From: Polyangium fumosum
GTDB taxonomy: Bacteria > Myxococcota_A > Polyangia > Polyangiales > Polyangiaceae
Direction: 5' to 3'
DNA: 64,000 nucleotides
Assembly: GCF_005144585.1 (NCBI RefSeq)
Contig: NZ_SSMQ01000029.1
Location: 1 to 64,000, forward strand
Positions 1 to 64,000 of this stretch are shown piece after piece; positions within the stretch are counted from its first letter, which is position 1; the number at the start of each line of letters is the position of its first letter. The notes under the pieces are model-generated. The model did not search any database and was not told the origin of the DNA. It saw only the letters and a list, made by a program, of their open reading frames with translations. A program made the translations under genes and the position numbers.

Positions 1-76
1 CCATCGATCACGCCACCCACACGGCAAGCGCCCAGCGCGGCGGCGAACTCATGACCTCGCAGGCCAGCGCGAACTC

Positions 77-1261
77 GTGATCGCTGTCGAGATCGAGGAT
101 TTCTGCGGATCGGGATGGTTGTCTACACCTGCAGGACGAAGCCGAGGAGGCCCAGCGGTCTCCGGGCCGTCGCGGGCCCCCGAGACGCGAGCGGGGCAGG
201 AGGTAGGGGAAATCCCCCCTGTCGTCGACGACATGCTTCGTTCCGACGGCGGCCAGCCTCTCGACGCAGCGACACGCTCCTTTTTCGAGCCAAGGTTCAA
301 GAGCAATTTTGAAGGTGTGCGTATCCATGCCGATGCGCGGGCAGCCCAGTCCGCCCGTCGTATCGGCGCCGTCGCATACACCCACGGCGAGCACGTCGTG
401 CTTGATACGGGCGCCTGCGGGCCGCACGGCCCGGGGCGCTGGTCGGTTCTCGCCCACGAGCTCACGCATGTCATCCAGCAGCGCGGCCCCAAGAGGGACG
501 AGCCGGCCTCAGGAGCTCACGAACGCGAAGCTGAACATATCTCGAGGAGCCTCCTGTCCGGCAGGCCCATCGAGCGTCCGAACGTGCGGACGGGTCCAAC
601 GATCGCGCGGCAGGCAGCCCCTCCTGCCAATCTGCCCATCGAAGAATGGCCAGCTTGGTTCAAGGAGCAGGCGAAGGAGAAGAAAGAGGTGGAGGAGATC
701 GAGCAGTTGAAGCGCGACTATCCATGGCTCACATGGCCCGTCCCGAGCACCGCCGAGGCGATCAAGGAGCCCGAGCTCGACCTCTATCCAAACGGCGTGA
801 TATTCGATGGATTGCGTCTCTTCCTGCGTCGTGAAGGGAAGACCCTGGTCTCGACGGCGGCATACTCCGGCCATGCAAACATCAGTGACGAAACAGTCAA
901 GAATGAAGGTCCGATTCCCGATGGAGCGTATACGCTGAGCCCCAACATCGTGATGCCGACGGTCCGCGCCTTCCAAAATGGCGGCGTGCAGGGTGCATTG
1001 GGCATCGACAAGGGCTTCCAGCGCATCGAGGAACCCAAAGTGCAGGTGGTATGGGGAAGCAAGCGGATTGCCATCGAGGGCGTCAAGTATTTCAAGGGCA
1101 AAGCCCCCCGGTCGGGCTTCTTCATCCATGGTGGCACGACCGGCAACACCACGAGTGGATGTATCAAGATCCAGAGCGAGCCGTTCTGGACCGAGCTTCT
1201 CAAGTTCGGAGGCCCGGTCTCGCTGATCGTCAAGAAGGTGAATAGACCCGCCGCGCCTTGA
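77..1261 (+). CDS. DUF4157 protein fused to L,D-transpeptidase-like (DUF2778/Tlde1-type) domain, probable eCIS cargo
   Basis: 394 aa from a GTG start. The N-terminal half (about residues 50-160) is a DUF4157 domain with the zinc-metalloprotease-like HELTH motif at 127-131. DUF4157 is a known marker of effectors loaded by extracellular contractile injection systems. The C-terminal third ends in IHGG (350-353) and SGCI (360-363), the His/Ser-Gly-Cys signature of DUF2778/Tlde1-like L,D-transpeptidase-fold enzymes that act on peptidoglycan. An acidic/basic helical linker (about 195-235) joins them. The gene faces the eCIS ATPase and DUF4255 genes with a 24-bp gap, which supports a cargo role. The cell-wall activity is inferred. 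The true start could lie downstream, because the first 45 residues are low-complexity. Confidence 0.8.
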   Translation: MIAVEIEDFCGSGWLSTPAGRSRGGPAVSGPSRAPETRAGQEVGEIPPVVDDMLRSDGGQPLDAATRSFFEPRFKSNFEGVRIHADARAAQSARRIGAVAYTHGEHVVLDTGACGPHGPGRWSVLAHELTHVIQQRGPKRDEPASGAHEREAEHISRSLLSGRPIERPNVRTGPTIARQAAPPANLPIEEWPAWFKEQAKEKKEVEEIEQLKRDYPWLTWPVPSTAEAIKEPELDLYPNGVIFDGLRLFLRREGKTLVSTAAYSGHANISDETVKNEGPIPDGAYTLSPNIVMPTVRAFQNGGVQGALGIDKGFQRIEEPKVQVVWGSKRIAIEGVKYFKGKAPRSGFFIHGGTTGNTTSGCIKIQSEPFWTELLKFGGPVSLIVKKVNRPAAP

Positions 1262-1285
1262 CCTGCCCTCTTTGGCCAGGCAACC

Positions 1286-3277
1286 TCACGCCCACCCTGC
1301 GATCTCCGCGACGAGCGCCGGCTTCTCCAGCTTGAGGCATTCGGCGCTCGCCGCGCGGCGCAGGTGCTCCATCCGCACGGGATCGCCAGCATCCGCCGCC
1401 AGGAAGGCCGCGTTCACCGCGATGTTCCGGATGTTTCCCCCGGTCACGCTGAGGCGCGCGAGCTTTTGCCAGTCCAGCCCCTCGGTGGGCGTCTTCCGCG
1501 GGAAGACCCGTCGCCATATCTCCGCGCGTTGCTGCGCGTCGGGAAATGGAAACGTCACGACGAACCGGAGCCGCCGCAGAAACGCGGTGTCCAGCGCGTT
1601 CTTCATGTTCGTGGTGAGGATGGCGAGCCCCTGATACGCTTCCATGCGCTGGAGCAAGTAGCTCACCTCGATGTTGGCATACCGATCGTGGCTGTCCTTG
1701 ACCTCGCTCCGCTTGCCGAAGAGCGCGTCGGCCTCATCGAAGAGGAGGAGCGCGCCGCCCTCGCCAGCCGCGTCGAAGATGCGGCTCAAGTTCTTCTCCG
1801 TCTCGCCGATGTATTTGCTCACCACCTGGCTCAGATCGACCCGGACGAGGTCGAGCCCGAGCTCGCGTGAGAGGATCTCCGCGGCCATGGTTTTCCCGGT
1901 ACCGCTCACGCCGGCGAACAGCACGCCGATGCCGAGGCCGCGGGCGCTCTTTTCACCGAACCCCCAGCTCTCGTAGACCCGATAACGCTGACGGGCCTGC
2001 GCCGCGAGGGTGCGGAGTGTATCGAGCTCGTCGTGCGCGAGCACGAGGTCGTCCCATCCTGCGGTGGACGGGATGCGTTGCGCGAGATCATCGAGGCGCG
2101 GACGTGCGCGCGCCCGACACGATTCCCATAGCCGCACCGCCAGGCCTTCGGCGCCCTCGCTCTCGAAATGCGCCGATACCTGGTGCCCGAGCGTCTGGAT
2201 GCTGCCCGCGCCGAGGTTGAAGCTCGCGACCAAGGTGTCGAGATGACCCTCGAGCACCTTCGCGGCAGGACCAAGCGCCTCGCGCCAGACGAGCCGTTGC
2301 TCCGTCGCGCGGAGCTTGCTCACTTCGAACGAGGTGACCGCGCGGCGCTCCAGCCGAGCAGGAAATCGGCTCGCGAGAAAAACGGCCCCCCAGCATCGAT
2401 CCGCGAAGGAGTGCGCAACCCGAAGGGCGCCCGGCGCCTCCATCTCCTCACAATCGAGGAAAAGCGCGCTGGGCGAGAGGCGTGCCTCGCGCTCCCACAG
2501 ACGCAGGAGCTCGTCCCGCTCGGCATGCGACGACGGCAAATCCGCCGCGTGGAGGACATGGAGGGTGAGTCCCTGCGCGGCGGCAGCGCTGGTCGCGACG
2601 CCGAGCTTTTCATACCTCTCGTCCCCGGAAAGCGCTACCACAGGCCATGACGAAGGCGCGGCTCTCGACCAGAGCTGCACGATATCGGCTGCGAGCGCGT
2701 GATGGGTCGGCGCAAGCGCTCGGGGACCGAGCTCCGGCGCGAGCAGCAGCCCGAGGCGCTCGTCGAGCTGATCGATGCCCACGAGCGAATGCAGGATTCG
2801 CTCGCTGACGCAAAGGGGACTCGCCGTCAGGGTCGGGCCGGCCATGATCTCGATGAGCCGATACCTGCGGAGGGGCCGCTCCGGGGTGAGCGCACTCCAG
2901 TGCGAATCGGGGAGCGCGGACAACGCGACCTCGAAGGTGGGGCGGACGCGGCTGCGATCGCCCTGGAGCAGCGCACAATACCCCGCGAGCCCGGGATCGA
3001 GTTCGACACCGACGCAAAGCAAGAGGATGTCGCGCTCGAACGAGGAGAGCTCGAACGCTGCCGCGATTCGCTCGATCGCCGCCGGCGCCGAGAGCTCGTT
3101 CCGGGCCTGTTCACGCGCACGTTCGAGCAAATCGAGCGATCCGCCGTCCGCCGCAGGCGTGCTCGGCGCGCCCGCGCGCTCGGCGAAGAGCCTGAGCCGC
3201 TCGCGAACGACCGCCACCGATGCCATGAGATGACGCCGGTTGGCTTCGGACCAATCGGCATCCGCCGCCCCCGTCAT
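1286..3277 (-). CDS. eCIS AAA+ ATPase (Pvc15/Afp15-like)
   Basis: 663 aa. The ATG at 3277 overlaps the stop of the upstream DUF4255 gene (ATGA), which fixes this start against a longer frame beginning at 3739. The C-terminal 250 residues form a CDC48/spastin-type AAA+ domain: Walker A GVSGTGKT, Walker B LLLFDEADALFG, a sensor TTNMKNALD and an arginine-finger-like FLRRLRF. The N-terminal 400 residues are the helical region usual in the ATPases that accompany contractile injection systems such as Afp and PVC, where the ATPase is needed for assembly or cargo loading. It is coupled to DUF4255, the most constant eCIS pairing. No sheath, tube or baseplate genes are visible nearby, so the rest of the locus must lie outside the window or elsewhere. 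Confidence 0.85.
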   Translation of the reverse strand: MTGAADADWSEANRRHLMASVAVVRERLRLFAERAGAPSTPAADGGSLDLLERAREQARNELSAPAAIERIAAAFELSSFERDILLLCVGVELDPGLAGYCALLQGDRSRVRPTFEVALSALPDSHWSALTPERPLRRYRLIEIMAGPTLTASPLCVSERILHSLVGIDQLDERLGLLLAPELGPRALAPTHHALAADIVQLWSRAAPSSWPVVALSGDERYEKLGVATSAAAAQGLTLHVLHAADLPSSHAERDELLRLWEREARLSPSALFLDCEEMEAPGALRVAHSFADRCWGAVFLASRFPARLERRAVTSFEVSKLRATEQRLVWREALGPAAKVLEGHLDTLVASFNLGAGSIQTLGHQVSAHFESEGAEGLAVRLWESCRARARPRLDDLAQRIPSTAGWDDLVLAHDELDTLRTLAAQARQRYRVYESWGFGEKSARGLGIGVLFAGVSGTGKTMAAEILSRELGLDLVRVDLSQVVSKYIGETEKNLSRIFDAAGEGGALLLFDEADALFGKRSEVKDSHDRYANIEVSYLLQRMEAYQGLAILTTNMKNALDTAFLRRLRFVVTFPFPDAQQRAEIWRRVFPRKTPTEGLDWQKLARLSVTGGNIRNIAVNAAFLAADAGDPVRMEHLRRAASAECLKLEKPALVAEIAGWA

Positions 3278-4485
3278 AGGATCGTCACCTCGAGGGACGG
3301 ATCGAAGGAGGGCGGGGGGCCGCCGAGCACGATCGGGCTGTCGACGCCATCGACGCGGAGCCGGAGGTAAAATGTGCCCGGCGACGTGGCGGCGAACGTG
3401 ATGGAGTCCGTTTGCGCGGTGATTGCAGGCGGCGTGATCCCTTGGGTCCCGAGGAGCAAAAGGACGGACTGCCCGGGCCGGACGTCGGGGCTCACGGTCA
3501 GCGGCAGCAATGCGATCCCCTCGGAATCGCGGCTGACGGGGCTCGACGGGACCGACGAAATCCTGGGGGCCAACGCGAGAGGAAGCCCATTCGTGATCCG
3601 CGTCGGCTGGCTCGGATGGGTGACCACGATGGAGACCGTGTACAAGCCCGCAGGCCACGCAGCGGGGGCATCGGGAAGCGTGACCGTGGCTTCGGTCGCA
3701 CTGACGGCATCGACGGGCAGATCGACGGGTGTCGTCCAAAGTCGATGCGAAAAGCGCACCAAAACCGTGCTGGCCGGGTCGTCGGCGAGGTGATGGCCCG
3801 TGAGCGTGAGGATGTCGCCGAGAAGGGCATATCCGCGCGGCGTCGCCGGTGCGATCGTCGCGAGGGTGGGGTAGGGGGGCAGGAGATCGGCCTGCACGCC
3901 ACCGCCCGATCCGATCGAGAGGACCGGGAGGGGAGCCTTGATGGGCTTTTCGCTGTCGAGCAGCACGACGGATACCTCGTACGCGGCGGAGACGCGGTAG
4001 CTCGTCTGAAATGCGCTCCAGAGCTTGTACATCTCCTCCGTCGTGAGGGGCTGCGCGGTGATACGAACCCGCTCCACCTGGAGATCGAGGTCGCTCTTGG
4101 GTTCCGCCGTCTTGAGCTCGGCCGGGCTGAGAAGCGGCTGATCATGGAGCGCGGCCATGCCCACGGCGAGCATACGGTGGGCGAGGACGTCGTCGCCCTC
4201 GGGGCCGAAGGCGCTGACGACGTAATGCAGGGTCAGCCCCAGGGGTGGGTATCCGGTCTCCCCGGGCTTGACCTGCTGCGGCGTGGTCTGGTTACGCCAC
4301 GACGCGGCAGGAACCACGTGGTAGAGGAATAAATTGAGCCGGCTTGCCTCATCGTCGACGTTGGCCCTGTCCGGCGGGAGCGTCGAGACGGCTGTGCCGG
4401 CGAGGTCGGTGTGCTTCTGGAGCGCGTTGAAGAGCCTGTTCCGAAGCGCAGCGGTGACGTTGGCGATCGCGAAGGTATTGCTCAT
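3274..4485 (-). CDS. DUF4255 eCIS tube-terminator/cap protein (Pvc16/Afp16-like)
   Basis: 403 aa from ATG. Residues 1-190 match the DUF4255 (Pvc16 N-terminal) pattern: start SNTFAIANVTAALRN, then a NLFLYHV strand and a LHYVVSAFG strand typical of proteins that cap the distal end of the sheath-tube. The C-terminal half is rich in beta strands (NGLPLALAPRI and similar), consistent with the immunoglobulin-like extension often found on these caps. It is first in a two-gene minus-strand operon with the AAA+ ATPase (4-bp overlap). The promoter would lie in 4486-4600. Confidence 0.85.
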   Translation of the reverse strand: MSNTFAIANVTAALRNRLFNALQKHTDLAGTAVSTLPPDRANVDDEASRLNLFLYHVVPAASWRNQTTPQQVKPGETGYPPLGLTLHYVVSAFGPEGDDVLAHRMLAVGMAALHDQPLLSPAELKTAEPKSDLDLQVERVRITAQPLTTEEMYKLWSAFQTSYRVSAAYEVSVVLLDSEKPIKAPLPVLSIGSGGGVQADLLPPYPTLATIAPATPRGYALLGDILTLTGHHLADDPASTVLVRFSHRLWTTPVDLPVDAVSATEATVTLPDAPAAWPAGLYTVSIVVTHPSQPTRITNGLPLALAPRISSVPSSPVSRDSEGIALLPLTVSPDVRPGQSVLLLLGTQGITPPAITAQTDSITFAATSPGTFYLRLRVDGVDSPIVLGGPPPSFDPSLEVTIL

Positions 4486-4685
4486 CGGGCACCGGGAACG
4501 TGTAAGATTTCAGTACCGCGGACCTGCGGCGCAAGCCGAGACAAGATCGCACGCCGCGTCTCCAAATGCAATCCTCATGTTGCCTATGCGCACCGGATCG
4601 GATTCCCCACGAAGCGCCCCTGCACCGCGGCTCATCCTGTGGCTCGCGCGGCTCCTGCTCCCACCACGCAATCCGCGAGTCCCCC

Positions 4686-4811
4686 AAGCTGGAGCGGGTC
4701 TGGGTCGACGGTGCGTACCACGGGAAAGTAAACGAGGGTATCCGAGCGAATACGACGCTTGCGCTCGAAGTCGTCAAGCGCCCAGATGATCTGCGGGGCT
4801 TCGTTACATTG
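4686..4811 (+). pseudogene. IS5/IS4-type DDE transposase relic
   Basis: In the 431-bp space between the eCIS and nuclease genes, the frame read from 4686 gives KLERVWVDGAYHG, then TLALEVVKRPDD and LRGFVTL. This is the diagnostic middle of IS5-family DDE transposases (WVDGAYxG then LEIVKR then GFxVLP). The expected RRWVVERTF continuation is missing and nothing transposase-like is seen before it, so only about 40 codons survive. The frame stays open into the next gene, which makes that gene look longer than it is. I saw no terminal inverted repeats. The remainder of 4486-4916 shows no other gene and should hold the promoters of the two divergent operons. Confidence 0.6.
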
Positions 4812-4916
4812 ATAAAAGCAGCCTCTGAGAATCGAGAAACGCCTGGATGCGCTGACCGCAGGCAGACGCACTCGACCCGTTTGGCCACACCTCTCCGAAG
4901 GTGTATCGTGGCTCGC

Positions 4917-5291
4917 ATGACGTCCGCCATCACGACCCTCTACCGTCCGGTTGGCCAAGCCGAGCTCGACCTCATCGCGGCGAGCGGCTCCCGCCGCTTT
5001 CCACCCCGCCTGCCGGATCAGCCGATCTTCTACCCCGTCTGCAACGAGGCGTATGCCGTCCAGATCGCGAGCCGATGGAACACGGCGCAAGGCGCAGTCG
5101 GATACGTGACGAGGTTCGAGGTCCGGTCGGACTTCCTCGCGAAGTACGACGTCCACGTGGTCGGCTCGAAGATCCACGCTGAATACTGGATCCCCGCGGA
5201 GGAACTCGAAGCCTTCAACGACGCCATCGTCGGGACGATCGAAGTCGTCAGCGAGCATCGTGCCGAGGGGCAGGGGAAGAGCGAGACATGA
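4917..5291 (+). CDS. ADP-ribosylation/crystallin J1-like small protein
   Basis: 124 aa from ATG 4917; the longer open frame upstream is the transposase relic. The sequence LYRPVGQAELDLIAASG, then FPPRLPDQPIFYPVCN, then WIPAEELEAFNDAIVG matches a conserved small family, common in cyanobacteria and myxobacteria, that databases label ADP-ribosylation/crystallin J1. Its fold resembles mono-ADP-ribosyltransferases, but enzymatic activity has not to my knowledge been shown. Its stop overlaps the start of the next gene (ATGA), so the two are translationally coupled and probably act together. Confidence 0.65.
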   Translation: MTSAITTLYRPVGQAELDLIAASGSRRFPPRLPDQPIFYPVCNEAYAVQIASRWNTAQGAVGYVTRFEVRSDFLAKYDVHVVGSKIHAEYWIPAEELEAFNDAIVGTIEVVSEHRAEGQGKSET

Positions 5292-6157
5292 GCATCGAAA
5301 CGCTCGCGGACACGGGCCTGCCGTTCAATCGAAAAGAGCGGTATTTCACGGGGACCGTCCTCCCGATGCTCGTCTGCGCGCACGACTTCGCGCACTTCGG
5401 ACGGCTCACCGAGCTCGCGGGGCTCGGGCGCGTGGAGGTCGACGGGAGCCCCCGCGGGGCGAACATCCAGTTTTTTACGGAATATGGCTTCGTGGAATCG
5501 CTGCTCGGTGAAGAGGCCGAACGTCGATTCCCCGATGCACCGACGACCCGCGACACTCCTGACGTCCTCGTCTACGTGGACGGCCCGCGCCGCGTACTGC
5601 TCGCCATCGAGGCGAAGATGTACGATCAGCCTTCAGCCGCGGACCTCGAAGAGCAGCTCCGCGCGCAAGCGGGGATTGTGGCGTATCTCCGGGACAAGCT
5701 CGGCGTCGCGCAGGAGAACGTCGCCCATGTCGCGTTGCTCCCCGAGGGGCTCGCGCGGCGGGTGGGGGGATTGTCGGTCCGAACGATCACGTGGGAAACA
5801 TTGCTCGATGTCTACGCGGACGTGGGCGCACCGTACTTCGTCGAGGTGCTGCGGGTGGCGCTGGCGCGCTACCCAGCCCTCCTGGCCAAACGCGACATGG
5901 TGTTCGGCGCGAATGCGGAAGCCAGGTGGACAGGCGAAGAGATCGTGCGGCAATACCAGGCAGGGACGCTCACGCACCCGTGGATGGGACGACGCAATGG
6001 CCTCGCGGGTGCAGAGCTCCGGGAGGACATCACGTCGGGCGCATGGCGGACGGTCCGGTACGAATGCAGCTCGAAGGGGGTCGACAACCGGAACTGGTTC
6101 GCCGTGGCCGAGTTCGTCGCCAGGGTGCAGCCGGCGGTCGCGCCCGGGAGCGGCTGA
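5288..6157 (+). CDS. PD-(D/E)XK nuclease-like protein
   Basis: 289 aa, ATG overlapping the previous stop. Residues 91-111 read PDVLVYVDGPRRVLLAIEAK: D92, E108 and K110 give the D-(x)n-ExK core of restriction-endonuclease-fold nucleases, on two beta strands with a helix to follow. E70 (GFVESLLG) could supply the helix-1 acidic residue. The rest, with RTITWETLLDVY and a C-terminal NWFAVAEF strand, is consistent with a full-length family member. Coupled to the ADP-ribosylation-like gene, this could be a small conflict or repair module. No recognisable recognition domain or methyltransferase partner is present. The 275 bp that follow (6158-6432) hold no gene. Confidence 0.6.
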   Translation: MSIETLADTGLPFNRKERYFTGTVLPMLVCAHDFAHFGRLTELAGLGRVEVDGSPRGANIQFFTEYGFVESLLGEEAERRFPDAPTTRDTPDVLVYVDGPRRVLLAIEAKMYDQPSAADLEEQLRAQAGIVAYLRDKLGVAQENVAHVALLPEGLARRVGGLSVRTITWETLLDVYADVGAPYFVEVLRVALARYPALLAKRDMVFGANAEARWTGEEIVRQYQAGTLTHPWMGRRNGLAGAELREDITSGAWRTVRYECSSKGVDNRNWFAVAEFVARVQPAVAPGSG

Positions 6158-6432
6158 TACCTCTTCACGCGGAGCAGGAAACGAGCGTGGTATCCGAGCA
6201 CGCGTCGGGTAGGCCGGGGAAGGGGTTGCCTCCGCCGGTCTACCCGACGAACCTCCCCACGCGCCTCCTCGAACGGCGCCTCGCTTCACGTCCCCGTGCG
6301 TCCCCGCACTCCGTCTCGGGCCCGCACGAGCAGCGCGCATCCGCATTCTGGCCGACCCCCGAGACGTGTGCCGCGGTACCCGCATCATCTTCCATCTTCC
6401 CTTGGTCTGCCCCGTTCGACTAGGATGCGACC

Positions 6433-7509
6433 GTGAGCTCAGATCTGCCTGCATCGCGCGAGGGGCGCCGAGCGGCGTTCGTTGGGTTCTCTGCTGCGAC
6501 GCTCGTCGTGCTGGGCATCTACGTCGGCAGCCGCAGGTTCAAGGACTTCGACACCGCGCTCGTGCCCTACGCGGCCGCGGCCGCGTTTGCCGCTTGCGCG
6601 CTCGGGTACCGATACGCCATGTGGCTCGGGCGTCCTCCGACGTACCGCTACTTCCGACAGACCCTCTCGCTCCTCTTCACGCCGGGAAAGATCCTTTCTC
6701 GGTGGACCGCCCTCCTTCGGGGCGCTTTCCGGACGGCCGGCTCGCAGCGCTTCGTCTACCGCCGTTCCCCGCTCCGCTGGGCCTCGCACCTCTGCCTCAT
6801 GTGGGGGTGCCTCCTCTCGTTCGCGATCACGTTCCCGCTCTCTTTTGGCTGGATTCGGTTCGAGACGGCACGGAACTCCCAGGATGTGTACGAGGCGTTC
6901 GTCTTCGGCGTGCGCGTCTTCCGGACGAGCCTCGACAGCCCTCTCGCGTCGCTCTTGTTCAACGCGCTCGTCGGCTCGGCAGGGCTCGTGATCGTCGGAG
7001 TCATGCTCGCGCTCTATCGGCGCGGGCGCGACCGTGGTGTGCTCGCCCTCCAGGACGGCGCGGCGGATCTCGTGCCGCTCGTCCTGCTCTTCGCGGTCTC
7101 CGCGACGGGGCTGCTCCTCACCGTTTCGACGCAGTTCATGAACGGCTACAAGTACGATTCGCTCTCGCAGGTGCACGCCGTGACCGTCGTGCTTCTGCTC
7201 CTGTACGTGCCCTTCGGCAAGCTGTTTCATCTCGTGCAGCGGCCGACGCAGCTCGGCATTCACGTGTATCGCGAGGTCGCGGCGGCGGGGGAGCAGGCCA
7301 CGTGCGTGCGTTGCGGGGAGCCGTTCGCCTCCGCGATGCAGATCGCGGATCTGAAGCGAGTGCAGGCGGAGGTGGGGATTCGGTACGCGCTCCGCGCGGG
7401 CAAGCATTACCAGGACGTCTGTCCGCCGTGTCGCAGGAAAAACCTCGCCTTGCTCCAGGACGGGCTCTGGCGAGACGCGCGGCGCCCGAACGCCCGCGAG
7501 GAGGCTTGA
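6433..7509 (+). CDS. Cytochrome b/NarI-like membrane subunit with C-terminal Cys motifs
   Basis: 358 aa from GTG. At least six hydrophobic segments are visible: two near residues 15-60, one at about 120-140, one near 175-195, and two in 215-260. Histidines near HLCLMWG and [19 protein letters not shown] suit haem b ligation as in NarI-like quinol-oxidising subunits. After residue 280 comes a soluble tail with CVRC and CPPC pairs, likely a metal site. It is the first gene of a six-gene operon and its stop overlaps the start of the molybdopterin enzyme (TGATG), so it is the probable membrane anchor and quinone-reactive subunit. Confidence 0.7.
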
Positions 7510-9731
7510 TGGCGAAGCTGCCGATCGTAAGGGAGCGGCTCATCGACGAGTTCGGCCCGCACCCGTACAGCCTGCCGCCCGGCGGTTTCTCCGCGGTGGG
7601 CGAGCCGGATCGTGTCGTCGAGACACACTGCTGCTTCTGCGGGCAGCAATGCGGGATCAAGCTCAAGGTCAAGGACGAGAAGATCGTCGGCTTCGAGCCC
7701 TGGGAAGAGTTTCCATTCAATCAAGGAAAACTCTGCCCCAAGGGCGTCAAGCGATACATGCAGGACGAGCACCCGGATCGGCTGAAGACACCCCTCGTGC
7801 GCGCGGAGGGCCGGGGCTTCTCGCCGATCGGGTGGAGCGAGGCGTTCGACCGCGTCGCCCAGGCCCTCCGGCGCGTGCAAGAGGCGCATGGCCCGGATTC
7901 GGTTGCCGTGCTCGGAGGCGCGTCGCTGACGAACGAAAAGGCGTACCTCGTCGGCAAGTTCGCGCGTGTGGTGCTGGGCACGGCAAATGTCGATTACAAC
8001 GGCCGGCTCTGCATGGTCTCCGCGGCGGCGGCGTCGAAAAAGGTCCTCGGCATCGATCGCGCGGCGAACCCCTGGAGCGACATTCCCAAGGCCGAGGTCA
8101 TCCTCATCGCCGGGGCGAACGTCGCCGAGTGCGCGCCCATCACGACGGATTACCTCTGGCGGGCGCGGGAGAACGGCGCGAAGATCATCGTGCTCGACCC
8201 GCGGATGACGCCCATCGCGCGCACGGCCGATCTTTACATCCCCGTCCGGTCGGGCGGCGACATCGGCGTCTTCAACGGGATGCTCCACGTGATGCTCGAG
8301 CGCGGGTGGATCGACCGATCGTTCATCGCCGAGCACACGACCGGGTTTTCCGAACTCGAACGGGTCCTCGCGAAGTACACGCCCGAGTACGCCGGGAAGA
8401 TCGCGGGGATCCCTCCCAAGCTCATCATCCGCGCGGCGGAGCTCTGGGGACCGGCGAAGTCGAGTTTTTTGCTCCACGCGCGCGGCATCGAGCACCACTC
8501 CAAGGGCGTCGACAATTGCATCGCGGCGATCCACCTCTGCGTGGCCACGGGCAGGATCGGCAAGGAGGGCTCGGGGTACGCGATGATCACGGGCCAAGGC
8601 AATGGCCAGGGCGGGCGGGAGCAAGGGCAGAAATGTGATCAGCTCCCGGGTGCGCGCGACATCGAGAACCCCGAGCACCGCAAGCACATCGCATCCGTAT
8701 GGGGCATCGACGAAAAGACCTTGCCGGGCAAGGGCATCTCCGCGATGGAGATCTTCGAGGCCATCCACGCCGGCAAGATCAAGGGCCTCTTCTCGCTCTG
8801 CTTCAACCCCATGGTCTCCCTGCCGAACCAGGGGTTCATCCGCGAAGCATTGGAAAAGCTCGAGTTCTTCGGCGCGGTCGATTTCTTCATGTCCGAGACC
8901 ACGCGCCACGCCGACATCCTCTTGCCGGGCTCGCTCATGGAGGAGGACACGGGCACGACGACGAACGTCGAGGGGCGCGTCATCCTGCACAAGAAGGTCG
9001 TTGATCCGCCGGGCGAGGCGCGGCAGGACTGGCGGATCCTCTGCGGCCTGGCCGAGCGCCTCGGGCAAGGCGAGAAGTTCCGATATGGTTCGCCGCAGGA
9101 GATCTTCGAGGAGCTCCGCGTCGCTTCGAAGGGCGGCATTGCCGATTACGCTGGCATCACGTACGAAAAAATCGAGAAGAACCACGGCGTGTTCTGGCCG
9201 TGCCCGTCGGAGGACCACCCCGGCACACCGAGGCTCTACGAGGGCGGCATCTTCGGGCACGCGGACAAGAAGGCGCATTTCCAGCCCGTCGAATGGAGGC
9301 CCGCGGCCGAGGAGCCGGACGAGGAGTACCCGATCGTGCTCACGACGGGCCGGGTCGTCGCCCATTACCTTTCCGGCAACCAGACGCGGCGGATCGGCGG
9401 CCTCGTTCGGCAGACCCCCGACCCGTATTGCGAGATGCACCCGCGGCTCGCGCAGAAGCTCGGCGTCTCGGACGGCGAGCCAGTCGAGGTCGAGAGCCGG
9501 CGCGGATCGCTCGTCGTGCGCGCCATGATCGTGAACACCATCCGACCCGATACGGTGTTCGTTCCTTATCACTGGCCGGACGAGCGCGCGGCGAACAGGT
9601 GCACGATCCCTGCGCTCGATCCCGTCTCGAAGATCCCGGAATACAAGATCTGCGCGGTCCGCGTCCGACGCGCTTCGGACCAGACGGACGCTCGGGGCCT
9701 GCGCCCCAAATCCCGAGAGGGGGCGCGTTGA
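7509..9731 (+). CDS. Molybdopterin oxidoreductase catalytic subunit (Nap/Nas-type, nitrate reductase-like)
   Basis: 740 aa. The ATG overlaps the upstream stop, so the much longer frame starting at 6366 is not used. The N-terminal 4Fe-4S motif is C41-x2-C44-x3-C48-x27-C76. NGRLCM places C168 where NapA and assimilatory nitrate reductases have the cysteine that binds molybdenum. The MoCo-binding blocks follow: [31 protein letters not shown], the C-terminal [16 protein letters not shown] and a MopB-binding barrel. No twin-arginine signal is visible, so the enzyme is probably cytoplasm-facing or exported with a partner. The Cys ligand favours nitrate, but formate or another substrate cannot be excluded. 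Confidence 0.85.
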
Positions 9732-10351
9732 GCGAGCGGGTGCTCTTCATCGATTACGCACGTTGCATTGGCTGCCAGGCTTGCGTGCAGGCCTGCGAGG
9801 AGTGCGATACACACAAGGGGCAGGCGATGATCCACCTCGAGACCATCCGCCGCCGCGACAGCGTTCAGACGGCGCCGCAGGTGTGCATGCACTGCGAGGA
9901 CCCGATCTGCGCGCGCGTCTGCCCCGCCGACGCCATCAAGCAGACCCCGGACGGCGTCGTGCAAAGCGCACTCGCGCCTCGTTGCATCGGCTGCTCGAAT
10001 TGCGTACTCGCCTGTCCTTTCGGCGTGCCGAAGTATTTCGCCGAGATCGATCAGATGATGAAATGCGATCTCTGCTACGACCGCACCAGCATCGGCAAGA
10101 AGCCGATGTGCGCGACGGTTTGTCCCTCGCAGGCGCTGTCGTTCATGACGAACGACGAATTCGAGCGGACGCGGCGCGGCGTCGCCTTGAACCAATGGGT
10201 CTTCGGCGAGGGCGAGGAGGTCCGGACCAAGGTCTCCGTCGTCGTGCCGCGCGGGCGAGACCGCGTGCACGTGGATCTCATCGAGCTCGGCGGCCGGCCG
10301 AAGGTGGCCGAGCCTGACGATGTGGCGGCGCTGCTCTCGGAGGACGGCTGA
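9728..10351 (+). CDS. 4Fe-4S ferredoxin subunit (DmsB/NrfC-like)
   Basis: 207 aa from TTG 9728, which overlaps the previous stop (TTGA); GTG 9740 is an alternative start. Four cysteine clusters are visible: [11 protein letters not shown] near the start, [28 protein letters not shown] and CDLCYD with CATVCP. This is the sixteen-cysteine, four-cluster pattern of electron-transfer subunits beside molybdopterin enzymes. It would wire the catalytic subunit to the Rieske and membrane subunits. Confidence 0.85.
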
Positions 10352-10866
10352 TGGCGGAACACGACGACACGAGCGAAGGCAGGCGAGAGCGCTGGCGTGA
10401 GGATTTTCCCATCGGCACGCAGGACGATCGATATGTCGCGCGACGCGAGTTTGCGAAATCGCTGACCATCGGCTCGGCGCTGCTCGTCCTCGTCAACGGT
10501 GCCATCGCCGCCGTCGCCCGCTGGGTGCGAAAGCCGGCGCAGATGGGCGAGGAGTCGCGGATCGGCAAGGCCTCCGATCTCCCGACGGGCGGCTCCATGC
10601 TCTTCCGCTATCCGACGGACGAGGACCCTTGTATCCTCGTGCGCACGCGGAGTGGGTCGTTGCGCGCGTATTCGCAGGTCTGCACGCACCTCTCCTGCGC
10701 CGTCGTGCACCAGCCGCAACAGGACGAGCTTCTTTGCCCTTGCCACCGAGGGCGCTTCGACGTGAACGACGGCCGTCCCGTCGCAGGCCCGCCTTTGCGG
10801 CGCCTGCCTCGGGTATGGGTCGAGCAGCGCGGCGACGATGTCTTTGCCGTCGGGAGGGACAGCTAG
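10351..10866 (+). CDS. Rieske 2Fe-2S protein with N-terminal membrane anchor
   Basis: 171 aa. One N-terminal hydrophobic helix (about residues 33-52, LTIGSALLVLVNGAIAAVA) precedes a Rieske domain with CTHLSC and CPCHRGRFD. These are the two cluster-binding motifs, including the extra cysteines that form the disulfide in bc1-type Rieske proteins. The start ATG overlaps the ferredoxin stop. A bc1-type Rieske in a molybdoenzyme operon, without a cytochrome bc1 gene, is unusual. It suggests quinol oxidation by a hybrid complex. Confidence 0.85.
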   Translation: MAEHDDTSEGRRERWREDFPIGTQDDRYVARREFAKSLTIGSALLVLVNGAIAAVARWVRKPAQMGEESRIGKASDLPTGGSMLFRYPTDEDPCILVRTRSGSLRAYSQVCTHLSCAVVHQPQQDELLCPCHRGRFDVNDGRPVAGPPLRRLPRVWVEQRGDDVFAVGRDS

Positions 10867-11135
10867 TGCTCTCCGGCCAGGGCTCGACGCTTTTCTCGGG
10901 CATCAACGCGATGATCGGCATCCTCGCCGCCATCCAGTTATGGCTCGTCGCGGCCTCGCTCGAGGCCCTTTACAGCAACGACCTCGTGACGCCCCAGGCC
11001 GCGTTCGTCGCTTCGTTCATCCTCGCGCTCGTCAATGCGCTGCTCTGCCGGCACGCGCTCTCCTTCGATCGCAGGCGGCGGGAGGAGCGCCGCGCCTCGT
11101 CTCTGCGGAGGGATCGGAGGGTAGGCGCGTCGTGA
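10866..11135 (+). CDS. Small two-helix membrane protein of the molybdoenzyme operon
   Basis: 89 aa from a GTG that overlaps the Rieske stop (TAGTG). Two hydrophobic helices (INAMIGILAAIQLWLVAASL and AAFVASFILALVNALL) are followed by a strongly basic tail. It resembles short DUF6755-type proteins seen beside Rieske/molybdoenzyme genes; I am not certain of that family assignment. Its tight coupling on both sides argues for a structural subunit. Confidence 0.6.
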   Translation: MLSGQGSTLFSGINAMIGILAAIQLWLVAASLEALYSNDLVTPQAAFVASFILALVNALLCRHALSFDRRRREERRASSLRRDRRVGAS

Positions 11136-11710
11136 AGCGGATCCAAAAGAGCATCTGCCTCGGGCTGGGTCTGTCCGTGTTCGCCTCTTCGGGGTGCGGC
11201 GGCGGGCGTGGCGACGGCAAGCTCTCGCCGCAGGAGATGACCGACACGCTCTTCGCGGTGATCTCCGCCAATCGCGAGGCATACGCGACTGCGGTCGTCG
11301 ACCGGCTTCAGTATCAAGAGCAGATCATGGAGGCCAAGGAACATTTCCGCGAGGAGAAGGCGCTGCCCTTGCCCGCGCAGATGCTCCGCATGAGCGCCGA
11401 AACGATCAACCAGAACAAGGACGCGCTCTTCAGCTATGCGCTCCTCTCACCCTGGCCGCTCAACAAGCAGAACGGCCCGCGCACGGAGAGCGAAAAGGTC
11501 GGCCTCCGGAAGGTCGCCGAGACGGGGAAAAGCCATTACACGGAAGAGACGATCGGCGGCAGGACGTATTTTTCTGCGTATTATCCCGACAAGGGTGTCG
11601 TCGAGGCTTGCGTCAAGTGTCACAACGATCACCCGGACAGCCCGCGGAAGGATTTTCGGGTCGGCGACATCCTCGGCGGCATCGTGATCCGCGTCCGGAT
11701 CGACGAGTGA
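11132..11710 (+). CDS. DUF3365 (Tll0287-like) single-haem c-type lipoprotein
   Basis: 192 aa from a GTG overlapping the previous stop (GTGA). A lipoprotein signal ends at a lipobox FASSGC (Cys about 22). The mature part has the PAS-like DUF3365 pattern (LRMSAETINQNKDAL, FSAYYPDKG) and one covalent haem site CVKCH. It is probably the periplasmic electron acceptor or sensor of the complex. It ends the operon. The 185 bp to the convergent protease gene show no clear terminator. Confidence 0.8.
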   Translation: MKRIQKSICLGLGLSVFASSGCGGGRGDGKLSPQEMTDTLFAVISANREAYATAVVDRLQYQEQIMEAKEHFREEKALPLPAQMLRMSAETINQNKDALFSYALLSPWPLNKQNGPRTESEKVGLRKVAETGKSHYTEETIGGRTYFSAYYPDKGVVEACVKCHNDHPDSPRKDFRVGDILGGIVIRVRIDE

Positions 11711-11895
11711 TCGCAGAGCCCATTTCACCAACAGGAAGGACTCCTGCGCCGGCTCTTCGCGCATTTCTGATCGTGCAGGCGTACCTGCGTGGACATCGTC
11801 ATGATCGAAACGGAGCTCCCCTCGTCGTCGGGCCGATCACGCGGTACGCCGAGGTGTGGTGTGTGAGCGACCGGAGTCCGCGCCGCGGCGTTGCC

Positions 11896-12870
11896 TCAGC
11901 AGGCCCGCCGAAGTAGCTCGACGACCCGGTCGACGAGGATCCCTTCATTGCGGAAGAACCGGTCCTTCGAGCCCGGCTCGGGGATCCAGCCGCCGCTATG
12001 GTGTACGGCGACCAGCCTCCACTCCTTGTCGAAGACGGGCGAGCCCGAGGAGCCGGGGAGGGTGTCCGTCAGGTACTGCACGCGGCCCTCGCCCACGTAC
12101 GCCACCAGGTTGTGGAAAAACGAGAGCTGTTTCTGGTCGCCGCCGGGGTGCTGAATGATGTTGACCCGATCGTCGATCCGGAGGGGGGCTGGCTGCAGCT
12201 CGATCGCTCCCCAGCGCGTCGAGGGATCGCCCTTCACCTTGACGATCGTGCAATCGTCCTCGCGGGACGTGGCGAAGAAGGCGTCGGGGTCGAGGGGCAG
12301 CTCCTCCACCTCGGCGTCCCGGCTATCGGCGGTCTTCTGGTAGTTGAAATGCACCTGGGCCCCGGCCGCGATGTCACGGCCGGGAAGCACGTGGTGGTTG
12401 GTGACGAGGAGGTTGTCCGGTATCAAAAAACCCGTGCCGAGCGAGCCGTCGGCGCACTGGATGCGCGCCACGGCATCCGCCCGGCGGATGCCCACGTCCA
12501 GGAAACTTACGGGGACGAGCGCGCTCTGCTTGCCGAAGATCTTCTCGGGGGTCTGGCCGCCGCGGCCACGCCAGTGGAGCGCGGAGATGTCCGGTCCCTC
12601 GGCATAACGCACGTCACTCCCGTTCAGCAGGCGCCGCAATCCCTCGTCGCCGGGGTGCTGCTCAATCGCGTGCAAGAGCACCGCGCGTACCTGTGCCTCG
12701 CCCTGCTTGTTGGCCTCGTCCAGGATGCTGAACCAGGTGAGATCGGCGCGACCTTTGAATTCGATCCGGATGATGTCCAGGCCGACGTCGGTCACGAACT
12801 GGCGCGCCTCGTCCACGGTCGGATACTTCCTCGCCAATGCCTCTCGCAGGGTTCGCTTGTCGGGGTTCAT
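11896..12870 (-). CDS. EAD1-fused trypsin-like serine protease
   Basis: 324 aa. Residues 6-82 form an effector-associated domain 1 (EAD1): LREALARKYPTVDEARQFV, DVGLDIIRI, FKGRADLTW, then LHAIEQHPGDEGL. Residues 110-324 are a trypsin-like protease: VTNHHVL gives His160, REDDCTIV gives Asp206, and LPGSSGSPVF gives Ser275. No signal peptide is present, so it is cytoplasmic. EAD domains are known adaptors that bind their own kind in NTP-dependent conflict systems. The next gene upstream, 28 bp away, ends in a matching EAD1, so this is the likely executioner recruited by that STAND protein. It is the last gene of the minus-strand cluster. Confidence 0.85.
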   Translation of the reverse strand: MNPDKRTLREALARKYPTVDEARQFVTDVGLDIIRIEFKGRADLTWFSILDEANKQGEAQVRAVLLHAIEQHPGDEGLRRLLNGSDVRYAEGPDISALHWRGRGGQTPEKIFGKQSALVPVSFLDVGIRRADAVARIQCADGSLGTGFLIPDNLLVTNHHVLPGRDIAAGAQVHFNYQKTADSRDAEVEELPLDPDAFFATSREDDCTIVKVKGDPSTRWGAIELQPAPLRIDDRVNIIQHPGGDQKQLSFFHNLVAYVGEGRVQYLTDTLPGSSGSPVFDKEWRLVAVHHSGGWIPEPGSKDRFFRNEGILVDRVVELLRRAC

Positions 12871-12898
12871 GATCTCCTCCTCGCCTCTCTCCTTCGAT

Positions 12899-15800
12899 TC
12901 ACCGGCGCCTTCGTAGCGAAAGCTGCCTCTCCAGCTCGATGAGTTCCGGGTCGCTTGGATATTCTTTCAACGCACGCAGCAACAGGTCTTCGATGCGGCG
13001 CTGCTTTTCGGCCTCCGAGCAGATCGAGTTCCAGATCTCCCAACCTCGCCCCGCCCAATGGATTCGCGTCGCATCAAGGCCGACGTCATGGGCGAAGCGC
13101 TGTGCGGCCTCGGGGGTCACGTAGAGCCTCGCCAATGCGTCGCGCAGCCGCGTCACCTCCGCCCTCGTCAGCAGATCCGTCCGCACCGGGCTCCCCGTGT
13201 CGTCGGTGAGCATCCACAGGTTCCCCTGCTCGTCGCCGACGCAGATTCGACCCGTGGCGACTGCAATGCAGCGGAAGCTGCATGCCACGGGGAGCGTCGC
13301 GAGGCAGCTCCCCGTTTCCAGGCTGAAGACCCGCACCGTGCCGTCCTCGGAGGCCGTGATCACGCGCGCCCCGTCCGCGGAGATCGCGCATCCGAAAACG
13401 CACTTGGTATGCCCCTGGATCACGCGCACGAGCTTGCGGCTCTGGATCTCGATGAACTCGAGCCTGCCGTCCTGACGTGCCAGCACCACGTGTCGCCCGT
13501 CGGGCGTGAGGGCACCACAACGAGGACTCGCGGTGCCGAACAAGGCCCGGATCGAGCAGCGAGACGCGACGTCCCATACATAGGTTATCCCGGCCCGCGA
13601 GACCGACAGGACGCGGGTGCCGTCCGTCGTCGTGGCGAGGCTATCCACGCTGGTACCGTGCACAGCGAGCTCCGTGGTGCGTGTGATATCGCTCGAATCT
13701 CTCAGCAAAAGCACCCCATCGGCGGCGCGCGAGCTCGTGATCATCCTGCCGTCGGGCAGCACCACGCAGCCGCTCACCTGGTCCCGGTGCCCCGCAGCAT
13801 CTTGGAGGAGGTCGCTGTCGACGTCCCACACCCGCACGCTCCCGGTTTGCCCGCCCAGCAGCACCGTCCGCCCATCCGCAGAAATGGCACATGCCGTCAC
13901 GACGTCGGCGTACGAGGAAAACGTCTTATGGCACGCGCCCGTCTCCACGTCCCATATCTTCAGCGTTCCGTCCTCGGACGCGGAGACGGAAAAACGCCCG
14001 TCCGGCGTCATGGCACACGCGGTCACCGCTGCGTCGTGCCCGTCCTGCAATCCCAGGCTTTCCGGCCCGCCGAGCTCCCAGAGCCGGAGCGTGCGATCAT
14101 GGGAGCCCGACAGAATGCGCTGACCGTCCGCCGTCGCTGCGAAGGCAGCTACGGCGCCTTCGTGTGCACGGAAGCCGAGAACCCGCTGCTCCCTCGCGAG
14201 ATCCCATACCGCGGCAGTCCCATCGGCCAGTCCACAAAGGACGTGGCGGCCGTCGTGAAGGATCATGCATGCATCGACGCGCCCCTGTCCCGCGCCGAGG
14301 CGCTGGACACACGCGCCGGACACAAGGTCCCATCGATAGAGGGAGCCGTCTCCTGCCGCCGCGAGGACGTGCCCCCCCTCCGGCAGCAGCGCGAGCGCGT
14401 TGATCCACCCTTGATCCTCCGTCCGCCGCGCGGCACGTGAAAGGGCCGCCTCGATGAACCGCAGCGTGTGGATACATTCGCCCGTTTCGAGGTCCCACAC
14501 GCGCACCGATTGATCACGCGAAGCGGAGACGAGCCTTCCAGAAGGGGTGACGAGGCACGCTGTCACGTAATGGTCATGGCCCGACCAGGTGGCGATGCGC
14601 TGGCGCGAGGGGAGATCCCATACCGTGAGGGTACCATCGTCGGAGCCGATCACCAAGTGCCGTCCCTCCGGCGCGAGCGCGCAGGTGGTCGCCCAGCGAT
14701 TGCCGTTGTCCAGCGTATCGATGCAATGCTCCGCGGCGAGATCCCATATCCTCGTCGTTGTATCGTTGGAGGTGCTGACCGCGATCTTGCCGTCGGGGGT
14801 CAGGGCGCATGAAGTGAGGTCGTCGTCGTGCCCCTTCAGGACCTTCACGCAATCCCCGGAGCGCAGCGACCAGAGGCGAAGGCCGCGGTCAGCGGACGCC
14901 GAGAGGACATGGCCGCCGTCCGGGGTCACGACGCAGGCGGAGACGAGCTTGTCGTGGCCCAGAAACGCCCGCAGCCGCGTCGGTCCGAGGCGAACGCCAT
15001 GCAAGAGCCGCAGCGGCGGGGGCTCCGCGTCGAAGTGCAGGAGCCGCGCGATCCGCACATGGGACCACCCAGCGCAGCGCAGGCGGTTGTAGAGCAGCGC
15101 AGGAAGCGACCCGGGATACGCGCAGAGCTGGCTCGACTCTGCGCTGACGGCAGCGAGAATGGCAGAGAGGTCGAGGGACGCGTCTCCGCCGCGGGCGCGG
15201 ATGACGGCCTCGAAGTCTCGCTCGATCGCAGCCACGCTGAGTTCGCGGCACTTCGCTTCGAGGTAGCCGACGTCCACGCAAAGGCGATACGCCTCGTCGA
15301 TGTCCCCGGCTTCGAGCCGATGTGCCACCGCGTGACGGAGGGCATACGCTCGTCGGAAAGGATCGCCGTCCTCGACCGGCCACGCCGCGAGCGTGTCGGC
15401 GAGCAGGCGATTGAACCCGCGCAACAACCGGGGCCCAATTCTCCCCACGATGAACGCGCGGAAATACTCGTGGTACGGCCGATACGCGGGCCGACCCTGG
15501 AGCCATGGCGCGTGCTCCTCCCGTAGAAACGGGCGGGTCGCCTGCAAGAACGCTTCGCTGACGCTCGTCGAGCCCCCGAGCAGTTCGCCGAAATGGTGGC
15601 CTGCGAGCGCCTCGCGGGCGGCGCAAGCGATACCGAGGCCTCGTACGACGAGTTCGTGGTCCGTCTCGCTGAGCGCGTGGAGCCTGGCCCAGATTTGCAT
15701 CAGGAAACCGTCGAGCCCCCGGGGAATGTTCGTGGCGGCACGTCGCTCGACCGGCTGTTCCTCGAGCCAGTCGCGCAGCAGGATGGCGTGAAGCTGGTTA

Positions 15801-16492
15801 CCCCCTGCGCGGCGAACGGCCTCCTCAATGAACGCCTCCTCGAGAGGCGGCATGAACAAGCCCGCGTGGTGCTCCCATAAGGCGCGAACAGCGGCCTCGT
15901 TGGAGCCTTGCCATTCGCTGTGGTCGAGGTCGATGCAGCGCGCACCGCGCTGCATGAGCCATTCGAGGTGCGGATGCATGGGCCTGGAGGCGCAGAAGAT
16001 CACGACCCCACGGGGCAATTCGCTGGGCAGGAAGCTCGGCAGCGGGTTTTGAATCGCCTCGGCGCCGACGACCTCGTCGAGGCCGTCGATCACCAGGATG
16101 AGCCGTTGATCGCCAGGCACGAGGTGGTGCTTCGAGACACGCCGAAGCAAATCGCCGAGGCGCGCCTCCACGGGTAGCTCGGGGTTAACCCGCAGCGGGA
16201 ACAGGTTCTCGATGTGGGCGCAGAGGTTTTGCACGATCACAACAGGGCGGTCCGAACTCCTGTTGCCGCTCCTAATGAAGTGGTACGGCGTCCCCTCCGG
16301 AAGCATGTCGAGGAACTGGTGGACGATGGCCGTCTTGCCAATCCCGGGGCTCCCTTTCAGGAGCACCCATCCACGGCCGGGGGTCCGGTCCCCGGTCAGC
16401 AGGAGCCGGAGCTTTTCGAGCACGTCCGTGCGCCCGAAGAACGGGGCGTCTCGGAACTGCTCGTCCTCGTAATCAATGATCTCGCTGCCCAT
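12899..16492 (-). CDS. STAND NTPase with 14 WD40 repeats and C-terminal EAD1
   Basis: 1197 aa. Residues 18-350 are a STAND/NACHT-type NTPase: Walker A GSPGIGKT at 47-54, Walker B LILVIDGLDE at 131-140, then a helical arm. From about residue 515 to 1100 I count 14 WD40-like repeats ending in WDL/WDV/WEL, enough for two seven-bladed propellers. The last 95 residues are EAD1 (LRDALARLYVTPEAAQRFA, DVGLDATRIHWAGRGWE, ALKEYPSDPELIEL). In such proteins the propellers sense a trigger, the NTPase oligomerises, and the EAD recruits an EAD-tagged effector. The protease downstream carries the matching domain. One late blade (residues 1040-1085) is the best conserved; a few (repeats 10 and 14) are degenerate. 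Confidence 0.88.
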   Translation of the reverse strand: MGSEIIDYEDEQFRDAPFFGRTDVLEKLRLLLTGDRTPGRGWVLLKGSPGIGKTAIVHQFLDMLPEGTPYHFIRSGNRSSDRPVVIVQNLCAHIENLFPLRVNPELPVEARLGDLLRRVSKHHLVPGDQRLILVIDGLDEVVGAEAIQNPLPSFLPSELPRGVVIFCASRPMHPHLEWLMQRGARCIDLDHSEWQGSNEAAVRALWEHHAGLFMPPLEEAFIEEAVRRAGGNQLHAILLRDWLEEQPVERRAATNIPRGLDGFLMQIWARLHALSETDHELVVRGLGIACAAREALAGHHFGELLGGSTSVSEAFLQATRPFLREEHAPWLQGRPAYRPYHEYFRAFIVGRIGPRLLRGFNRLLADTLAAWPVEDGDPFRRAYALRHAVAHRLEAGDIDEAYRLCVDVGYLEAKCRELSVAAIERDFEAVIRARGGDASLDLSAILAAVSAESSQLCAYPGSLPALLYNRLRCAGWSHVRIARLLHFDAEPPPLRLLHGVRLGPTRLRAFLGHDKLVSACVVTPDGGHVLSASADRGLRLWSLRSGDCVKVLKGHDDDLTSCALTPDGKIAVSTSNDTTTRIWDLAAEHCIDTLDNGNRWATTCALAPEGRHLVIGSDDGTLTVWDLPSRQRIATWSGHDHYVTACLVTPSGRLVSASRDQSVRVWDLETGECIHTLRFIEAALSRAARRTEDQGWINALALLPEGGHVLAAAGDGSLYRWDLVSGACVQRLGAGQGRVDACMILHDGRHVLCGLADGTAAVWDLAREQRVLGFRAHEGAVAAFAATADGQRILSGSHDRTLRLWELGGPESLGLQDGHDAAVTACAMTPDGRFSVSASEDGTLKIWDVETGACHKTFSSYADVVTACAISADGRTVLLGGQTGSVRVWDVDSDLLQDAAGHRDQVSGCVVLPDGRMITSSRAADGVLLLRDSSDITRTTELAVHGTSVDSLATTTDGTRVLSVSRAGITYVWDVASRCSIRALFGTASPRCGALTPDGRHVVLARQDGRLEFIEIQSRKLVRVIQGHTKCVFGCAISADGARVITASEDGTVRVFSLETGSCLATLPVACSFRCIAVATGRICVGDEQGNLWMLTDDTGSPVRTDLLTRAEVTRLRDALARLYVTPEAAQRFAHDVGLDATRIHWAGRGWEIWNSICSEAEKQRRIEDLLLRALKEYPSDPELIELERQLSLRRRR

Positions 16493-16522
16493 TTCTTCCT
16501 CGCCTCTGTGGCCGCGTGGAGG

Positions 16523-18406
16523 TCAGGCGCGAGAGGCCGGGCGGGAGCCGCGCGCCTTCTCGAACCGTTCGAGGTTTTCGAGGTCGAGGATGTGGCTGAT
16601 GGGCAGGATCTTGGAGAGGTGCTTCCCTTCCCGAAGCCATTCTTGAAAATGAGCGCGCTGGCCCTGCTCGCTGCGGAACTTGCGGAATGCGTCCAGCATG
16701 CGCTGGTGGCTCTGCTCGAGGACAGCCTTGCGACCTCCCTTCTTGGTGATGTCATCGAGCGTTTTCCATGTGGCCGTCTTCCGATCCGTCGGGAACTCGG
16801 TGCTGCGCAGGATCGCGAACACGCGCTGCTTTGCCTCTTTTCGTGCCGCCGCGATCTGCCTGTTGAGCCCGCCGCTCTGAGTCCCACGGTTGCAGAGCGC
16901 CACGAAGAGCACCTCGCCGAGGCTAGAATCACCATTCCCACAGGGAACCATGATGCGGATGTCGAGCGACTCTCCCTTGGGGGTGACGTCGAAGCGGTAG
17001 CCTCCCTCCAGCCCCTCTGCGCAGTTCTCGACCGCCCAGCCGAAGAGCTTGACGATCTCGACCTCCGACTCGGTCTGCTCCTCGTGATACTGGGCCAGGA
17101 AATCGTTCCAATCCCGCTCGATCTTCTCCTTGGCGGCCTTTGTATCCAGGGCGGCCCCGGTGCTGATGCTCGGGGCGGCTTCAGGCCGGAAGAGCCCTTT
17201 CATCTCCACAATCCCGCCGGCCTCGATGCATGCCTCGCGGAACCGATGGCAGGCGTTGAGCACATCTCGGACGCGCATCCCGTCGCGTCCAAGCACGAAC
17301 TCACGGGGGAAGGGGTAGAGCGGATCCACGACGCCGTGCGCCGGCTTCACGCCCGAGGTCTCGTAAAGATACCCGAGGCGCTGCGCGATGATATGTTCCA
17401 CTTCATTTGCGCTGCGCTCGGCCACGAGCCGGACGGGCGCGGGATCATGTTCGAGTCGGTCCAGCGTCGAACGGGAGAGCTTGGACCGCAGCTTCGTATA
17501 GTAATCCTCGAGGCACGCGATAACGATGATCGACGAGGGCACCTGATCGGCCACGCCGCAAAGCGAGGACGTCACGCGCCGGAACTCCGGCGCGGCGTCG
17601 TCGGAGTGCCAGGTGTCCTCGAATTGATCCACGCAAAGGATGAGCGAGCGGTTGTCGAAGGCAGCGATCAGCCGCCCCAGTTCCTCGACGAGCCGCTGTG
17701 CGTCGTCGTCGCCGGCCTTGGGCGAGATGCTGCCCAGGAAGCGCCGGTCCCCCTCCACGAGCGCCTCGCAGCGCAGGTACTTCACGACCCGTTTTTTCAG
17801 GGCGGGCTCATGGCGCTGCAAGAAAAGCAGTGCGCGGACGAGGTCCAGATCGAGGTCAGCGTAGCGGGGATGCGCGATGAGCCGGTCCGCGGCGCGCTCT
17901 ACCAGCTCGATGATATCGCCCGCGCTGAGGCTCGCCTTTTCATTGAGGGCACGGATCGCATCAGGATCGCCGCATCGTGACGCGATCGCGTTGGAGAGCC
18001 GGAGTAACCCCGACCCCGTGCCCGCGGACTCGTAATAGGCCTGATCGAGCGAGTCGATCAGGTTGCTCATGAGGTAGCGGGGGTAGCTCGTGATCGACGT
18101 CGACATCTGCATGTAGCCGACGAACCCGAGCCCATGGACGTGGACGTGATTGCGGAAGGCGCGGAGCAGGTGCGTCTTTCCGCTTCCGGATTCCCCGAGG
18201 AGCATGAGGATCCGGCCCGAGTCGAGCCCCGGTGGGGTCGTCGCATGCGCGAGCAGCCGCTGGAACTGCGTCCGTGCATCGGCGTGCACGGGCTCGACAT
18301 CGAACGGATCCTCCCGCCAGATCTGGCTACGGTGCTCCACGGAGTGGAACAGGTCTTTCTTGGCTCCCGACAAAAACACCCTGAGCAGGGCATCGTGCTC
18401 CGTCAT
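16523..18406 (-). CDS. P-loop ATPase of the STAND/YcaO cluster
   Basis: 627 aa from ATG 18406; an in-frame ATG at 18418 is possible, but AGGA is better spaced for 18406. Walker A is GESGSGKT at 71-78 and Walker B LILCVDQFED at about 255-264, giving an AAA/ORC-like fold with a large all-helical C-terminal part. A strand-rich segment (DIRIMVPCGNG, GEVLFVALCN) near residues 475-510 could be a second small domain. I do not recognise a specific family. Genes of this kind sit beside STAND or peptide-modifying genes as regulatory or motor ATPases. It lies 30 bp upstream of the STAND gene in the same orientation. Confidence 0.6.
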   Translation of the reverse strand: MTEHDALLRVFLSGAKKDLFHSVEHRSQIWREDPFDVEPVHADARTQFQRLLAHATTPPGLDSGRILMLLGESGSGKTHLLRAFRNHVHVHGLGFVGYMQMSTSITSYPRYLMSNLIDSLDQAYYESAGTGSGLLRLSNAIASRCGDPDAIRALNEKASLSAGDIIELVERAADRLIAHPRYADLDLDLVRALLFLQRHEPALKKRVVKYLRCEALVEGDRRFLGSISPKAGDDDAQRLVEELGRLIAAFDNRSLILCVDQFEDTWHSDDAAPEFRRVTSSLCGVADQVPSSIIVIACLEDYYTKLRSKLSRSTLDRLEHDPAPVRLVAERSANEVEHIIAQRLGYLYETSGVKPAHGVVDPLYPFPREFVLGRDGMRVRDVLNACHRFREACIEAGGIVEMKGLFRPEAAPSISTGAALDTKAAKEKIERDWNDFLAQYHEEQTESEVEIVKLFGWAVENCAEGLEGGYRFDVTPKGESLDIRIMVPCGNGDSSLGEVLFVALCNRGTQSGGLNRQIAAARKEAKQRVFAILRSTEFPTDRKTATWKTLDDITKKGGRKAVLEQSHQRMLDAFRKFRSEQGQRAHFQEWLREGKHLSKILPISHILDLENLERFEKARGSRPASRA

Positions 18407-18474
18407 CGTATTACCCATCCTTTCTTTCTCGTGGCGTCGATGTGCGTCGCCCGGGGCCCTGCCCAGCGTCCGCC

Positions 18475-19176
18475 TCAGATGCGTACGAAGTGGAACGTCC
18501 CGTTCAGGTGGCCGATCTCCGAGTCCTCGACGTCCGCCGGTGCCATGGCCTGCACCAGGTCGGCGCGGCTCAACGCCAAGAGCTTGCCGCGATGGGCCGC
18601 GACGAGGCGCTCCTTGAATGCATTCACATCGCCGATGGCAAAACCCTCGCCTTCGAGTTGCCGGATGACATGCGAGACGAAGACTTTGTTCTCGCCGAAC
18701 CGCCCGGACTTCGACCCCCGCGCGGCCGAAAGCACGCGCTGCGCGAAGGTGCTGTCGTCCTTGGGCAGGGGCAGCAGCTTCTTTTCCGGTGGCGGCGGCG
18801 CAGCCTGCACCCCGTTCAACAGGGCAGTCATCAACATGACGATGAAGACGAGGAAGATCCGGATCTTGAGGGTCCTCCAGTCGGCGCTTTTGGGGAGCGA
18901 TGAGAGCTGGAGCGCTTTGAGGATCTCGACCTTGCCATTCGGCGTGAGCTGGTAAGAGGCTCTCCGTACCGACTTGAGCAACCCTGCCTTCACGAGGAGC
19001 GAAATCTCCGCGGTGATAACTTGGAGCCGCTCGGCTTTGGTGCTCCGCCAGAGTTGGAGGAGCGGGCCGATGCCGGTTTCGATCTTGCTCGCCGTCCCCC
19101 CTTCGGCGTGCCCGAGCAGCCAGCCGAGGATGAGGACGCCGAGCGGGGACAAGAAATGCGTTTCCGTGGTCTTCAT
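18475..19176 (-). CDS. Winged-helix membrane protein with C-terminal domain shared with the protein at 55684-56643
   Basis: 233 aa. Residues 1-95 look like a winged-helix unit (ITAEISLLVKAGLL, SYQLTPNG wing). A transmembrane helix follows (IRIFLVFIVMLMTALLNG, about 108-125), then a Pro-rich linker. The C-terminal 95 residues read FAQRVLSAARGS, FVSHVIRQL, AFKERLVAAHRGKLLAL, SRADLVQAM, then TFHFVRI. The same succession occurs twice in the 319-aa protein at 55684-56643. It is 3 bp downstream of tfuA, so it is part of the same unit. Its role could be to tether or read out the system at the membrane. Confidence 0.6.
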   Translation of the reverse strand: MKTTETHFLSPLGVLILGWLLGHAEGGTASKIETGIGPLLQLWRSTKAERLQVITAEISLLVKAGLLKSVRRASYQLTPNGKVEILKALQLSSLPKSADWRTLKIRIFLVFIVMLMTALLNGVQAAPPPPEKKLLPLPKDDSTFAQRVLSAARGSKSGRFGENKVFVSHVIRQLEGEGFAIGDVNAFKERLVAAHRGKLLALSRADLVQAMAPADVEDSEIGHLNGTFHFVRI

Positions 19177-19179
19177 GGG

Positions 19180-19956
19180 TCAAACCTCCTTGGTCGTCGT
19201 TGTCGTCGCCGCCGCCGTGAGGGCACCGCTCTCCGCGCGCGTGCGGATGCACTCCCAGGCGTCGGTGGGATTGAAGTGGTAACGGACCTGCTTCGGCGCG
19301 GCCTCGCCGGCGAAGCGCTCCCCCATCACCCGCAAGAGGGCGATTGCATCGAGGCGCTTCCGATCGACGCGCCCTTTCGGCAAGAACGCCTTCAATGCCT
19401 CCAGGTGCTCAACCGGCAATCCGTCGTTCGCCGCTTGCCAGAGCAGAAGCGGATAACAACGGTCCGGATAAAACGTCGCGTGCGCGATGGCCTCCAATCG
19501 AGCACGTGTCTCGGTCGGGATCACACCCGCCCTCTCGGCCGCGCGGAGCGTCGCGCGGATGTTCACCATCGCTTCGTTCAGGGGGCGATACCCGTCCTCG
19601 GCCAGCGCGTGGGCCACGGCTACCTCGTCATCGGCGTCGAGTTCGCTGCGCGCGTAGGCCTCGTAAATCGCGCCCACGCCCGCCATGCCGAAGAACGACA
19701 GCTCGGCTGCGCGCAGGGCGCCCATGCTGGCCGCGCCGAGGACATGCACCCCTTGCGCCATGGCCCACAGGATCTCCTTGTGCGACACCGACGGGACGCG
19801 CTCGAAATAGCCGTCGATGATGCCGATCGCGACCGGCTTTTCACGCGCGGCCAGGTACACGTCGCCCTGGGCCGCGGGCGGCAGGAAGGTCGCGTCGAGC
19901 CATTGTTTGCCCTCCGCCGCGGAGAGGGTCGGCCCGGTGAAGATATAGAGCTTCAT
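19180..19956 (-). CDS. tfuA: TfuA-like protein, partner of YcaO
   Basis: 258 aa. The TfuA core is clear: start MKLYIFTGPTLSAAEG, then AIGIIDGYFERVPSVSHKEI, then GVHVLGAASMGALRAAEL. TfuA proteins assist YcaO enzymes, for example in thioamide formation in McrA of methanogens and in RiPP pathways, possibly by delivering sulfide from a sulfur carrier. Its ATG overlaps the ycaO stop (ATGA). The C-terminal third is helical and ends in repeated Ala/Thr. I saw no precursor peptide immediately beside it. Confidence 0.85.
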   Translation of the reverse strand: MKLYIFTGPTLSAAEGKQWLDATFLPPAAQGDVYLAAREKPVAIGIIDGYFERVPSVSHKEILWAMAQGVHVLGAASMGALRAAELSFFGMAGVGAIYEAYARSELDADDEVAVAHALAEDGYRPLNEAMVNIRATLRAAERAGVIPTETRARLEAIAHATFYPDRCYPLLLWQAANDGLPVEHLEALKAFLPKGRVDRKRLDAIALLRVMGERFAGEAAPKQVRYHFNPTDAWECIRTRAESGALTAAATTTTTKEV

Positions 19957-21227
19957 GACGTTCGCTCCGCGAGGCGCCGCTGCGCGCGGGTGCCGGGGAT
20001 GTATCCGGGGATGTCGTAAAGAGGCTCGAGGCCGGGGATCACCACACGGACCACGGGGATCCGCAGCTCGGGCCGGGTGAGATCAACGGCGACGATCTCA
20101 TGCAGGCCCGCCGCGCGCAGGCGGTCCACTTCCCAGGCCACGTCGTCGTCGAGGGTAACGCCTGCGTGATCCGGGGCGTCCGAGAATGCTCGCTCGGCCG
20201 GCTCCGCGCCGTGCTCGCTGACAAAGCGCTGGGCCGCGCAGAGGTCCTCCTCGGGTCCGTTGCCACGGGCGCGGACGTCGTCGCGCGCGCCTGTGATCAC
20301 GGTGAGCCGGCATTGGGCCGCCTCGGTGATCGCACGCAGCAGCGCGATCCCGCGGGCGGGGTGGCAGCCAAAGCCGATCATGGGCGCGATGGGGCGCGCA
20401 GGGTTCGGCTCGCGGTCGACGAGGGTGCAGCAATAGGTCGGGATTCCGATGTCCGAGGTCAAATCCCAGACACCCGCGAGGACGTCGGCGCGCTCGATAC
20501 GACCGAGGACCTCCCTGCAGCCCAGATCGTCCACCGTGGAGAGGTCGAGCCGGGTACGCCGCTTCATCTCCTTTCCCGAGAGGTGCCAAAGCGTGGCGGC
20601 GTCACGCTCGACGAGCTCGCAAATGGCGTGGCTCAGCGCCTCCAGCGGGTGATTGCCGGAAGCGAGGCCGTTCGAGCTCATCACGAATGCGCCGCTGGCC
20701 GCGATTAGGGGCAACGAATAATTGGTGTGAACGACCTCGAACGGGACCCAGGTGGGCGCACTGCCGACCAGGTTTTCTCCGAGCACCCAGTGCAAGCACA
20801 GGTTGTCGTGGAACCTCTGGACGGAGAGGCGCGGCAAGCCCCCTACGTCGAGCAGGCAGTGGCCGAAGCGCATCTCGTTGACGCTGCCCAGCTTGAGCGG
20901 CTGCAGGATACGCTCGGCGTGCCAGTGCTCGATCGACTCCATCACGCCCGAGGCGCGCGCGGCGTCAAGGGTGAGGCCCTTGCCAGGCGAAACGGAGATC
21001 GAGCGCGAATTCGGGCGTATGACCATCACCACCGGCACGCCGATGTTATCGAGGCCGGTGACGTCGGCGATGCGGGTGATGCCCAGGATGGGCAGGAAGG
21101 GCCGCACCCGCGCGACGGTCTCCTCGGGGGAGATGGTGCGATGGGTGCCGGCCATGAATTGCTTGGGGACCGCCGGCGCGGGGCTCGAAGGCCGATCCGC
21201 GCCGGGGGAATCGTGGTGGGACGACAT
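19953..21227 (-). CDS. ycaO: YcaO-domain protein (TfuA-associated)
   Basis: 424 aa. The YcaO ATP-binding motifs are present: SGVMESIEHWHAE, EALSHAICELVERDAATLW, and ALLRAITEAAQCRL. The C-terminus contains a proline-containing PGYIPGTRAQ segment. TfuA-linked YcaO enzymes activate a peptide backbone amide with ATP to install a thioamide or azoline. The gene starts with ATG 14 bp downstream of the 214-aa unknown. Substrate unknown: it may be a peptide, a neighbouring protein, or a precursor encoded elsewhere. Confidence 0.85.
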   Translation of the reverse strand: MSSHHDSPGADRPSSPAPAVPKQFMAGTHRTISPEETVARVRPFLPILGITRIADVTGLDNIGVPVVMVIRPNSRSISVSPGKGLTLDAARASGVMESIEHWHAERILQPLKLGSVNEMRFGHCLLDVGGLPRLSVQRFHDNLCLHWVLGENLVGSAPTWVPFEVVHTNYSLPLIAASGAFVMSSNGLASGNHPLEALSHAICELVERDAATLWHLSGKEMKRRTRLDLSTVDDLGCREVLGRIERADVLAGVWDLTSDIGIPTYCCTLVDREPNPARPIAPMIGFGCHPARGIALLRAITEAAQCRLTVITGARDDVRARGNGPEEDLCAAQRFVSEHGAEPAERAFSDAPDHAGVTLDDDVAWEVDRLRAAGLHEIVAVDLTRPELRIPVVRVVIPGLEPLYDIPGYIPGTRAQRRLAERTS

Positions 21228-21241
21228 GGTGGGGCTCGCGA

Positions 21242-21886
21242 TCAGCGCTTGAAGTGAGCGAGGTTGAGGACGTAGCAGGTGATCGGAATGATGGCGGGGA
21301 TCGGCTCCTCCATCTCGGGCATATAGATCTCGATGGGCTTGTCCGGGCTCATCGCGAGGAAGTTTTGCCCATGCAAGCTATCGAGCAGCAGCAGGAACTC
21401 CTTGGTCGTCTCGACGTGGCCGGGCCGGAGGTGCTGTTCGAGGATGAAGCGGCCCCAGCTCTGGCAGGGGATGACGTAATACGAGCCCTCCGTGGTCTCG
21501 ATCCTCTCGCCGTTCTCCAATGGAATCGTGCCCCCTTTGGCGTGGATCACGATGTCGTAGGGCGAGAGCGTGGGCCCTTCGCCCTCGTTGGGCAGATCGG
21601 CCTGGATCTCGTCGTCGGCGCGCTCGGGCAGGGTGCGGATGTTCTTCTCGCAGAGCACGTACACCCCGGTCTCGCCCTGCATGAACCGCACGAAGGCGCC
21701 CGGCTTGCCGGTCTGCTCGAGCTGGGCCACCTTGTCGCGGATCGATTGCGGGATATTCTCCGCGTCCCATCGGTTCTCCGGCCGGGCCCAGGCCTGGGAC
21801 TCGAGCTGGTAGACCGGGCTCGACTCCTGGTTGATGGTGAAGAGCAATCCCCTGCGGTCATCGTTGTACGTCGTTTGCTGAATCAT
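21242..21886 (-). CDS. Unknown 214-aa protein, candidate YcaO/TfuA substrate or partner
   Basis: 214 aa from ATG 21886 (MIQQTTYNDDRRG), preceded by the purine-rich GAAAGAGAACC. No family recognised. It is acidic and strand-rich, with a cluster of acid residues (EMEEPIPAIIPITCYVLNLAHFKR at the end is not repetitive). One or two Cys residues (IPCQSW, ITCYVL) lie in conserved-looking contexts. It is the first gene after a 136-bp gap and 14 bp ahead of ycaO, the position where a RiPP precursor or partner is often found. It is far longer than most precursor peptides, so a scaffold or immunity role is at least as likely. Confidence 0.5.
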   Translation of the reverse strand: MIQQTTYNDDRRGLLFTINQESSPVYQLESQAWARPENRWDAENIPQSIRDKVAQLEQTGKPGAFVRFMQGETGVYVLCEKNIRTLPERADDEIQADLPNEGEGPTLSPYDIVIHAKGGTIPLENGERIETTEGSYYVIPCQSWGRFILEQHLRPGHVETTKEFLLLLDSLHGQNFLAMSPDKPIEIYMPEMEEPIPAIIPITCYVLNLAHFKR

Positions 21887-22022
21887 GATGGTTCTCTTTC
21901 TTTCTGCATGCAATGGACGCACGTCCGGCGTCCGTGGCCGCAACCTCCGGGCAGACGGGTGCCGTGCGGCCGTTCGCGGCGCCCGCCAAAGTCCTTGTCG
22001 TCAGGCCTGACTTGCTGTCAGG
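21887..22022 (-). promoter_or_regulatory. 136-bp gap with palindromes ahead of the YcaO unit
   Basis: This gap separates the kinase gene from the 214-aa/ycaO unit on the minus strand. It holds a perfect 12-bp palindrome GTCAGGCCTGAC at 22000-22011, 12 bp past the kinase stop, and an imperfect stem GGACGC/GCGTCC a little before the start codon. It may be an internal promoter with operator or an attenuating hairpin. A sigma54-type -24/-12 pair with correct spacing was looked for and not found. Confidence 0.3.
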
Positions 22023-25000
22023 TCACACGTAGCCGCGCTGCATGGCGAGGCGAAGCGCTTTGCGCAGCTCGCGCCGTGCCTGGGCTGTCTGGCCCGTGGC
22101 GAAAGAATCGACCGCCTGCGCGAGCGCGAGCGCGAGGCGCTGCGGCAGTCGTTGTTGCGTATTCGGTGCGAGCACGGCGTTGACCTGCTCGATGGCTCCC
22201 ACCAAATCACCCCGCTCGAACAGCACAGCGCACAGCGGCATTCTGGCCACCCACTGGAAGGGGAACGCGCTGGGCGATCCCCATCGTGCGAGCGCCTCCT
22301 GCGCCAGCCGTTCGGCCTCCGCGCCATTGTCGCGCTGGAGGGCGACCCATGCCAGGTTTCCCTGCGCGAACCCGACGTACGTCTGTGCGCTCTCTTCTTG
22401 GGACAGCAGGAGGCTCTCCTGCGCGCGCTTCTCCGTTTGTTCGACACGGCCCTGGGCCCTCGTCACCGTCGCGAGGTAGATCGAGCAGCGCGTCAGGAGG
22501 TCACGAACGTAATTGTTTTTGGCCTCGGAGAGTGTATCGATCAGCTCGCGCTCGGCCTTCGCATGCCTGCCGCCCATCCAGTGGATGAGGGCGAGGTTGA
22601 ACCGCGCATCGAGCAACTCGTTCGCGTTGCCAGCCCTTCGTGCGACCGCCACGCATTTTCGTGCATAATGTGACGTCTCGGCGGAGCACGCGTACCGCTC
22701 CAGCCGAAGGTTGTGCTGCGTCAGCGCAGCGAAGTAATGCACGCGCACCTTGGCTGTTTCCCAGACTTCCATCACTGGCTCGATCTCGGCGAGGAGCCGG
22801 GCCGTCTCCTGCACGTTGGCCAGTCGGTAATGGGTCGAAATCTGCTCCAGTCGGATCCTCAGCCATTCGTTCCACCACGCCTTCGACCGCGGCCCCTCCC
22901 CAAGCGCAGCCTCTGCCTCGTCGTACTGCACGAGCGCTTTGGCAAATGCATTGCTTCGTTGCCAGGCCGTACCGCGCTTTCGCAGCCGCCTGGTTCGGTC
23001 GACAGGCCGCGCCTCCTGGTTCGCCTCCAGCGCGGCGGTGTACGCCGCCCTCGCGTCTTCGTACTCCCCAAGAAGCGTCAGCGCATCACCTCGCCGCTCG
23101 TGGAGACGGGCCATTTCGGCCCGCCTGGCCTCCGTGCTCGCCGTCTCCCGCAGCGTGGCAAGAGCCGCCTCGTAGAGGGGAAGGGCGCTGTTGACATCCG
23201 GGGCGCACACCGCGGCCCTGGCAAAGTACTTGGTGGCCTTCTCGTACATCCCCGCGCGATCGAAGTGGTGCCCGAGTGTCGCCGCCTTCTCCTTTGCTCT
23301 CCCGAACCGCGCCGCGAGCGCCTCCCCCGCGCGCAGGTGCCACGCGGCCCGCGCCTGCAAATCGATCCGCGCATAAGCGATCTCGCGAAGCTTGTCGTGG
23401 GAGAAGCGCAGCCGGCTGGTCTCGGTTACCTCCAGGATCCTCCGCGCCAGCAGCATATCGAACGCCGCGGTGGCAGCGGCCTTGTCCTTGGCGCCATCGA
23501 GAAGGAGCGCCTCGTCGAGATCCTCCCCCAGCACCGCCGCCCATTGCGCGAGCGCCTGCCCCTCGGCGTTCAGCCTGTCGAGGCGGGCCGTGATCAGCTC
23601 CTCCACCGTCTCCGGCAGCGGCAGCGAGGCGATGGCCGCGCCGGCGCGATGGGCGTCGAAGCAAAATCGGCCGTCGAGATCCCGCCGCAAAATGCCCCTC
23701 TCCAGGGCGGCGTGGAGATACTGCGAAACGAAAAACGGATTGCCGTTCGCCTGGTGCACGAGCGCGTCGAGCACGGCGCGGGGCGGCTCGCGTTGCGCGA
23801 GCATCCCGGCCACGATCTGGACCACGCTCCCGGTGTCGAGCCGCTCGAGCGCGAGGGTCGAAACATGCGTCAGGTTTGCCAGCGCGCGGATCGCGGGGCT
23901 CTCTTCCTCGCTGCGGTAAGTGGCCACGAGGAGGATCCCGTGCTGGCCGAGATCGGCGTTTGCGAAGGCTTTGAGCACGTCGAGCGTCAGGTCGTCGGCC
24001 CATTGCAGATCGTCGAGCACGAAGAGGACCGGCCCTTGCGCGGCGAGCGCCCGGAGCACCTCGAGCATGGAGTGGACCACCCGTGCACGCGCCTCCTTCG
24101 GCGCCAGGGCAGGGGGCTCCGGTTGTTCGTCCTGGCCCGGCATATCGAGCAGCGCCGGCTCGTAACGCGCAAGGATACGGCCGCGGGGTCCAAAGACGTG
24201 ATCCGCCCCCTCCCGGGAGTGCCTCACGAGATCGGCCGCGGCGCGCAGCCAGGGACGAAGGGGCGAGAGCGGGGCCGCGTCCGCGCCGGGGGAGGGGCAC
24301 GTGGCCGTGAGCACGTTCATCGTGAGGGCGGGGTCATTGCGCAACCGGTTGACCATGGGACCGAGCTCCATGACCAGCCGGGTCTTTCCCATGCCGCTCT
24401 CGCCACGAACGAGCCAAAAACCGCCGCGCCTCTCGTGCGCCACGCCGTACACCGCCTTCTCCAGCGCGGCCTTGGCCTCTTTGTGGCCTTCAAACGGCGG
24501 CCGATACAGGTAGGGCTGCGACGGCGGCTCGGGCTCTGCCTTGGCGCCCAGGGCGACCAGCGCCGCGCCGACATCGACGGCGTAGCCCAGCCGGTCCTCG
24601 GGGGCCTTTGCGAGGAGCCGGAGGATGAGCGTGTCGAGTTCCTGGGGAAGGTCCGAATTTTGGTGCGAGGGCGGGCTCGGCGGGAGGTAGAGGTGCTGAG
24701 CGCAGACGACGCTCGTAGGCCCTACGAAAGGAGGTTTGCCCGTCACGCACTCGTGCAGGATGCAGCCAAGCGCATAGAGGTCCGCGCGCGCGTCGACGAG
24801 CTCGCCTCGGAGCTGCTCAGGCGCCATGTACGCGAAGGTGCCTGCCCACGTCCCGATATCGAGCTCCTCCCGGCCGGCGGCGCCGCCGAAACGCGTGGCA
24901 ATCCCGAGGTCGACGAGCACCGGGCGATCGTCGTCTTGGAGGAAGACGTTCCCGGGCTTCAGATCGCGATGCACCAGGCCCTCGCCGTGCAGGTAAGCGA

Positions 25001-25607
25001 GCGGCGCGCAGAGGCGACGGACCAGCGTGAGCAGGTGGACCAGCGCGGGCGAGACCCCGGTGGTTGTCCAGAGTGCGTGAAGATGGTCATGCAGGGTGCG
25101 CCCGCGGAGGCGTTGCATGGCCATCCACGGCACCCCGTCCTGGTCCCCATGGTCGACGACGGGCACGATCCCCGGGTGGCGCAGCCGCCGCAGCGCGCGA
25201 ATCTCGTGGCGGATGGCGTCGAGGTCCTGGGAGGACGCCGCCTGCCCGTGCAACGTCTTGATGGCCACGAGCTCGCCGGTATGGACGTGCGCGGCCTCGT
25301 ACACCACGCCCATACCGCCCTTGCCGAGCGTCGTGCCGGTCGTCTGATAGGGGCCAAAGAAGGGAGGGGGAGGGGGCGCTTTCAAAGACGGTTCGCTCAT
25401 GGTAGGAGGCCAGGTGCGCGTGGAGTCAGGCCCTGTCGTGTCCCCAAGCTCCAGCGGCAGGGTCGTCGATACGTCGCTCGCGCTCATGCCCAGGGCGATA
25501 TGCACCGCGCGTGCCGCCTCCCCCGCTGCGGATTTCCCGGAAAAACGCGGGGGAGGTCCTGAAGGGGGTGGGTCGAGTTGATCAGGATTGATCAAGGGGT
25601 TTGTCAA
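22023..25607 (-). CDS. Ser/Thr protein kinase with AAA ATPase and TPR-like C-terminus (PknK-like)
   Basis: 1194 aa from TTG 25607; Met70 is an alternative start. Kinase domain about residues 87-350: GKGGMG at 95-100, Lys117, HRDLKPGN at 213-220, and DLG (233-235) in place of the usual DFG, then APE (MAPEQL). An AAA_16-like ATPase follows with Walker A GESGMGKT (402-409) and Walker B VLFVLDDLQWADD near 560. The last 450 residues are TPR-like helical repeats. It begins 6 bp after the FHA-sigma54 gene, so the two are probably co-transcribed. Such kinases are multi-input sensors. The target may be the FHA protein or a YcaO-cluster protein. Confidence 0.85.
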   Translation of the reverse strand: MTNPLINPDQLDPPPSGPPPRFSGKSAAGEAARAVHIALGMSASDVSTTLPLELGDTTGPDSTRTWPPTMSEPSLKAPPPPPFFGPYQTTGTTLGKGGMGVVYEAAHVHTGELVAIKTLHGQAASSQDLDAIRHEIRALRRLRHPGIVPVVDHGDQDGVPWMAMQRLRGRTLHDHLHALWTTTGVSPALVHLLTLVRRLCAPLAYLHGEGLVHRDLKPGNVFLQDDDRPVLVDLGIATRFGGAAGREELDIGTWAGTFAYMAPEQLRGELVDARADLYALGCILHECVTGKPPFVGPTSVVCAQHLYLPPSPPSHQNSDLPQELDTLILRLLAKAPEDRLGYAVDVGAALVALGAKAEPEPPSQPYLYRPPFEGHKEAKAALEKAVYGVAHERRGGFWLVRGESGMGKTRLVMELGPMVNRLRNDPALTMNVLTATCPSPGADAAPLSPLRPWLRAAADLVRHSREGADHVFGPRGRILARYEPALLDMPGQDEQPEPPALAPKEARARVVHSMLEVLRALAAQGPVLFVLDDLQWADDLTLDVLKAFANADLGQHGILLVATYRSEEESPAIRALANLTHVSTLALERLDTGSVVQIVAGMLAQREPPRAVLDALVHQANGNPFFVSQYLHAALERGILRRDLDGRFCFDAHRAGAAIASLPLPETVEELITARLDRLNAEGQALAQWAAVLGEDLDEALLLDGAKDKAAATAAFDMLLARRILEVTETSRLRFSHDKLREIAYARIDLQARAAWHLRAGEALAARFGRAKEKAATLGHHFDRAGMYEKATKYFARAAVCAPDVNSALPLYEAALATLRETASTEARRAEMARLHERRGDALTLLGEYEDARAAYTAALEANQEARPVDRTRRLRKRGTAWQRSNAFAKALVQYDEAEAALGEGPRSKAWWNEWLRIRLEQISTHYRLANVQETARLLAEIEPVMEVWETAKVRVHYFAALTQHNLRLERYACSAETSHYARKCVAVARRAGNANELLDARFNLALIHWMGGRHAKAERELIDTLSEAKNNYVRDLLTRCSIYLATVTRAQGRVEQTEKRAQESLLLSQEESAQTYVGFAQGNLAWVALQRDNGAEAERLAQEALARWGSPSAFPFQWVARMPLCAVLFERGDLVGAIEQVNAVLAPNTQQRLPQRLALALAQAVDSFATGQTAQARRELRKALRLAMQRGYV

Positions 25608-25618
25608 ACCTGATCAAC
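25577..25618. repeat. Three phased TGATCA motifs across a gene junction
   Basis: TGATCA occurs at 25579, 25589 and 25611, spaced by 10 and 22 bp. The outer pair forms the inverted repeat GTTGATCAGG (25577-25586) and CCTGATCAAC (25609-25618). The site spans the end of the FHA-sigma54 gene and the TTG start of the kinase gene. Because it lies within coding sequence (it encodes LINPDQL in the kinase N-terminus), it could be coincidental. It could also form an RNA hairpin that tunes kinase translation. Confidence 0.3.
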
Positions 25619-27407
25619 TGTCCTCCAGCTTGGGGGGCTTGATGCCGTACTCCCTCATACGACGCAGCAGCGTCGGGTAGGGGATCCCAAGCTTCTCTGC
25701 CGCCTTGCGCCGGTTCCAGTTCGTCTCCTGCAACACCGCCAGGATGCGCTGCGTCCCGAACTGCTGCGTCAGTTGCTCCGTCTCCGCCTTCAACCCGCCG
25801 ACCGATGGCGTCGCCGGCTCGGGCTGCGCCAAGCGTACGGCCTTCGGCAGGTCCTCGGGCTGGATCAGGTCTGCCTCGGCTATGATGACCGCCCAATCCA
25901 CGGCGCTCTTCAATTCCCGCACGTTGCCCAACCAGTTGTAGGCGAAGAGCCGTGCCTTCGCCTCGGGGGAAAAACCCTGGATGCTCCGGCCATTCTCCCG
26001 GTTGGCCTTCGTTAGGAAGCGCTGGGCGAGCGGCTCGATCTCGTCCTGCCGCTCGCGCAGCGGCGGGATTTCCACCACCGCCGTGTTCAGCCGGTGGTAG
26101 AGGTCCCGGCGGAAGCTACCGTCCTCGATCATAGCCTGGAGGTTCTTGTGCGTAGCCGCGACGATTCGCACGTCGACGTGGTGTGAGTTCGTCGAGCCCA
26201 CGGGGGTGACGACTCCCTCTTGGAGCACCCGGAGCAGCGCCTTCTGCGCGTCCGGCGCCAGATCGCCGATCTCGTCGAGGAACAGCGTCCCTCCATCGAC
26301 GTCCCTGAAAGCGCCCTTCGTGTCCTTGTCGGCGCCTGTGAAGGCTCCCTTCACGTGGCCAAACAGCTCGCTCGTGATGAGTGTGCCCGGGAGCGCGCCG
26401 CAATTGATGGCGATAAACGGCTTCTTTGACCGCGGCCCGCTGTCATGAAGGCGTTTGGCCAGCACCTCCTTGCCCGTGCCGGTCTCGCCGAGGAGCAGCA
26501 CGGGGACACGCGCCCTGCTCGCCTGCTTGATGATATGTAGCGCCTCCCCCATCTTCTCGCCGAAGATCGGGGGCTCATCGCCTTCGCCGCCGTCACTCCC
26601 TGCCTGCGTCCCCAGCGCGGGCTCCCCTGGGCGCGCCCGTCTCAGGTTCTGGCGCGCCACCTCGATGAGCTTGTCGGCCTTGCTCGCGTCGCCTGGATGA
26701 AGTGCCATCCCCACGCAGCGGGGACCGATGGCCGGCGGGGCCCCGGCGGCGATGCTTCGCGCGACCCTCTGCGCCTCGGCCGCGTCGATCTCCGGGAGCA
26801 GGATCAGCGCGATGTTCGGCACGTAAAGATAGATTCGATGAATCCTCTCCCGAAGATGCTGTTCGAGACGTGTCACCCACGTCCCCCTCGACCCCTCGGC
26901 CGCCTCCTTCTCTCCCGGGCTCACCGCGAGGACCCCAAGGGACCGGCCCGAGAACCGAGTTCGCCTCAGTTCCTCCTCGAGCTGGCGTCGGAAGGTCGGC
27001 TCTTCGACCAGGTTCGGCTCGGCGATCATGCCGAGGGCGAAGACCCGCACGATGACCGTGGCCAGGTAAATCTCGTCGCCCGGCACGAGCTTCGCGCTCG
27101 GGACCTGCTGCCCCGCATGCCAGACGCCGTTTCTGGATTCGAGGTCCTCGACCAGCACGCCATCCTCGTGGAGCGTGAACTTCGCATGCGTGTACGAGAG
27201 CTGGGCCTCGTAGATGGGCAAGTTCGCCTCCTGGCCTCGGCCCACCACCAGGGGCTTGCCTGGGGCGAGCTGCGCGCGTTCGACCCCGTCGCGGGTGAAG
27301 AAGACGAGCTGGACCCCAAACGAGAGGGGAGGCGCTGCAGGCGCGCCCGGAGGCATCGGCTCCGTGCTCGTCTGATCAGGTACGTCGTTGTTCTTTTTCG
27401 TGGTCAT
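25614..27407 (-). CDS. FHA-domain sigma54-dependent transcriptional activator
   Basis: 597 aa from ATG 27407. An FHA domain (residues about 45-105) has the phosphothreonine-binding residues: VGRG at 55-58, S71 and H74 (SYTHAKF), and N93 (SRNG). The AAA+ domain has Walker A LLGETGTGKEVLA, the sigma54-contacting GAFTGA loop and LFLDEIGDL. The C-terminal Fis-type helix-turn-helix reads NWNRRKAAEKLGIPYPTLL. FHA-linked activators in myxobacteria are controlled by Ser/Thr kinases; the kinase gene follows directly. Sigma54-type control of this locus is therefore plausible, though no promoter was found. Confidence 0.9.
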   Translation of the reverse strand: MTTKKNNDVPDQTSTEPMPPGAPAAPPLSFGVQLVFFTRDGVERAQLAPGKPLVVGRGQEANLPIYEAQLSYTHAKFTLHEDGVLVEDLESRNGVWHAGQQVPSAKLVPGDEIYLATVIVRVFALGMIAEPNLVEEPTFRRQLEEELRRTRFSGRSLGVLAVSPGEKEAAEGSRGTWVTRLEQHLRERIHRIYLYVPNIALILLPEIDAAEAQRVARSIAAGAPPAIGPRCVGMALHPGDASKADKLIEVARQNLRRARPGEPALGTQAGSDGGEGDEPPIFGEKMGEALHIIKQASRARVPVLLLGETGTGKEVLAKRLHDSGPRSKKPFIAINCGALPGTLITSELFGHVKGAFTGADKDTKGAFRDVDGGTLFLDEIGDLAPDAQKALLRVLQEGVVTPVGSTNSHHVDVRIVAATHKNLQAMIEDGSFRRDLYHRLNTAVVEIPPLRERQDEIEPLAQRFLTKANRENGRSIQGFSPEAKARLFAYNWLGNVRELKSAVDWAVIIAEADLIQPEDLPKAVRLAQPEPATPSVGGLKAETEQLTQQFGTQRILAVLQETNWNRRKAAEKLGIPYPTLLRRMREYGIKPPKLEDS

Positions 27408-28111
27408 GGCAGCGTGGCGGATCCTACAAAATCCCGCCATACAAGTCAGCTTCTCGTGACGAACCTCAGCATCTCCCCGTGCTGGGTGAGCGTGCGCTCC
27501 TCGCCTGCGACGCGCGAAGGTCCCCGAAGAGCACGCAAGGTGTTCGTCACGCACGAGCGTCACGACCGGCACGAGCGCCATGGATACGAAAGCGTGGCCC
27601 GTCCCATACCCCCGACGAGCCCCTCTCGCGGACGCCTGGTCCCTGTCACGATCCCCAACGACGTCGAGCTAGGTCGGACACGGGAGCGTGGGGGGGCGCA
27701 GGCGAGGACAGGTGAACGGGGACACGAGGGAGCGCGCCGAAGGGACGAGGCCGTGTCTCTGGAGACTCGAGATCGTGCCCTTCGGGCTTCGAGGCGAGCT
27801 TTCTGGAACACGGTCCCGAGGGGGGTGGGGCACGACGCCGACGCCGCGGGGCCACGGGATCGTGTCTCCGGAGGCGCGAGGCAGTGCCGTCGCTCCTTCG
27901 ACCTCGACCGACCGACGAGCGACGACGCCCGCAGCGAAGGACGAGGTCGACCCGCACGGGCACGGGGTCCTGGCAAGAGCCTGTCTCGCGCAACGCTCGC
28001 GCCCGTCGGAGGATGGACGCAGGTGTGGAGGAGGCTTGGGAAGAAGGGCGCGGCGACAACCCCCTGCGGGCGCTCTTGCGCAGGCTCACATGCCTCCGGT
28101 ACGGTTCTACC
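27408..28111. other. 704-bp region without a clear gene
   Basis: This is the upstream region of the sigma54 activator and ends before a small membrane protein. Short frames exist in every phase but none resembles a protein; a 481-aa frame on the plus strand is a codon-bias shadow of the activator. The only structure I saw is a pair GTGACGAAC (27456-27464) and GTTCGTCAC (27542-27550) far apart in inverted orientation. The activator's promoter must lie here. Confidence 0.3.
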
Positions 28112-28537
28112 GTGTCTGGGACGACAGAACTCGACTCGTTGATGGCACGTGCGCGGAGCCGCGTCTGGTCGCTTTATGGCATCGTCGCTGGCATCGTCGC
28201 TTTCATCTCGATGTACGTGATGCTCACCTACACGCCCGCGCTCCGATGGTTTCTCATGGCGTTCATCTGGTGTTGTGGGTGCGTGGCCGTTCTCGGGTTG
28301 GGCTATCTATGGGTTCGAGCGCGCGTCGCCGCGACACGACGATTGATGCAGCTCGTGTCCGAGGGAGCACTCAGGATCGCGAATATCGATCTCACGAAGA
28401 TCGAACTCGAATTCTTGCCGTTCGGAGCCGAGGTCGACATCGAAATCACGTCAGGCGAGCACCTCGCCTTCGGGTTTTGGCTGCGCGACGATGCCGATGC
28501 GCTGGTTGCGTTGCTTCGGCAGGCTGCCGTGATCTGA
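28112..28537 (+). CDS. Two-helix membrane protein of unknown function
   Basis: 141 aa from GTG 28112; an in-frame ATG at 28142 is an alternative. Two adjacent transmembrane helices (VWSLYGIVAGIVAFISMYVM and FLMAFIWCCGCVAVLGLGYL) precede a cytoplasmic tail of about 75 residues with strand-rich sequence (IELEFLPFGAEVDIEIT). No family recognised. It stands alone before the tRNA. Its nearest coding context is outside the STAND cluster, on the opposite strand. Confidence 0.45.
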   Translation: MSGTTELDSLMARARSRVWSLYGIVAGIVAFISMYVMLTYTPALRWFLMAFIWCCGCVAVLGLGYLWVRARVAATRRLMQLVSEGALRIANIDLTKIELEFLPFGAEVDIEITSGEHLAFGFWLRDDADALVALLRQAAVI

Positions 28538-28804
28538 GTGGCGTGTCGTCGTGAGGGCGCGTCGCAGCGAGGGGCGGGCGGGCGGCGAAGGAGGATGACC
28601 GCGTCTGCGCTGGCGACGTGCGCAAGGTGGGATGCGCTCGGCTGGCCGACATGCGAGGAGGGATACGAGGTGCCCGGGGGAGGGCTGGGGGTCATGGGGG
28701 AGCTGTGGTTCACGACACAGAATAGTGAACAACGGGGAGCGGAATGCTCTTGCGTTCGGGCTCGGCGGGGGCTAGGGTTCGCGCCCGCTTCACCGGAAGC
28801 ACCC

Positions 28805-28882
28805 GTCCCCATCGTCTAGCCCGGCCCAGGACCCAGCCCTTTCAAGGCTGTTACGCGGGTTCGAATCCCGCTGGGGACGCCA
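28805..28882 (+). tRNA. tRNA-Glu (anticodon TTC)
   Basis: A cloverleaf folds from 28805: acceptor GTCCCCA pairs with TGGGGAC (28872-28878). The anticodon stem is AGCC/GGCT around a CTTTCAA loop, and the T-loop is GGTTCGAATCC. The anticodon TTC reads Glu codons. The discriminator G and an encoded CCA follow at 28879-28882. The 3' half is overlapped in the opposite direction by the serine recombinase gene, so it is the likely attachment site of the neighbouring element. Confidence 0.92.
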
Positions 28883-30525
28883 TCGGTAGTGCACCTGGCC
28901 GCACTGCCCTCACCACCCTCCACGGCGAGCATCGCCTCGAGCCCAACCTGGCCCTCGATCTGGTAGCGCTTCCCCTCCGGCAGCTCGACGGGGGTGAACC
29001 GCAGCGGGGTCTTGAGCAGCGTTCCCAGGGCCTTGCGGGCGTCGTCGGGGTGACGCGCGAGGAGCGCGCGCAGGTCCTCGAGCCGACGGTAGGCCTCCTT
29101 CTCGATTCGCCTGACTTCGAGGTCAAGCACGGACGGTGCGGTCCTGATGGTCGCCAGGCGGGCTTCGAGGTCGGTGAGGCGCTTCTCCCGCTCGGCGATC
29201 ATCTTCATCACGATCGTCGGCTTCTCGTCGGTAGCAAGCAGAGCCGCGCCCAGCCGCTCGACCTCGGCCTTCACGACGCGTACCTGGGCCTCGAGCTCGG
29301 GCACCTCGCTGTCGGTGGTCTTGGCGCGCTCGGCGAGGCGGCGCCGCAGCTCGCGTAGGGCCTCGGCGATGACCTCCTCGCGGAGGACGTTCTCCCGCAG
29401 CCAATCGGTCACGGCGCGGTCGACGGCCTCGACAGGCCGGCGCAGGCCGTTCGAGCAGACGGCCTCGCCCCGATCACGATGCCAGGCGCAGGCGTATACC
29501 TTCACGGTCTCGTAGCTGACGCGGCCGTTGTTCGCCTTCATCGGCCCTCCGCACTCGGCGCAGCGCGCGATGCCAGACAGGAAGTACCGCGGGCGTGGCC
29601 CGTAGGCCGTCGAGCCCGTCGTGCGTTTCCGGCCTTCGTGCCGCGCCTGCACAGCGGTCCAGATTTCGTCGTCGATGATGCGCAGCTCGGGCACTTCAAT
29701 CGTCACCCAGTCTTCTTTGGAGCGCGGGACGCGGACTTTGGTGCCGCCCTTGTACGTCTTCTCCGACTTCCCCCAGACGAGCAGGCCCCGGTAGCGCTCC
29801 CGCCGGAGCATCTCGCGGATGGACGTGAATGCCCACGAGCCGGTGCCACGTCTCCCAGCCTTCGGCGGCTCGACGCCTCGCGCGTTGAGGTCCTTCGCGA
29901 GGGTCCGGAGGCCCTCTCCAGCGGCGTAACGACGGAAGATCTCGCGGACAATCTCCGCTTCCTTCTCGTTGATCCGGTACTCGACCCGCGCGCGTCGATC
30001 GCCGTCCTTCACCTCGACGTTGTCGTACCCGAAGACGCGGCCGCCGACGTTGAGACCTTTTCGCGCCTTCGTCATCAGGTGCTCGTGGGTCCGCTGGCTG
30101 ATCTTTTCCCGCTCGAGCTCGGAGGCGAAGTTCCGGACATTGATCATGAACTTGTCGACGGCACCGTCGATCGTCACCTCCTCGTCCGTGAAGTAATAGA
30201 AGAGCCGGACGCCAGCATCGAGCAGGTCCTGGATGAACAGCGAGGTGCGGTTCGTGTCGCCGCCGAGGCGGGATTCGTCGCGCACCACAACTACATCGAA
30301 CGCGCGGCGTTCGGCGGCGTTGAGCATGGCGATGAGTCCGGGCCGCTTCTTGAACTCAGCGCGGCCGTGATCGGCGTCGACGAAGATGTGCTCCGGGGCG
30401 AGCTCGCCGCCCTCGTCGGCGATGTAGCGTGAGCCCTCCCCGGTCTGCACGTCGATCGATGCGGCCTGGTGTTCTTCTTTGCTGCGGCGGGCGTACAGGG
30501 CGCAGCGCAGACCAAACAGTTTCAC
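28816..30525 (-). CDS. Large serine recombinase / integrase whose 3' end lies in tRNA-Glu
   Basis: 569 aa from GTG 30525. Resolvase catalytic domain: YARRSKEE with the nucleophile serine near residue 15, then DVVVVRDESRLGG and ELEREKISQRT. A recombinase domain follows, then a zinc ribbon CAECGG with later Cys residues, and a coiled-coil of about 60 residues (ERLGAALLATDEK and after). The last residues (GVPSGIRTRVTALKG) are the reverse-strand reading of the tRNA, the usual end of this family when integrated at a tRNA. It therefore marks the left junction of an integrative element extending rightward. Confidence 0.88.
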   Translation of the reverse strand: MKLFGLRCALYARRSKEEHQAASIDVQTGEGSRYIADEGGELAPEHIFVDADHGRAEFKKRPGLIAMLNAAERRAFDVVVVRDESRLGGDTNRTSLFIQDLLDAGVRLFYYFTDEEVTIDGAVDKFMINVRNFASELEREKISQRTHEHLMTKARKGLNVGGRVFGYDNVEVKDGDRRARVEYRINEKEAEIVREIFRRYAAGEGLRTLAKDLNARGVEPPKAGRRGTGSWAFTSIREMLRRERYRGLLVWGKSEKTYKGGTKVRVPRSKEDWVTIEVPELRIIDDEIWTAVQARHEGRKRTTGSTAYGPRPRYFLSGIARCAECGGPMKANNGRVSYETVKVYACAWHRDRGEAVCSNGLRRPVEAVDRAVTDWLRENVLREEVIAEALRELRRRLAERAKTTDSEVPELEAQVRVVKAEVERLGAALLATDEKPTIVMKMIAEREKRLTDLEARLATIRTAPSVLDLEVRRIEKEAYRRLEDLRALLARHPDDARKALGTLLKTPLRFTPVELPEGKRYQIEGQVGLEAMLAVEGGEGSAARCTTDGVPSGIRTRVTALKGLGPGPG

Positions 30526-30710
30526 GGTTCCTCCGGCAGTGAGGAGTGCGAGTTACTGACGTTGTAGAACATGTTCTCAGGCGCGAGGGCCCGGCCCTGC
30601 GCGAGGTTGTAGCGCGCCATCTCGTGGCGCTGGACCTCGACGGAGGCCGTATGAGGCTCTTCCCTCGAGCTGCGGGCGTAAAAGTCGATGCGGCAGCCGT
30701 AGAGCTTCAT
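30522..30710 (-). CDS. 62-aa duplicate of a serine recombinase N-terminus
   Basis: The product MKLYGCRIDFYARSSREE is clearly homologous to the first 62 residues of the recombinase that follows (MKLFGLRCALYARRSKEE), including the catalytic serine region, LAPENMF versus LAPEHIF, and the ASVEVQ/ASIDVQ stretch. It then stops. Its stop overlaps the recombinase GTG (GTGA), and its own ATG overlaps the 209-aa gene upstream. A truncated paralogue or partial duplication could regulate recombination, or it may simply be a remnant kept for translational coupling. Confidence 0.6.
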   Translation of the reverse strand: MKLYGCRIDFYARSSREEPHTASVEVQRHEMARYNLAQGRALAPENMFYNVSNSHSSLPEEP

Positions 30711-31336
30711 GACTTCTCCGGAGGGTACTTCAACAGATCGGCCAGCAAAAGGTCCGCGAGCGCGTGGGCAAACGGGCGCAGGTGTGGGGCGAGCGGTTTG
30801 TCGGAGACCGCACGTGCCGATCGTGTGGGCCTGGAGGCGTGGGGGGTGGCCGTCGCAGGGGCCGAGGTGATTGCGGCGACGGCGGGGGCTGGGTCTGGTT
30901 CTGGTGGTGATGGCTGCGGCGAAGCGGTCGACGCGTTCACGCGCGTCGAGGGGCGGCGCGCCTTGGGCGTACGAGGGCGAGCGCTCGTGGTGGTCTCAGG
31001 GCGTGCGTTGCGGGCAGCGTCGTTTCGCGCCTTCATCCGCTCCGCGCGAGCCATTTCGGCGCGCCGCGCCGCCGTTCGGCGCCGGATCGCCGCGAACTGC
31101 TCGGGCGTCACACCCACGGTCTGTCGGCTGAGCTTCGCAATGCTGTACTGCCAGAGGAGCGCCGACTTGACCGGGTCGACGTCTTCGGGGTCCTCATCGG
31201 GCTCAGCTTCAGCTACGCGGTAGTAGTCGTCGTCGACGAGCCGCCAGACATCCCCCTCGTCGGGCCCGTCGACGAACTCCTCGTGCTCGCCATGCGCGCC
31301 GGGCTGGGCTTCCTGCGGCAGAATCTGTTCTTCCAT
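30707..31336 (-). CDS. Acidic/Pro-Ala-rich protein of the integrative element
   Basis: 209 aa from ATG 31336, which has GAGGTGA at good spacing; the frame extends to 31360. The N-terminal 75 residues are acidic (EEFVDGPDEGDVWRLVDDDYY), then SALLWQYSIAKLSRQTVG, a basic coil RRRTAARRAEMARAERMKARNDAARNA, and a Pro/Ala/Thr-rich tail. No family recognised. It is the first gene of a three-gene coupled set with the recombinase, so it may be a partner or directionality factor. Confidence 0.5.
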   Translation of the reverse strand: MEEQILPQEAQPGAHGEHEEFVDGPDEGDVWRLVDDDYYRVAEAEPDEDPEDVDPVKSALLWQYSIAKLSRQTVGVTPEQFAAIRRRTAARRAEMARAERMKARNDAARNARPETTTSARPRTPKARRPSTRVNASTASPQPSPPEPDPAPAVAAITSAPATATPHASRPTRSARAVSDKPLAPHLRPFAHALADLLLADLLKYPPEKS

Positions 31337-31652
31337 CACCGTCACCTCGGTAAGCGGCAAGGATACTACAAGCTTGTCATCTTGGCCAGGTCACCAGGCG
31401 CCCTTCTCCGGGAGTTTGGAATTCCGGGAGCCGAGAGCACGACATCTGTCGTTGATAGTTTGTCCGGGAACGTAATTATTTCAGAAGAACAAGTAGTCGC
31501 TTGCGTCACAGAGCACTTGTCGCGCGCGTTCTTCTTTCGGCTTGAAACGAAGGCTTTTGCGTGATCGGTACAAGTCCTTGTTGTGCCATGAAGACCTGCA
31601 GAAGGGGGTGGGGTTCCCTTTCTGCGATGCCCCGTGATGGAATACCCACAGC
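31337..31652. promoter_or_regulatory. Divergent promoter region between the recombinase set and the MerR gene
   Basis: 316 bp, relatively AT-rich for this genome, between divergent genes. Two direct repeats CCGGGAG (31408-31414, 31424-31430) flank the palindrome GGAATTCC. ACAAGCTTGT is another palindrome near 31370. These suit binding by the MerR-type regulator encoded to the right. A 93-aa plus-strand frame through the region looks non-coding. Confidence 0.35.
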
Positions 31653-32090
31653 ATGGATATTACCTATACGGCAGGCGACGCGGTCCGGGTCTCCGGGTTG
31701 CGTTATAAGAAGCTGGACGAGATTCTCCGCAGCGGGCTCCTCAAGCCCAGCGCCGGAGGAGGTCAGGGGCGCGGCTCGCCGCGTCGGTTCACAGCCCGAG
31801 ATCTGCTCGCGCTGCGGCTCGCGCGGGAGATCTTGAAGGCGGGCATCCGAGTGCGGACGATGGTCGGGGCCTTGCGCTACGTGCAGCGGGGCCACGGGTT
31901 CCCCGAGCTTCACGAACTCGTGAATGTGGCCATCTGGACCGATGGGCAAGAAGTCGTCTTGTGCGACAAGACGAAGAAGAAGTCGGCCCCGGGCTCGAGC
32001 GAGCGTTGCGTGAGCCATTTCGTGGACCTCGGGCCGGCCGCGGAGCACGTGCGGCGTGGGATCGAGCGGCTTCCCTCGAAGCAGCGGTAG
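31653..32090 (+). CDS. MerR-type DNA-binding regulator of the element
   Basis: 145 aa from ATG. Residues 5-75 have the MerR-like winged helix: TYTAGDAVRVSGLRYKKLDE, a two-residue wing after LRSGLLKPS, RRFTARDLLALRLAREILKAG and IRVRTMVGALRY. The rest lacks an obvious ligand-binding domain but keeps a RHVL-like hydrophobic pattern. It is likely an excision or copy-control regulator between the divergent recombinase and primase genes. Confidence 0.7.
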   Translation: MDITYTAGDAVRVSGLRYKKLDEILRSGLLKPSAGGGQGRGSPRRFTARDLLALRLAREILKAGIRVRTMVGALRYVQRGHGFPELHELVNVAIWTDGQEVVLCDKTKKKSAPGSSERCVSHFVDLGPAAEHVRRGIERLPSKQR

Positions 32091-32194
32091 GGCGGCGCGC
32101 GAGCCGAAAGGATATTGCGCGCCTGAGCAACAATCTAGGAAAGACAACGGCCCCCACCGCCGGCAAGAGGAGGGAGCCGTCATGAGGTACGAAC

Positions 32195-35100
32195 ATGAAT
32201 TATGTAGCAGAAAAGACGCTGGAGACCAAGGGTCAGCCGGCCCTGCCTGATGCCAGTGCGTCGTCGTGCGAGCAGACTGAGGCCGTGAACGCGACGCCGG
32301 GTGAATCAACCGCCGGCAACGAGAACACCTCCGCGCCCACCGCGGAGATGCTGCCGGTCATTGGTAGCAAAGCGCATGGGCATGCCGCCGGGCTCTCTCG
32401 GGCCGAGCGGGCTCTCATCCTCAAGCAGTGCGCCGAGCCGTGGGATGGCATCACGAATGCGACGCTCTGGGGCGATGGCAAGTTTGACACCACCGACGGC
32501 AAAGCAGCATGGGGCACCTGGCAGAACTTCGCCGGGATGATGTCCGACAATGCCGAGCGGGTGGTCGACAAGGGCGAGGGGCTCTGGTTTACGCCGGCCC
32601 TCTCGTCCAACGGTGGCTGCCGTGACGCCGACATTGTGGCGATCACCCAGCTCACGCACGACTGCGATGGGGCCGGAGACTGGCTTGTGCTGCGCGAGGT
32701 CCTGGATGCCGCCGGCCTCTCCTACATCGTGCAGCGCTCGTCCAGCCACAAGCCCGAGAAGCCGAAGTGGCACCTGCACATCCCGCTGTCCGAGCCGTGG
32801 CAGGGAACCAAGACCGAATGGAGGGCGATCTACCGACACTGCGTGGGCTGGTTCTCCGCGGCGGCCGAGCTCGTCCATGATCTACAAGCCCAACCCATCG
32901 GGTACGGCTTCGATCACGCGACCGATCGGCTGGGGCAGCCCTGGTTCCCCGCCGCGCGCAGGACCGAGACCGACCCGGCGCCGGAGACCATTTGCGTGCC
33001 CGGCGAGGCCCTCGACCTGAACGCGTTCTTGGAGGCGACTGGCTTCGACCCGGCGCTTGCCGAACAAGAAGCCCTCGCTGCCATGCCTGCCAGGAAGCAG
33101 CGGTCCCCGAAAACGGGCGTGTATACCCCTGCGGTCGGCGACGTCGGGCCCGCGGGTGGGCTGCTCAAGCGCGCGTTCCGTCACGCGGGCTGGCTCGGTC
33201 CGGAGATGGAAGAAGGCAAGGCGAAGGTGCAGTGCCCGTGGGAGGATCAGCACACGACGGGCAGCCGGTTCGACTCGTCGACCATCTTGTTCTCTGCGAG
33301 GCCGGGCGACGAAGTAGGCTGGTTCCACTGCAAGCACTCGCACTGCTGCGACCGTCAACAGCAAGAAGTGCTGGACGCCCTACCTCTCGAGGCTTTGGAG
33401 CAGGCGCGGGCCGAGCTTCGGGCGGCGAAGATCTGGCAGCACATGATCCGGACGCCGGAGTTCAATGCCTCGCTGGGTAGCAACAATAACAACCCCGCCC
33501 GAGATGTGTCCGCGAATGTCGAGGCTCAAAAGTTTCCGTTGACGGACATGGGCAACGCCGAGCGCTTGTACGCGCTGCGCGGCACGGACATCGGGTACTG
33601 CTTCGCGAGCGGCACATGGATGTCGTGGGATGACAAGCGGTGGGCGACGGGCAACTCCGGGGAGGTCGTCGAGTACGCGAAGATGGCGGTGCGCAGCATC
33701 TACAAGGAAGCCGGCGACTGCGAGAACTTCGAGGAGCGACATGCGCTCGTTGCGCATGCCAAGCGGAGCGAGAAGGTCGAGCGGGTGATGGCGATCGAGA
33801 AGCTGGCCCGGTCCATGGTGCCCGTCTTGCCGGAGATGCTCGACACGGATCCGTGGCTGCTCAATGTCGACAATGGGACGCTCGATCTGCGGACGGGACA
33901 ACTACGACCGCACCGGCGCGAGGATAGGATCACCAAGCTCACGCCGATCACGTACGACTCCGCGGCAACATGCCCGCTGTGGGAGGCATTCCTCGACTGC
34001 ATCTTCGACAAGAACAAGAACTTGATCGACTTCGTGCAGCGCCTCTTCGGCTACTCGCTCACCGGCGAGGTCTCCGAGCAGGTGCTCGTTTTCCTCTACG
34101 GCACGGGTGCGAACGGGAAGTCGACGTTCTTGCTCATCTTGCAGTCGCTGCTCGGTGAGTACGCCACGCAGGCCGCGCCGGAGCTCTTGTTGACGAAGAA
34201 GGGAGAAGCTCATCCGACCGAGGTTGCAGACCTCTTCGGGCGCCGCGTCGCGGTGAGCACCGAGGTCGAGGCGGGGCGCAGTTGGTCGGAGGTGCAGATC
34301 AAGCAGCTCACGGGCGGCGATCGAATCAAGGCGCGATTCATGCGCAAAGACTTCTTCGAGTTCCAGCCGACCCACAAGCTCTTCGTCGCCGCGAACCACA
34401 AGCCCAAGGTACGAGGGACGGATCATGGGATCTGGAGGCGCATCCGCCTCGTCCCTTTCTGCGTGACCATCCCCGAGCACGCGCGGGACAAGAACCTCGT
34501 CAAGAAGCTCCAGGCCGAGCTGCCCGGCATTCTGGCCTGGGCCGTGCGCGGATGCCTCGCGTGGCAGAAGGACGGCCTCGGGGAGCCAGAAGAGGTCAAG
34601 GCCGCGACCGAAGCGTACCGCGAGGAGATGGATACCCTGGGCGAGTTCTTCGCCGACTGCTGCATCGTCGGTCCCAAGGTCGAGGCGAAGGCGCAGGACC
34701 TTTACGGCGCGTACACGAAGTGGTGCGAGACCAACGGCGAGCGGCCGATGGGACATCGGTTGTTCGGGATGGCGCTGCGAGAGCGGGGGTTCAAGGACCG
34801 GAAGTCGGGCGTGAAGTTGTGGGTCGGTGTGGGCCTGGCAGGGGCCCCTGTGTCGCCGATGGTGATGCAGGGTACGGAGTTTGGGTCCAGGGAGGATAGG
34901 GATGATGAGGGACGAAGAAACGGTAACGACGCTTTTACAACCTCTCATAAAGCGTTGACCCCCGATCCAGGTCCCAATCCTCCCTTTCGTCCCATCCGGC
35001 CTCCCGACCCAGCAGCGCCCCTCCCTGCGAACGACCCCGTGAACCATCCGACCACGGGCTCACCGCCACCTCACCCGCACCCGGTCCAGACTGCCCTAGG

Positions 35101-35230
35101 CCCCGTCTACGCCCGCCGCCACGCGCACGACGAGCGGCATGCCCAGCAGCGCCAAGCCGAAGAGCGCACAGACGAGGCGCTGGAGTGGCACTTCAGGCAG
35201 ATGCGCGCGGAGGGCGCCTTCGCACGGTGA
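32195..35230 (+). CDS. P4/D5-type primase-helicase (replication protein)
   Basis: 1011 aa from ATG 32195. The C-terminal half is a D5/P4-like SF3 helicase: Walker A LYGTGANGKSTF near residue 636, then an ELLLTKKGE stretch, Walker B-like RRVAVSTEVEAG, and KLFVAANHKPKVRGTDHGIWRR, the family's hallmark. The N-terminal half contains a primase-like region with VKCPWEDQH-type zinc-binding residues (CPWEDQHTTGS, CKHSHC). The last 100 residues are Pro-rich and likely disordered. With the repeat array at 36944-37178 this suggests the element can replicate autonomously. Confidence 0.85.
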   Translation: MNYVAEKTLETKGQPALPDASASSCEQTEAVNATPGESTAGNENTSAPTAEMLPVIGSKAHGHAAGLSRAERALILKQCAEPWDGITNATLWGDGKFDTTDGKAAWGTWQNFAGMMSDNAERVVDKGEGLWFTPALSSNGGCRDADIVAITQLTHDCDGAGDWLVLREVLDAAGLSYIVQRSSSHKPEKPKWHLHIPLSEPWQGTKTEWRAIYRHCVGWFSAAAELVHDLQAQPIGYGFDHATDRLGQPWFPAARRTETDPAPETICVPGEALDLNAFLEATGFDPALAEQEALAAMPARKQRSPKTGVYTPAVGDVGPAGGLLKRAFRHAGWLGPEMEEGKAKVQCPWEDQHTTGSRFDSSTILFSARPGDEVGWFHCKHSHCCDRQQQEVLDALPLEALEQARAELRAAKIWQHMIRTPEFNASLGSNNNNPARDVSANVEAQKFPLTDMGNAERLYALRGTDIGYCFASGTWMSWDDKRWATGNSGEVVEYAKMAVRSIYKEAGDCENFEERHALVAHAKRSEKVERVMAIEKLARSMVPVLPEMLDTDPWLLNVDNGTLDLRTGQLRPHRREDRITKLTPITYDSAATCPLWEAFLDCIFDKNKNLIDFVQRLFGYSLTGEVSEQVLVFLYGTGANGKSTFLLILQSLLGEYATQAAPELLLTKKGEAHPTEVADLFGRRVAVSTEVEAGRSWSEVQIKQLTGGDRIKARFMRKDFFEFQPTHKLFVAANHKPKVRGTDHGIWRRIRLVPFCVTIPEHARDKNLVKKLQAELPGILAWAVRGCLAWQKDGLGEPEEVKAATEAYREEMDTLGEFFADCCIVGPKVEAKAQDLYGAYTKWCETNGERPMGHRLFGMALRERGFKDRKSGVKLWVGVGLAGAPVSPMVMQGTEFGSREDRDDEGRRNGNDAFTTSHKALTPDPGPNPPFRPIRPPDPAAPLPANDPVNHPTTGSPPPHPHPVQTALGPVYARRHAHDERHAQQRQAEERTDEALEWHFRQMRAEGAFAR

Positions 35231-35538
35231 GCCCGCTCAAGCCCCTGGGTGAGTAGCCATGCGACACGTGGCCGAGGCTGCGCTCGGCGACGCCGTCGCT
35301 TGCCGCCGGCACCGGGACCCCACCGCCGCGATGGAGAAAGCTGGGGGTGGCGTTCAACCCCCCTCCCACTTGCAACCCGCGCCAAAGTGCACTTAACCTC
35401 GCGAATCGTAAGACCTTTCAGGTGTAGAAGCCGCCGTGGGACGCTCCCATCTTTGGACTTGTTCTGCCCTCGTCACTATGACTCCATCGGTAACAGGCAC
35501 ACGGACGTTCCGATCCGGCCCGAAGCTCAGGGCCCATC

Positions 35539-35778
35539 CTGATCGCGAAATGGCTGGATAACCAGGGTTTCGCTCTCCGGGGGCTTGGGATCGACACGGG
35601 CCGCGTATGGAGATGGTTCCTCGGAGCGGTTGGCTCTGGAGCCCCGACAGCACCCGCCGTCGTCCTCCTGGCACTCGAAGTGGTTGGGGGCCGCCTGGAC
35701 CGGGCCGAGGGCCTTGTGGTGCGACGGGCCAAAGGCCCGTCGCAGAGCCAGCGACAGATCGGCGAAAGTCTCAGGTAG
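35539..35778 (+). other. HTH-like reading frame without ATG/GTG/TTG start
   Basis: From CTG 35539 a frame of 79 codons ends at TAG 35778. Its translation (LIAKWLDNQGFALRG, TGRVWRWFLGAV, TAPAVVLLALEVVGGRLD) resembles a small phage-type helix-turn-helix repressor. No conventional start exists after the preceding stop near 35491, so the gene is truncated or starts at CTG. A perfect palindrome follows 13 bp after its stop. The rest of 35231-36128 (900 bp) shows no other convincing gene. Confidence 0.35.
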
Positions 35779-35791
35779 ATCCACCGCCTAG

Positions 35792-35813
35792 AAAGTCGCG
35801 ACGTCGCGACTTT
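35792..35813. repeat. Perfect 22-bp palindrome
   Basis: The half-site AAAGTCGCGAC at 35792-35802 is followed immediately by its exact reverse complement at 35803-35813. It can form a hairpin with an ACGT loop and A/T flanks, so it would serve as a bidirectional terminator, or a dimeric-protein operator, just after the HTH-like frame. Confidence 0.55.
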
Positions 35814-36128
35814 GTCGACGAGCGGCCGAGCAACGCCCGGACCTCGCTGATGAGCCTTGAGAGCGGCGTAGCCTGGGGTCCGTGGTCATCGCCGACGGGC
35901 CCTTCTTCGGTAGAACAACCGACATTCGCAATACGAAGCGCCGCCAGTGACCATCTCGACCGACGCATCCTGGTCAGGCCATCGAGGGGAGCGGTTGATC
36001 CGGCTTGGCGCCTGGTTCCTGATCTTGCTCGAGGACTTGCAACCGGAGCAGTCGACGAGGGGGGCTGGTTCTTGTGGCCGAACGCGCTGTGGTAGCGCGA
36101 TGGCGTCGCCGCGGGTGAGCCGGCCAGG

Positions 36129-36917
36129 CTATGCAGCCGCCTGCCCTCGCAAGAACTCGACGGCATGCTCGTAGGCTTTCTTGAAGGCGATAAAGCTCTC
36201 ACTCGACCCGCCCTGATCGGGGTGATGAATCTTTGCCCCTCGGCGCCAGGCCGCTTTCACCTCCGCCTCGGTACACGGCCATGTCAGCCCGAGCTCCCGG
36301 ATGAACCACGGGGTCGGATCGGCTGCTTTCTGCGGGCCCGGAGTTGGGCCACCACCTTCCGGGCGCTCCCGGGGCGGTTCACGTCGTGCCGCTTCAGCCT
36401 TTTCTTGCCAGTATCGACGTTCACGCTCCCACGCGGGCCGGAGTCTGTCCTCCACACTCCGTCGGGCCTCATCGACAAGCCGGGCGTGTCGCTGCTGGAG
36501 GCTTTCTCCCGGGCGCAAATCTTTGGGAAGGCTCTGCACGCACCACCACAAGGCTTCCTCGGCGAGGGACGGCTGCCGGATCACCTTGGCCACCTCGGCT
36601 CGGATCCATTCATACTCGTTGAGGAGGCGCTGCCCGGCAGCGTTGTCGAGGAGCCCAACAACCTCCAAGAAGTCCGGCTCGAAAGCCTGCCACCAAGCGA
36701 CGCGCGCGATCGGGTCGTGAACGTCCGCGATGCAGCAGGTGCGGATGCCTCGCGAAGGGCGCCACAGGGTGCGGTTCCTGGGCTTGCCGGCATCCCGGTA
36801 GGACTGCTTCAGCATCGGCGTCAGGGTCGACCGGCCAGGGCCGGCATGAATGCAATACGGATCGGCATATGACCGAGCCGAAATGGGGGTCGTCTTCCAA
36901 TGAATAAACATGGGCAC
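36129..36917 (-). CDS. J-domain protein of the element
   Basis: 262 aa from GTG 36917 (GGAGGCGAG precedes it; ATG 36911 is an alternative). The C-terminal 65 residues form a J domain: LGLTWPCTEAEVKAAWRRG, with HPD at 232-234, FIAFKKAYEHAVEFL. J domains stimulate Hsp70. A Pro/Arg/Glu linker precedes it. The N-terminus (about 110 residues) is not recognised but looks coding. In mobile elements J-domain proteins often assist replication complexes. It may do so here beside the P4-type primase. Confidence 0.75.
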   Translation of the reverse strand: MPMFIHWKTTPISARSYADPYCIHAGPGRSTLTPMLKQSYRDAGKPRNRTLWRPSRGIRTCCIADVHDPIARVAWWQAFEPDFLEVVGLLDNAAGQRLLNEYEWIRAEVAKVIRQPSLAEEALWWCVQSLPKDLRPGESLQQRHARLVDEARRSVEDRLRPAWERERRYWQEKAEAARREPPRERPEGGGPTPGPQKAADPTPWFIRELGLTWPCTEAEVKAAWRRGAKIHHPDQGGSSESFIAFKKAYEHAVEFLRGQAAA

Positions 36918-36943
36918 CTCGCCTCCGAGGCGGAGCGTTAGCC

Positions 36944-37178
36944 GTAGTTCCGCGGATGCTCACCGCCGCACGGTCGCTGCACGGTAGTTTCGACCAATTT
37001 ACAACGAGCCAGTGCAATACACTAGATAAAAAACGCGGGATTGAAGCATAAACGCTGGGGCGTGCGCACCCCGTAGTTCCGGTCCACCCCGCGACCACAG
37101 CGGTCCACCGCCCGGTAGTTCCTCGAATCGTCGCGTCGGACTCGCGCGTGGCCCGCGTGCTCATACGTCCGTAGCTAT
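36944..37178. repeat. GTAGTTCC-type repeats with AT-rich core, possible replication origin
   Basis: GTAGTTCC or close variants occur at 36944, 36984 (GTAGTTTC), 37073, 37115 and 37171 (GTAGCTAT). Repeats 1-2 and 3-4 lie 40 and 42 bp apart in similar larger units containing CACCGC and GACC/GGTC motifs. Between the two pairs, 36992-37050, lies an AT-rich stretch (ACTAGATAAAAAACGCGGG at 37021) in otherwise GC-rich DNA. Iterons plus an unwinding region near a primase-helicase gene resemble an element origin. They could instead be operators for the J-domain gene. Confidence 0.45.
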
Positions 37179-37221
37179 CTCGCGACCGAGCCTCATGCAC
37201 GGGCTGTACCAAACGCGGAAG

Positions 37222-37251
37222 TAAAAAAGAGAACGGGCCGAACCCGTTCTC
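37222..37251 (-). terminator. Rho-independent terminator after the sigma-like gene
   Basis: A perfect 9-bp stem GAGAACGGG/CCCGTTCTC (37229-37237 and 37243-37251) with a 5-nt loop is followed on the minus strand by six T. It lies 7 bp after the stop of the minus-strand gene at 37259. Confidence 0.85.
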
Positions 37252-37258
37252 TGCGGCA

Positions 37259-38032
37259 TCACGCCGCGCGCCGCACCCGCCGGGACGGCTTGTGCCACGC
37301 CGGGGAGGCCACCGACTTCTTGGGCCTGCCCCTCGTCACCTTCGCCCGGATGCCGCTCTCCGGTGCCGGCTCCTCACTCGCCTTCGCGCGCTTGAGCTGC
37401 CTGCGATGGACAGCGTCCGGCATGCCGGCGTGCTCGGCCAGGAACTCGCCGATCTCCTTGACCCTGCGGCAGACGGCGACCCTGCCCATGCCGAGCGCGG
37501 TCCCGATCTCGTCGAGGTCGTGCCCGGCGGCGCGCAGCTCGATTAGCTGGCGGTCCCGCGGAGCCAGCGTCTCCAGCCATTCGTTCAAGCTGATGGCGCT
37601 GATGATCCGGCCCGTCGGGTTCAGGCTGCGGGGCCGCGCCCTGCCGACATCCGCGTTCGACTCCTGGTTGTCGATCTGCGGGTTGTCCTCGAACTCCGCG
37701 ACGTACTCGTCGAGGCCCAGGACCTCGACGCGGCGGCGGTTGTAGTTGCGCTGGTCGAAGACGTCCTTGAGCCGCTGGGTCCGATCGCCGGAGGCGAGAT
37801 GACGGCTCAGGTCGATGGCGCGTAGACGGCAGGCGTGAACGAGCAGGGCGTCGTCGAGGATGGCGCCCACCTCGGCGTGCCGCTTGTAGAGCGCCCAGGT
37901 GAAGCCGAGGGCTTCCTGCATCCGCTCCTCGCGGATGTTCTGGTGCAGGAAGCGCGCGACGGGGTTGAAGATGCCGCGCCGGATCTTCTTCTCGAACTCC
38001 TGGCGAATGTTCTTCGGAATCGTGGTCGTCAC
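37259..38032 (-). CDS. Sigma-like HTH regulator of the element
   Basis: 257 aa from GTG 38032, chosen because GGAGG lies 5 nt upstream; ATG 38044 is an alternative. Residues 160-215 resemble sigma factor region 4: LETLAPRDRQLIELRAAGHDLDEIGTALGMGRVAVCRRVKEI. The N-terminal half (LGFTWALYKRHAEVGA, HACRLRAIDLSRHL) resembles sigma region 2 weakly. The C-terminus is basic, with a GRPKKS AT-hook-like motif. It is probably a regulator or alternative sigma for the mobile element. Confidence 0.6.
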   Translation of the reverse strand: MTTTIPKNIRQEFEKKIRRGIFNPVARFLHQNIREERMQEALGFTWALYKRHAEVGAILDDALLVHACRLRAIDLSRHLASGDRTQRLKDVFDQRNYNRRRVEVLGLDEYVAEFEDNPQIDNQESNADVGRARPRSLNPTGRIISAISLNEWLETLAPRDRQLIELRAAGHDLDEIGTALGMGRVAVCRRVKEIGEFLAEHAGMPDAVHRRQLKRAKASEEPAPESGIRAKVTRGRPKKSVASPAWHKPSRRVRRAA

Positions 38033-38540
38033 GGGGTCCTCCATGGAGCGCGCACACGGAGGCCCTTGCCCCGTGGCGCGCAGAACGCGCGCCACGCAGG
38101 CGCGGAGACGTTTCAACGATGATGAGGAGTTCTCCTCATTGTTCTTATCCCGCGGCGTGACGAATGTTTGCGGAGGACGAACTTATCGGTGGAGCGTCAT
38201 CACGTTGTGACGAAATCCGCTCGCAATAGAACGGCCCGCGGAGCTAAAAGAACGCAAGTAGCCCGTTTCCGCGTGGGTTCACGCGGCGTGCCGAAACGCG
38301 TCGCGGAGACGCGGTCGCACCACGCGGCGTACTCCGCGTACCAGACCTTCCACTCCTGCACGAACTCGATGAACGCGACCTCACCCCGCACGACGCGGGA
38401 GAAGAGCGCGTGCTGCTCGAGGATACCCTGCCCCTGAGCGGGCGGCGCTGACGCTCGCGGTACGCTTCCACCTGCCGCCCTTGACAGGCGGACAGGCAGT
38501 GCTCATTTGTTCCCTCTCAACCGCGACGACGGGAGGGATC
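38033..38540. promoter_or_regulatory. 508-bp divergent region with an 18-bp palindrome
   Basis: The palindrome ATGAGGAG-TT-CTCCTCAT at 38122-38139 lies 90 bp upstream of the sigma-like gene, where an operator would be expected. A minus-strand frame (about 38200-38450; EFVQEWKVWYAEYAAWCDRV) looks protein-like but has no start codon with a ribosome site and may be a remnant. The caspase-like gene's promoter must also be here. Confidence 0.35.
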
Positions 38541-39632
38541 GTGCAGAACAGGGCCTTCATGTATCGCGCCGTCGTGTGCGGCGTAAATAACTCGATTGGG
38601 CAGACGCCCCTTTCGTTCGCCGAGTCCGATGCGCAGGCGATTTTTCGTACCTTCACAGGGGCGCTAGGACCAGCCGACGAGGAGAACTCGAAGCTCTTGC
38701 TCGGGGCGCGAGCAACGCGCGGGAACGTGCTCCGTGTCCTCCAAGCCTACGCCCAACGCGGCACCGACTACTTGCTCTTCTACTTTTCTGGCCACGGGAG
38801 CGAGGACGGCCTGGCGCTTGCTGACGGCATGTTGGAGTATTGGGAACTCCATGCCGCGCTCGCGAACCTGCCGGCGCGCGCGAGGCTCGTCATCCTGGAT
38901 GCATGCCACTCCGGAGCGTATGGCGGGTTGGTCGAAGTAGGGGGGGTAGGAGACCTTCAGGAATCATGGGCTGAGGTCCTGGCGGCAGCATTGCCTGGCA
39001 CCCGCGTGCTCTGTGCAGCGAGGTCCGACGAACTCTCGGCAGAAGGCGGGAGCATTCGCATGGGCCACTTCACCTGGGCACTGCTCGAGGCCCTTCATCG
39101 AGGCAAGGGTTCGCTTCGCAGCAAAAATCATCGATGGGTTTCTGATTCCGAAGCCTTCTACCTTGCGAGAGCGCATCTCCTTTCACGGTGGCCAAACGAT
39201 GCTCACCCTGACTGTAGGAACCTGAGCGGCGATTTCCCAATGCTGCTCAGCCACGCGCACGCGCCGATCGGCCGGGGCGCGCTATCTATTCGTCCCCATG
39301 CACGTGGCTATGCAGCAGACGTTGAGGTGGTTGCGGCCCGGCGAACGGGGGTCCCAATGCTCCTAAAGTGTCGATTGATCGACGAATCCCGGGTAGAAAT
39401 CGGCACAGAAACGCGGATAGTTGTTCCAACCACGAACGACGACAGCGGTGTGTTACGATTCCAGTTCCCGCGATCTGCGCTCCCTTATGAGCATAGACAG
39501 GCGCTTGACTGGGGGTACCAAGTCCCATTGCACTGGGCTGTCAGCCTTGTGGACCCTTACCATGGTTATGTCCTCGGCAAGGCAACCCGACGCGTGGTGT
39601 ACCGGAGACAAGACCACGCCCCGCTATTTTAA
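38541..39632 (+). CDS. Caspase-family (C14) protease
   Basis: 363 aa from GTG 38541, which has GGGAGG 5 nt upstream; the frame opens at 38481 and ATG 38559 is another option. The p20-like domain shows the catalytic His in FYFSGHGSEDG and the catalytic Cys in LDACHSG. AVVCGVNNS gives the first strand, as in prokaryotic metacaspase/caspase-like proteases. After it, residues 245-363 form a strand-rich domain (RPHARGYAADVEVVA, LRFQFPRSALPYEHRQ) not recognised. Bacterial caspases often sit in antiphage or regulated-death modules. No partner gene is adjacent. It may be cargo of the element. Confidence 0.8.
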   Translation: MQNRAFMYRAVVCGVNNSIGQTPLSFAESDAQAIFRTFTGALGPADEENSKLLLGARATRGNVLRVLQAYAQRGTDYLLFYFSGHGSEDGLALADGMLEYWELHAALANLPARARLVILDACHSGAYGGLVEVGGVGDLQESWAEVLAAALPGTRVLCAARSDELSAEGGSIRMGHFTWALLEALHRGKGSLRSKNHRWVSDSEAFYLARAHLLSRWPNDAHPDCRNLSGDFPMLLSHAHAPIGRGALSIRPHARGYAADVEVVAARRTGVPMLLKCRLIDESRVEIGTETRIVVPTTNDDSGVLRFQFPRSALPYEHRQALDWGYQVPLHWAVSLVDPYHGYVLGKATRRVVYRRQDHAPLF

Positions 39633-40083
39633 GCCTGCGGCCGACACCATGGTCACACACCCCTACACGACGCGTTCATCGACGACGCTGAAACGCAAGC
39701 ACAACTTTCCAGAGTCCAAGCAGACAACCTCTCGGGGAGCTAGCCGTTCCCTCGCACGACAAGTCGTTCGGGAGCGACGTTAGCCAAGCATGGTGGCGCG
39801 CCCAGCCCCGTCGGGGTCGCCCCTCGACCCTCGCGGTGTGCGAACGCGATTCCCCACCGTTCGCGGGACGGGCCCGCAGCAGGTGTAGAAGGCGTCGACC
39901 CGGCCGCCGAGGCTGAAGACGACCAGCTCGAACCCGGGCAGCAAGGACCAGCGGAACATCAACGGCTCACCCTCAGCTTTTGCCCCCATGTGCCCACCCG
40001 CGTGGATCACGCGGCCCTCCGTACACGTAGATGTCGTGAGAACCGGGGTCGTCCACTCGCCAGGCTGGCGTCAGGACGCGCGA
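39633..40083. other. 451-bp intergenic region, no gene recognised
   Basis: This lies between convergent genes (caspase stop, TPR-like stop). A 76-aa minus-strand frame with FELVVFSLGGRVDAFYTCCG is not supported by a start signal. I looked for a copy of the tRNA-Glu 3' end as right attachment site and did not find it here. Confidence 0.3.
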
Positions 40084-41073
40084 TCAACTGTGCAATCGCT
40101 CGACGTGCTCCCGTAGCGATGCGATCCCCCCGCGCTCGGCCGCGGCGCGGGCGGCCTCGAGCGCCTTGTCCGCCACCTCCTGCAGGCCGACGGCCGCCGC
40201 GAGCGACCCAACAGCCATCCACGCCGCCGCCGCCTGGGCGGGGAGCCCAGCACGCTCTGCATGGACCGCGGCCTCCGTGAACCGCCGCCGAGCATCCTCT
40301 TGGGCCCCTCTGGCGAGCGCGGCGGCCCCGAGCGCCATCAACACCCCTCCAAGCTCCCGCGCGAGCCCACGCCCGCGGCAAAGCTCGACCGCGTCCTCGT
40401 ACGCTCCCGTCGCCGCCTGGGGCTCCCCGGTTGCCGATGCCTGCGCCGCGGCGAGGAGCGCGGCGCGGAGAGGCTGCATCGCTGCTTCTGCCGGCAGCGC
40501 GTTCATGAATCCGAACAACGAACCCTCGGGGACAATAAACCGCGCCTCGGCGTCGAGGTTCTTCACGGACCGAGACTCATCGAGCACGGCACACCGCACG
40601 CCGGGCGGGAAAGGCAGCCGCAGCCATGCCTGTACGGCTGCGAGAAACCCTGGCCCATCAGACACATGTCGGGGCAGGAAACCCACGAGCACGCCGTCGA
40701 GATGGGGCGCTAAGAATTCCGCCACACGGGTCACTGCAACGGCAGCACGGTGGGACGCATCTCCGGGCGGCAAGGGCCCGAGGCGGGGCAGCTCGATGCC
40801 CTCGGTACCTATGCCCCCGCGGAGCTGCTCGTATTGCGTGGTGATCGTCTGCGTGAGCGCGGTGAAGTAGCGATGTGCGTCCTCGAAGGGCTCGTCGAAG
40901 AGAAAGAACGGGCGCCGGTTGTCGGGCGCGTGCTCGAGCAGCCGGAGCGCCTTGATGACCTCCCGGTATCGGTCTGGCTCCGCCACGATCCGAAGGCTCC
41001 ACACCCGTTCGGCGCATAAGAATTCAGCTATCTCCGAGACGAAACGATGCGCCGCAGCGGATACCGGATCCAT
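40084..41073 (-). CDS. TPR-like protein of the VgrG locus
   Basis: 329 aa. Residues 1-160 are an unassigned alpha/beta region (PFFLFDEPFEDAHRYFTAL). From about 195 the sequence becomes a string of Ala-rich helix pairs typical of TPRs (ATGAYEDAVELCRGRG, GGVLMALGAAALARGAQEDARRRF, AAAAWMAVGSLAAAVGLQ). It lies 11 bp downstream of vgrG. Such proteins act as chaperones or adaptors for the spike or effector in T6SS loci. Family not named with confidence. Confidence 0.55.
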   Translation of the reverse strand: MDPVSAAAHRFVSEIAEFLCAERVWSLRIVAEPDRYREVIKALRLLEHAPDNRRPFFLFDEPFEDAHRYFTALTQTITTQYEQLRGGIGTEGIELPRLGPLPPGDASHRAAVAVTRVAEFLAPHLDGVLVGFLPRHVSDGPGFLAAVQAWLRLPFPPGVRCAVLDESRSVKNLDAEARFIVPEGSLFGFMNALPAEAAMQPLRAALLAAAQASATGEPQAATGAYEDAVELCRGRGLARELGGVLMALGAAALARGAQEDARRRFTEAAVHAERAGLPAQAAAAWMAVGSLAAAVGLQEVADKALEAARAAAERGGIASLREHVERLHS

Positions 41074-41084
41074 GGGTCCTCCCT

Positions 41085-43556
41085 TCAGTTGAGCTTGACC
41101 AGTCCCCCAGCCACATTGACCGTGCCTCCGGCAACCGACACGGAGGGGCCCATGATCTCGACACCACCGGCGCCGATCTTGATCGCGCTGCCGCCCGCGC
41201 TGAGCACGATCTCCCCGTCGGCCGTCAGGTTGATGAGGGGCGCCTGGATGGCCGCCTCTCCCTGCGCGACGACAACCACGCTCCCTCCGGCTTGGACGTT
41301 GACCCCGCCGCCAGTTGCCAGCGAGGCATCCGCGCCCACCGCACCCTCTGCGCTGGCTGCGATGCTGCGCAGGAACGCGGCCCCGATGGCCTCGAGCACG
41401 CTGCCTCCGATGGCAACCGTCCGGCTACCTGCAATGCTCTGCTCGTCGCTACCTGCGACGGCAATGGAACGGCTGCCCGCGACAACGAGATTCGCACTGC
41501 CTGCGACGGTCTCCGCGCGGCTCCCGCCGACATCTACTGTCTGATCGGCGCCTACCTGAATGCGCTGGGCCGCCGCGACGTTGAGAGCATCGCTCGCACC
41601 GACCATGGCGGTTCTGTTGGCGGCGACGCTGAGGCTGTCGTCCGCACCGACCCTCGCGGAACGATTCGACCCGATGGTTGTGTTTTGGTTCCCGTCGACC
41701 GCGATGCTCTCGTTCCCCGCGACATGCTCCGCGTTGTCCCCACCGACATCTGTGCTCCGGTTCGAGCCCGTACGCTCGCTCCGGTTCACACCAACCCGCG
41801 AATTGCTGTCGTTCGTGACCTTCTCGGCCCTGTCATGGCCGACGGTCGCGCAGAAGTCGCGGCCGGCATTCAGCACGACCCGCTCGCGTCCCTTCGCATC
41901 GTCGAAGGCAAACTCGTTGACCACACCAGCACCCGGTGTGGAGAAGGACTTCATTGTACTCACGGTCGGTGACCCGCTGGCTGGCGCCGGGGGGAGGTTC
42001 TGGCCGTTGTAGACGCAGCCGGTCACGATGGGTCGATCGGGGTCGCCATCAAGAAACTCGACGACCACTTCGTCATCGACGCGCGGATGGAACAACGCGC
42101 CCCGACCTGCGCCTGCAAAGGCGTGGCTGACGCGGACCCAGCATGACGTCGGCTCTGCATCGTGACGCTCCGGATCATGGTCCCAATGGAAGCGCAGGCG
42201 TACGCAGCCGATCTCGGCGCCCGGTGGTCCCCCGACGTGTATCTCCGCACCTTTGGTCGATGGCTCAGCCGTCACGAAGGCCGTCTGTGAACCCACGATG
42301 CGGGGCTTCTGCACGGTACGGGCGGGCCGGAAGCGCGAGGGAGAAGACCGAGAACCCCGCCCACGGCGCACGCACTCGAACCGCGACTTGAAGGGTTCTG
42401 GCTTGTCGCCGGAAGGGAGCGACACCACGCCGGCCTGCTCGGCCTCGAGCTCAAGGCGCGTGACAAGGTACTCGCCATCATGATGGGTGCCGTCATGGTC
42501 GAGATGAAAAACCGTGCCGGCGGACAGGACGCGGACTCCCCCCGAGCCAGTTGCGTATGACGCCTCGACGGCGTGGCGATCGAGGCGTGCACGGGCAAGA
42601 GGCGCGCCGAGCGCGGGCTTGTCCTGGAAGGCGCCTGGGAACTGATCCTCGAAGAGGTCAGCACGTGTGCCGGCCTCGGCATGGAGGGCAATGTTGGGCT
42701 TCCGCCAGTCGTAATCGAGGAGTCGCACAGCTTTCTCGCGCAGGCGTGCACCGAGCGTGATTGCGGTGATGTCGCGACCGTGGACACCGGGGCCGAGGGA
42801 GCGGAAGGGGGCGAGCCAGGTCTTGCCCTCGTCCGCGTCCGAGAGGACGAGGAGGCACATATCCGAGCCGTGCTCGAAGTGGTAGGCGATGCCCTCGTCT
42901 TCGAGGATACGTGAGAGGAACGCGTGGTCGCTTTCGTTGTACTGGACGCAGTATGGTCGGGCGGCCGGGTTATCGAGGCGGCTGACATCTGTGATGCGGT
43001 AGCAAAAGCGCGCAGCCGCAGGGGTGAATCCGAGGGGATGATGCTCGTCGCCGTGGGCGGCTGCCCCGTCGGCGCGGGTGAAGATCGGCGCCAGGACGGC
43101 ATCGATGATCTGGCGGAGGGTCTTGTCGAGGAAGATGCGCGAGCGCGTGCGGCGCTGCGCGAGGGCGAGCGGAGGCTCGAGGGTGACGCGATAGAGCATG
43201 CCCTCGGGGGCAAGGGCCAGCTCCTGAGCCTCGGTGATGATGCCGTGAACGATGCGGAAGCCGGGATCGGTGAGGGAGGCAATCCGGAGGCAGGCGCGGG
43301 CCCCGAGCAGCTCCTCTGGGTCGCCGAGCCCCGGGCCGCGGAGCAGGACGGTGATGTCGTAGCGGTAAAGGGTCGAGATGGCCTCGCGGGCCGCGAAGCG
43401 TACGACCGGGAGATGGTCCCACGGGTTCGGGCCAGGAGCGCCTTCCCAGGCGAAGGTGAAGTCGAGCCGGGCTCCGGCAGCGAGATCGCGCAGGCGGTCC
43501 ACGATGCTCATCGCGGTGGTCCCCAGCGTTCCGAGCGAGACCTTTGCCATGGGCAT
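41085..43556 (-). CDS. vgrG: VgrG spike protein of a type VI secretion system
   Basis: 823 aa from ATG. The N-terminus matches the gp27-like domain (RFAAREAISTLYRYDITVLL, VHGIITEAQEL, RYDITV). PRVWGPGAEIGCVRLRFHWDHD-type OB region follows with FEFLDGDPDRPIVTGCVYNGQNLPP. From about residue 560 to 790 comes a beta-needle of 7- to 8-residue repeats (VGANRSARVGADDS, NRTAMVGASD) as in DUF2345 extensions. It is the tip that carries effectors through Hcp tubes. The next gene downstream is the TPR-like protein; the preceding genes are the RHS toxin and its immunity protein. Confidence 0.92.
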   Translation of the reverse strand: MPMAKVSLGTLGTTAMSIVDRLRDLAAGARLDFTFAWEGAPGPNPWDHLPVVRFAAREAISTLYRYDITVLLRGPGLGDPEELLGARACLRIASLTDPGFRIVHGIITEAQELALAPEGMLYRVTLEPPLALAQRRTRSRIFLDKTLRQIIDAVLAPIFTRADGAAAHGDEHHPLGFTPAAARFCYRITDVSRLDNPAARPYCVQYNESDHAFLSRILEDEGIAYHFEHGSDMCLLVLSDADEGKTWLAPFRSLGPGVHGRDITAITLGARLREKAVRLLDYDWRKPNIALHAEAGTRADLFEDQFPGAFQDKPALGAPLARARLDRHAVEASYATGSGGVRVLSAGTVFHLDHDGTHHDGEYLVTRLELEAEQAGVVSLPSGDKPEPFKSRFECVRRGRGSRSSPSRFRPARTVQKPRIVGSQTAFVTAEPSTKGAEIHVGGPPGAEIGCVRLRFHWDHDPERHDAEPTSCWVRVSHAFAGAGRGALFHPRVDDEVVVEFLDGDPDRPIVTGCVYNGQNLPPAPASGSPTVSTMKSFSTPGAGVVNEFAFDDAKGRERVVLNAGRDFCATVGHDRAEKVTNDSNSRVGVNRSERTGSNRSTDVGGDNAEHVAGNESIAVDGNQNTTIGSNRSARVGADDSLSVAANRTAMVGASDALNVAAAQRIQVGADQTVDVGGSRAETVAGSANLVVAGSRSIAVAGSDEQSIAGSRTVAIGGSVLEAIGAAFLRSIAASAEGAVGADASLATGGGVNVQAGGSVVVVAQGEAAIQAPLINLTADGEIVLSAGGSAIKIGAGGVEIMGPSVSVAGGTVNVAGGLVKLN

Positions 43557-43562
43557 CTCCTT

Positions 43563-44444
43563 TCAGGGCGTGAACACGTCTCCGTCAGCCGGCAAGAAGC
43601 CCTGCTTCCGGGCCTTCTCGATCACGGCCTCGAGCAGGGGATCGGGTGGCATCCGGGGCCGAGTGTTGTTCGGTGGGAGCTTGGCCAGTGGGGTCTGCAT
43701 GAGGGGATGGTCGAGCTCGGGCATCGGGAGGCCCTGCTTCGCGCGGACGGCGGCGATGGCGAGGATGTCGACGGGGAAGAGATCGTAGGGCGACGTCAGG
43801 AACTCTTTGTTCGCATCGGAGTACACGGCCTCGTCGAGGTGGTAGTCACAGGCGTTCAGCAAGGCGGTGACAAAGCCCTGCCCATCATTCCAGGTGTCAA
43901 GCACGGAACGGTAGACCCCGATGCGTGCAATCCCCTGGCGATCTAGCTCCGGTCGAGGCGTGCCGGCGTAGCGGTGCCATAGCTCCAGCATGAAGACCGC
44001 GAACGGACTGAGATCCCAAGAACCGAAGGCTTTGTCATCGATGCTTCGGATCATCCGTGCGGCAAGCCACGCGGCCATCCGCTCCTCGCCGAAAACAAGA
44101 GCATGCGCGAGGGTGTGGGCAGCATCCAAGACATGGGTTCCACCAGGATCAATACGAGTATCCCACCAGTTATATTGGAGAACCCGGTCAAGATGTGCCC
44201 AACTCTCGACTCTACCGTTCAGTACATCGAACATGCCATGCTGAGCGTACCAATTCCCAAGCTGGCGCAGGATGCCGGCTGCAACAGCAGCTGCACGTGG
44301 CTTTCCACTTCGGATCCATTTTTCGATGTCGGCGAGGAGCTTCTTTCGCTGGTCGAGGCGGGGATTCTTGCACCATGCATTCAGATCACGGGCAAAGCTT
44401 CGGACGTGTTTTTCTCTCTGTGCAGCCGTCTTCACGCTATTCAC
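43563..44444 (-). CDS. Putative immunity protein of the RHS toxin (Imm49-like)
   Basis: 293 aa from a GTG overlapping the RHS stop (GTGA); the frame itself extends to 44627 inside the toxin gene. The protein is all-helical with conserved Trp/Tyr (SWAHLDRVLQYNWWDTRI, LSPFAVFMLELWHRYAG, FPVDILAIAAVRAKQ). The layout and size resemble Imm49-type immunity proteins, which I can only suggest. Its position right after the toxin with overlap argues strongly for an immunity role. Confidence 0.6.
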   Translation of the reverse strand: MNSVKTAAQREKHVRSFARDLNAWCKNPRLDQRKKLLADIEKWIRSGKPRAAAVAAGILRQLGNWYAQHGMFDVLNGRVESWAHLDRVLQYNWWDTRIDPGGTHVLDAAHTLAHALVFGEERMAAWLAARMIRSIDDKAFGSWDLSPFAVFMLELWHRYAGTPRPELDRQGIARIGVYRSVLDTWNDGQGFVTALLNACDYHLDEAVYSDANKEFLTSPYDLFPVDILAIAAVRAKQGLPMPELDHPLMQTPLAKLPPNNTRPRMPPDPLLEAVIEKARKQGFLPADGDVFTP

Positions 44445-47400
44445 CAAGGGCTTCGCGTTATGGTTCCGTTGCCCAGCACCACCCTCAACACCTCGCCCTT
44501 GATAGAGCCCGATCCGCCACTGTTCCGAATCTCCTGCATCAGACTCAAAGCCTTGCTCTGGGTCTGTGGATCGCTGGTCGCCTGCCAGAAGCGGCGACCT
44601 TGCGCGGCTCGAACAAGGCGGCTCCATACGAACTGCGTGGCGCCATTCTTCTGTGCACCGGCGAGCCCGGCCGCATAGAGTCCTTCGGTCGTCTTAACCT
44701 CGAAGAACCGCAACATCCCCGCTGCATCACGCGCAACGATGTCGATGCCGTGGCCCGACTTGTTCCTGATGCTCCCGAGGATGTTGAAGCCCAGCTTTTG
44801 GAGGTAGTTCCTCGCGATCCGCTCGCCCCTCTTCCCGGTCTGGTGGTTCTTGCACGCGAGCCCCAGCGGGTCGATCCCCGCCCACGGCTCCGGCACATAG
44901 TTGTACAGCCCGAGCCCGCCTTCAGGCCCGATCGGGTCCTGGCTGATGTACCGCCCGAGGCCGGGATCGAAGTAGCGGAATCGGTTGTAGTAGAGCCCCG
45001 TCTCCTCGTCGGCATACTGCCCCGCGAACCGCCACGGGCACGCGGTTTCCGCCACCTGGATCCACGCCTCGCCCAGGGGGCTGATACCGCCGAGCCAGGC
45101 CGTCTTCCCTTCCTCATCCACCAGGATCAGCGGGACACCCCGGTGGTCCGCGATTACAGCGAACCGCTCGTCATCCACGGCCTTCGCCACCGGCGAAAGG
45201 CTGCCCGGCTCCCACAGCCACGTCTCGAGCGGCGCGTCCTCGGTGATCTCGTGAATTAGGTCGTCCCCATCCCAGACATACCGTGTTGTTTTCCCCGGGC
45301 TGTCTTTCCGAACACGCCGTCCGAGGGCGTCGTATGCGAATGAAATCTTCACCCCGTCCGGCCGCACGACATCGACGAGCTGTCCCAGCGCATCCCACGC
45401 GTACCGCCACCTCGCCCCGTCCGGCAGAACCTTCTCCACGAGCTGCCCGTCGACGTCGTGCACGTACCGAACACCGTTGGCCTCCTCGACGCGCCCGCCC
45501 GCTGCATACTTTCGATCCGATCGGCCCTCGCTTCGATACACGTTCCCGACCGCGTCGACCGGCTGATGTTCAGTCCGCCCCCCGGGCATCACCGACCAGA
45601 TGAGATGCCCCCGTCGATCGTGCCCGAAGACGACCTCACGCCCCTTGCCCATCACGAGCGCCTCGAGCTCCTCGTCGGACTTCCAGCGATAGCCGAGCTC
45701 CAGGGCGACTTCCGGCGCCTCCATCGTGCGAACCGCCGGCCTGCCAACATGATCCCAGTCCCAGTGACTCGTCACCTCGCCGGGTAGCTGCCGCGCGACC
45801 TCATCGCCCACACGGTCCCGCGTGATGGCCGACTTCCACGGCGCACGCACCCGCGGACCGCCCTCACGCAGTGACTCCGGCGTGAAATCGCCGAACCGCT
45901 GGCTGTGACCGAACGATACTTGTTCAAGTGTACCCCACTGATCGAAGCCGAAGTGCGCTTCGTGCCCGAGGCTCGTCCGCAGGAGCACCCGCTCTCCCGC
46001 GGCGTTGTAGCGGCTCTCGACGATGACATCTCCCGCGCGCTCCTCCACCACACGCCCGAGGGCATCGCGCACGAAGGTCACGTCGGATGCGGCATTCCTC
46101 GCACGCACGAGCTCGCCCCTCGCGTCGTAGGCGAACTCGACCTCCTGGACCGAGGGCAGCACCGCGCCCGGCAAGATCGGCCCCGGCATCCGCAGCTTGA
46201 TCAGGCGGCCCAGCGCGTCGCGCTCGAGCGAGATGTGCTTGCCACCGCCGGTGGTCACGCGCTTCGTGTGCCCCACCCGATCGTACAGGCAGGCCAGGGT
46301 ACGGCCGTCGAAGCCGACCTCCTTGATCACGCGCCCCGCGCGGTCACGCTCGTAGCTGTAAACCTCTCCCCGCTCGTTCGTCAGGGCGACAAGGGCCTCG
46401 TCGCTGTCATAGGAGAGCTGCACGATCCCGCCTTCGGGGTCGACCTGCTTTTCGAGCTTGTTGAGGCCACGGTACGCATAGCGCCACACTCGCCGCGCTT
46501 CATCCTCGCGCTCGATCACGTTTCCCTCGGCGTCCCGCTTCATGCGAATGAAGGCTCCGTCCGAGCGCTCCACGCGTACCACGCGGCCGCACACATCATG
46601 TTCCAGCCGCACCTGCACACCGCGGGCGTCGACCGCCTTGATCACCCGCCCCAGGTCGTCGAACTCGTACCGGCTGACGGCACCTCCAGGCGTCATCACC
46701 GCGATGCAATTGCCCTGGCCGTCGTGCTCGAGCTGCACATTGCGTCCCAGGGGGTCCTCGACGGACAAGAGGAGCCCCCGCCGGTCGTACTTGAATCGGC
46801 TCTCGCCCCCGATCGGATCCACCTCCCGCACGAGCTTGCCCCGATGGTCGTACGCCCAGCGCCACACCGCCCCAGCCGCGTCGACCATCTCCACGGGCAG
46901 ATTCAACGCGTTGTAAGTCCACCACGTCTCGTGCCCCAGCGCATCGCGCTCGAGGGTCCGGTTTCCACGTGCGTCATACGCCCATTCCGTCCGGCGGCCG
47001 AGCCCATCAATCTCGGCGACCTTGCGAAAACCGTCGCCCCATTCGTAGCGTCGCTCGACTCCCATCGGGTCGATCTCACGCTCCACGAGACCGTCGCCGT
47101 TACCGAAGTACGCTGTGCGTCCACCGCGCCCGTCTTCCACGACCGTGGCGAACTGCTCCTTGTGGTACGTGAGCTTCCGCTCGTAGATCTTGCCGTCCCC
47201 CCACGTGTGCACGCAGTAGCCGCCAGGCGCGTACCAGTCGTACTCGAAGTAGAAAGAGAGGCCGTTGCGGTTCGTCTCCTGAATGAGCACGCCGCCCTTG
47301 TATGCATATCGGAACGAGTGCCCAGCGGCGTCCTCGGCCGCCACGAGGTAGCCTTCTTCGTTGTACGAATACCGAACGAGCGTGTGCCACGTGTCGCCAC

Positions 47401-48490
47401 CGCCCTCGGGACGCAGCACGCGAACTGCGACAAGGCGGCTGCCCTTCATGACGAAGCGAAGATGGCGCCCCGCGCTATCTGTCCCGTCGTGCAGCCGCCC
47501 ATCCCGATAGCGCAGCGTGATTGCATTGCCGCACCGATCGCTGATCTTCGCGAGCGGGTGCGTCACGATCGCCCCCTCGACCGGCTCGAACCGGTAGCTC
47601 GTGCCGTCCCAGAAGGTGAGCGTGTACCCGGCCTCGTCACGCGCCAGCGTGTATCGGTCTTGGTCCCGCCACTCGGAAGCGCCCACGTCAAGGTCCAGAT
47701 GCCGCGCCACGCGCCCATCGGGCAGCCGTACATCGAGGCTCAGCCGGTGGCCGCGTAGTGGGCTCTCGTCGACGCTCGCCTCGAGCGGGTGATGCCAGGC
47801 CGGGCCAAGCGCGCCCGCGGTCTCGTCGCCGCTGTAGTAGTTGCGCTCGAAGACAAAAGGGAGTGGCCCCGGGAGCTCGAAGTCCACCGCGTCCGTGAGG
47901 ACCTCGCCGGTCATGACATCCACCGGATGTCCCGTCAGAAAACAGACTAGCTTGCTCATCCGCGAGCGCGGCTTGATCCGGAACGCGCTATGGATCTTGT
48001 TGGAGAACCACTTCGTGCGCATTCCCCGCATGATCAATGCCGTGGCGTCGAAGGCGTCCGGGCCGCCGACGTCTACGGGCGGTCCCGAGGGGGGCGCGAT
48101 GCACGACGAGGTGGGCACGTTGATCGGGAAGTTGCAGCTCGAGACGAGCGAGCCCGCGCGCGCCGCGGACAGGCCGCCGAAGTACACGGTCTTGCTGCCG
48201 GTCACGAACGTGCCCGCGTTGTCGGGGACATCGTTCGGCGCGAACGTCGTGCCAGGGGGCATCGGGGCGTGGGAGAGGCCGAGGACGTCGGTAGCCACGG
48301 TCGCGGCGGGCATGCCGTTGACGAGCACGGGGCCGCCGCCGAGCACGGCCGAAAGCGCCGCGCCCAGGGGGTCGAAGACGATGCCGATGAAGGGGTGCGG
48401 GAGCGGCCAGGGGTTCGGCGAGCCCGGCACGACCACCATGTGGATGTCGATCCCGAGAACCAGATCCCCCCATTTGGCCGCCGCCGGCAT
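44441..48490 (-). CDS. PAAR-RHS polymorphic toxin with restriction-endonuclease-like tip
   Basis: 1349 aa. Residues 1-130 contain a PAAR-like domain (GDLVLGIDIHMVVVPG, FIGIVFDPLGAAL, GSKTVYFGGLSAARAG). Residues 180-1180 are the RHS/YD-repeat shell, ending at DPIGPEGGLGLYNYV and PLGL, the conserved cleavage region. The C-terminal tip begins near residue 1212: GHGIDIVARD gives Asp1250, and FFEVKTTE gives Glu1264 and Lys1266, the D-ExK core of a PD-(D/E)XK nuclease toxin (Tox-REase type). It is delivered on the VgrG spike. Confidence 0.92.
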   Translation of the reverse strand: MPAAAKWGDLVLGIDIHMVVVPGSPNPWPLPHPFIGIVFDPLGAALSAVLGGGPVLVNGMPAATVATDVLGLSHAPMPPGTTFAPNDVPDNAGTFVTGSKTVYFGGLSAARAGSLVSSCNFPINVPTSSCIAPPSGPPVDVGGPDAFDATALIMRGMRTKWFSNKIHSAFRIKPRSRMSKLVCFLTGHPVDVMTGEVLTDAVDFELPGPLPFVFERNYYSGDETAGALGPAWHHPLEASVDESPLRGHRLSLDVRLPDGRVARHLDLDVGASEWRDQDRYTLARDEAGYTLTFWDGTSYRFEPVEGAIVTHPLAKISDRCGNAITLRYRDGRLHDGTDSAGRHLRFVMKGSRLVAVRVLRPEGGGDTWHTLVRYSYNEEGYLVAAEDAAGHSFRYAYKGGVLIQETNRNGLSFYFEYDWYAPGGYCVHTWGDGKIYERKLTYHKEQFATVVEDGRGGRTAYFGNGDGLVEREIDPMGVERRYEWGDGFRKVAEIDGLGRRTEWAYDARGNRTLERDALGHETWWTYNALNLPVEMVDAAGAVWRWAYDHRGKLVREVDPIGGESRFKYDRRGLLLSVEDPLGRNVQLEHDGQGNCIAVMTPGGAVSRYEFDDLGRVIKAVDARGVQVRLEHDVCGRVVRVERSDGAFIRMKRDAEGNVIEREDEARRVWRYAYRGLNKLEKQVDPEGGIVQLSYDSDEALVALTNERGEVYSYERDRAGRVIKEVGFDGRTLACLYDRVGHTKRVTTGGGKHISLERDALGRLIKLRMPGPILPGAVLPSVQEVEFAYDARGELVRARNAASDVTFVRDALGRVVEERAGDVIVESRYNAAGERVLLRTSLGHEAHFGFDQWGTLEQVSFGHSQRFGDFTPESLREGGPRVRAPWKSAITRDRVGDEVARQLPGEVTSHWDWDHVGRPAVRTMEAPEVALELGYRWKSDEELEALVMGKGREVVFGHDRRGHLIWSVMPGGRTEHQPVDAVGNVYRSEGRSDRKYAAGGRVEEANGVRYVHDVDGQLVEKVLPDGARWRYAWDALGQLVDVVRPDGVKISFAYDALGRRVRKDSPGKTTRYVWDGDDLIHEITEDAPLETWLWEPGSLSPVAKAVDDERFAVIADHRGVPLILVDEEGKTAWLGGISPLGEAWIQVAETACPWRFAGQYADEETGLYYNRFRYFDPGLGRYISQDPIGPEGGLGLYNYVPEPWAGIDPLGLACKNHQTGKRGERIARNYLQKLGFNILGSIRNKSGHGIDIVARDAAGMLRFFEVKTTEGLYAAGLAGAQKNGATQFVWSRLVRAAQGRRFWQATSDPQTQSKALSLMQEIRNSGGSGSIKGEVLRVVLGNGTITRSPW

Positions 48491-48678
48491 GCGCCCCCTT
48501 CCGCGTGGTCTAGCGGGCCTGCCACAGGCGCACCCAACGGGCCAAGTTCTTGGCGCGGCACCCCTGGTCGGCGCGCGGGATGCGCGAGGTGGTCTACGCC
48601 GTCGCGAACTGCGCGTGCTGCGCCCCTCTCGACATGACGGAGCCTTGGGGGCATGACGGAACCGAGGAGGCTGTCTCC

Positions 48679-49515
48679 ATGATCCTGCGCCGCGTCTTCG
48701 CCCTCACGTTCGCGCTTCTTGTCCCGGCCTTCGTCACCCTGTCGTCGTGCAACGACCCCGCGTGCAAGGACGGGGGCGAGGGCTGCCCATGTACGACGGG
48801 CGTCGAGTGCGGCAGGCCGCCCATGTGCACGGGGTGGATCTGCGACGGCACCTGTCGCAGCTTCAACGAGCGCGTGGGCTTCCGCTGCCGGATCGAACCC
48901 TGCGTCGACGGCGAGAAGTGTCCCGGCGTGTGCGACGGCGCGGGCACGTGCATCGGGTGCCTGCAGGACGCGGACTGCAAGCCGGGGCATACCTGCGAGG
49001 CTGGGAACGTGTGCTCGCGGTGCGATGACGGCGTGAAGAACGGGGATGAGGCCGACGTCGACTGCGGCGGTTCATGCCCGCTGTGCCCGGGGACGTGCAA
49101 CGTCGATGCTGACTGCCCTGGGGGTTACTGCTGGGAGGGCCTTTGCGCTCGGTGTGACGACGGGATCCAGAACGGAGACGAGACCGGCGTCGACTGCGGA
49201 ATGTCCGGTGGACACTGTCCCATCTGCTTCGGGGCGTTCTGCGAGTCGGGTGCGGCGTGCGCGAGCGGGTCGTGCGAAAAAGGGCTCTGCTGCTCGAAAC
49301 CCTGCCCTCTTTGCTACGATTGCGACCTTGCCGGTGAATGCTTTCCGGTAAGTATCAGCCTTTACGATACATACGGCGCGGATCCTAGCATCACTTGCAG
49401 CGGCAACTACGTCTGTGATGGCAAAGGCCGCTGCGCCCTGGATGGCGGCCAGCCCTGCACCGAGAACAATGACTGCGCCTCAGAGAAGTGCATCAGTGGA
49501 ATCTGTAAGTGGTAA
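48679..49515 (+). CDS. Cys-rich lipoprotein with repeated CDDG-NGDE motif
   Basis: 278 aa from ATG 48679; the frame opens at 48550 but the signal peptide begins here (MILRRVFALTFALLVP, lipobox LSSC). The mature part has more than 30 Cys residues. A unit CDDGVKNGDEADVDCGG is repeated (also CDDGIQNGDETGVDCG), as in myxobacterial surface Cys-rich proteins. Likely an outer-membrane-anchored or secreted lipoprotein. Partner unknown. Confidence 0.75.
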   Translation: MILRRVFALTFALLVPAFVTLSSCNDPACKDGGEGCPCTTGVECGRPPMCTGWICDGTCRSFNERVGFRCRIEPCVDGEKCPGVCDGAGTCIGCLQDADCKPGHTCEAGNVCSRCDDGVKNGDEADVDCGGSCPLCPGTCNVDADCPGGYCWEGLCARCDDGIQNGDETGVDCGMSGGHCPICFGAFCESGAACASGSCEKGLCCSKPCPLCYDCDLAGECFPVSISLYDTYGADPSITCSGNYVCDGKGRCALDGGQPCTENNDCASEKCISGICKW

Positions 49516-49534
49516 AGGGAAAACGGTAATACAA

Positions 49535-50734
49535 TCAGGGCGGGGGCTCGAATTCTGGAACGCAGCAGTATGTCACGGGCACGCCGAGGAGCACCTCGCC
49601 GACGAGCTCGCCGCCACTGGGCGGACAGACACCGGTTTGGGAGGAGAGAAGCTCCGCCGTCTTGCTGCCCAGCGCGGTCCCCGTAACGAGATCCACGCAC
49701 TTCTCGCCGTCGCTCACGGTGAGTACGAGGCTGCCGCGCTCGTTTGTACATGCAGCATCAGAGTACGCTTTTACTAGCACTTCGCATGAACCACCTTGAG
49801 GTGCGCCACAGCTACAGGCCGAGCAAGCTCTCTGCTCCTCGACTTGTCTCCAGCCGGTATGCCGATCCGACCAATCACTCGGACACGGCACGGCAGCCGC
49901 GGAGCCATAGGCGACGCGACACAGCCGGTAGCCTGGCGGGGGCGGAGCGATGCACACGCGCGCCAAATCGCAAGTGCCAAGGCTCGCCGAAACGTAGTCG
50001 ATCACCTTGGTACGGACCGGCGGGGGTAACGGTTCCCCCTCGGGCGGCATGGCGGGCTCCGCCACGCACGGGGCGGCGGTCGGTGGCTGGACGACCAACG
50101 ACCGCACACAAGGAGCTTCATTGCACAGGATGCCTGCCGGGATCTGACTCGACGAGGTGCAACTCCCGTCCCAGGCGGCCGGAGGATCGAAAGGCGTGAC
50201 GTTAGGCAGAGAAACGTCTTGACAGGCCGTGGAGTTTACTTCCCACGAGTCCGGAAGGATGCACCCCGCTGCCGGAGCCGCGCACGAGCACGTTGGGCAG
50301 TCAGGCTCGGCAAAGGTGACGTCGACCCAGTTCTCGTACGGGGTTCCAAGAAGCGGCGGAGGAGGCGGTTCCGTCTCCTTCCCCATCCACACGTACGAGG
50401 GGTAGTAGTCGAACCCGCCGCCACCGGGCGCCATGCACTCCGCGTCAGGGGGGCACCCAGACGACGAGCCCGCTTCTGGGCCTCCATCTTCGTCGCCCGC
50501 ATCGGCCTCGCCGTCGTCGCCCGCATCCGCATCGGGTTCGGCATCATCCCCGGCATCCGGCGGGCACGCGTACTTATCTCCCGGCGGGCCGCAGCACGGG
50601 ACCTCCTCGCCGTCATCGTCGAAGCAGATGGTGGTCCCCACGATGAGGCCGTTGCAACTGTCCGCGTCACAGGCAGCGAGCCCGAAGGCGATCAACGTGC
50701 CGAGGTACGAGGCGAAGGTCCTGAACGCACGCAC
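49535..50734 (-). CDS. Cys-rich lipoprotein with acidic Asp-Ala-Gly linker
   Basis: 399 aa from ATG/GTG 50734. Signal peptide MRAFRTFASYLGTLIAFGLAAC with lipobox LAAC. A stretch of Asp-Ala-Gly residues (about 60-90) precedes a Cys-rich region with repeated CSCAAP/CSCGAP. No family recognised. It faces the other Cys-rich lipoprotein, with stops 20 bp apart, but the two do not share sequence. Confidence 0.65.
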   Translation of the reverse strand: MRAFRTFASYLGTLIAFGLAACDADSCNGLIVGTTICFDDDGEEVPCCGPPGDKYACPPDAGDDAEPDADAGDDGEADAGDEDGGPEAGSSSGCPPDAECMAPGGGGFDYYPSYVWMGKETEPPPPPLLGTPYENWVDVTFAEPDCPTCSCAAPAAGCILPDSWEVNSTACQDVSLPNVTPFDPPAAWDGSCTSSSQIPAGILCNEAPCVRSLVVQPPTAAPCVAEPAMPPEGEPLPPPVRTKVIDYVSASLGTCDLARVCIAPPPPGYRLCRVAYGSAAAVPCPSDWSDRHTGWRQVEEQRACSACSCGAPQGGSCEVLVKAYSDAACTNERGSLVLTVSDGEKCVDLVTGTALGSKTAELLSSQTGVCPPSGGELVGEVLLGVPVTYCCVPEFEPPP

Positions 50735-50886
50735 GCTGTAAAGGCTAGCCTCCGGATCCAGGCAAGGTCAACGTTCGGACCCGACGGACAAACCAAGCCT
50801 GACCGCTGTCGCGCTCCACCAACGCTTGCGCCTCTCGCGCCCCCCGGGCATGCTCTGCGCTGGGGACAAACCTGGTCTCTCAGGTC

Positions 50887-51927
50887 ATGCGCGACGCCTC
50901 TTCACGCTCATGCAAGGCGCGCCTTCTGCTCGTCGCGGCCTTGGCCTGCGGCAGCTCGGAGGCCACGGCGCAGCCATCCCAGGTGCTGCCGTGGCGCCTC
51001 GACTACGCCCCCGGTCCCAACGCCCCGAAGAACTGCCCGGACAAGAGCTACATCAAGACCGCCCTCGCCACGAAGCTCAAGGGCCACGACCCCTTCACCG
51101 ACGACGCGCCGCGCTCCATCTCCGTCAAGTTGGTGCTCACGGCGCAACGGATCGAGGCGCATATCGAGGCGCGCGACGAGAACGGGGAGGTCGTCGGCAA
51201 CCACGTTACCCACGCGGAATCTTGGCGGTGCGATCAGCTCGCAGATCGCACCGTGTTCTACCTGCGCGACATCGTCGATCCCGTCGTACTTCCCCCTTCG
51301 GAGGCAGATGCAGTGCCGAACTCGTCCGCGCCCCCGGCATCATCTCCGCCGCCGCTACGTCGACCACCTGCTCCTCCGCCAAGTCGGCCAGCCGCAAAGC
51401 CCCCGATGCGCTCGCCTTGGCTCCCGCAGCTCGCCGTGTCGGCCAGCGCAGGTGCAGCCTGGTGGAGCGCCCCGAAGACGGCGCTGAGCCTTGCGGTGGG
51501 CCTCGAGGCGCGGTGGCCCCGTTTCTCCGTCGGGGTCGAAGGGTACTACGACCATGCCTGGGAATTGGCGACGCAGCAGGACGTAGCGGCTGAACGCGCG
51601 GCGCTGGCTGCGCTGGCGTGCTTTCGCCAGGATCTGTTCTCGGCTCGGGCCTTCGCTCGCGCGTGCCTCTTCGGTGACGTGGCACTTCTGTTGGTTGACG
51701 CCCAGAAGATCAAGCTCTCCGATGACGATGAGCTCGTGTTCGACCTCGGTGCGCGGGTCGGCGTCGGGTTCTGGCTCGCTCGTTTCTTGGGCCTCGAGCT
51801 CCACGGGGACGTTGCCTGCGTGCCCCGCCAGCCCGCGTTCGTGGTCGACGGCGAGAAGCTCTGGCGCTCTCCCGGTCTCAACGGCGCGGTCCGACTCGGC
51901 CTGGTTGTTCCCTTCGACATCCGGTGA
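50887..51927 (+). CDS. Secreted/envelope protein beside the ECF sigma gene
   Basis: 346 aa from ATG 50887. A signal-like start (RLLLVAALACGSSEATA) and a Pro/Ser-rich linker (PPASSPPPLRRPPAPPPSRPA at about 150-170) precede a barrel-like C-terminus with alternating strands (LAVGLEARWPRFSVGVEGYYDHA, AVRLGLVVPFDIR). In myxobacteria such a gene often precedes an ECF sigma gene of this kind. It may be the output or sensor. Uncertain function. Confidence 0.55.
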   Translation: MRDASSRSCKARLLLVAALACGSSEATAQPSQVLPWRLDYAPGPNAPKNCPDKSYIKTALATKLKGHDPFTDDAPRSISVKLVLTAQRIEAHIEARDENGEVVGNHVTHAESWRCDQLADRTVFYLRDIVDPVVLPPSEADAVPNSSAPPASSPPPLRRPPAPPPSRPAAKPPMRSPWLPQLAVSASAGAAWWSAPKTALSLAVGLEARWPRFSVGVEGYYDHAWELATQQDVAAERAALAALACFRQDLFSARAFARACLFGDVALLLVDAQKIKLSDDDELVFDLGARVGVGFWLARFLGLELHGDVACVPRQPAFVVDGEKLWRSPGLNGAVRLGLVVPFDIR

Positions 51928-51959
51928 AGTAGCTGTCGAGCAGGAAGCCGTACGATTTA

Positions 51960-51990
51960 TTGGACGGGTCGCCCATCTCGGCGCGTGTTT
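51960..51990 (+). promoter_or_regulatory. Promoter-like box A (ECF sigma gene)
   Basis: TTGGACGGGTCG, 8 nt, GGC, 1 nt, CGTGTTT. An almost identical box with the same internal spacing recurs at 53270-53300. The likely -35 part is GGACGG and the -10 part CGTGTT. Given this position, transcription of the sigma gene would begin near 51997, which supports autoregulation. Confidence 0.55.
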
Positions 51991-51996
51991 GTAGTC

Positions 51997-53238
51997 GTGC
52001 GCCTCCTGCTCCCGTTCCTGCATCACGCCAGCGACGCCTTTCTCCGCTTCTACGCGACGCACCTCCTGACCGTTCTCGGGATCCTGGCGCGAATGGGCGT
52101 GCGCCAGGCGGATGTCGACGACCTCGCACAGCTCGTCTTCGTGAAGGTCTACAAGAACTTCGACAAGGTACCGTCCGCGGGGGTCGAGGACTGGCTCAAG
52201 ATGATCTGCGATCAGCAGGCGGCGGAGCACTATCGCCTCTACCGTCACCGCTTCGAGACCCCCGAGGCAGATGTCGGCGTGGACGTGCCCAGCGACGAGA
52301 ACCCGCACGAGCGCTTCGAGCATCATGAGCTCGATCAGGTTGTCAAACGCGTGCTCAAGACCATGGACGCGGAGCTCGTCGATGTACTCGTCAGAGCCGA
52401 GTTCAAAGGGGAGTCGCTGCCGAAGATCGCCGCGGCGCTGGGGGTCTCGCGCAACACGGCGCAGGCCAGGCTCGTCGAGGCCAAGGACGTCTTCCGGCGC
52501 AGGGTGAAGAAGCTGTTCGGCCGGGATTTCACGCCGTTCATGCTGCTGCCCTTCGGCGTCGATGCCGTCTTCCGGCCCGAGGACCTCACGCCCGACTTCA
52601 TCGAGAATGCACGGCGCGAGGTCTGGCGTGGCGTCGCCGGCGAGCTCGGTTTCCACGAGGTACTTCCTCCCGCCTTGGCGCCGAACCCGTCGCCGCCCTC
52701 CGAACCGCCGGCTTCGGGCAAGCGGCTCATCCAAGCGGTCGCGCCCACGGGCTCCGGGCCTGCTGCTCGCGCCACGGTGAAGGCGGTGCTCGAGCTCATC
52801 AAGCACCCGCTCTTCCTGGTCGGCGTCGGCGCCTTGGGCGGGGGTGGCGCGGTCGCGCTCTGGCCCCGCGACGAGTCACCTGCCGCGCGGCATGTGGTGC
52901 CGATGGTGCTCTCCGTCTTGATCGACGAGAGCGGGCGTGGAGAGAGCGCCTCTGCCGTCGCGCCCCCGCCCACCCCAGGCCCGAGTGCGACCGTGGTTGT
53001 CGTCGCGCCCCCGCGCCCCTCGCCCGCCGCCGTGCCCCTCAACGACCTGGAGACAACAAACCTCGAACAAGCTCGGGAGATGCTCTCGCGCGGACAGTTC
53101 GCCGAGGCGCTCTCCACGCTGCGACAGCATGCACGGGACTACCGGGACAGTCAGCACGCGGCGGTCCGGAACAAGTACATCGCCACGGCGCTCGAGGGCC
53201 TGCGGCAGAACGAGCAGAAGAGCGGCAGCACGCCCTGA
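51997..53238 (+). CDS. ECF-type RNA polymerase sigma factor with C-terminal membrane/TPR tail
   Basis: 413 aa from GTG 51997 (the frame opens at 51985, inside the promoter-like box, so a leaderless start is suggested). Region 2: ADVDDLAQLVFVKVYKNFDKV. Region 4: VDVLVRAEFKGESLPKIAAALGVSRNTAQARLVEAKDVF. Beyond about residue 215 a Pro-rich linker, one transmembrane helix (LFLVGVGALGGGGAVALW) and a short helical tail with TPR-like residues follow. Fusion of a sigma factor to a membrane tail makes it self-tethering in place of an anti-sigma factor. Anti-sigma genes are not adjacent. Confidence 0.85.
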   Translation: MRLLLPFLHHASDAFLRFYATHLLTVLGILARMGVRQADVDDLAQLVFVKVYKNFDKVPSAGVEDWLKMICDQQAAEHYRLYRHRFETPEADVGVDVPSDENPHERFEHHELDQVVKRVLKTMDAELVDVLVRAEFKGESLPKIAAALGVSRNTAQARLVEAKDVFRRRVKKLFGRDFTPFMLLPFGVDAVFRPEDLTPDFIENARREVWRGVAGELGFHEVLPPALAPNPSPPSEPPASGKRLIQAVAPTGSGPAARATVKAVLELIKHPLFLVGVGALGGGGAVALWPRDESPAARHVVPMVLSVLIDESGRGESASAVAPPPTPGPSATVVVVAPPRPSPAAVPLNDLETTNLEQAREMLSRGQFAEALSTLRQHARDYRDSQHAAVRNKYIATALEGLRQNEQKSGSTP

Positions 53239-53247
53239 CCAGCCTCT

Positions 53248-53269
53248 TGCACGCAGGCGTGCACTTTTC
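53248..53269 (+). terminator. Terminator after the ECF sigma gene
   Basis: TGCACG/CGTGCA stem with CAGG loop at 53248-53263, followed by CTTTTC. It begins 10 bp after the sigma gene stop and just before promoter-like box B. Confidence 0.5.
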
Positions 53270-53300
53270 TTGGACGGGTCGACAGCGTCGGCTCGTGTTT
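53270..53300 (+). promoter_or_regulatory. Promoter-like box B, ahead of the wHTH operon
   Basis: TTGGACGGGTCG, 8 nt, GGC, 1 nt, CGTGTTT, the same as box A in spacing and 22 fixed positions. A transcript from here would begin around 53307. It would read into the small ORF at 53315 and the winged-helix operon. This makes the operon a candidate regulon of the ECF sigma factor. Confidence 0.55.
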
Positions 53301-53314
53301 AGAGAGTAAGGGAC

Positions 53315-53404
53315 ATGCGGCTTCTGCGCCCGGCCATGGTCGCCGGCACGCGGGCGCGTTTGTCCTCGCGAATCATCATCATCCGCAGACGGCCGCGGTG
53401 CTGA
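53315..53404 (+). CDS. Short basic leader peptide candidate (29 aa)
   Basis: ATG 53315 follows AAGGGAC at good spacing, 15 bp after promoter-like box B. The peptide (MRLLRPAMVAGTRARLSSRI and RRRPRC) is very basic and ends at TGA 53402-53404. A 65-aa frame starting at GTG 53398 overlaps it (LRAIIALIVIPVV hydrophobic segment). Neither is recognised and both are weak. The rest of 53239-53655 shows no gene. Confidence 0.25.
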   Translation: MRLLRPAMVAGTRARLSSRIIIIRRRPRC

Positions 53405-53655
53405 GCGCGCGTTGGAGGGCGTTCGTCGAGGCATACCACCGCGGTCGCCTGGGGATGGTGATATTCGCTCGAAGGAGGTCGCGGGACACTGCTCGCATTC
53501 GCCAGCCCAGGTTCCGCGCCCGCCTCCGGGCGATCATCGCTCTGATCGTCATTCCTGTCGTCCGCGGCGTTCCCAAGTCGACGTCGCACGGCTGACGACA
53601 AGCAGCTTCGCGGCTTCTTCAGCCGCAGACGGCATTCGTGCGCCCGGAGGAGTAC

Positions 53656-54396
53656 ATGGCCGACGAGGAAGAAGACGAAGCCGCCACGCGCGTGTTGACG
53701 CGCCCGGCTGCGAGCCATGAAGAGGACGACAACGCCCCCACGGCGTTCTTCGTGCGGCCGGCTCCGCCCGCGCCTCCCGCTCCCGCCATGTCGATCCCGG
53801 TGAGGTCCTTGTGGTGGCGCGTGCTCATCGGCGTCTTGTCCTTCTGGCGGCGCCGCCCTGTAGCAGCGGTTGTCGCTGCTCCGGCGCCGGCCCCTGCACC
53901 TGCGCGTCCGGCGGCCTCTGCGTCGACATCGCACGTGCACGTGTCCGCGCACAGGGCGGCGCGCAGGCCCATCCCCACGCTCGTCTCGCCTCTCTCCCCA
54001 GGACGGCGCGCCATTGTCGACGAGGTGCACACGTTACTCTGGAGCTTCGAGCCTCACGAGCTTGAGGCGACGGCGAAGCTCATCGAGCACATCGCCGCAG
54101 CTAGGCTCGCGGGGCCGGAGGGGCGCGTCGAGGCGCAGATCATCTACGCGCTCATGTACATGCGCCCTGACGAAGACGGAACGGTCGGCCTCGCTGTTCT
54201 GCGGGGCAAGCTCCTCGGGCTCGCTCGATCCGCAGTGGACCAAGCGCTCTTTCATCTCGAAGAGCAAGGCCAAGTTGTACTTCGTCCTGCGGATCCGCTC
54301 TCCGGGACACGACAAGTTGCTGCCGGGATCGAGCATGCAACGCGAGGGCTACTCGAGCGCGTCGCTCTCGTTGCACAAGCGAGGAGAGCGTCTTGA
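53656..54396 (+). CDS. Winged-helix-like protein with Pro/Ala linker
   Basis: 246 aa from ATG 53656, chosen because GGAGG precedes it; the frame opens at 53638. A low-complexity acidic then Pro/Ala-rich N-terminus (a possible membrane segment RSLWWRVLIGVLSF) leads to a helical domain at about 125-240: RAIVDEVHTLLW, AQIIYALMYMR, LAVLRGKLLGLARSAVDQALFHLEEQGQVVLRP. The last block is a winged-helix pattern also seen in the next gene and in the protein at 55684. First of a coupled operon. Confidence 0.5.
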   Translation: MADEEEDEAATRVLTRPAASHEEDDNAPTAFFVRPAPPAPPAPAMSIPVRSLWWRVLIGVLSFWRRRPVAAVVAAPAPAPAPARPAASASTSHVHVSAHRAARRPIPTLVSPLSPGRRAIVDEVHTLLWSFEPHELEATAKLIEHIAAARLAGPEGRVEAQIIYALMYMRPDEDGTVGLAVLRGKLLGLARSAVDQALFHLEEQGQVVLRPADPLSGTRQVAAGIEHATRGLLERVALVAQARRAS

Positions 54397-54926
54397 GCGG
54401 CGAGCGCGCCACAACACGTACGCTGGGCGGCGCCAATGCGCAGGCCGCGCCGATCTCGACAAACCCGCCGTCGACGATCCGACCTTCCCCGCCTGGGCCC
54501 CCACCCGTCGAGCCTCGAAGACGTCATCGCACGCCGATCGAGGAGGTGAACGATGTCCTCCGGCAGCTCCGCATCCCCGAGCTCGCCGACGTCCTGCTGT
54601 ACGCGCAGCGCACCCTCGCCGCGCGTGACGCAGGTCCAGATCCGGCCGTCGTGAGCGAGATCCTCGCGGCGATGAGCCGGCTTCATCCGGCCTACAAGAA
54701 CACGCAGGGCGTGCCGCTGCCGATCCTCCGCGGGGCTCTTGCTCGGGTTCCTCGAGCCGCATTCGAGGCGGCTCTTCTCCATGCAGAGCGAGAGGGCACG
54801 CTCAAGCTCATCCCTGTTCCTCTGCTCGTGCCGTTCATCGAGCGGCAGGCGGGCATCCAGGACCCGAAGCGGGGCCTACTTTACTTCTGTACCGCTCGGG
54901 AGGCACGCGGGCGGCGGGAGCCCTGA
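54393..54926 (+). CDS. Winged-helix-like protein, second of the operon
   Basis: 177 aa from TTG 54393 overlapping the upstream stop (TTGA). A Pro-rich N-terminus precedes a two-part helical domain: IEEVNDVLRQLRIPELADVLL, then VSEILAAMSRLHP, LPILRGALARVPRAAFEAALLHAEREGTLKLIPV. The same L-x-x-LRG-x-L-x-x-x-x-R-x-x-F/V-x-x-A-L pattern as in the previous protein shows they are paralogues. The C-terminus ends RGLLYFCTA. Confidence 0.5.
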   Translation: MSGERATTRTLGGANAQAAPISTNPPSTIRPSPPGPPPVEPRRRHRTPIEEVNDVLRQLRIPELADVLLYAQRTLAARDAGPDPAVVSEILAAMSRLHPAYKNTQGVPLPILRGALARVPRAAFEAALLHAEREGTLKLIPVPLLVPFIERQAGIQDPKRGLLYFCTAREARGRREP

Positions 54927-54927
54927 C

Positions 54928-55296
54928 ATGGGCCGCCGACACGAGCCGGATCCGTTTGCCCTCAAACTAGGTCATCGGATCAGGGATCTGCGCCTCGCAC
55001 AGGGGATGTCGCTCGAGCACCTCAGAAGGAAGACCGGCATCGTCGCGAGCCACCTGTCGCTCATCGAGCGCGGTTACGTCGCGATCAACGTTGGCACCCT
55101 CGATCGCATCGCACGCGCTCTCGGCTTGACGCCGATGTTCCTGGTGCTGTTCCCGGAGGAAAGTGAACTCGAGGCAGTCGTCGAGCAGATCGGCAGCATG
55201 AGCGCGGAGGAGCTCGCGCAGCTCCGCGAACAGGTGTCCGCCTCGAGCCCACGGCCAGAGAAGCCGCGCCCTTCGCGTGGAACTCGTCGAACGTAG
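54928..55296 (+). CDS. XRE-family regulator
   Basis: 122 aa from ATG 54928, one base after the previous stop. An XRE helix-turn-helix spans residues 13-70: LGHRIRDLRLAQGMSLEHLRRKTGIVASHLSLIERGYVAINVGTLDRIARALG. A 45-residue C-terminus follows (LEAVVEQIGSMSAEELAQLREQV). It is probably the operon's own regulator. Confidence 0.8.
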   Translation: MGRRHEPDPFALKLGHRIRDLRLAQGMSLEHLRRKTGIVASHLSLIERGYVAINVGTLDRIARALGLTPMFLVLFPEESELEAVVEQIGSMSAEELAQLREQVSASSPRPEKPRPSRGTRRT

Positions 55297-55360
55297 AGCA
55301 CCAAGTGGTCGAACTCGACAGATAACCGGATGAGCCTCGACAGCAGATGGGGATGAACGA

Positions 55361-55594
55361 GTGCCACGGCATGCAAGCGAAGAACCCAAGGTCAGGCTCA
55401 ACATGGAGCTTCCCGAGCGCCTCCGTGGCAGGCTCGATCAGCTGCGCGCGATGAGCGAGGCCGGCACGATCACCCAGGTGGTGAAGAGAGCCGTGACCCT
55501 GTACGACGTGCTGCTCTCGGCGATCCGAAACAGACGGGAGAGGATCATCCTGCGCAGCGCCGACGGCACGGAGCGCGAGCTGCTCATCCCGTGA
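55361..55594 (+). CDS. Small ribbon-helix-helix-like protein
   Basis: 77 aa from GTG 55361. KVRLNMELPERLRGRLDQLRAMSEAGTITQVVKRAVTLYDVLLSAI resembles a ribbon-helix-helix dimer unit with a basic N-terminal strand. Small antitoxin-like regulators have this size and fold. No toxin gene is next to it. Confidence 0.45.
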   Translation: MPRHASEEPKVRLNMELPERLRGRLDQLRAMSEAGTITQVVKRAVTLYDVLLSAIRNRRERIILRSADGTERELLIP

Positions 55595-55683
55595 TCTTTC
55601 CTTCCCACGTGCTCCACTGGGACGACCAGGCAGGGTTTGTCCTCTCTTGCAGTTTGCCCCGGAACATGCGATCGAGGGGCTCG

Positions 55684-56643
55684 ATGTCCTCCGCTCGTCC
55701 GCCTCCCGCGTCGTTCGAGCCCCCGCCTCCGCCCTCGCGAAGGCGGCTCAGAACGGGGCCCGGCGCGTTCGATGTCCTCTCGCGGGACGGCGCGGCCGCG
55801 GTTCTGCTCTTCGCCCGTGCCAAGCTCGAAGCTGAGCGTCGGCGTGCACCGGGGCTCGTGAACGGATCCCTGCGCGCCTTCGCCTCTCGCGTGGAGTCAG
55901 CGGCTCGCCGCGTGACCGAAGGGGTACATGACGATGGCGTGTTCATCGCACCGCTCTTCCGCCTGCTCCGTGGGCGTGACGAGGTCCCGTCCTTCCCGAC
56001 GCTGTCGGCGTTCAAGGCGCGGCTGCTCCAAGCGTACAACCGCGGGCTCCTCGAACTCGCCACCTGCGAGCGCGCCGAGGACGTGAACCCCTTGATGGTC
56101 GCCGCATCTGCGGTTCGTTTGCGACGAACGACGTTTCATCTCGTGCGGCGATGGTCGCGTCGGAACATCTTCTCCGCGCTCGGCGACGTCGTCGCAGCGC
56201 TCTCTCCCAAGGCTTACGCCGCAGCCAAAGACTTCGCGCGCAAGGTCCACGATGATGAAAAGCGCCGCGAAGGGCGCCCGCGTTTGATCACGCTTCCGCT
56301 CGACGCATTTGCCGCCCGCGTGCAGACCGTGGTCAATGAAGGCTCGCACGACGCGCTCATCGTGGAGCTGTTCCGTGAGTTCGATGAACGCGGTGAAGCG
56401 ACGGGACTCGGCCTTCGGGCGTTCAAGGCGCGCCTTCGCGCCGCGCATCGTGCGGGCTCGCTCGAGCTGCGAGCTTGCGAAGCGAGGGATGGTGGGGACA
56501 GCGAGATCGTGCAGGCGTCCGCGGTCGATCACGGGGGCATGACGTTGCACCTCGTATGCCGGACGGCGATGCCGTTGCCGATCCCGTGGGGTCGGCCGAC
56601 GCTGCTCTTGCGGCGCGTGAGGGCTACCATGATGCAGGCTTGA
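55684..56643 (+). CDS. Protein with duplicated domain shared with the STAND-cluster membrane protein
   Basis: 319 aa from ATG 55684 (GAGGGG precedes; the frame opens at 55591). The two halves repeat: LRAFASRVESAARR / FVIAPLFRLL / AFKARLLQAYNRGLLEL / TFHLVRR and LDAFAARVQTVVNEG / LIVELFREF / AFKARLRAAHRAGSLEL / TLHLVCR. The same order is found once at the C-terminus of the 233-aa protein at 18475-19176. The repeat length is about 105 residues. It ends the winged-helix operon. Family not named with confidence. Confidence 0.55.
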   Translation: MSSARPPPASFEPPPPPSRRRLRTGPGAFDVLSRDGAAAVLLFARAKLEAERRRAPGLVNGSLRAFASRVESAARRVTEGVHDDGVFIAPLFRLLRGRDEVPSFPTLSAFKARLLQAYNRGLLELATCERAEDVNPLMVAASAVRLRRTTFHLVRRWSRRNIFSALGDVVAALSPKAYAAAKDFARKVHDDEKRREGRPRLITLPLDAFAARVQTVVNEGSHDALIVELFREFDERGEATGLGLRAFKARLRAAHRAGSLELRACEARDGGDSEIVQASAVDHGGMTLHLVCRTAMPLPIPWGRPTLLLRRVRATMMQA

Positions 56644-56700
56644 AAGCCTAGGTTCAGCCTGCCGTTGTCACTCGGCTGGAAGGGCCCTTCCCTGCAGGGA

Positions 56701-57459
56701 TCAGCGCGGAGCGGGCGCGGGGCGCGCCTCGAACTCCTCCGGCCTCTGCCGCCAGCGCTCGGCCACGAACCGCTCGATGCCCACGACGCTGCTGTCTTTC
56801 GACTCCGGCGGGTACCGGAGCTCGACCATCACCCCGTGCTCCTTGCCGTCCTTGAGCACATCCAACAACGCCGCTGCCGTGGGCGCGTCGCGGCGGATGT
56901 AGCCGGTGATCGCCGCGCCGTCTGGGTCGCGTAGCTCGATGGACTGGTGGGTCTGCTCCGCGTCGTCGTAGTCGAAGTTGTAGTAGTCCGTGAGCTTCGC
57001 CCAGACGCGGAAGAGGTAGGTCCCCTTCAGCCGTTGCGTCCGGAAGAACGGCAGCGAGACGGGGTTGTATCCAACCGAGGATCGCCAGTCGAGCTTGAGG
57101 CCCTCTGCCGTCTTCTTGAAGTGGTAATAGTCCCGCTTGTTCTTGCCGAAGACGACCTCGACGCTGCAGTAGTCGCCCTCGTTCATCTTCGCGCAGCCGT
57201 CGGCCTCGATCGACTCGAACGGCTTCTTGCAGTCCTTCTGGTCCTTGTAGTGCTCGGCGAGCGCGGCGCGGTTCGCCTCGGGGTCGAGGATGAACTTGGC
57301 GCGGTCGAGGCAACTGTCCTGGTTCAGGTAGTCGCGCACGATGCTCGATGCGTCGCGGGAACATCCAGCCAGGAGCACGCTGTTCGCCAGCATGAACGCG
57401 AGGGGCACGATCATCGACGCCGCAGAGGGCACGCTCGTGGGAGTGGGAAACCGATGCAT
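56701..57459 (-). CDS. Lipoprotein of unknown function (opposite the XRE gene)
   Basis: 252 aa from ATG 57459; upstream frame to 57783 is non-coding. Signal MHRFPTPTSVPSAASMIVPLA and lipobox LLAGC. The mature region has few landmark motifs (YHFKKTAEGLKLDWRSSVGYN, FRVWAKLTDYYNF). It is divergent from the XRE regulator at 57544, so the operator between them may control it. Confidence 0.55.
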   Translation of the reverse strand: MHRFPTPTSVPSAASMIVPLAFMLANSVLLAGCSRDASSIVRDYLNQDSCLDRAKFILDPEANRAALAEHYKDQKDCKKPFESIEADGCAKMNEGDYCSVEVVFGKNKRDYYHFKKTAEGLKLDWRSSVGYNPVSLPFFRTQRLKGTYLFRVWAKLTDYYNFDYDDAEQTHQSIELRDPDGAAITGYIRRDAPTAAALLDVLKDGKEHGVMVELRYPPESKDSSVVGIERFVAERWRQRPEEFEARPAPAPR

Positions 57460-57473
57460 CGCGACGCCACGAT

Positions 57474-57506
57474 ACACGATCGTGTTGGTTGTCAACACCA
57501 TCGTGT
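57474..57506. promoter_or_regulatory. Paired palindromic operator
   Basis: ACACGATCGTGT at 57474-57485 is a perfect palindrome. ACACCATCGTGT at 57495-57506 differs at one position and starts 21 bp away, two helical turns. They sit between the divergent lipoprotein and XRE genes. The XRE protein is the obvious candidate binder. Confidence 0.6.
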
Positions 57507-57543
57507 GTTCACCTGAAGCGTCATCCCCGCGACGTTCGGCGCC

Positions 57544-57861
57544 GTGGACTTCGGCAAGGAAGTGCGGCGGCGACGAGAGGCGCTGGGCCTGACCCTGGAG
57601 CAGCTCGCGGAGCGTGCCCGGCTCACGCCGAACTACATCGGGGGCATCGAGGCCGGCCGGCGTGACCCCTCGCTGTCGAGCGTTCTCGCGCTCGCGAAGG
57701 GCCTGGGGGTGCCGCCGGGCGAGCTCGTGGGAGGCATCCACGACCTCGAGCCGGCCGCTATCGAGGCAGCACGGCTCTTCCAAGGCGCGTCCGAGGACGT
57801 CCAGGATGCCGTTCTCCGCCTCCTACGTGCAGTGACGCGGGGACGGCGGCGAAGCGGGTGA
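57544..57861 (+). CDS. XRE-family regulator
   Basis: 105 aa from GTG. XRE helix-turn-helix: DFGKEVRRRREALGLTLEQLAERARLTPNYIGGIEAGRRDPSLSSVLALAKGLG. A short helical C-terminus follows. The paired palindrome upstream suggests autoregulation. Confidence 0.8.
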   Translation: MDFGKEVRRRREALGLTLEQLAERARLTPNYIGGIEAGRRDPSLSSVLALAKGLGVPPGELVGGIHDLEPAAIEAARLFQGASEDVQDAVLRLLRAVTRGRRRSG

Positions 57862-57970
57862 GCCGGGCCTGGGGCGGGGCCTAGCGGGAGCCCGTCTGGC
57901 AACCATGGGGACCATCACCACGGTCGCTGCGGACTCCCCCGCCGCGCAGGGCGAGGATGCGGCTCGGGGC

Positions 57971-58040
57971 GCGCGTCGAATTTTATTCGCCCTGCGACCC
58001 GCCCGGCACAGCGCGTCGAATTTTATTCGCCTCGCGACCC
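57971..58040. repeat. Two 30-bp direct repeats with a 13-bp palindrome
   Basis: GCGCGTCGAATTTTATTCGC starts at 57971 and again at 58011, a 40-bp period; 28 of 30 positions match. Each copy contains CGAAT-TTT-ATTCG, an inverted repeat, at 57977-57989 and 58017-58029. The AT-rich palindrome stands out in this GC-rich DNA. It lies between the XRE gene and the next plus-strand gene and could be a second regulatory site. Confidence 0.5.
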
Positions 58041-58174
58041 TCGCGCGCCGAGTCCCATTGCGTCGCGCGGCTCAGCGCACGCGTCATCCCCACGGAGGAA
58101 GCAGCTTGACGGGCCGCAGCAGGAGGAACGAGCGCGCGACACGATCTTGGGGCTACGGTGTGGCGAGGTCCAAG

Positions 58175-59032
58175 GTGGGCACGACGCAAGAACAGAGCTT
58201 CCCGCGGCTGTACGTCCTGCGGGCCGCGGCCTCGTCGCGCGCTGTCGTCTTCGTCAAGCACCGCCAGAAGCGCTGGTCGCTCCACCTCTGGGACCTCGAC
58301 ACCCAGCGCGTCGAGCTCGGGGCCGTGTTTTCAAGGACGCTCTACCCGCGCCGCTGCGACCTCTCGCCCGATGGGCGGTATCTGCTCTACTTCGCCATGA
58401 AAGCGCCTGGCAGCCCCAACTGGCCCTCCCAGTTCAGCGGCCTGTCACGGGCACCGTGGCTCGCGTGTCTGCTCGCGTGGCGTGAGTCCGGCACCTGGAC
58501 ACGCGGCATGCACTTCTCCTCGCCCGCCGCCGGCCGCCTGGAGCTCCCCGACCGCGCGTACCTGCACCACGGCACCGAGCTGGCGGATCGCTGCCCGTGG
58601 AACATTGAGAAGACCACGGCCGTCCAGCTCGCGTCCGAGCGGCGGATCGGCTTCGTCGAGGCCCAGGGCTCGCCAACGCCGGCTCCGGAAGATGTCTCGG
58701 ATGAGCACCGCCGCGCCATCCTGTGCAAGCGCCGCCCTGGCGGCGGACGCGAAGAACTGCTCGTCACGCTGAGCCCCTTCGATGAGGGCGAGGCGCTGAT
58801 CGAGGGGCATCGAAACCTCTACAGCATGGTGCGCAAGGACGGCCGCGAGGTCGCGCTGCCAGCCTACTGCTGGCTCGACTGGCTCGATCGGGAGCACGTG
58901 TACGGCGCCACTATCGAGGGGAGGATCGTCATCTGCGCCCTGCGCGACGGCGAGCTCGTCGAAACGTGGTCTCGAGCGTTCGAGCGGATACCCGCGAGGC
59001 GCCCGGCGCCGGCATGGGCGCGGAGCTTCTGA
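58175..59032 (+). CDS. Beta-propeller-like protein of unknown function
   Basis: 285 aa from GTG 58175 (GAGG upstream); GTG 58160 and an earlier start are possible. Strand-rich repeats appear (KRWSLHLWDLDTQRVELGAVF, LSPDGRYLLYFAMK, YGATIEGRIVICALRDGELVETW) as in WD/propeller folds. No signal peptide. Function not assigned. Confidence 0.5.
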   Translation: MGTTQEQSFPRLYVLRAAASSRAVVFVKHRQKRWSLHLWDLDTQRVELGAVFSRTLYPRRCDLSPDGRYLLYFAMKAPGSPNWPSQFSGLSRAPWLACLLAWRESGTWTRGMHFSSPAAGRLELPDRAYLHHGTELADRCPWNIEKTTAVQLASERRIGFVEAQGSPTPAPEDVSDEHRRAILCKRRPGGGREELLVTLSPFDEGEALIEGHRNLYSMVRKDGREVALPAYCWLDWLDREHVYGATIEGRIVICALRDGELVETWSRAFERIPARRPAPAWARSF

Positions 59033-59161
59033 CAGCCGCCCAAATCGAGCTTGCAAGCGACCCTGCACGTCACCTCGAACTTCTGGACAGAGTGCCCAGA
59101 AGTCGCCCCTGGTGCATCCCGCTGCCCCAGGCGACGCCCAGATGGCCACGGCGTCGACCCG

Positions 59162-59572
59162 TCAGACGATCTCCTTGCCGAAGGGCCAGAGTGCCAGGAC
59201 GGCCAGCTTCACGTGGGCCACGGCGAAGGGGATGCCGATGATGGTCACCGCGCAGACGAGCGCCGAGCCGAGGTGCGCGACCGCGATGCCCCACCCAAAC
59301 AAGAACAGCCACAACAGGTTGAAGCACGCGCCCAGGCAGCCCGATCCGAGGCTGTTCTGCCGGTCGACGACGCGGCGATTGAAGGGGAGCAGCGCGTAGA
59401 GCCCCACGCGCCAGATCGCCACCGCGAAGGGGAAGCCCACGATGGTGAGCGCCAGGACGGCCCCTGCGATCAGGTAGCCGAGGAAGAGCACGAGCCCGCC
59501 CCCCAGCACGACCCAGAGCACGTTGCCCAGGGTCCCCATCGCCGTGCGCTCGGTCGGTCGTGCGTCGCTCAT
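59162..59572 (-). CDS. YccF-like inner-membrane protein
   Basis: 136 aa. Three hydrophobic helices with the YccF pattern: LWVVLGGGLVLFLGYLIAG, LTIVGFPFAVAIWRVG, and the repeated VTIIGIPFAVAH. The two GFPFA/GIPFA repeats are the family hallmark. Function of the family not well known. Confidence 0.8.
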   Translation of the reverse strand: MSDARPTERTAMGTLGNVLWVVLGGGLVLFLGYLIAGAVLALTIVGFPFAVAIWRVGLYALLPFNRRVVDRQNSLGSGCLGACFNLLWLFLFGWGIAVAHLGSALVCAVTIIGIPFAVAHVKLAVLALWPFGKEIV

Positions 59573-59615
59573 GGGATCATCCTGTCTCGCTTTTCGCCGT
59601 GGGACCGGCCCCTCG

Positions 59616-60446
59616 TCACCGCGCCTCCGGCGTGAAGAGCGGCTCGCCGCTGGCCTTTACGCCGAAGGCTCCGATGATCGCACGCCCTTCAGGCGAGAGC
59701 AGGAAGTCCGCGAGAGCGCGCGCCCCTTCCGCGTTGACCTGCGCGCCAGCCTTCGGCTCGATCACGGCGTATGTATTCCGCAGCGCCTCGTCCCCCTGGA
59801 ACACGATTGCCAGTTTCAAATCCTTCTGCTTAGCCAGGAAGGTCGACCGATCACAGAGCGTGAAAGCGCCCTCGTCCGACGCCCGCTCGAGCGTCTCGCC
59901 CATGCCGGCGTTCGCCTGCATGATGAAGGAGCTGCTCGCCGCGATCCCAGCTGCCTTCCAGAGCGCGAGCTCGCGCTGGTGCGTGCCCGAGTCGTCCCCG
60001 CGGGACACGAACTTCAGGCCAGAAGACGCGATCCGGCTCAGCGCCTCGCGCACGTTTCCAGCACCCGCCACGACGCTGATCTGATTGGCAGGCCCAACGA
60101 TCACGAACTCGTTGTGCATGAACGGAGTCCGGCGTCCGATGTCGCCAGCGGCGAGCGCGGCCTGCTCCTCGGTGGGCGCGTGCGTGATGGCCACGTCCGC
60201 CGCGCCGTCCCGTAGTGCGCGGAGCGCCTTGCCAGATCCAAGCGCGCTCACCTCGACGCGGTAGCCCGTCTTCGCCTCGAACGCGGGCAAGAGCTCATCG
60301 AGCAGGCCCGCATCTTTGAGGCTCGTCGTGGTGGCGAGTCGCAGCACCCGCCCACCTGCCGGCTGCTTGCCGCAGGAGAGCCCCACGAGCGCGAACAAGA
60401 GAACCATCCAGAGCAACCCGACAGATCGGCGTGACAGCGCGTGCAT
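59616..60446 (-). CDS. tupA: Tungstate/molybdate ABC substrate-binding lipoprotein (TupA-like)
   Basis: 276 aa from ATG 60446 (an upstream in-frame start at 60455 is possible). Lipobox LVGLSC. The mature part reads RLATTTSLKDAGLLDELLPAFEAKTGY, then ALGSGKALRALRDGAADVAITHAP, VSRGDDSGTHQRELALWK and DRSTFLA, the TupA pattern. Permease (TupB) and ATPase (TupC) genes are not adjacent. A tungstate or molybdate link to the molybdoenzyme operon at 6433-11710 is only a possibility. Confidence 0.82.
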   Translation of the reverse strand: MHALSRRSVGLLWMVLLFALVGLSCGKQPAGGRVLRLATTTSLKDAGLLDELLPAFEAKTGYRVEVSALGSGKALRALRDGAADVAITHAPTEEQAALAAGDIGRRTPFMHNEFVIVGPANQISVVAGAGNVREALSRIASSGLKFVSRGDDSGTHQRELALWKAAGIAASSSFIMQANAGMGETLERASDEGAFTLCDRSTFLAKQKDLKLAIVFQGDEALRNTYAVIEPKAGAQVNAEGARALADFLLSPEGRAIIGAFGVKASGEPLFTPEAR

Positions 60447-60591
60447 GACGCCCAAACCCTACCACCACCGCCGGTACGCTCGGCTCCGACAAGACCACTC
60501 ACCCGCGGACGAGCATGAGGGCACGGGACAAGATCAGAAGGCCGAGCACAACCAGGACGAACGGCAGCGCCAGGCGACCCCAGCGCTGGCT

Positions 60592-61518
60592 TCAGTCGAC
60601 CAGGAGAATCCGCAAGAGGTGCGTGATGCCGTCGGCCTCGTTGCGGTCGTGATCGGCGACGAACAAGCGCTTGTTCTTGCCGTCATAGGCGACGCCGCGG
60701 ACGTCCTGGAAGCCGCCCGAGCGTTCCTTGACCTCGCCGCTCCCCAGGACCTGCCGCACGCTGCCGGCCTTGCCTCCGGTGAAGAACGAGCCCTCCGGCC
60801 CCGCGCACAGCAGATCCGGCTCGGGCACCTTGGCGACGACAAATTGCTTGTCCGGAGAAGCGATGGGCATGCGCAAGACGGTGCCCGCGACCTGATCGCT
60901 GACGACGAGCTCGCCCCCGAGCGCGAGCACCCCGACGGGCTTCTTCAAGCCGCCGACGACCTCGGCCTCAGTCCCGGCCAGGTCGATCCGCGCGATGCCG
61001 CCGCTCTTCACGCCGTCCTTCGAGAAGAAGAACGCTTCGTACAGCGCCCCGTCGCTCGTGGCCGCGAGACCGATGCGACGGCGGAGAGGATCGAGGTTCG
61101 GCACCGTGCCGCTCGTACCGTCGGGGTTCGCGTAGACGACGTCTCCCGCCTTGCCGTGGCCGAAGCGCGGCACCACGAGCTTGCCATCCGGGAGCTTCAC
61201 CACCTGGCCGAGGCCCCCGCCCTCGGGCGGCGCCGGGGGCAACTCCGCGACGGTCGAGAACCCGGCCGCGTCGGTCCACTTCAAGATGCGGTTGTTCTTC
61301 GCGTCGGCGATGTAGAGGGCCGCCGCGGTCTCGTCCCACCAGAGGCCGTTCGGGTCGCCGTCGACCGGGATGCTGGTAGGCCCACGACGAACTCCAGTGT
61401 CCCCCTGCGAGGCGATGCCTGGATCAGCCGTGGCGATGGCGGTCTGAGTACCGCCGCACGCCATGAACGAGAGGGTGCCGCAGAGGGAGAGTGCGAGACG
61501 AACTGCGACGCGCAGCAT
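60592..61518 (-). CDS. NHL/SMP-30-like beta-propeller lipoprotein
   Basis: 308 aa from ATG 61518 (frame opens at 61554). Lipobox SFMAC. About six propeller blades are visible (NGLWWDETAAALYIADAKNNRILKW, GLAATSDGALYEAFFFSKDG, GVLALGGELVVSDQVAGTVLRM, DVRGVAYDGKNKRLFVADHDRN). Secreted or membrane-anchored sensor or binding protein. Function unknown. Confidence 0.75.
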   Translation of the reverse strand: MLRVAVRLALSLCGTLSFMACGGTQTAIATADPGIASQGDTGVRRGPTSIPVDGDPNGLWWDETAAALYIADAKNNRILKWTDAAGFSTVAELPPAPPEGGGLGQVVKLPDGKLVVPRFGHGKAGDVVYANPDGTSGTVPNLDPLRRRIGLAATSDGALYEAFFFSKDGVKSGGIARIDLAGTEAEVVGGLKKPVGVLALGGELVVSDQVAGTVLRMPIASPDKQFVVAKVPEPDLLCAGPEGSFFTGGKAGSVRQVLGSGEVKERSGGFQDVRGVAYDGKNKRLFVADHDRNEADGITHLLRILLVD

Positions 61519-61842
61519 GCGCGGAGCATAGGCGAAGCCGTGGAACCGGCCCACGTTGTTCTGCCGATCGCGGGAGGCGTTCGATGTCGATCAGCTCGGC
61601 GAGCAAGGAGTCGTCGTAGTTGCCGACGTCGTTCTCGATGAACTCGCCGATCACGGCCGCTGTTTGCCCGTTTTCACCGACAGGTGCCGGCAAGCGGACA
61701 TCGAGTTCATGGTGAAGCGCATGAACAAATCTCCGAGCCGAGGAGATGTACTCCCGGCGGTGGTCCCTGGGGGTGTGTCTGCGGGTGCTTGCGCAGCGTC
61801 AGGGAGGGGGTGGTGACGACCTCTTTTTGCAGTTGGGACTCG

Positions 61843-61918
61843 GTGTTGAGTACCGATATCTGATCGGACTGTTCCTAGCTAACTCCATGATCAGACATAT
61901 ATTTTATCTACTCAACAC
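61843..61918. repeat. 76-bp inverted-repeat element
   Basis: GTGTTGAGTA at 61843-61852 is exactly repeated inverted at 61909-61918 (TACTCAACAC). Inside, TCTGATC and GATCAGA form a second inverted pair, and CCGAT/ATCGG a third. The interior is AT-rich (ATATATTTTATC). It resembles a small palindromic element (MITE or recombination/terminator structure). Reads as neither attC nor a known IS end. Confidence 0.5.
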
Positions 61919-61979
61919 AGACTCCTAACCACAAAATTAAGCGCCCATCCCCCGCACCTTCGACTCAGCCGATCACAAC

Positions 61980-62340
61980 CCTGAGGACTGGGACCGGGTC
62001 GCCGCCTGGACCTCCAGGCATGGGTTGAAGCGGTTGTAGTTCAAGGACCAGATGTTGTTCCTGGCAGCCGTTGAACTTCAACGAGGCGTCAAGAACGACG
62101 ACCGTCTCCTGCTCACCCTGCGCTGCTAGCGCCGCTGTCCAAAGCTCAGCGAGAACGTCGACATGAAGAACAACGACAAGTCCCGCTTCAACCGGGAGGC
62201 TGGCGGTTGAACTTCCACGCGAAGAAGAACATCAGGTTCGAGTCGGACATGTAGTCGTTGAACTTGAACCACAACGTGACCGAGGGCAGACCGAGGCCAG
62301 CGGCCTTGTTCAACTGCACCGAGTAGAACGTGGACGAGAA
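61980..62340 (-). pseudogene. Decayed repeat-rich surface-protein-like relic
   Basis: Read on the minus strand in shifting frames, the segment gives repeated KFN-type strands: LWFKFNDYMSDSN, FAWKFNRQ, LKFNG, and LNYNRFNP, interrupted by stops. On the plus strand this appears as repeated GTTGAACTT. No single frame is intact. Probably a degraded beta-barrel or surface-protein gene. The remainder of 61519-62329 holds no gene. Confidence 0.3.
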
Positions 62341-62956
62341 GAAGAAGCCGAGCCGTACTCCTCAGCGAGCGACATCGAGTGACCCGGAGGAGCAAAAGCT
62401 CTCGTCCTTCGCGAAGTTTAGCGCCCTTGTTCGTCAGGGCAACGGCGACGAGTGCTGGTACTGGCTCGGCGCGGTGAACAACCGCGGGTACGGCGTCTTC
62501 CGCGTCGGCCGCCGCGTCGTCATGGCCCACCGCCACATGTTCGAGCTGGAGCACGAACGTCCTCCGTCTGGGATGGTCCTGCACACCTGCGGCAAGAAGA
62601 CGTGCGTCAACCCCAGCCACCTCTACGAGGGCTCGAAGCCCAACCCGTTCAACTCGGACGCGGTGCTGCTCGAGGAGATCGAGCGCAAGGCGCTTCCCGC
62701 GGCTTCTTCATCGCGAGGGCGGCCGGGGATCAACAACCCGCGCGCTCGGCTCACCGAGGAGCAGGTGAAGAAGATCTGCGTGCTGCTCGATCAAGGTGTA
62801 CCTCCGAGGATGATCGGGTTCAGCTTCGGCGTCGACGCGAAGTCGATCCGCAACATCGACGAGGGCAAGACCTGGAGTCACGTGCCCGAGGTGGCTCGTC
62901 GGGCGGAGGCCCCGAAGAAGAGACGGCGCGGAGGATGGCGTCGTCGAGCGCGTTGA
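62330..62956 (+). CDS. HNH endonuclease (HNH_3-like)
   Basis: 208 aa from GTG. Residues 35-105 form the HNH core: ECWYWLGAVNNRGYGVFRVG, AHRHMFELEHERPPSGM, LHTCGKKTCVNPSHLYEG (HH-N-type metal site with Cys). A C-terminal helix-turn-helix-like segment (TEEQVKKICVLLDQGVPPRM) follows. Such proteins are phage or homing-type nucleases. Start weakly supported. Confidence 0.75.
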   Translation: MDEKKKPSRTPQRATSSDPEEQKLSSFAKFSALVRQGNGDECWYWLGAVNNRGYGVFRVGRRVVMAHRHMFELEHERPPSGMVLHTCGKKTCVNPSHLYEGSKPNPFNSDAVLLEEIERKALPAASSSRGRPGINNPRARLTEEQVKKICVLLDQGVPPRMIGFSFGVDAKSIRNIDEGKTWSHVPEVARRAEAPKKRRRGGWRRRAR

Positions 62957-63366
62957 GGCTCTGTCGAGGACCCTGCTCGGCACGCGGAGCAGCGGGCAGC
63001 TCGTTCCAACGATCGCGGCCTCCGTCATCCCGCCGTACGTTGGCGCCACGAGGCGCAGTTGTTCTGCCGACGCGATGGCGATGATCCTCGTCGATGTCGC
63101 CACGGCAGGGGACGTGCTCGCGGAACGGGGGCGCACTCCTGTTGTTCCGACGCCTTGCAGGAGATGGCGTTCAACGGATCGACGTCTGGGCGTCGCGCAT
63201 CCCACCTCATGCTCCGTCCGAAGGGGTGGACGGAGCCGCGGTGCACCACAAGCGACGAAGAAAACGTCCCGCGTTGATCCCGCCTCGCCGTCTGGTTGCT
63301 ATCCTCCGCTCCCACTGGCCGACGCGTCGGTGAGAACCACGCGCTCGGTCGCCGAAGGGCATCACG
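62957..63366. other. 410-bp region upstream of the CNBD-TIR gene
   Basis: No gene recognised; frames up to 165 aa on the minus strand are shadows. A TATCCT-like -10 about 65 bp before the next start could be its promoter. No cyclase gene is present here. Confidence 0.3.
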
Positions 63367-64000
63367 ATGCTGAGCAGATTTACGGGGGAACAAGGTCGTC
63401 GCCGGCTCGAGGAGGCGCTACGCGAGCAGTCGGTGGTCGCGCACGATGCGCAGGTCGCCAGCGAGGTCGCCGGCTCCGTGACGCTCAAGAGGTACGAGCC
63501 GGGCGAAGCCGTGATCACCCAGGGGAACACGGACACCGACCTGTGTCTCATCCTAGCGGGAGTGGTGGGAGTCGAGATCAACGGCCGCGAGGTCGCCAGG
63601 CGTCGCGCCGGTCAGCACGTCGGGGAGATGGGCATGATCGACCCCTCCGTCAAACGCAGCGCGACGATCCGCGCGATCGAGGAGACCGTGGTCGCGTCGA
63701 TCGACGAGCCGGCCTTCACTGCGATTGCCGACCGCCACCCCGTCGTGTGGCGCAGGCTCTCGGTCGATCTTGGCAAAAGGCTTCGGGAGCGCGGCGAGCT
63801 GGTCAAACCGTCGAACGAGAGACCTGTCGTCTTCATCGGCTCGACCGTCGAGCGGTTACCTGTCGCACGCGCTATCCAGGCCGCATGCCAACACGACCCG
63901 TGGACCACGCGGCTGTGGACCGATGGTGTCTTCGGTGCCGGCCAGACCCCTATCGAGTCGCTTGCCGCACAGCTCCATTCGCTGGACTTCGGACTTCTCG
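63367..64000 (+). CDS. Cyclic-nucleotide-binding/TIR effector, Pycsar PycTIR-like (runs off the window)
   Basis: 211 aa visible and open to the window end, from ATG 63367 (AAGGG upstream). Residues 1-135 form a cyclic-nucleotide-binding domain: KRYEPGEAVITQGNTDTDLC, GEMGM with Glu87, and KRSATIRA with Arg97 in the phosphate-binding cassette. Residues 152-211 begin a TIR domain of the CAP12/Pycsar type (RPVVFIGSTVERLPVARAIQ, LWTDGVFGAGQTPIESL, LDFGLL). CNBD plus TIR is the design of PycTIR, the NAD-depleting effector of the Pycsar antiphage system. The cyclase gene would be expected just beyond 64000. Confidence 0.82.
   Translation, partial: MLSRFTGEQGRRRLEEALREQSVVAHDAQVASEVAGSVTLKRYEPGEAVITQGNTDTDLCLILAGVVGVEINGREVARRRAGQHVGEMGMIDPSVKRSATIRAIEETVVASIDEPAFTAIADRHPVVWRRLSVDLGKRLRERGELVKPSNERPVVFIGSTVERLPVARAIQAACQHDPWTTRLWTDGVFGAGQTPIESLAAQLHSLDFGLL

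Follow-up and report, generated by a model that had tools for sequence, protein, structure and literature searches.

In the window analysed here, a stretch of 64,000 nt of Polyangium fumosum DNA, the gene of an ECF sigma factor is flanked by two promoter-like boxes, which raises the question of whether both are read by the sigma factor encoded between them. The original prediction had described two equally spaced boxes and had taken them to be the recognition sequence of the sigma factor, through which it would regulate its own gene and a neighbouring operon encoding winged-helix proteins. The description of the boxes proved exact: TTGGACGGGTCG-N8-GGCNCGTGTTT was present at both positions (Table 1) with all 23 fixed positions matching in each, and the 31-base pattern gave no match in 100 dinucleotide shuffles of the window. 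Inside one module, box 1 and box 2 agree in their two blocks alone, the spacer and the flanks being different, and no standard sigma-70 promoter was found near either box. The locus belongs to a module of about 9 kb (window 48700-57900; L025, L026 and L041-L045), of which a Polyangium genome has up to three copies, at different loci and with about 88% identity; some copies miss parts. Comparison of the copies makes it very probable that both boxes are used as promoters by the ECF sigma factor whose gene they flank; this factor would thereby amplify its own synthesis and control the operon.

Table 1. Features of the sigma factor locus, in the coordinates of the window
Feature	Position	Strand	Details
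Conserved gene upstream of sigma	50887..51927	+	N-terminal signal-like segment, no Pfam family; stop codon 51925-51927
Box 1	51960..51990	+	Predicted ECF promoter of the sigma gene; -35 TTGGACGGGTCG 51960-51971, -10 region GGCGCGTGTTT 51980-51990
Predicted transcript start and start codon of sigma	51994..51999	+	Transcript start about 51994-51997, probable start codon GTG 51997-51999; GTG/ATG interchange, no Shine-Dalgarno, ECF promoter geometry
ECF sigma gene	51997..53238	+	413 aa; sigma2, sigma4, linker, hydrophobic segment (residues 272-290), helical C-terminal domain
Terminator-like hairpin with T-rich tail	53248..53269	+	Between sigma stop and box 2; TGCACGCAGGCGTGCA-CTTTTC
Box 2	53270..53300	+	Second promoter-like copy; -35 53270-53281, -10 region 53290-53300
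22 invariant bases	53302..53323	+	Directly past box 2; the second transcript is predicted to begin here (at about 53304-53307)
Hairpin H1	53375..53462	+	In the leader; 26-bp stem; covariation; more stable as + strand RNA
Winged-helix protein 1	53656..54396	+	246 aa; GGAGGAG-TAC-ATG at its start; opens the predicted target operon
Winged-helix protein 2	54393..54926	+	177 aa; paralog of protein 1; overlaps the stop codon of protein 1
XRE-type helix-turn-helix regulator	54928..55296	+	122 aa; starts one base past the preceding stop codon

Random scatter of the pattern was clearly ruled out by genome searches. When up to three mismatches were allowed, the genome to which the window belongs (12.98 Mb) contained only five sites, all beside three paralogous sigma genes that were 88-90% identical to each other: two in the window, two on contig C24 (2818 and 4132) and one on C162 (54241). 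The reversed pattern gave no match in this genome. A second box does exist on C162, where it has lost one base (TTGGAC-GGTCG) and was thus missed by the pattern search. The same sigma clade was also found in the Polyangium genomes G001, G004 and G005, and a search of six Polyangium genomes (about 75 Mb) for TTGGAC-N18-CGTGTNT returned 20 matches, of which 19 were located at sigma genes of the clade, compared with one match for the reversed control. The 20th match, on G003:C63, had no sigma gene near it and belongs to a genome that lacks the clade.

Box 1 was located just before the start of the sigma gene in all 12 copies of the clade, which are spread over four Polyangium genomes, always with 18 nt between TTGGAC and CGTGT; this comparison supports the predicted autoregulation. 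Of these copies, the 10 with the winged-helix operon downstream of sigma also had box 2, in one case with a 1-nt deletion, and the two without the operon lacked it; this co-occurrence supports the operon as the predicted target. Nine close modules in four genomes each carried one box directly upstream of the start of the sigma gene and another just past its stop, but these modules are recent duplicates (about 88% identical over about 9 kb) and amount to few independent observations. Because of this, the independence of the comparative evidence rests on two more divergent types. In L047 (G004 at 13.15 Mb) the sigma factor is only 40% identical, yet box 1 reads TTGGACCGTCTG-N8-CCGGCGTGTCT just before the start and box 2 reads TTGGACGGGCTG-N8-CCGGCGTGTTC two bases past the sigma stop codon, with unchanged spacing. 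In the second type, represented by C174 in the same genome as the window and by G001:C6, the sigma factors are 41-43% identical, box 1 reads TTGGACGCCCGG-N8-GGCGCGTGTAT, and neither a second box nor a winged-helix operon follows the sigma gene. A sigma remnant was seen at the end of contig G002:C29 (L073), where the C-terminal half and box 2 are kept, the sigma2-sigma4 part is missing and the spacer of box 2 is 1 nt shorter.

Within an alignment of the nine close copies, the box blocks were 96-98% pairwise identical, compared with 79-89% for the spacers, the upstream gap and the third codon positions of the sigma gene (79% for the upstream gap, 79% for the box 2 spacer and 86% for the third codon positions) and 64% for the stretch between box 1 and the start codon. 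A coding cause for the box was rejected, as the -10 lies 6 nt from the start in most copies but 5 nt from it in L047, a difference that changes the frame; the intergenic position of box 2 also contradicts it.

TTGGAC-N18-CGTGT was the invariant core over 21 sites, and a gap of 18 nt gave 19 distinct sites among the loci examined, compared with none to two for the other gaps from 12 to 25 nt. This core has the geometry of an ECF promoter, which supports the prediction that it is the recognition sequence of the sigma factor. A CGT in the -10 element and positive autoregulation are hallmarks of ECF sigma factors (PMC8103513), and the CGTGT of the -10 was unchanged in the 21 sites. The AAC that is usual, if not universal, in the -35 of ECF promoters was absent, TTGGAC being equally unchanged in the 21 sites; this departure of the GGAC core from the common AAC counts against the assignment, but AAC has been described as a hallmark of the early studied ECFs only (PMC8103513).

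The nearness of a promoter does not by itself name its reader, and with 30 matches to ECF-like sigma factors in the genome the boxes might instead serve another of the cell's sigma factors as promoters, as in a cascade. We regard this as unlikely, since the boxes are found only at sigma genes of the clade, are kept in divergent paralogs and track the recognition helix, whilst G003, which lacks the clade, has no box bar the stray match described above. The recognition helix SRNTAQARL is common to all three box-bearing sigma types; in the box-free relatives C151, G002:C95 and L089-L091 (26-28% identity), which have the same gene order (lipoprotein-like gene, envelope-like gene, sigma, winged helix), the helix is ARSTVQLRL. 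As judged from these sequences, recognition helix and box go together, the nearest equivalent at hand to a biochemical test of recognition.

If the clade sigma factor is the reader, polymerase carrying it would recognize TTGGAC as the -35 and CGTGT as the -10, and the position of box 1 bears on where the sigma gene starts. Box 1 had been thought to overlap the start of the gene; it does overlap the first possible GTG of the ORF (51985), whereas the likely start, GTG 51997, lies past the box. GTG 51985 is situated within the -10 element, so a transcript made from box 1 could not include it. Codon 51997 is GTG in six and ATG in three of the nine close copies, lies 6 nt past the -10 block and is not accompanied by a Shine-Dalgarno sequence. 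It is probably the start codon, and the sigma mRNA is probably leaderless, since an ECF promoter in the position of box 1 would be expected to start its transcript at this GTG. Transcription from box 1 would then begin at about 51997 and the sigma factor would amplify its own synthesis.

The sigma protein matched TIGR02937 (58.7 bits over residues 18-169) and, above the cut-off, Sigma70_r2, with a weak sigma4; its closest solved structures are ECF sigmas, and sigma2 and sigma4 are its only promoter-binding domains. A hydrophobic segment was located at the same place C-terminal to sigma4 in all eight aligned proteins (hydropathy 1.25-2.19), the transmembrane prediction being weak in several copies (maximum hydropathy 1.25-1.64). 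The single-sequence model, in which the C-terminal part consisted of helices alone, was poor (pLDDT 49), too poor for fold comparison. A search of Pfam and NCBIfam revealed no anti-sigma domain fused to the sigma protein, and Pfam gave no zinc-finger, carbohydrate-binding, FecR-like or TPR match in it. Because no recognisable anti-sigma gene was adjacent to the sigma gene, we propose that the sigma factor is probably held inactive by its own C-terminal extension, comprising the hydrophobic segment and the helical domain, and that an envelope signal would release it. The gene before sigma was conserved in every module with enough flank read. This envelope-like gene (50887-51927) and an acidic lipoprotein-like gene on the minus strand (49535-50734) are both conserved, with families unassigned, and are candidates for sensing.

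Membrane-tethered ECF factors include IutY and SCO4117 (PMC8999054). The protein resembles the ECF52/53/243-like membrane-tethered sigmas in combining sigma2-sigma4, a hydrophobic segment and a further domain in one polypeptide without a separate anti-sigma (PMC8999054), but differs from them in having no zinc-finger, carbohydrate-binding or FecR-like domain, in its helical C-terminal part and in being Polyangium-specific. With ECF42 it shares a helical C-terminal extension that may bind a partner; the differences here are the lack of a TPR family match, the hydrophobic segment before the extension and the lack of a recognised YCII-type neighbour.

Downstream of the sigma gene, the terminator that had been predicted before box 2 is real in form and is kept in most copies, though a scan yields one such site per shuffle by chance. 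The winged-helix operon does lie downstream of box 2, as had been claimed, but not directly, since a structured leader of about 350 nt intervenes. The winged-helix assignment comes from an AlphaFold model of moderate quality, with pLDDT reaching 93 in the domain, and from its top Foldseek matches, which were winged-helix regulators with E about 0.01; none of the family libraries names these proteins, and defence annotation gave only generic XRE helix-turn-helix matches. As XRE and winged-helix regulators are encoded in the downstream operon, the boxes could be operators for these regulators rather than promoter elements. This reading is very unlikely, because the blocks are neither palindromic nor repeats of one another, because the fixed 18-nt gap and the CGT block correspond to ECF promoter geometry, and because box 1 persists in C174 and C6, where no winged-helix operon comes after the sigma gene. 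That the likeness of the boxes is a by-product of module duplication, box 2 being a copy of box 1 in a multi-copy module about 88% identical over about 9 kb, or marks a recombination or mobility site without promoter function, is scarcely credible, as within modules only the blocks match, the blocks are more conserved than nearby DNA and survive in 40%-identical paralogs, and plasmid and phage collections contained no match.

With box 2 taken as a promoter of the sigma factor, an mRNA from about 53307, beyond the terminator-like hairpin of the sigma gene, would comprise the folded leader, the two winged-helix proteins and the XRE regulator. The leader folded far better than shuffles (z -3.25 in the window, -4.30 in L047 and -7.89 in C151). 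A hairpin of the H1 type was found in every module with the operon, differing in sequence and alike in shape, and 12 of the 26 pairs of H1 were changed on both sides (10 distinct variants). In an alignment of the two arms joined, with the loops omitted, 90% of cells paired compared with 78% in shuffles, a percentage that is biased upward because the arms were picked by pairing, and the covariation score was 0.414 compared with 0.192; the double changes are less affected by this selection than the percentage paired. The first hairpin was in every case more stable as + strand RNA than as its complement, which fits transcription from box 2.

Long covarying hairpins with the arm motif CGYAGNCGGCC were located in the window (53375-53462), in L047 (about 5170-5258), in L076 (about 5970-6190) and in L089-L091. 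Leader hairpins were also present in modules without promoter boxes, most of which carry two. The hairpin pattern gave 15 matches within the genus, in modules only, and two matches in other genera that look like chance. An interspersed repeat was rejected, since the leader DNA was confined to the three modules of its own genome and the hairpin pattern to modules of the genus. A conserved small ORF after box 2 was likewise rejected: the frame opened by ATG 53315 runs unbroken across the conserved block in C27 and G002 alone, with a frameshift or a stop in the other copies, and the stretch was therefore treated as non-coding. In the C24 and C27 modules about 160 nt of the leader are absent (compared with window 53462-53640; L025 and L041), the leader ending after the first hairpin (GGATGGTGA), so the part past the first hairpin may be dispensable or may have been lost.

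Like known structured 5' leaders of regulatory operons, this leader is long and folded, has compensatory changes and precedes a regulator gene; it differs in being restricted to Polyangium modules and in matching no family in a gathering scan of Rfam 15 with the leader hairpin. Tentatively, and with the balance somewhat against it, the box 2 transcript may begin with an undescribed structured RNA family, made up of tandem long hairpins in which the CGYAGNCGGCC arm covaries with its partner; this RNA would control the winged-helix operon, for instance through binding of the winged-helix protein encoded after it. The tethered, self-amplifying sigma factor would thereby be coupled to RNA-level feedback in a module that is multiplying within Polyangium genomes. 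The regulators of the operon plausibly tune the response or end it, and would provide feedback together with the folded leader.

Autoregulated ECF sigmas of the RpoE and SigW type likewise consist of sigma2-sigma4, have a bipartite promoter with a CGT -10 before their own gene and control one neighbouring operon (PMC8103513). The Polyangium system differs from these in its TTGGAC rather than AAC-type -35, in the lack of a recognised anti-sigma, in its probably leaderless start and in its number of promoters, with only two in each module and, at the stringency of the search, no others in the genome. Overall, it is a sound further example of a familiar principle, to which it adds a motif of its own, a start that is probably leaderless and a leader RNA not reported before. 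No paper on this sigma clade was found in the literature, and for this uncharacterised myxobacterial ECF clade the comparisons point to a highly specific sigma-promoter pair, TTGGAC-N18-CGTGT being nearly absent elsewhere in 13-Mb genomes. The pair offers a test case for promoter-code prediction, for leaderless starts in myxobacteria and for tethered sigma factors without an anti-sigma, and its study has brought to light a covarying family of leader hairpins.

Distant winged-helix paralogs at C123, G003:C86 and G004:319k had neither a box nor such a leader hairpin directly upstream. The distant paralogs L124, L125 and L126 (31-33% identity) lie in a separate, sigma-free context that is conserved between Polyangium genomes.
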